Virus record (IMG/VR): IMGVR_UViG_3300043099_000912 | Span: 1-20,291 of that record | Reading direction: 5' to 3' (one strand) | Origin: a virus | DNA length: 20,291 nucleotides | The notes under the pieces: generated by a model | Told to the model about the DNA's origin: nothing | The model's input: the letters and a program-made list of their open reading frames with translations, nothing else | Databases searched by the model: none | Translations under genes and position numbers: made by a program | In this document: positions 1 to 20,291 of the stretch, piece after piece | Layout of the letters: each line of letters begins with the position of its first letter | Numbering within the stretch: position 1 is the stretch's first letter

Positions 1-1930
1 CTGAAGTTCCTGAAGAACCACTTGTTCCTGAGCTACCGTCTGTACCTGAAGTTCCTGAAGAACCTGAACTTCCTGAAGAACCTGATGTTCCTGAAGAACC
101 AGAAGTCCCTGAAGAACCATCTGTTCCAGAAGAACCTGATGTTCCTGAACTACCATCTGTTCCAGAAGAACCTGATGTTCCTGAGGAACCACTTGAACCA
201 GAAGTCCCTGAACTACCATCTGTACCTGAAGAGCCAGATGTTCCAGAAGAACCTGATGTTCCTGAAGAACCTGATGTTCCTGAACTACCATCTGTTCCAG
301 AAGAACCTGAAGTTCCTGAAGAACCTGAACTACCCGATGTTCCTGAAGAACCTGATGTTCCTGAAGAACCACTTGAACCAGAAGTCCCTGAACTACCATC
401 TGTACCTGAAGAGCCAGATGTTCCTGAAGAACCTGAAGTTCCTGATGAACCATCTGTTCCAGAAGAACCTGATGTTCCTGAAGAACCTGAACTACCCGAT
501 GTTCCTGAAGAGCCAGAAGTTCCTGAAGAGCCTGAAGTTCCTGAGCTACCATCGGTTCCGCTTGAACCTGATGTGCCAGAAGAACCATCTGTTCCAGAAG
601 AGCCTGAAGAACCTGATGTTCCTGAAGAACCATCTGTTCCACTCGAGCCAGAAGTTCCGCTTGAGCCCGATGTTCCTGAACTACCATCCGTTCCACTTGA
701 ACCTGATGTGCCAGAAGAACCATCTGTACCTGAGCTACCACTTGTTCCTGAAGAACCATCCGTTCCACTTGAACCTGATGTGCCAGAAGAACCATCTGTT
801 CCTGAAGAACCAGAAGTTCCTGATGAACCGTCCGTTCCACTTGAACCAGATGTGCCAGAAGAGCCATCTGTTCCTGAAGAACCTGAAGTTCCTGAGCTAC
901 CATCCGTTCCACTTGAACCTGATGTGCCAGAAGAACCATCTGTTCCTGAAGAACCAGAAGTTCCTGAGCTACCATCCGTTCCACTTGAACCTGATGTGCC
1001 AGAAGAACCATCTGTTCCTGAAGAACCAGAAGTTCCTGATGAACCGTCCGTTCCACTTGAACCAGATGTGCCAGAAGAGCCATCTGTTCCTGAAGAACCA
1101 GAAGTTCCTGATGAACCGTCCGTTCCACTTGAGCCAGAAGTTCCTGATGAACCGTCCGTTCCACTTGAACCTGAAGTTCCTGAACTACCATCCGTTCCAC
1201 TTGAGCCTGATGTTCCTGATGAACCATCCGTTCCTGAAGAACCAGATGTCCCTGAAGAACCAGAAGTTCCGCTTGAACCATCAGTTCCTGAAGAACCTGA
1301 TGTTCCTGAAGAACCATCTGTACCTGAGCTACCACTTGTTCCTGAAGAACCATCTGTTCCACTAGAACCTGAAGTTCCTGAAGAACCATCCGCACCTGAG
1401 CTACCACTTGTTCCTGAAGAACCATCTGTTCCTGAGCTACCACTTGTTCCTGAAGAACCATCCGCACCTGAGCTACCACTTGTTCCTGAAGAACCATCCG
1501 CACCTGAGCTACCACTTGTTCCTGAAGAACCATCTGTTCCACTAGAACCTGAAGTTCCTGAAGAACCATCTGCACCTGAGCTACCACTTGTTCCTGAAGA
1601 ACCATCTGTTCCTGAGCTACCACTTGTTCCTGAAGAACCATCTGTTCCACTAGAACCTGAAGTTCCTGAAGAACCATCTGTACCTGAGCTACCACTTGTT
1701 CCTGAAGAACCATCTGTTCCACTAGAACCTGAAGTTCCTGATGAACCATCCGCACCTGAGCTACCACTTGTTCCTGAAGTGCCCCCTGTGATGCTAGCGG
1801 TCAAGGCAGAAAACGCAATTTGCCCCGAGGTACCTGATGTTCCCCCAGTATAGTCTGTTACTACATATAATACATCAGCGGGGGCGGCTGATAATACTAT
1901 CGGTAAGTCCGTTATTCTTGTTGTTGCCAT
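1..1930 (-). CDS. Collagen-like Gly-X-Y repeat tail fibre protein (3' end outside window)
   Basis: The minus-strand frame starts at ATG 1930-1928 and stays open to the left edge, giving at least 643 residues with no stop. Residues 1-49 form a small non-repetitive head starting MATTRITDLP, with two GTSGTSG stretches. From Gly50 every third residue is glycine for 198 triplets without interruption. X is Thr, Ser or Ala and Y is mostly Ser or Asp (GTS, GSS, GTD, GAD). There is no proline in the repeat. The head resembles N-termini of phage tail fibre proteins, and Gly-X-Y shafts are known in phage fibres, so I infer an elongated trimeric fibre or adhesin shaft at the distal tail. The receptor-binding tip, if present, lies beyond the window. 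It is the last gene seen in the operon, 43 bases after the Pro/Thr-linker gene, with a TATTTAT motif just before its start. Long open frames on the opposite strand are by-products of the repeat. Confidence 0.85.
   Translation of the reverse strand, partial: MATTRITDLPIVLSAAPADVLYVVTDYTGGTSGTSGQIAFSALTASITGGTSGTSGSSGADGSSGTSGSSGTDGSSGTSGSSGTDGSSGTSGSSGTDGSSGTSGSSGTDGSSGTSGSSGADGSSGTSGSSGTDGSSGTSGSSGADGSSGTSGSSGADGSSGTSGSSGTDGSSGTSGSSGADGSSGTSGSSGTDGSSGTSGSSGTDGSSGTSGSSGTDGSSGTSGSSGTSGSSGTDGSSGTSGSSGTDGSSGTSGSSGTDGSSGTSGSSGTDGSSGTSGSSGTDGSSGTSGSSGTDGSSGTSGSSGTDGSSGTSGSSGTDGSSGTSGSSGTDGSSGTSGSSGTDGSSGTSGSSGTDGSSGTSGSSGTDGSSGTSGSSGTDGSSGTSGSSGTDGSSGTSGSSGTDGSSGTSGSSGTDGSSGTSGSSGTSGSSGTDGSSGTSGSSGSSGTDGSSGTSGSSGTDGSSGTSGSSGTSGSSGTSGSSGSSGTSGSSGTDGSSGTSGSSGTSGSSGTDGSSGTSGSSGSSGTSGSSGTSGSSGSSGTSGSSGTDGSSGTSGSSGTSGSSGTSGSSGTDGSSGTSGSSGSSGTSGSSGTDGSSGTSGSSGTDGSSGTSGSSGTSGSSGSSGSSGTSGTDGSSGTSGSSGTS
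684..1223 (-). repeat. Higher-order tandem repeat, 72-base units decaying to 36-base units
   Basis: Within the collagen-like gene, a unit of 72 bases (24 residues, eight triplets) begins at 684, 756, 828, 900, 972 and 1044. It is followed by 36-base half-units at 1116, 1152 and 1188. Each start shows cc[ag]tccgttccactt on the plus strand. The 128 bases at 756-883 are identical to those at 972-1099, 216 bases (three units) apart. This indicates recent unequal exchange or slippage on top of the older 9-base periodicity. Confidence 0.85.
1322..1642 (-). repeat. 180-base block duplication in the collagen-like gene
   Basis: Bases 1322-1462 recur at 1502-1642 with a single mismatch (c at 1391, t at 1571). 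The copies are 180 bases (20 triplets) apart. A second pair with the same 180-base offset is at 181-240 and 361-420, also with one mismatch (185 against 365). The offset is a multiple of 9, so the frame and the Gly phase are preserved. Confidence 0.85.
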
Positions 1931-1934
1931 AACC

Positions 1935-1942
1935 TATAAATA
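1935..1942 (-). promoter_or_regulatory. TATTTATA motif before the collagen-like gene
   Basis: In the 43-base AT-rich gap, the coding strand reads TATTTATA, ending four bases before the ATG at 1930. It is one of five such motifs at genes preceded by a gap. A promoter or start-region role is inferred from position only. Confidence 0.3.
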
Positions 1943-1973
1943 TTTTATATTTTCTATTTGTTTTTTTTATTTT

Positions 1974-2846
1974 TTAACAGTTTGAACACATTGAACCAAT
2001 TACGAATCCGTCTGTTCCTATTTGCCACATTTCACAACCTCCGATGTCATTCGTGTACCACAAATCATTACCGTTGAATGGAGTTGTCAGTGAATTATCA
2101 GTGTAAAAACTTACGGCTGTAGACCAATTAGGTGATGCGGAAAATAAAGTTTGCGTCAGAGAATAAGTTCCTGTTGCACATGAACTGTCACCCGATGAAA
2201 CCACGTAACTAGTATAATCCTGTTGAAGAATAAACTGAGTTCCATCTTGAGCAATTATTTCGTCTCCATCTTGAGTTATGATTGCAATTTCAAAAACTGA
2301 TATTGTTGGAGTTGGAGTTGGTGTTGTGGTTGGAGTAGCTGTTTGTGTAGGAGTTTCGGTTTGAGTCGGAGTTTGCGTCGTTGTTGAAGTTGGAGTTTCG
2401 GTCGGAGTTTCGGTCGGAGTTTCAGATGGTGTATATGTTGGTGTATTTGTTGGTGTGCTTGTAAATGTTGGAGTAGGTGTTGGTGTTTCACAAGCCGTTG
2501 ATGTAATAGAAGGTGTAGGTGTGAATGTTGGTGTTTGGGATGGTGTAGAAGTTTGGGTTGGTGTTATTCCTGGGGTTGGAGTAATACTTGGTGTTGGAGT
2601 TGGAGTCGGTGTAATACAAGGACCCAATTGCACAACAACTCCGTTTATCATTTGAGTTTTTGTTTGTGCAGAATACACTGGTGTTGAACCTGTTGTATCT
2701 ACGTAAACATCGAATGGACCTAATGCATTTGTATTCGGAGTAATCCGTACAATATAGTTATTACAGGTATCCGCCGAGATTTGTTGTTCTATTAAATTAT
2801 CACAACCTGGCGCAGTATTGACGACTATGACGGACTGAAGCGGCAT
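1974..2846 (-). CDS. Tail-associated protein with a Pro/Thr-rich linker and Cys-containing end domains
   Basis: A 290-residue protein starting at ATG 2846. Residues 1-77 form an N-terminal domain with Cys15, Cys28 and Cys77. Residues 78-180 are an extended low-complexity linker of Pro-Thr with scattered Ser, Glu and Gln, interrupted by Cys119. Residues 185-210 hold a duplicated QDG motif ([13 protein letters not shown]). The C-terminal domain carries Cys223, Cys271, Cys287 and Cys290, plus aromatic residues in WYTND and MWQIG. No signal peptide is seen. The layout, with two small Cys-containing domains held apart by a stiff linker, suits an extracellular spacer or adhesin, and I infer a distal tail appendage from its place between the SprB-repeat gene and the collagen-like fibre. 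Pro/Thr-rich linkers of this kind recur in environmental phage proteins. I recognise no specific family for the end domains. Confidence 0.8.
2307..2615 (-). repeat. Pro/Thr-coding low-complexity tract
   Basis: The plus strand here is a degenerate series of gttgg/ggagt steps. The coding strand reads it as Pro-Thr repeats, residues 78-180 of the 290-residue protein. Units vary in length and codon choice. It explains the short Val/Gly-rich and His/Gln-rich open frames in the other frames. Confidence 0.8.
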
Positions 2847-2858
2847 TAATTTTTTCTA

Positions 2859-2865
2859 ATAAATA
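2859..2865 (-). promoter_or_regulatory. TATTTAT motif before the Pro/Thr-linker gene
   Basis: The coding strand reads GGTATTTATT, ending 12 bases before the ATG at 2846, within an 84-base gap. Same motif as at the other gap-preceded genes. Role inferred from position only. Confidence 0.3.
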
Positions 2866-2878
2866 CCAATCCGAATTC

Positions 2879-2902
2879 TTTTTCCATAAATAAATGGAAA
2901 AA
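2879..2902 (-). terminator. AT-rich 9-bp perfect hairpin between genes
   Basis: A perfect inverted repeat: tttttccat (2879-2887), a six-base loop, then atggaaaaa (2894-2902). It lies in the 84-base gap 29 bases after the stop of the 112-residue gene and 33 bases before the next start. It resembles an AT-rich intrinsic terminator or attenuator. However, no T-run follows the stem on the coding strand, so it could equally be an operator or a processing site. The stem and loop also contain another TATTTAT. Confidence 0.35.
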
Positions 2903-2930
2903 TTTTCAATTAACTTTACATCATCGTGAT

Positions 2931-3269
2931 TTAATCGGATTCCGTTGAGTAAATGTCAAATACACACGAAGTCTCTTGGAGAGAAATATTCAAAATACAA
3001 TCAACTAAATCTACTGTAATATTGAATGCGCAACCAAAAACACAATCCAATATTTTGAAAATTGAACAACCTGTAGCATCTACCAAAGTTAGCATGATTT
3101 GTGGGGCGGTTTGAAAAATTGCAGGTATTGTGGAGTTATAATTCACAGTTGGTGGAACGGTTGAATTGATTGTACCAAGCAATGTTTGATAATTACCATA
3201 AACATCGGAAATAAAAACACTAACGGGAGTTGTTGCGTTAGTAATTGAATCAATTCTTACCTGTACCAT
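2931..3269 (-). CDS. Small Cys-rich tail-region protein, function unknown
   Basis: A 112-residue protein starting at ATG 3269, one base after the TAA of the SprB-repeat gene, so probably co-translated with it. Residues 1-65 look like a beta-rich fold opening MVQVRIDSITN. The C-terminal 45 residues hold five cysteines (68, 76, 80, 91, 102) in hydrophobic strands such as CVFGCAFNITVDLVDC. There is no clear membrane helix or signal peptide. The pattern suggests a small beta-sandwich, perhaps stabilised by disulfides or a metal. I infer a minor tail component or a cap or partner of the adjacent adhesin, purely from position. No family is recognised. Confidence 0.7.
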   Translation of the reverse strand: MVQVRIDSITNATTPVSVFISDVYGNYQTLLGTINSTVPPTVNYNSTIPAIFQTAPQIMLTLVDATGCSIFKILDCVFGCAFNITVDLVDCILNISLQETSCVFDIYSTESD

Positions 3270-3270
3270 A

Positions 3271-5409
3271 TTAACAACTTATATCGTATTCGATAGCAAT
3301 ATCGAAGTTTATGATTTGATTATCCAAAAATGTGTTTCCCGCATTTTTTTGTATAGTTATCTGATTATTTATTGTATCTACTATAACATTCGATACACCA
3401 GGTACTGATTGTAATAAAGAAGTTATTGAATCTATCCAAACATTGTCGGAGGGAACATCAACAAGAGTTTTCGAATTGTAAAAAGAGGTTGATGCACTAA
3501 GTCCCACAGGTTCCACGTTTACAATTGCAAAAAATTCAGCAGAATTTAACATACAATTTGGATTTCCATCTGTCAAATCGACAAAACCATCGTTTAACAT
3601 TTGAAGTAATCCTAAATTTACCTCAGTTGTGATTGTCAAATCTTGGTCGCCGACCAAAAATTCATAATAACCATTCTTTTGTCCTAAACAAGAAATTTCA
3701 GTGGATTGTGAATAATAACATCCCAAGGAATCAGTTATGGTTAAACTATATGTTCCTCCCGTCAATCCACTTACGGTTATAGATTGTGGATTTCCGAATA
3801 CATTATCCGACCAATTGAAAATGAATGGAGGTGAGCCCGAAGATATAAATGCGGTAATTAAACCATCAGAACCATTTCCACAACTTTCATTATAAAGATT
3901 AAATTGAAGGGGACTTGATTGTGAAATAAAGACTGTGGCTCCTTTTGTACAACCACTTGAATCAACCACCGAAACAAAATGATTTCCTGAAGAAAGATTT
4001 GTAACTGTTACCGCGGACTGTGAAGTTTCCAAATCAACAGCAACCCCATCAACAAAGTAATTGAAAGGTTCCGTTCCACCCGTAGTTTTGAATATTTCAA
4101 TCGCACCATTATTTTCGCCACAGGTGGTTCCCGTAGAGGATATATACACATCAAAAAGGTCATTTGCAATTATATATACATCTTGTGAATATACACAAGA
4201 ACTATCATCAGTTACCACTACTGTATAATCACCAGTCACTAGACCATAAAATGTATAAATTGGAGAATTTTGAGTTATAGTTTCCGAACTACTATCAGGT
4301 TTTATAAGTGTATAGGTGAAAGGAGGAAGTCCTTGGAACAATGAAATTTGTATACTTCCATCCGAACTCGAGCAATTTGAATTTGTTGTTGTTATTGTGA
4401 CAGAACCTATAGATTGTGGAGAACTTATAGAAGTTCCCTCAGCTATTGTACACAAACCCGCATCAGTGACTTGAAATTGATATGAACCAGATGGAATATT
4501 ATATATAGTATAATCCTGTTGATAAGAAATTGCAACATCTCCTGTGGAAGCGGAATAATAATACGGTGCGGTCCCTCCTGTTATATAAATTGTCAATGAA
4601 CCATCTGAACTAAAACACGTTGGGGTTACTGCACTGAAATATCCAAAACCTAATGGGTCTACCTCACCAACATAAACACTTTCAGATTTTTTACAATTGT
4701 TGGCATCAGTTACTTCTAACGAATATACTCCTGAAGTCAATCCTGTAATTGTTGTACCTGTACCACCATTACTCCAAACATATTGGAAAGGAGCTGTCCC
4801 TGTAACCCCTGTAACATACAACTTACCGATAGGATTTGATGTGCTAGAACAATATGAGTTAGGAACAACATAAAAACCAAAATCAACAGGGTTGGAACTC
4901 TCAATTATAAAATCAGAAGTCCTTCCCGAACAACCCCCAAAATCTAAAACCTCAATACTATATGTTGAAGCTGATAACCCCTCAAACACTGCGAGGTCTC
5001 CATCAGTTGTAACTGTTTGTAGGACACTGTAAGATTCATCAAGTAAATAATAAATTGTAGATGAATAATCCGAGGTAGAAGTTGCTGAAACCGAGCCATT
5101 ATTATTGTTACAAGTTGTTGGAAAAATAGAAACTATTGAAGCTGTCACACCACTCGATACAGGTATATTTACCGTGAATGAATCGTTTACTGGTAAAGTG
5201 CTGTCATTCATTCTTACCGCATAATTTCCATAACCCAAATTTGTCCTTATCGAGGGACCAAGTGTTAGATATTCAATTGGTGGTAAAACGGGGTCAATCC
5301 ATTCTATTGTATATGGAGGAGTACCTCCGAAAGGGGTGATACTTATAGCACCTGACGAAGTGTGAGAACAATCTCCGGTTACTGCTATTGTATAATTGAA
5401 TGTTGCCAC
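3271..5409 (-). CDS. SprB-repeat adhesin-like tail protein
   Basis: A 712-residue protein starting at a GTG (5409-5407) that overlaps the TAG stop of the upstream gene as TAGTG. The next Met is residue 67, so GTG is the best start. Residues 14-564 comprise seven tandem repeats of about 80 residues. Each has a Cys near its start followed by [DN]G[SA]; then GG/GT-PP/AP-[FY]; then L-x-[SG]-G-x-Y-x-[VL]; and it ends D-x-x-G/S-C. Cys pairs in the last six repeats are 100/160, 187/239, 265/320, 346/405, 430/487 and 510/564; the first repeat keeps only Cys14. This matches the SprB repeat family found in Bacteroidota surface and gliding adhesins. Residues ~595-712 are a different module shared with the upstream 989-residue protein. 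I infer an array of beta domains carried by the tail for surface binding. Confidence 0.85.
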   Translation of the reverse strand: MATFNYTIAVTGDCSHTSSGAISITPFGGTPPYTIEWIDPVLPPIEYLTLGPSIRTNLGYGNYAVRMNDSTLPVNDSFTVNIPVSSGVTASIVSIFPTTCNNNNGSVSATSTSDYSSTIYYLLDESYSVLQTVTTDGDLAVFEGLSASTYSIEVLDFGGCSGRTSDFIIESSNPVDFGFYVVPNSYCSSTSNPIGKLYVTGVTGTAPFQYVWSNGGTGTTITGLTSGVYSLEVTDANNCKKSESVYVGEVDPLGFGYFSAVTPTCFSSDGSLTIYITGGTAPYYYSASTGDVAISYQQDYTIYNIPSGSYQFQVTDAGLCTIAEGTSISSPQSIGSVTITTTNSNCSSSDGSIQISLFQGLPPFTYTLIKPDSSSETITQNSPIYTFYGLVTGDYTVVVTDDSSCVYSQDVYIIANDLFDVYISSTGTTCGENNGAIEIFKTTGGTEPFNYFVDGVAVDLETSQSAVTVTNLSSGNHFVSVVDSSGCTKGATVFISQSSPLQFNLYNESCGNGSDGLITAFISSGSPPFIFNWSDNVFGNPQSITVSGLTGGTYSLTITDSLGCYYSQSTEISCLGQKNGYYEFLVGDQDLTITTEVNLGLLQMLNDGFVDLTDGNPNCMLNSAEFFAIVNVEPVGLSASTSFYNSKTLVDVPSDNVWIDSITSLLQSVPGVSNVIVDTINNQITIQKNAGNTFLDNQIINFDIAIEYDISC
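3718..5370 (-). repeat. Seven tandem SprB-type protein repeats
   Basis: Codons for residues 14-564 of the 712-residue protein. Repeats are 75-90 residues long and clearly diverged, so the repetition is visible in protein but not as near-identical DNA. This contrasts with the collagen-like gene. The third (residues ~187-248), fifth and seventh repeats are closest to the textbook SprB pattern. The first lacks the closing Cys, and the second lacks the central GGTxPY. Confidence 0.8.
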
Positions 5410-8378
5410 TAACTACAATTTATTGTCAGGTTTATACCTACGTTCAAATAAAGCGTTTGATTTACAAACGCAGGTGTCGATGTTGTATTAAATACTGTTA
5501 GAGTATTACCATTTAAAGTAAAGTTATATCCGTAATTATTCATTTGAGGTAAATACAAAACGAGTGCTTGTCTCCATTCCAAATTTGATGGATAACCATT
5601 GGAACCGTACCCAGTATAGAACATTTCATTCACGATTGTTTGGTTCCCTATTTTCAAATCTACATACCATTCGGAAACTAAAGTGTCAAGAACACATTCG
5701 TTCAGGGAAATTTCTTGTTCAGCCAACACGGAATTTAATGATGATAACAATATACTACTGAAATTAGATACTGTTGGGTTTCCATTCAACCAAGGATAAA
5801 TAAAAATACTTACATATTGTTGTGATACAGTCCCATTGAAAATACCAGAGGTAATCCTACAAGGGTCTTTAACTTTCGGAAGAATTAAACAACCTCTTTG
5901 TCTCCTATAAACTAATTTTTGTCTATGGAGAATTGAGTTTTCTAATTTAATCCCTCCGTTCCATATTGTAGTGGCTGGAACCATCTGTTCTACTAACTTC
6001 ATCCAAAATGGACCCAAACCATCCACATAATCAATCAATTTTTGATATGTGTAATCGTAATTCGGAAAACCAGTCTGTTGTTCCGAAAGAATATATTTCC
6101 ACCACAAAGATTGTAAATTAGGATATCCACCCGTTTTACCGTCCGTTATAAATTGTCTGTTCCTTGTGTTTATCATATTTTGCCAAAAAGTCTGAGCAAA
6201 CTCAAAGAAGGTTTTTTTCTTAGGTTCTGGATTTACAAAAGTCCAATCTAATCCACCAGGACTTGGATATCCTACAGTCAAACCTGATTCGGGTATTGGA
6301 TAATCATATTGTACTGATTCTCTCCAAACATCGAAAAGTAACCCTTGTGCAGGATTCAAAAATATATCTACATTTTTAACATTTAGTACCAATTTTTCAT
6401 TACCAACAAAATAGTATGAGTTAAAATTAGCATCCCTTGAAATTCTAAATAAATCGTCATCAGCTAACCATGATTTTTTATTGTCAACGACTCTTTCCAA
6501 AGAATATCCCAAAGTCATATATGGGAAATTTCTAAATCTATCTAAATATTGTTGACCGTATGTAAAAGGAGCAAGCTGCGTTTGTATATCAAAGTTTTGT
6601 CCTGTGAAAATTTGACCTGTATTTACTACTTCATCTGGACTTCTGTGGTCTGGTGTTGTCTCATACCATCCTGCACCCAATTGGAAGAAGTATGTCTCGG
6701 TGTTGACGGGAGCCTTTGGATAACCCTCATCATCAACGGGGTATTCTCCCCTGAAAACATTTACACTTTCAAAAGTTGATGTTGCGGTGAACGCACTGAA
6801 AACTTGTCCTTGAAATCTATAGGTAACATTTGATAGTGTAGGTAATTGGTTTGTGTAAGTTCCTCCCGATATAGACGCAAATTGAGACTCGAAATTCTCC
6901 ATATTGATTCTTTGGTCCGCCAAATAAATGTGTTCATTGTATTCTATAAGTGAATCAGGTGCACCAATAAGTCTCAGTAAAAATTCAATTGATTTCCTTG
7001 TACCTTTTGATTTGAAAAGATAGGAGGCATTCAAAATTAAATTTCTATAAAAAGCGTAGTTTAATTCGGTTGGGGTAAGTGCTTTGGCATATCCAGGATA
7101 GTTAGGTTCGTTAGTATTTCCAAAAATAGATTGTAAAAAATCCTCATCAGTTATAGGTGAAAAGTTGGACGACCATCCTAAAGTTTGCGCTAGGTTTACC
7201 AAAAGTTGGGAAGGTATGTCATTACCTGGATTGTAGTTCACAGAATTCATGAACGCTAACGCATCAATAAATTGTTTAATTTGGTCAAAGCTTCTACCGT
7301 AGATTTGTAATATTTTTTCTACTTTTTGGCCAAGGGTATCAAATTCTTTGAATGCATCGGTCACTAAAAATCTTGAAATCAAATTAGTTTTATAAGAATC
7401 CAATTCTACTGCAATATCTTGTAATTGGGTTAGATAGTTGTCAAAATTTATACTTGCAATGTCCAAATTCCAACTTCCATTCTTTGGGAAGGTAACTTGA
7501 GTGTATTGTGTAAAAAATTGACCTGTGTTGTTTTGTTGTGGTAATTGAAAAAATGCGGTATATTCGGGTCTAGTAAAACGATTCATCAAGAATTGTTCTA
7601 CCGTATCTAAACTTTCAGCAAAAACTTTGTCTACTATAAAATCATTTGGTCTTATCAAAAAATTATCATAAATTGTCGTTGCTGTAGTTCCAAAAGGGGC
7701 ACCAGAAACGTAAAAAGATAAAGTTCCTGTTGTCAGTGAGGTTGAGGGTGTAAATGATACAACTTTGAAAATATCATCGTTTATATTCACACAATAATCT
7801 AAATAAGTTCTTGTTAGATTTCTAAGATATGATGTTGTAATTTCTCTCGCCGCGATGTTTGTGTCCGCACTAAAACTATAATCAATATCGAACGGATTTA
7901 TAATTCTATCTAATGTCACATCAAAAGAAGTTTCATCTGCGATGGGGTCATAAACAATATTGATTGCAGTGGCTCCTGTGGTAAAATCCAAATTAGTGAA
8001 AACCACTTCTAAAGCAGCAGGAAAATAATTTATGATGTGAGTTACAGAAACTTCAAATCTCTTTGATAAAGACCCATATAAAGAAAAGTTCAATACTTGA
8101 GATACATCATAATTTGGGTAAACTCTAAATTGTGAGGCTTGTATTCTTCTTGACTCAAAAACATCCTCGATGTTCATGCTTTCAAGAGTCATTGGTTCAG
8201 AAAAAGCTCCTACATTAAACTTTCTATTTACTTTTTCTGTTACTCCCGCAGTAAAGTCAAAATTACCCAAAGTCAAACCACCTCCGTTGACAGTTTGTAA
8301 ACCAACTATATTGTCAGAGAAGGTTCCTGAACCACTACCAGGAACAGGAGGATAAAAATATTTTTTTTCTTGTGCCAT
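5409..8378 (-). CDS. Large baseplate/tail protein with P2 gpI-like segment
   Basis: A 989-residue protein whose ATG (8378) overlaps the preceding stop as TAATG. Residues 1-60 are Gly/Ser-rich. Residues 70-76 carry EDVFESR within IEDVFESRR, followed by QAS and an aromatic/Arg step, a motif shared with the 556-residue protein upstream. Residues ~340-480 are helical and contain KSKGTRKSIEFLLRLIG (456-472), the hallmark of P2 gpI-like baseplate proteins (TIGR02242-like), with a long amphipathic stretch before it. Around residues 815-860, VPATTIWNGG and a basic RQKLVYRRQRGC segment close that part. The last ~120 residues match the C-terminus of the adjacent 712-residue protein. In gpI-type systems this protein links baseplate to fibres, which fits its place directly before the adhesins. 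It is far longer than P2 gpI, so only the middle segment is claimed. Confidence 0.75.
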   Translation of the reverse strand: MAQEKKYFYPPVPGSGSGTFSDNIVGLQTVNGGGLTLGNFDFTAGVTEKVNRKFNVGAFSEPMTLESMNIEDVFESRRIQASQFRVYPNYDVSQVLNFSLYGSLSKRFEVSVTHIINYFPAALEVVFTNLDFTTGATAINIVYDPIADETSFDVTLDRIINPFDIDYSFSADTNIAAREITTSYLRNLTRTYLDYCVNINDDIFKVVSFTPSTSLTTGTLSFYVSGAPFGTTATTIYDNFLIRPNDFIVDKVFAESLDTVEQFLMNRFTRPEYTAFFQLPQQNNTGQFFTQYTQVTFPKNGSWNLDIASINFDNYLTQLQDIAVELDSYKTNLISRFLVTDAFKEFDTLGQKVEKILQIYGRSFDQIKQFIDALAFMNSVNYNPGNDIPSQLLVNLAQTLGWSSNFSPITDEDFLQSIFGNTNEPNYPGYAKALTPTELNYAFYRNLILNASYLFKSKGTRKSIEFLLRLIGAPDSLIEYNEHIYLADQRINMENFESQFASISGGTYTNQLPTLSNVTYRFQGQVFSAFTATSTFESVNVFRGEYPVDDEGYPKAPVNTETYFFQLGAGWYETTPDHRSPDEVVNTGQIFTGQNFDIQTQLAPFTYGQQYLDRFRNFPYMTLGYSLERVVDNKKSWLADDDLFRISRDANFNSYYFVGNEKLVLNVKNVDIFLNPAQGLLFDVWRESVQYDYPIPESGLTVGYPSPGGLDWTFVNPEPKKKTFFEFAQTFWQNMINTRNRQFITDGKTGGYPNLQSLWWKYILSEQQTGFPNYDYTYQKLIDYVDGLGPFWMKLVEQMVPATTIWNGGIKLENSILHRQKLVYRRQRGCLILPKVKDPCRITSGIFNGTVSQQYVSIFIYPWLNGNPTVSNFSSILLSSLNSVLAEQEISLNECVLDTLVSEWYVDLKIGNQTIVNEMFYTGYGSNGYPSNLEWRQALVLYLPQMNNYGYNFTLNGNTLTVFNTTSTPAFVNQTLYLNVGINLTINCS

Positions 8379-9286
8379 TATGTTGTTATCGTCGTGAAGT
8401 TTTTACTAAAATCAATGTTAGTACCTCTACTCTGTTTAACCTCATACAGTAAAGCATTAAATTCATTTCTAATCTCATACAGATTGTATTGTCTGTAGAT
8501 ATTATTTTCTGAATCATAGATAGTGTAGATACCATCGTCGATTGATTTAGTTTGGTTACCGTAAAGGGCAATTCCAAGACTTGAAATATCATACTCAACC
8601 ATTTCGATTTCTATTGTAACCGGATTGAAATATGTATTTGAAATAATAATTCCTTGTGTCGGTTGGCCTATAAAAGGAGTCGCGTTGGGGTTATTTGTTG
8701 GTGATGATGAGGGTGATAATGTCAAAAACAATAGATTTGATGTTCCATCTACATATCTATATCTAATTGCTTTTTGATTGGAGTTTGTTTCATTAGTGAC
8801 AACAGGTTCGCAGAAAAAACAAGATGTAACTACTCTAAAAAAATTAGGTATTTTAGAACCATCAGGATTTAGATATTCAATTCTAAATCCAACCAATCCC
8901 TGTGGGACAAATTTATTTTGATATTCTGCCGGCACATTCCCCAAATCCACTACTATTCCTTTAACGGTAGGTAAAGCACTCAAAACACCACAATCTGTTA
9001 TAATGGTTCTAATTTGTGCAGGTCTGAGGTAAAGAGTATAAATCCCCAAAGCATTAAATTGTTGGGCGGGTAAACTCAAATTATATAAACCACCAAGCAC
9101 TTCTACCCCAGCGTTACCACCTGTTTGAGTGTTATTAAAATAAGGTCTTAATATTGTTGGAGCATTTAGTTTTGTAAGTGTGAAATCATCTGTAACATCT
9201 CTTGATGGCGTGTAGACCATCAATATTTCTACGTCTTCAGGTGAAACATCACTAGGCCTTATTGTACCATATGAACCGATTGCCAT
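8378..9286 (-). CDS. Tail/baseplate-region protein, function unknown
   Basis: A 302-residue protein with start ATG 9286 and a stop overlapping the next start by one base (TAATG). It is soluble and predicted mixed or beta-rich, with no repeats or membrane segments. Cysteines are few: Cys99 and the pair Cys156/Cys159 in TSCFFCEP, which could bind a metal or form a disulfide. The C-terminal part (residues ~245-290) contains regularly spaced Tyr and Glu (IYRQYNLYEIRNEFNALLYE), suggesting a helical end. Neighbours on both sides are tail proteins, so it is probably a peripheral baseplate or connector subunit. Its length is near those of T4 gp8 and gp9, but I see no sequence basis for either assignment. 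A TATTTAT motif precedes its start in a 36-base gap. Confidence 0.75.
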   Translation of the reverse strand: MAIGSYGTIRPSDVSPEDVEILMVYTPSRDVTDDFTLTKLNAPTILRPYFNNTQTGGNAGVEVLGGLYNLSLPAQQFNALGIYTLYLRPAQIRTIITDCGVLSALPTVKGIVVDLGNVPAEYQNKFVPQGLVGFRIEYLNPDGSKIPNFFRVVTSCFFCEPVVTNETNSNQKAIRYRYVDGTSNLLFLTLSPSSSPTNNPNATPFIGQPTQGIIISNTYFNPVTIEIEMVEYDISSLGIALYGNQTKSIDDGIYTIYDSENNIYRQYNLYEIRNEFNALLYEVKQSRGTNIDFSKNFTTITT

Positions 9287-9301
9287 AATTTAGTTTTTTT
9301 T

Positions 9302-9308
9302 ATAAATA
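9302..9308 (-). promoter_or_regulatory. TATTTAT motif before the 302-residue protein gene
   Basis: The coding strand reads AATAACTATTTAT (9302-9314), about 15 bases before the ATG at 9286. The same 13 bases occur at 17717-17729 before the 1611-residue gene. That makes these two sites the best-matched pair of the five. Confidence 0.4.
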
Positions 9309-9322
9309 GTTATTTTTAACTT

Positions 9323-10414
9323 TTAGATGGCACTTGATTTCTCCTCCACATTGAAGAATCCGTAACCATAATTTATCATATCTCCTATGTTATCAACCTC
9401 TCCAAGTCTCTGAACCCTTTCGTATGCACTATTCTTACCTCTCTCCACAAAAACATCTGTTTGTATTTGAGGTTGGTCAACAGCCTTTATCAGTGTTTCA
9501 TTTTTTGTAATAGGTTCTGCGGTCAAATTTTGATTTGTGAAACCTGATGAATCTTGAAAGAAATTGGTCGTACCATCTACATAATCATAATAGTTTATTC
9601 CTTGAATTGTATACCCTGTGTAGGTGGTTGCTGTTACAAAAATGTTCCCCCATATTTGGCCGTTTGCAATTACCGGTGTAAATAACTCATATTGACTCGG
9701 ACCATATAGTTGTAGTTCCGTAAGTCTTGATTTAGAGACACCAGAGATTTGAAATGGTACCGTTAAATAATTGTTTGATGTTTGAGCGGCGACTGTGTTC
9801 ACAGCATCACCTGAAAAAATGTAATTATAACTTATTGGTGTGTTAGCCCAACTACCTCCTTGTGGTATGAAAAAGGCAGTACCGTTTGGGTTGGGTGCAA
9901 TTATGTTAGTAAATGGTGTGGAAATTTCTTTCTTCACCATGGTTTGTCCCCACGGATTCGTTTGTTTTAGAGTTATTGTATAATTTGCTGAAGCGGTTGG
10001 GTACGTATGAGATAAAAAATTAGGTGTAAAAGTACTAATAACTTGAAGGGGGCTTCCATCACCCCAATCAACAGTATAAACTGAAAGTTCTAAAAATTTT
10101 TGAAACTGATTAGAAGTGTTATAAACATAATAAACATAAGGTGAAGTTGTTGTAGACGAAAATATGAAATTAGCAACTACGTCTTTTTGAAGAACTGCAC
10201 CATCAAAAGGTGTATAATATCCAACGTCAACCGCAGTTTGTGTAATCAAAATTGGTATTGTTAAACCAGTAAGTAAGGAACTACCATTCGGACCAGCACT
10301 CAACACCTGACTCATTCCTGAGTAGACTCCTACTTCAATACCTCGGTAATTTACTTCAAACAAATCTCCTTTGATATTTTCAGGCGATATGACTATATTA
10401 TATAAGTCCGACAT
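9323..10414 (-). CDS. PKD-domain tail protein
   Basis: A 363-residue protein with start ATG 10414, two bases after the preceding stop. Residues ~80-168 form a PKD-like beta-sandwich: VDWGDGSP at 115-122, then SHTYP at 135-139, then a Tyr-Thr-Ile strand and NPWG. This is the usual WGDGS...HTY...Y.ItL order. PKD domains mediate protein or carbohydrate contacts on surface proteins and occur in phage structural proteins. Residues 170-300 are beta-rich with many Tyr. The last ~60 residues are polar and look like a separate conserved tail (SAYERVQRLGEVDNIGDMI). I infer a structural baseplate-periphery protein; the PKD assignment is stronger than the role. Position between two unknown tail genes agrees with this. 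Confidence 0.75.
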   Translation of the reverse strand: MSDLYNIVISPENIKGDLFEVNYRGIEVGVYSGMSQVLSAGPNGSSLLTGLTIPILITQTAVDVGYYTPFDGAVLQKDVVANFIFSSTTTSPYVYYVYNTSNQFQKFLELSVYTVDWGDGSPLQVISTFTPNFLSHTYPTASANYTITLKQTNPWGQTMVKKEISTPFTNIIAPNPNGTAFFIPQGGSWANTPISYNYIFSGDAVNTVAAQTSNNYLTVPFQISGVSKSRLTELQLYGPSQYELFTPVIANGQIWGNIFVTATTYTGYTIQGINYYDYVDGTTNFFQDSSGFTNQNLTAEPITKNETLIKAVDQPQIQTDVFVERGKNSAYERVQRLGEVDNIGDMINYGYGFFNVEEKSSAI

Positions 10415-10416
10415 TA

Positions 10417-11217
10417 TTATGGGTTTATAAATTCATACCAAACAATCGGATTGTTAGGTTGACCAAATCTTACATTGTTTGAATCAAAGATTCTATAAGT
10501 TTGGGTTGGATAATCAATTTTCATTATATAATAAAAATATCTTGTCGTATCGAAGGTGAATTGTGAATTCGGAAAAAAACTTTGTGGTTTATTCATCATT
10601 CTCAAGAAAAATCCTGTTCTAGCATCATAAAATTTGGCTGACATGTAAAAGGTTGATATGTCTAAGAAATTTCTTTTCTTCAACCAATAAACAAAGAAAC
10701 CCTCTTTATCACCAACATAATCAAGCTTGAATTTTGGTTTTTTAATATCAACCGATGCTCTTGGTAATATTGCAGGTTGTTTTTCTCCTTGTTGTGTTGG
10801 GATTATCGCTGTGAGATAATTTATTTGTTTTTTCTCATCAGGAGTATCGTAGAAATCTAATTTGAAAAATGAGTTTGCGAATGCGTTTCTATAGTAATAA
10901 ACGTCGGGTACGGTGAATCCTGCCGCTAAATAAGTGTTCACCCAATTGGTCACGTTATTCAATGATGTACCTGAATGAAAATTGAATTCATAGTTTATTT
11001 CGGTCTTCTGATTATAAGGTTGTCCCGTAAATGGAGCGTGAGCGAATCTTGACAACTCAAAATCTCTACCAACACCAATAACCTCTGTAATTATTTCCTC
11101 TTCATATAAATCAATACTTTGGTCTATCCCCAAATAATCCCACGACATTTCAATTGGAATTGTAAGTGATTCACTTGTCAAAGATGTATTTGGGATTTTA
11201 TAATTAAGAACACTCAT
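10417..11217 (-). CDS. Tail/baseplate-region protein, function unknown
   Basis: A 266-residue protein. I choose ATG at 11217-11215 (MSVLNYKIPN) over the TTG one codon upstream. It overlaps the end of the upstream gene by 14 bases, suggesting coupled translation. It is rich in Phe and Tyr and strongly mixed in charge, with no membrane segment, cysteine cluster or repeat. Notable stretches are WDYLGIDQSIDLYEEEIITE (residues 26-45) and an aromatic C-terminus (RYFYYIMKIDYP). The size and position, two genes after the large wedge-like protein, would fit a small baseplate wedge subunit. I cannot match it to a named T4 protein from sequence alone. Confidence 0.75.
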   Translation of the reverse strand: MSVLNYKIPNTSLTSESLTIPIEMSWDYLGIDQSIDLYEEEIITEVIGVGRDFELSRFAHAPFTGQPYNQKTEINYEFNFHSGTSLNNVTNWVNTYLAAGFTVPDVYYYRNAFANSFFKLDFYDTPDEKKQINYLTAIIPTQQGEKQPAILPRASVDIKKPKFKLDYVGDKEGFFVYWLKKRNFLDISTFYMSAKFYDARTGFFLRMMNKPQSFFPNSQFTFDTTRYFYYIMKIDYPTQTYRIFDSNNVRFGQPNNPIVWYEFINP

Positions 11218-12874
11218 CAAATAATGGTTTAATCGGGAAGTTTATACCAAATAGATTATCATTGAAATTCACACCCTCAGGAATCAATCTGAAAACAATT
11301 GATGTAAAAGGATAGTGAGCACTGTTCAAAAAAGGATAGTCTACACCTCTACCTATGTTATCAAAAAAACCGTAATCATATATGTCTCTCCATCTAAATT
11401 GGCGGTCCGCACTTGAGTAATACGAATAACTTGGAACGTTATCAACAGAACCAATATTGGCAGTTTCTATGTAGTCAGAAAAAACTCTCAAACTCATTGA
11501 ATGATGTGGTTGGTAATAATACCCTTCTCTTGTTGGTAAATGTGTAAACACATTCGGATTGAAATTTATTTTATGGTAAAGTGGAGAAACAACTCTTTCA
11601 AGCTGTTCATAGTTATTCCACTCACAAAAATCTCCATCAACTATATCACCCTTATTCAAATCCTTTGTAAATGCAAAAGTGTAGTTCTGTTTTGTATACG
11701 TTGAAATTTGTAGATTCGAGTTAGAATTGAGGTTATTCCTGTCCCAATATGGATTTGTCGGTGAAGATAAATTGAACTTCCATCCACGTTTTATTCCGAT
11801 AGGGCTAGAGGGGTCATAAAAATATCCCGTATAACCCTTATGAACAATTGTAAGAAATAGTTCACTCAACGGTCTTTTTTGATTGTCTATTAAAGTTGTA
11901 ATATCTATATCGTAAGAAGAAGTAACATTATATGCGTTGCTACTTGTTTTTTGGGCAATTGTAGTTATTAGGTTAGGTGTTAGTGAACTAAGTTGTAGTT
12001 GTTTTTCTTCCAAGAAAACATTTTTTTCGAAACCCGATTTAGTCATGAGGACATCCTCAACAGATGTAAGTATTTTGTTTTGTCTAACATAATAATCTGA
12101 AGTTGTTTCCAAAAGATTATTTGGGTTTATTACTCTTTTGAAAGTACCGACTTTACCAGTATTGAATGTGTTTCCGGTATATCCATAATTGAATATATTA
12201 AAAATATATTCGTCTGAGTCAGTCTGACCGTTACCCAAAGAAAACACTTCAAACAAATCCACTCTTCCATACGCAAAGGACAATTTTACATATTCACCAA
12301 CGGATAATCCATGGGGTGAAATACATTGAAAAGCAATTACATTACTTCCGTTGAACGTTGTGTTTTGAATACTAAATGGAATTCCATCTTTAGCTATCCA
12401 ACTATTGATTGAAATCAGATTAGTATACAAAACCTGATTTGGATTGTTTTGAAACGCGTAAGAAAAATAATAAGTCCAATTATAGGTATAAGCACTTTTA
12501 GCATAAAAATCTAAATGTTGGTCTGTTATATCAGGTCGATAAAAATCAAATTCATAATACTGTGGGAACCCTTTCCATATATTAGTTTGAGTGGATTCGA
12601 TTGAATTTACGTAATATAAATTATTTTTAAAAGGTGTGTAATTAGTCGTTCCAGTCAGGGTATTTGCATAGAGATAATTTATTTTGAAGGTAGGTCGGTA
12701 TATTCTTGAGGCTTGTCTTTCAGATTCGAAAACATCTTCCAAAGATATTGTGGCATTCCTATCATATTCAACAATTTGTTGTTGCTTTTCTTCTAACGTA
12801 ACAGTAATCTTTTGGTCTACTTTAGGTGCAGATTGGTATGATAAGCTAGCCGGTATAATAGTGAATTTATTCAT
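11204..12874 (-). CDS. Baseplate-region protein with EDVFES motif
   Basis: A 556-residue protein. The frame is open further upstream to 12955, but that extension lies inside the 3' end of the preceding gene. ATG 12874 (MNKFTIIPAS) overlaps that gene by only eight bases and is the better start. Residues 25-50 are Glu/Gln-rich and lead into LEDVFESERQAS (45-56) followed by YRP. The same block, slightly altered, is near the N-terminus of the 989-residue protein. The rest is Tyr- and Asn-rich and probably beta-structured, with a conserved-looking segment near the end (RQFRWRDIYDYGFFDNIGRG). There is no signal or membrane segment. Shared motif and position suggest both proteins dock on the same baseplate partner. 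No named family is recognised. Confidence 0.75.
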   Translation of the reverse strand: MNKFTIIPASLSYQSAPKVDQKITVTLEEKQQQIVEYDRNATISLEDVFESERQASRIYRPTFKINYLYANTLTGTTNYTPFKNNLYYVNSIESTQTNIWKGFPQYYEFDFYRPDITDQHLDFYAKSAYTYNWTYYFSYAFQNNPNQVLYTNLISINSWIAKDGIPFSIQNTTFNGSNVIAFQCISPHGLSVGEYVKLSFAYGRVDLFEVFSLGNGQTDSDEYIFNIFNYGYTGNTFNTGKVGTFKRVINPNNLLETTSDYYVRQNKILTSVEDVLMTKSGFEKNVFLEEKQLQLSSLTPNLITTIAQKTSSNAYNVTSSYDIDITTLIDNQKRPLSELFLTIVHKGYTGYFYDPSSPIGIKRGWKFNLSSPTNPYWDRNNLNSNSNLQISTYTKQNYTFAFTKDLNKGDIVDGDFCEWNNYEQLERVVSPLYHKINFNPNVFTHLPTREGYYYQPHHSMSLRVFSDYIETANIGSVDNVPSYSYYSSADRQFRWRDIYDYGFFDNIGRGVDYPFLNSAHYPFTSIVFRLIPEGVNFNDNLFGINFPIKPLFDECS

Positions 12875-15800
12875 TCGGTAGATATTTTGTTTTAAACAAA
12901 TCCATAGCACTTTTTCCCTTGAATAATCCGAAATAAAAATGATTAGGTGCTCCAATCATAAATTTGCTTTTCATAGAATTCCAAACGTTCGGGTCATAAT
13001 TTCCAGATGAGTCCACATTGAAAATGTATCCCCTCTGATAGATATCTAATGATGTATTTGATGGTACAAAGTAATTAGGTGTCGTTAGATTTCTGCGGTT
13101 TAAATTTTGATAAGCGGAAGTGATAATGTCTAAACTATCAGTTGCCCAATTGTTTGTTTCACTTCCGAATATTGTGAATATATTTGAAGGTTGATTCAAT
13201 TGCCATTGGTAAAAAGGAACCTTTTGAGATTTTATACCGTATGGATATGTAATCGGAGGAACAAAAGGATTGGGTCTGAAATTTATGATTCCAGGGGATA
13301 CAAAATCTTTTGTTTGTAAATCAAACGTTGTAGATGAAAAAAATATTCCCATCAGTGCGTTATCTGCGGTTGTACCGTAAATAACAACGGGGTTTGTATT
13401 TACAGGACCAGTACTATCATAAAATTCAGGGGTAAATGGTACCACTCCAATTTCAGAATTTATTGACATCATTTGTGCCAAATCCGCATCAATTCTATTT
13501 TTTTGTGGAATTCCTTGGTTTCTACTGAATAAAACGTTTAGAGAATCATTGTTCGTTATCCTTGTCAAAAAAGTCGAATTGGCAATTCTAGAGATTACAA
13601 ATAAATTAACAATATTGGATGTATCTTGATAACTTGTAGGATTCAAGTTGTTCATCACATAAGCCGCTGTTGAGGGTGTAAACGTTATTTCATCATAAAA
13701 AGAATCTTTCATACCCAAATTTATAATCGTAGTAGGAAAAAGAAGATTTCTTTTGTTCATAGGGAATGCTTCCCCTAATGTGGACCTACCGATAAATGAA
13801 CCAGTAGTTGGTGAACCTAACCAAGGACTACTTCTATAATAAAAATTATTTGTAGAAGTATCGAAATATATCAATTTTCTTGGATATCGTAATTCTTTAA
13901 CTTTGTTGTCTCTTCCCCACCTTTTTGTTATTTGTATGGGGAATGTGAAAAGACTTCCATTCACCCAATTGTTTGTGAAAGATTGTGCTAAAACACCTCT
14001 ACACAATCCAAAGAAAAATCTATACCTATAACCCCATTCGTTGAAGTTTCTTATATCTTTACCTAAATCCTTCAGGGGTTTTCTCATGAAAACATAACAT
14101 CCATTTTCAACATCGTCTTTGGTTGCACAATTTCTGTTCACCCCAAAACTTGTATTATACTTTTCGTAACATCTGAGTGATACCGCGTTTTCACAGTTAA
14201 ATGAATCTAAAACATTAGTCCACGCTAATTGTCCTTCGATGTCAGGAGGCACAATATCCGCACCCGAGCTAAAACTTACTGTTGATATACCTTGGTCGGT
14301 AGTATTTATTATGTACGTACTAAAATTCAAGTTTTGTTGAAGTAGTGCCGGATTGTTGTTAAAACTTGAGCCGTCTAAACCATCTGAGGAGGGTAGTCTA
14401 TCAGTTCTCATCACGTTAATGTTACCGTTACTAATATTCAAAGGGTTTGTAATCAAACTTGGAAGTAATACCTTCGTGTAGTAAGAAGTAATAACCTCAC
14501 TAGGTTTATTACCACCCTGAAGATAATAATATGCCGCCCCTGATAAATCTTCATATTGTTCATATTTTTTTACTTTTACTCTTTCAGTGTTCGATGTTGT
14601 GAAAAAGTCATTGAACCAAGTAGAACAAATCCCTTGGTATTGTCCATTTATATTCTGAAGTAACATCCTCGGACCTGGGTTCTGAGCATCCAATTGTCCA
14701 TAATATCCTACCGTTGATGTAGTGAATGCTGAAAAATCGTTGCCAGGTTTGAAAAAGTGAGAGGAATAAAAAATATTATTCTGATTATTATGTTTTTGTA
14801 CAGAAGTCGTTGTATCCGTATTTTTTTGTATTGGAATATTCAATCTGGTTGATGCGGTTATAACAAAATCATTCTCATTGGGATATCCCAATAGTTTTCC
14901 TATACCGTATTTGTTTGTATAGTTTGGTGAATAGGGGTCAACCCCTCTTTGTAATATTAGAATAAATTGTTTATCAAAATCAACAAAAGTTGTAGATACT
15001 GGGTAGGTCGATACACTTGTAGAACCCCAACTTCCGCCAGTTCGTCTATTCCAAATGATGTCTGTATCAGAACTGAATATTGTTGGTAGAAGTCCGTTCG
15101 TTGTGTTCGGACCCCAAATTTGAACAGCATCACTCACTGTTATTGCAGTTATTACTTGGTAATATTCTAAGTCTGCAGGAAATTTATAATTTGTAATTGT
15201 TGAACCTGTGCTTAGTATATAATTTACAGGTGAAGAATTAGTGGTTTGTGAAATTGCATATTCTACAGGATATTGGGAAACTCCAGGATTTATGGAAGTT
15301 CCAGAAATTCCATTAGGAAAACCAAAGGCGACCGTAGACCCTGTAGTAGTGAAATTTACATCCTGAGTGAGCGCAATGTCAATGAACGTCAAAAGTGAAC
15401 CACTGTCAAAGGTTGTTTGACTTACAACCGTAATGGTGTTGTCAAAATGTTGTAGTGCTGAATTTGATGGAAAATCAAAACTTACACTTATCTTATTCAG
15501 ACCATCGAAGAATTTTTTTCGGGTATTAAAAACATTTATTCTCTCACCAAATGGTAGGTCAGGAGAATAGGAAAAGAATTTGTCATTACCATCAATCAAA
15601 GTTACTTCTTCGGGGAAAGTTGTTTTATACCTATCACTAGCCTCATCTCCACCTACCGTACCCATAGCTTGAGAGAAAGACTGCGCAACAATTTGTTGGT
15701 CCTCATTCGAATAAATCGACGCTAAGGACTGAAGTATTTTTTCATAATAATAATAACTTGCTGAGAATTGAGTTAAAAGCGAACTTTTATCTCCTCCAAT

Positions 15801-17702
15801 ATCAGAATCTGAAAAAGATTCTCCACAAGAACATGTTTGACAATCTGGATAGGTAAGTATTGGTAAGTAAAAACGATTGAAGCTTCTCCTCTTCAAGTTA
15901 TTCAGAAGTATGTTGAGAAGTATGGCCGAACCCAAAATTTTTCCTCCGAGTATAATAAATTTAGTAGCCTTTTGTATTACAATAAAAGAACCTCCCGTAA
16001 AAAACTGAGTTCCTGCAAATAGTAATTCTATGAGACCAATTGCAATCAGAGCGCCACCCAAAGTATAAAGGACAGTCAAAACAGTATTTTTAAAATCCAC
16101 CATGAAATTCCAAAGCGCTGCAATCAAATGATATGCAATCAAAAGAGGTATTGAAATTATTTGAAGAACTTGTAGTAGTATGCTATAAATAAAAAACAAA
16201 AAGTCGAAATTTCTAAATCCCTCATTTACTGGAAATTTATTCACAGTTTCTTCACACGAATTATTATCAATTTCCTTAACTCCTATAAATTTACCCCTAG
16301 CACCATCTTTATATTGGTCTATAAGTGCAGATACAGTATAAACTCGATTGTATTCAAATTCATAGAAAGTATCTTCACAATTTATTATTTGGTCCAATTT
16401 ATCCACCGCCTGTTGTCCTTGTAAACCGTTTGTATAACCACTCCAATCCAAACCAAAATAATATGAACTATTTAACTGCGGATTTGCAATTCCACTCAGA
16501 TTAGGGTCTTGTATATTATTTGGCCAACCGAACTCACGAACGTTTGGTATCAAATAATATGCTCTACGGTACTGTTCAGAAGCATTTGAAGATTGTTGCC
16601 ATTTAATTTTGAACCTATATTTCGATTTAGTTGGGATTCCAATAGTTGGGTCGTATGAAATTATTCTTTCTCCAAACTCATTTGTAACAAGGTACTCCAA
16701 ATTCATCGGGAGCTCGATGAGCCAAGCACCGTTATCATCAATCACATTACCATTCTTTTCGATATCGTATCTTTCTAAAAATGGATTTCCACTCAAATCA
16801 ACTTGGAGTGTTTGTCTTATTGCTATTATTTGTCCTGGTCCTGCTTCCAATTGACACAGGTTTCCAAAATCATCTTTCGGTCTTGAGTTTCTTTTTATTG
16901 CATATTGTTCAGAAGTAGAAAATATTGACCCCATGAAAACCGCGGTGGGTTGTATATCAACATTTGCTTCATTTCTTAAATCAAAATCAACTCTGTTTAT
17001 TGCGATTTGACAAACTGCGGGTTCACCCCATAATGGAGAGACTTCAACGACCTTAGTTAAATTTATTATTTGTGGTAATGAATTCAAATCAGCTGAGGTT
17101 CTAAATCTATTCCCCGCCACTTGAGCTTCTGTTGCCAAGCCCATTCTTATTAGGTCTTGTGGGGTAAGAGAAAATTCACCGATGTCTGATAAATCAACAT
17201 CCATTACTATTGTTTGCTCACCAAGAGGAACACCCATAATCATGTAGTCCCCGCTGTCATTTGTCTTGGCAGTGAGTTTGTAATATTTGTCAAAAATTTC
17301 GACTGCGGTCTGTCCCGTAAGCACATCCAATCTGGATGGTAAAGTACCTGTCGCGGCGTGTCCTGTGTATGACGGCTCATAGGGTAGAAGATTATATCTA
17401 TACCCATCTTCGTTCCTATCACTAGGTGAATTATAAGGGTATATTGAAGATATAATAGGATTAGATTGGTCAAACTGCTCTATGGGTATAAAAACCGCAA
17501 CCCTTGCATATGGAATACCTAATCCATTATTCGCGGTGACCCTACCGACTACAACACCATAGTCTGCACACAACCTCGAATAAACATCTTGTTGTTGGAG
17601 TTTGAGAGAAAGAATCTCTAAGAACTCAAACTCTTGTGTGAGTTCTACGTTTATTGTTTTAGTAATACCAAGTTCGGTCCTTATACGATAAGATTGACCC
17701 AT
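12867..17702 (-). CDS. Giant baseplate-region protein with carboxypeptidase-regulatory-like domain and hydrophobic block
   Basis: A 1611-residue protein. I use ATG 17702 (MGQSYRIRTE) rather than the TTG one codon earlier. Residues ~48-172 look like a carboxypeptidase-regulatory-like beta-sandwich: GRVTANNGLGIPYARVAVF, then after an insertion TNDSGDYMIMGVPLGEQTI. Residues ~498-602 are a nearly continuous hydrophobic stretch with several helix-length segments (FLFFIYSILLQVLQIISIPL; ALIAIGLIELLF; FIILGGKILGSAILLNILL) ending in basic LKRR. A Cys cluster, DCQTCSCG (Cys621, 624, 626), follows. The remaining ~1000 residues are soluble, Asn/Ser/Thr-rich and probably beta, ending with HFYFGLFKGKSAMDLF. 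Position after gp25 and gp6 is where T4 has gene 7 (about 1030 aa), so a gp7-like wedge role is possible. I see no direct motif match, and the hydrophobic block is unexpected there. Confidence 0.75.
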   Translation of the reverse strand: MGQSYRIRTELGITKTINVELTQEFEFLEILSLKLQQQDVYSRLCADYGVVVGRVTANNGLGIPYARVAVFIPIEQFDQSNPIISSIYPYNSPSDRNEDGYRYNLLPYEPSYTGHAATGTLPSRLDVLTGQTAVEIFDKYYKLTAKTNDSGDYMIMGVPLGEQTIVMDVDLSDIGEFSLTPQDLIRMGLATEAQVAGNRFRTSADLNSLPQIINLTKVVEVSPLWGEPAVCQIAINRVDFDLRNEANVDIQPTAVFMGSIFSTSEQYAIKRNSRPKDDFGNLCQLEAGPGQIIAIRQTLQVDLSGNPFLERYDIEKNGNVIDDNGAWLIELPMNLEYLVTNEFGERIISYDPTIGIPTKSKYRFKIKWQQSSNASEQYRRAYYLIPNVREFGWPNNIQDPNLSGIANPQLNSSYYFGLDWSGYTNGLQGQQAVDKLDQIINCEDTFYEFEYNRVYTVSALIDQYKDGARGKFIGVKEIDNNSCEETVNKFPVNEGFRNFDFLFFIYSILLQVLQIISIPLLIAYHLIAALWNFMVDFKNTVLTVLYTLGGALIAIGLIELLFAGTQFFTGGSFIVIQKATKFIILGGKILGSAILLNILLNNLKRRSFNRFYLPILTYPDCQTCSCGESFSDSDIGGDKSSLLTQFSASYYYYEKILQSLASIYSNEDQQIVAQSFSQAMGTVGGDEASDRYKTTFPEEVTLIDGNDKFFSYSPDLPFGERINVFNTRKKFFDGLNKISVSFDFPSNSALQHFDNTITVVSQTTFDSGSLLTFIDIALTQDVNFTTTGSTVAFGFPNGISGTSINPGVSQYPVEYAISQTTNSSPVNYILSTGSTITNYKFPADLEYYQVITAITVSDAVQIWGPNTTNGLLPTIFSSDTDIIWNRRTGGSWGSTSVSTYPVSTTFVDFDKQFILILQRGVDPYSPNYTNKYGIGKLLGYPNENDFVITASTRLNIPIQKNTDTTTSVQKHNNQNNIFYSSHFFKPGNDFSAFTTSTVGYYGQLDAQNPGPRMLLQNINGQYQGICSTWFNDFFTTSNTERVKVKKYEQYEDLSGAAYYYLQGGNKPSEVITSYYTKVLLPSLITNPLNISNGNINVMRTDRLPSSDGLDGSSFNNNPALLQQNLNFSTYIINTTDQGISTVSFSSGADIVPPDIEGQLAWTNVLDSFNCENAVSLRCYEKYNTSFGVNRNCATKDDVENGCYVFMRKPLKDLGKDIRNFNEWGYRYRFFFGLCRGVLAQSFTNNWVNGSLFTFPIQITKRWGRDNKVKELRYPRKLIYFDTSTNNFYYRSSPWLGSPTTGSFIGRSTLGEAFPMNKRNLLFPTTIINLGMKDSFYDEITFTPSTAAYVMNNLNPTSYQDTSNIVNLFVISRIANSTFLTRITNNDSLNVLFSRNQGIPQKNRIDADLAQMMSINSEIGVVPFTPEFYDSTGPVNTNPVVIYGTTADNALMGIFFSSTTFDLQTKDFVSPGIINFRPNPFVPPITYPYGIKSQKVPFYQWQLNQPSNIFTIFGSETNNWATDSLDIITSAYQNLNRRNLTTPNYFVPSNTSLDIYQRGYIFNVDSSGNYDPNVWNSMKSKFMIGAPNHFYFGLFKGKSAMDLFKTKYLPNE
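15897..16208 (-). other. Membrane-like hydrophobic block inside the 1611-residue protein
   Basis: Codons for residues ~498-602 encode roughly four helix-length hydrophobic segments with few charges. They are flanked by FRNFDF before and NNLKRRSFN after. The rest of the protein is soluble. It could be transmembrane or a membrane-inserting segment released on infection; a buried hydrophobic helix bundle is the other reading. Confidence 0.65.
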
Positions 17703-17716
17703 CAAATACTTTTATG

Positions 17717-17729
17717 ATAAATAGTTATT
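17717..17729 (-). promoter_or_regulatory. AATAACTATTTAT motif before the 1611-residue protein gene
   Basis: The coding strand reads AATAACTATTTAT, ending 14 bases before the ATG at 17702, in an 88-base gap. The 13 bases are identical to those at 9302-9314 before the 302-residue gene, and spacing to the start codon is nearly the same (14 and 15 bases). Candidate promoter or start-region element. Confidence 0.4.
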
Positions 17730-17790
17730 GTGGTATTTTTAAAAAAACACACAATCTAATTATACATCATCTTGACTCAAAATAAACTTG

Positions 17791-19629
17791 TTAGGAGAAT
17801 GTAATTGTTTGGAAATTCTTTACTGATACCCTGATATCCTTGTTTGGGAATCTAATCTGATAAACTTGGTTGGGTTGTGCAAAAATAGTATCATCAACAG
17901 GTTCAATTTGTCTTGTCTCAGGGTCAGAATATCTCATAGACGTTTCTGCTGAGGAATATTGTCCCCCAACTTCGTTGAAAATATCTAATCCTGCAACAGT
18001 CAAAACACCATTAGTATTTTGTATTTGACTTCTCAATTCCGACAAATATACATTTTGACCGAGTTGTCTTATCTGAGGATTGAAGTATGTAGAAACTTTA
18101 TCAATAACCGAAGATATTACCTGTCCTGAATTCTGTGCTGAGTCTAAAACAATTGATATATCTACACTCAAATCAATTACCTCAGCACTGAAAATTGATA
18201 TGTAATCATTCATCATCCTATAGTTTGATAAATAATTTGCGATGTTTTGTTTCAGGGTGTTCGAAACTATGTTTGTTAGTTTTCCCTGAGTGTCATAAGA
18301 CAAAATTTGAATGAGTATTTTATTATCGTTTTCTGTAATTGAAACCTTTGCTGGTGCTCCGAATTGGGAAGGCATATTTCTGATTATCGATTCATAATCC
18401 TGAACGGTCACAGCTCTTTTCTGAGCTGAGAAATTGAATGACACATAATTACGGATTTCATCCACATTAGGCATGTTAGCTCCTCCAATAGCCGCTGTTA
18501 CGTTTGTACATCTCAGAGAGTTTACTACAGCAGTATTGATTGTTTCAGACGGACCGTTTACAAAAAATGAAACAGTGCCCACTTGGTTGATTACATTTGT
18601 ACCAAGATTGGTATTCAACCCACCGCCAACTCTGTATTGAATGAACAATGTTGAATTAGGCTTCAATGCGGCACCTAAGGATATATTGTTTGAATATTTT
18701 TGAATATTCAACGTGGTGCCTAATGTAGTAAATTGGTCCAGTGCATCTTGTGCCGTATTAGTACCACCACCAAATGTCAACTTCTTAAAACCTTCAGAAG
18801 TATACTCACTCATAAATCTATTTTGAGTTTGTATATATCTTCCAACTTTTATTCCTGGTTGGTCTGAGACTTTGGTTGGGTCCTCTACAAACACTCTATC
18901 TTCAGCAAGAGCATCAACCTCGTACCATCTATTAGCTGCGCCAAGAAATTCGGCTGTTGTTGGAATGTTAGTGTATTGTGTTCCATCTTTAAGAAGCACG
19001 CTTGTTATACCTAAAACATTTTTTTCAGGTAAAAACAATTCAAAGAATGGCTTAACATCACTTGGTGTAATTACCCTTTTGAATACTTTGGTAATACCGT
19101 TTACAACTATTTCTCTTTTAGTAATAGTATAGTTTATGAGAATTCCATTCGTATTGAAATTTGGTATTTTGACTCTATTAGGGAAACCTTGAGAATTATA
19201 AGGTGATGAAAAATCTATGTCCTCTACATTCTCAAAGACTAATCCCGAACCTATGATTTGTGACCCTCTTACCAATGTGCCTAAGTATCTTTCATCTTCT
19301 TTGTCTCCAAATGCTGGAACTGTTATCGAAAAATCAACCAATGAGACTGAAGGTCTCATACCTGGAATTTTCAAACCGTAGGTTCTAGCTATATTGTATA
19401 TTGAAGTTTTTTGTTGAGCATATTGTAAAACAGTCTCTTGAATACTCCTATCAATATGATAATGTAAGTTATCTGCTACCGCAGCATTCAAGTCCAAAAA
19501 AACAGAAAATACTGATGCGTCGTTGAAATCTTGAATCAGTTCAGGGTAATAAGTTCTTACATAGTTTTGGAGTTCAACCCTAATTGACGCAAAGTCCCTT
19601 GACGTATATGATATTTGACGGTTAGCCAT
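17791..19629 (-). CDS. Baseplate wedge protein, gp6 / baseplate J-like
   Basis: A 612-residue protein with start ATG 19629, five bases after the gp25-like stop. In T4, gp6 (660 aa) forms the ring that joins wedges around the baseplate and changes shape on contraction; P2 gpJ is the equivalent. Visible support: the N-terminus YTSRDFASIRVELQNYV with LDLNAAVADNLHYHIDRSI (about residues 47-64), typical of gp6-like N-termini; and residues ~375-450 with GGANMPNVDEIR, AQKRAVTVQDYESI and PSQFGAPAKV, the usual J-family order (GG..P..DEIR, QxRAVTxxDYE, FG..KV). Length is close to the T4 protein. Together with the adjacent gp25 homologue it defines the locus as a contractile-tail baseplate. Family assignment is firm; exact subunit equivalence is inferred. 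Confidence 0.92.
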   Translation of the reverse strand: MANRQISYTSRDFASIRVELQNYVRTYYPELIQDFNDASVFSVFLDLNAAVADNLHYHIDRSIQETVLQYAQQKTSIYNIARTYGLKIPGMRPSVSLVDFSITVPAFGDKEDERYLGTLVRGSQIIGSGLVFENVEDIDFSSPYNSQGFPNRVKIPNFNTNGILINYTITKREIVVNGITKVFKRVITPSDVKPFFELFLPEKNVLGITSVLLKDGTQYTNIPTTAEFLGAANRWYEVDALAEDRVFVEDPTKVSDQPGIKVGRYIQTQNRFMSEYTSEGFKKLTFGGGTNTAQDALDQFTTLGTTLNIQKYSNNISLGAALKPNSTLFIQYRVGGGLNTNLGTNVINQVGTVSFFVNGPSETINTAVVNSLRCTNVTAAIGGANMPNVDEIRNYVSFNFSAQKRAVTVQDYESIIRNMPSQFGAPAKVSITENDNKILIQILSYDTQGKLTNIVSNTLKQNIANYLSNYRMMNDYISIFSAEVIDLSVDISIVLDSAQNSGQVISSVIDKVSTYFNPQIRQLGQNVYLSELRSQIQNTNGVLTVAGLDIFNEVGGQYSSAETSMRYSDPETRQIEPVDDTIFAQPNQVYQIRFPNKDIRVSVKNFQTITFS

Positions 19630-19634
19630 TATTT

Positions 19635-20111
19635 TTAAATATTGATAATTATAAAATCACTTTCGGCAAATGTTTGAGCATTTGTCGAATAATCTATTTT
19701 TATTTTTGCAGTATATTCTGAAGTACCTTTTCCTGGTAATCTATAAACATCATAAAGTCTGGCAGTTTCATCTGCAGTAATTTGTCCCATTTCCCTATTT
19801 ACTTCCATAGATTCATCCGCTGGTTCAATCGTAATCTGATTTACCAATAAATTAGGCATAAATCTTTGTATTGCATCTCTAATATCTGACTCAATAGCTT
19901 GAAATGTCAAACCATCCAAAGGCTCAAAAACAAATTCATATATTCTTGTTCCAAATTCAGGTAAATAGTAACGCGACCCCTTCCTTGTCAAAATAAGATG
20001 AATTAAATCTGCCCTTATCTGTTGAGACGTATATTCAGTTAATTCAAGAAAGTCTCCTCTAAAAGAATCATTGAATGGGAATTTTATACCATAGGTTGTT
20101 CCGTCTGCCAT
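19635..20111 (-). CDS. Baseplate wedge protein, gp25 / gpW-like
   Basis: A 158-residue protein with start ATG 20111. In T4 (132 aa) gp25 bridges the wedge to the tube/sheath initiation point and has homologues in P2 (W), type VI secretion (TssE) and contractile injection systems. Residues 30-66 show the family signature: QQIRADLIHLILTRKGSRYYLPEFGTRIYEFVFEP, read as helix, LTRxG-R, PEFG, then FEP. The C-terminal extension (residues ~95-158) is longer than in T4. It is followed five bases later by the gp6-like gene, the usual 25-6 functional pairing. A TATTTAT motif lies five bases before the start. No Shine-Dalgarno sequence is visible. Confidence 0.95.
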   Translation of the reverse strand: MADGTTYGIKFPFNDSFRGDFLELTEYTSQQIRADLIHLILTRKGSRYYLPEFGTRIYEFVFEPLDGLTFQAIESDIRDAIQRFMPNLLVNQITIEPADESMEVNREMGQITADETARLYDVYRLPGKGTSEYTAKIKIDYSTNAQTFAESDFIIINI

Positions 20112-20116
20112 ATCCC

Positions 20117-20123
20117 ATAAATA
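20117..20123 (-). promoter_or_regulatory. TATTTAT motif before the gp25-like gene
   Basis: The coding strand reads GTATATTTATGGG, ending five bases before the ATG at 20111, in the 20-base gap after the DUF5522-like stop. This is the first gene of the baseplate run in the window. Confidence 0.3.
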
Positions 20124-20131
20124 TACTTTGA

Positions 20132-20291
20132 TTATTTTTTTACTAAAGTATTACCTTTTTGTCCTTTTGGAAAATACGGACAGTACCTACATCCCGAACC
20201 ACAACAATATCCTCTTCTGATATGGTACTCTTCTTTCATAACTTTCATACCATTTTCCACATAAAAATCAGAAGGGAGAAGTTTTAGCTTC
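20132..20291 (-). CDS. DUF5522-like small Cys-rich protein (5' end outside window)
   Basis: The minus-strand frame is open from the right edge to TAA 20134-20132 and encodes the last 52 residues. It reads KLKLLPSDFYVENGMKVMK, then EEYHIRRGYCCGSGCRYCPY and a basic tail. The arrangement DFY-EN-G, YH-RRGYCCG-GCR-CPY matches DUF5522, a small family of unknown function that I associate mainly with Bacteroidota chromosomes. Four cysteines (CC, C, C) are placed as for a metal site; that role is inferred. Family members are usually 50-70 residues, so only a few N-terminal residues are likely missing. It sits 20 bases upstream of the gp25-like gene in the same orientation. Whether it is a phage gene or marks host sequence beside a prophage cannot be decided from this window, though the tight spacing favours the former. 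Confidence 0.75.
   Translation of the reverse strand, partial: KLKLLPSDFYVENGMKVMKEEYHIRRGYCCGSGCRYCPYFPKGQKGNTLVKK

Follow-up and report, generated by a model that had tools for sequence, protein, structure and literature searches.

A seven-repeat SprB-type protein as a candidate host-contact component in the tail operon of a jumbo-phage family

Why does a phage tail operon hold a gene built of repeats that are otherwise familiar from Bacteroidota adhesins? The question is raised by a 20-kb IMG/VR fragment (IMGVR_UViG_3300043099_000912, 20,291 nucleotides, analysed over its whole length and hereafter called the window), for which the original prediction, made from the letters alone, had proposed seven SprB-type adhesin repeats inside a contractile-tail operon and the capture of a host adhesin module. 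The reading that we favour, with a probability of roughly 60%, is that the encoded 712-aa protein is a core tail- or baseplate-associated rod for host-surface contact; its presence in the virion and its adhesive role are what we infer.

Repeats, predicted fold and operon setting

The open reading frame at 3271-5409 was confirmed with its seven repeats: it lies on the minus strand, encodes 712 aa, begins with GTG and overlaps the stop of the gene upstream (Table 1). In Pfam-A the protein matches SprB (PF13573) over six stretches, with a whole-protein E of 1.4e-27 and a score of 95.5 bits (cut-off 28), and the family is likewise matched by 35 out of 35 aligned relatives, which bears out the proposed SprB-type assignment. 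A profile built from the repeats recovers all seven; because this profile was trained on the window's own repeats, independent evidence comes from Pfam and from the relatives. At the DNA level, a search of the window record gave four repeats at E<=1.1e-7, with three above the cut-off. The seven repeats are 19-38% identical to one another, and repeat 7 is the most conserved (mean pairwise identity 67%). Paired cysteines, predicted for the repeats in general, are found in repeats 2-7, whereas repeat 1 has the first cysteine only.

Table 1. Coordinates of the features of the window, listed in order along the minus strand
Feature	Position	Strand	Evidence
gp25-like baseplate wedge protein	19635..20111	-	PF04965, E=1.4e-12
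gp6/Baseplate_J baseplate wedge protein	17791..19629	-	PF04865, E=7.7e-7; phrog_219, E=3.3e-24
Large 1612-aa protein after gp6	12867..17705	-	
302-aa conserved tail-operon protein; query for collecting syntenic loci	8378..9286	-	
989-aa tail-operon protein, adjoins SprB gene upstream	5409..8378	-	no family match
SprB-repeat protein, 712 aa: seven Ig-like repeats and C-terminal alpha/beta domain	3271..5409	-	PF13573, AlphaFold2, Foldseek
Repeat 1, residues 7-93, one conserved Cys (C14)	5131..5391	-	
Repeat 2, residues 94-178, Cys 100/160	4876..5130	-	
Repeat 3, residues 179-258, Cys 187/239	4636..4875	-	
Repeat 4, residues 259-337, Cys 265/320	4399..4635	-	
Repeat 5, residues 338-421, Cys 346/405	4147..4398	-	
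Repeat 6, residues 422-503, Cys 430/487	3901..4146	-	
Repeat 7, residues 504-573, Cys 510/564	3691..3900	-	
C-terminal alpha/beta domain, residues 574-712	3274..3690	-	AlphaFold2 of the domain alone, pLDDT 78.6
112-aa protein directly downstream of SprB gene, kept in synteny	2931..3269	-	
290-aa protein, TPT-rich linker between conserved ends, likely fibre-type, syntenic	1974..2846	-	

An AlphaFold2 model of the whole protein, calculated from an alignment of 35 relatives (mean pLDDT 82.6), consists of seven all-beta domains followed by an alpha/beta domain at the C-terminus. Since the pTM is 0.36 and the domain-to-domain arrangement is poorly determined, the rod shape and its length are what we infer from this tandem architecture. 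A Foldseek search of the PDB with the model ranked pieces of the Aureispira grappling hook protein GhpA first (E=6.8e-19), with a long series of other Ig-domain proteins behind them; the predicted tandem beta sandwiches are therefore in agreement with the Ig-like fold that had been proposed. The original prediction had named two outcomes that would speak against it, the lack of a SprB match and a fold unlike Ig domains; Pfam gave the opposite of the first, and AlphaFold2 and Foldseek the opposite of the second.

Could these be generic phage Ig-like domains that have come to look like SprB by convergence, with GGTxPY and paired cysteines but without any relationship to Bacteroidota adhesins? 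A phage decoration protein does contain a GGTxPYTYxW motif, a neck-whisker protein has something similar, and the stems of phage repeats 1 and 2 are long in a 126-domain tree, as convergence would lead one to expect. However, the window protein passes the curated PF13573 cut-off together with all 35 members, and in ten Bacteroidota genomes about five consecutive phage repeats align to single host proteins, with E down to 1.7e-39. The cysteine pair, too, recurs in 1836 of 1894 sampled host repeats (97%), a biased sample, its loci having been picked for their resemblance to a different SprB protein, and the top solved structures come from a bacterium, Aureispira. Convergence is, on this evidence, quite unlikely.

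The proposed contractile-tail baseplate operon stood up to scrutiny, the SprB gene being syntenic with genes for gp25 (PF04965) and gp6 (PF04865 and PHROG). The 'gpI-like' label that had been given to the 989-aa neighbour did not: the protein has no match in Pfam or PHROG and no significant PDB sequence match. The assignment was also tried through homologues in a sister lineage (see below) and not confirmed, as these give only weak PHROGs of unknown function; with neither the protein nor these homologues matching a known family, the gpI name is unproven. Elsewhere in the window, a long collagen-like GSSGTSGSSGTD repeat protein at 2-1930 runs off the contig end, and the long open frames on the opposite strand of this stretch are apparent composition artefacts. 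Syntenic homologues of the 290-aa protein (1974-2846) vary strongly in length, from ~210 to 790 aa. As listed, the ORFs 11204-12955 and 12867-17705 overlap by 89 bases, and one of their two TTG starts is probably wrong.

Distribution, age and host of the phage family

The original prediction suggested looking for the same gene in other phages with gp25 and gp6, and there it was found. From the 341 relatives that a scan with the 302-aa neighbour yielded, we retained the best 80; scanning with the SprB family yielded at least 527. The SprB gene directly follows the 989-aa gene in 70/70 loci that reach far enough (a count that includes the window and several near-identical loci), and every complete copy in the syntenic loci has seven repeats; the loci without the gene end at or shortly past the 989-aa gene. 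With the 302-aa protein as query, we found no relatives of the phage in bacterial genome assemblies. Two long relatives measure 317 and 326 kb, and the family therefore belongs among the jumbo phages.

The array is old. All 16 cysteines are invariant in the 41 dereplicated members, the best match of each repeat in other members is the same-numbered repeat in 11480/11480 comparisons, and in the 126-domain tree each of the seven repeat positions forms one clade (SH-aLRT 90-99). Positional orthology and one clade per position together indicate that the seven-repeat array was complete before the family diversified. The tree has too few columns to resolve the place of the phage repeats among host repeats or the number and direction of transfers.

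These data bear directly on the 'captured host adhesin module', which cannot be upheld as it was worded. Within the family the gene for the array is ancestral and fixed; host SprB homologues, for which a search had been proposed, do exist in ten Bacteroidota genomes, but close repeats are not among them, the matches listed being only ~28-43% identical; the protein lacks a T9SS sorting domain; and its C-terminal domain is seen in phages only, within the data searched here. Recent capture from a host was accordingly considered and rejected, because of the perfect positional orthology and because the host genomes searched yielded only repeats of low identity. A remote origin of the phage array from Bacteroidota-type repeats is plausible.

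Might the protein nevertheless be a recently acquired adhesin, or one secreted to the surface of the infected cell and no part of the virion? Such a gene does exist in a different huge phage, the 642-kb LR756502.1, in which a 1675-aa protein (L014:12661-17685) has 14 SprB repeats, a PKD domain, a C-terminal CHU_C and an N-terminus resembling a signal peptide; to judge by its sequence, it looks like a host-type secreted adhesin borne by a phage, and 3/4 of its sampled repeats fall among host repeats in the tree. In the window protein Pfam finds no CHU_C, and the Por_Secre_tail matches in its relatives are below the cut-off and lie inside the repeats, away from the C-terminus. Its N-terminus opens straight into repeat 1 (MATFNYTIAVTGDC) with no hydrophobic leader, as judged by eye. 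We reject T9SS-secreted cargo because there is no sorting domain, and with an array older than the phage family and so distant from the host repeats listed, a recent or secreted adhesin is largely refuted and hardly credible here.

Which host the family infects can be approached from two sides. Five long relatives of the window lineage encode bS21, in a region that the window fragment ends short of; in one of them (L097) the gene is on the opposite strand and adjoins a Peptidase_S77 prohead protease, an arrangement also published for bS21 phages whose predicted hosts are freshwater Bacteroidetes (PMC9723584). Shine-Dalgarno-like motifs precede 7 of 688 starts (1%) compared with a 10% background, these starts coming from related phages and not being independent of one another, while for the control phage, Mel-JY01, the figure is 11 of 28 starts (39%, background 6%). 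Depletion of Shine-Dalgarno motifs is typical of Bacteroidota. Taken together, the bS21 arrangement and this depletion make a Bacteroidota host likely, so that the family, on indirect grounds, probably infects Bacteroidota. The Microcystis phage Mel-JY01 itself has gp6-type and tail-operon genes in common with the window's group and carries bS21; it uses Shine-Dalgarno motifs and is without the SprB repeat.

The C-terminal domain and a surface-contact role

The model of the C-terminal domain matched no PDB fold at E<=0.001. In a viral structure library its top match was A0A6J5LD72 (TM 0.81, E=1.2e-10) and its second a 985-aa phage protein (TM 0.51) that is about as long as the window's 989-aa neighbour; going by fold and length, these two are probably relatives of the window's two genes. 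A search of 198 Bacteroidota genomes, run without a positive control, gave no match to the domain. An hhalign comparison of the domain with the C-terminal 290 residues of the 989-aa protein gave P 66% and E=5.8e-5, in an alignment that reaches the extreme C-terminus of both, versus P<=1.4% in every control, for which we used one column reversal, eight column shuffles and six further proteins of the operon. This moderate resemblance suggests that the two C-termini share descent, and it is from such shared descent that our docking hypothesis springs: the alpha/beta domain would probably dock the rod to the 989-aa protein or co-assemble with it. Counting against docking are the C-terminal additions, which would need explaining if the C-terminus docks. 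Extra length of this kind is present in 5 of the 41 dereplicated members, either as TPT-rich linkers with variable domains or, in the SprB protein at L090:13881-17207, as a leucine-rich-repeat extension (LRR_8, E=1e-15). The 317-kb relative (L182, G009:292000-298500) encodes a second, fibre-like protein of 984 aa, in which TPT linkers are combined with two single SprB-type domains.

For the array itself, we propose a stalk encoded in the baseplate operon, in which the seven SprB-type Ig-like domains, with their cysteines, would be strung out lengthwise and to which some members add the C-terminal modules just described. The rod would most likely touch the host outer surface through weak multivalent contacts, be it at its glycans or at host adhesins, either ahead of irreversible binding or in the course of it.

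The main rival to such a surface-contact rod is a purely structural spacer, in which the seven domains would bind no ligand themselves and would serve only to fix length and stiffness or as baseplate decoration, leaving other fibre proteins to recognise the host. Here the rates of evolution are informative. In ten pairs the dN/dS of the SprB gene is 0.05-0.17, compared with 0.01-0.07 for the 989-aa gene and 0.005-0.05 for the 302-aa gene, and it is higher than both in 10/10 pairs and lower than that of the large protein in 6/10, ratios being rough where synonymous distances above ~1 are near saturation. Mean pairwise identities are 89% (302-aa), 76% (989-aa), 58% (SprB) and 58.5% (large protein). 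The SprB gene is under purifying selection, in a pattern that fits a partly exposed part. A spacer would be expected to show purifying selection throughout, as well as the constant number and order of repeats, but it fits less well with a gene whose evolution is faster than that of the core proteins of 989 and 302 aa, or with members that gain binding-type C-terminal modules such as leucine-rich repeats. Ig-like domains are, for their part, common in phage structural proteins (decoration and neck-whisker proteins appear among weak PDB sequence matches), and there are fibre-like genes downstream that could take over recognition. Because the large protein varies faster in 6/10 pairs, the main receptor-binding role may fall to another protein; this counts for the spacer and limits what we ascribe to the surface-contact rod.

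The sister lineage (at least 592 relatives of L012; copies examined, L183-L262 and L012) has a further bearing on this choice. In 49/49 of its copies, some of them partial, two to four SprB-type repeats occupy the C-terminal part of the large post-gp6 protein. The seven-repeat gene is absent from the stretches seen, and in the window lineage the same profile finds no SprB-type repeats in the large protein. Two lineages thus bear SprB-type repeats in the same operon but in different proteins, and this occurrence at another position is not what a spacer would predict; we regard the spacer as possible but doubtful. In L183, L209 and L229 the 989-aa protein corresponds to two consecutive genes, covering residues ~20-617 and ~612-839, through fusion or split. 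The sister gene after the first 'gpI' was tried as a paralogue in the SprB slot and discarded, its blast coordinates matching residues ~612-839 of the 989-aa protein.

Phage receptors in Flavobacterium have been proposed as part of the gliding machinery (PMC7345892). The rod might engage host SprB/T9SS adhesins by like-with-like Ig contacts, with the gliding machinery carrying or capturing the virion toward the injection site, which we consider very unlikely. Were it true, this phage group would have taken up SprB-type arrays repeatedly for that purpose, in the window lineage as a gene of its own and in the sister lineage as a fusion with the large protein. What the locus does provide is a candidate host-contact protein for a very large, uncultured jumbo-phage group, probably infecting Bacteroidota, and a concrete protein for expression and test. 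A Bacteroidota adhesin domain has become a permanent part of the tail operon in two related phage lineages, by way of two different genes.

Comparison with known systems

In the open-access literature, outside which most subscription journals lie, we found no paper on SprB repeats in phage tails, and PMC6802176 does not mention SprB. The probable relative A0A6J5LD72, of near-identical length (714 aa), is a UniProt entry named 'SprB repeat [uncultured Caudovirales phage]'; for it we found a database annotation only, the open-access literature that was searched yielding no description. The bS21 myophages of freshwater Bacteroidetes (PMC9723584) have genomes of up to 331 kb, and their bS21 gene lies close to that for the prohead protease and on the opposite strand; we liken them to the window family by this gene arrangement, and the text of that paper does not mention an adhesin. 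LR756502.1 also has phage-encoded SprB repeats, but its protein differs in its CHU_C, its 14 repeats and its secreted type.

With the PF13573 SprB proteins of Bacteroidota (Flavobacterium SprB and T9SS adhesins) the phage protein shares the repeat family, the cysteine pair and the tandem arrays. It differs from them in having no T9SS sorting domain, in its C-terminal domain, and in its array, which is fixed at seven repeats of 19-38% mutual identity and encoded in a baseplate operon. GhpA of Aureispira (PDB 9flp and others) has serial Ig-like domains like those of the phage model; however, it is a giant bacterial protein with ~16% identity and no phage setting.

A functional parallel comes from crAss-like phages, whose tail proteins contain tandem Ig-like BACON arrays with a proposed role in host binding (PMC6949934). 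These, too, belong to a Bacteroidota-associated Ig-like family, are tail-associated and form a stable array in one lineage, although they represent another domain family, occur in gut phages and have other neighbours and another C-terminal domain. By analogy with them, a surface-contact role is most likely for the seven-repeat protein, and the two cases together suggest that Bacteroidota phages have repeatedly put the Ig-like domains of their hosts' surface proteins to use.
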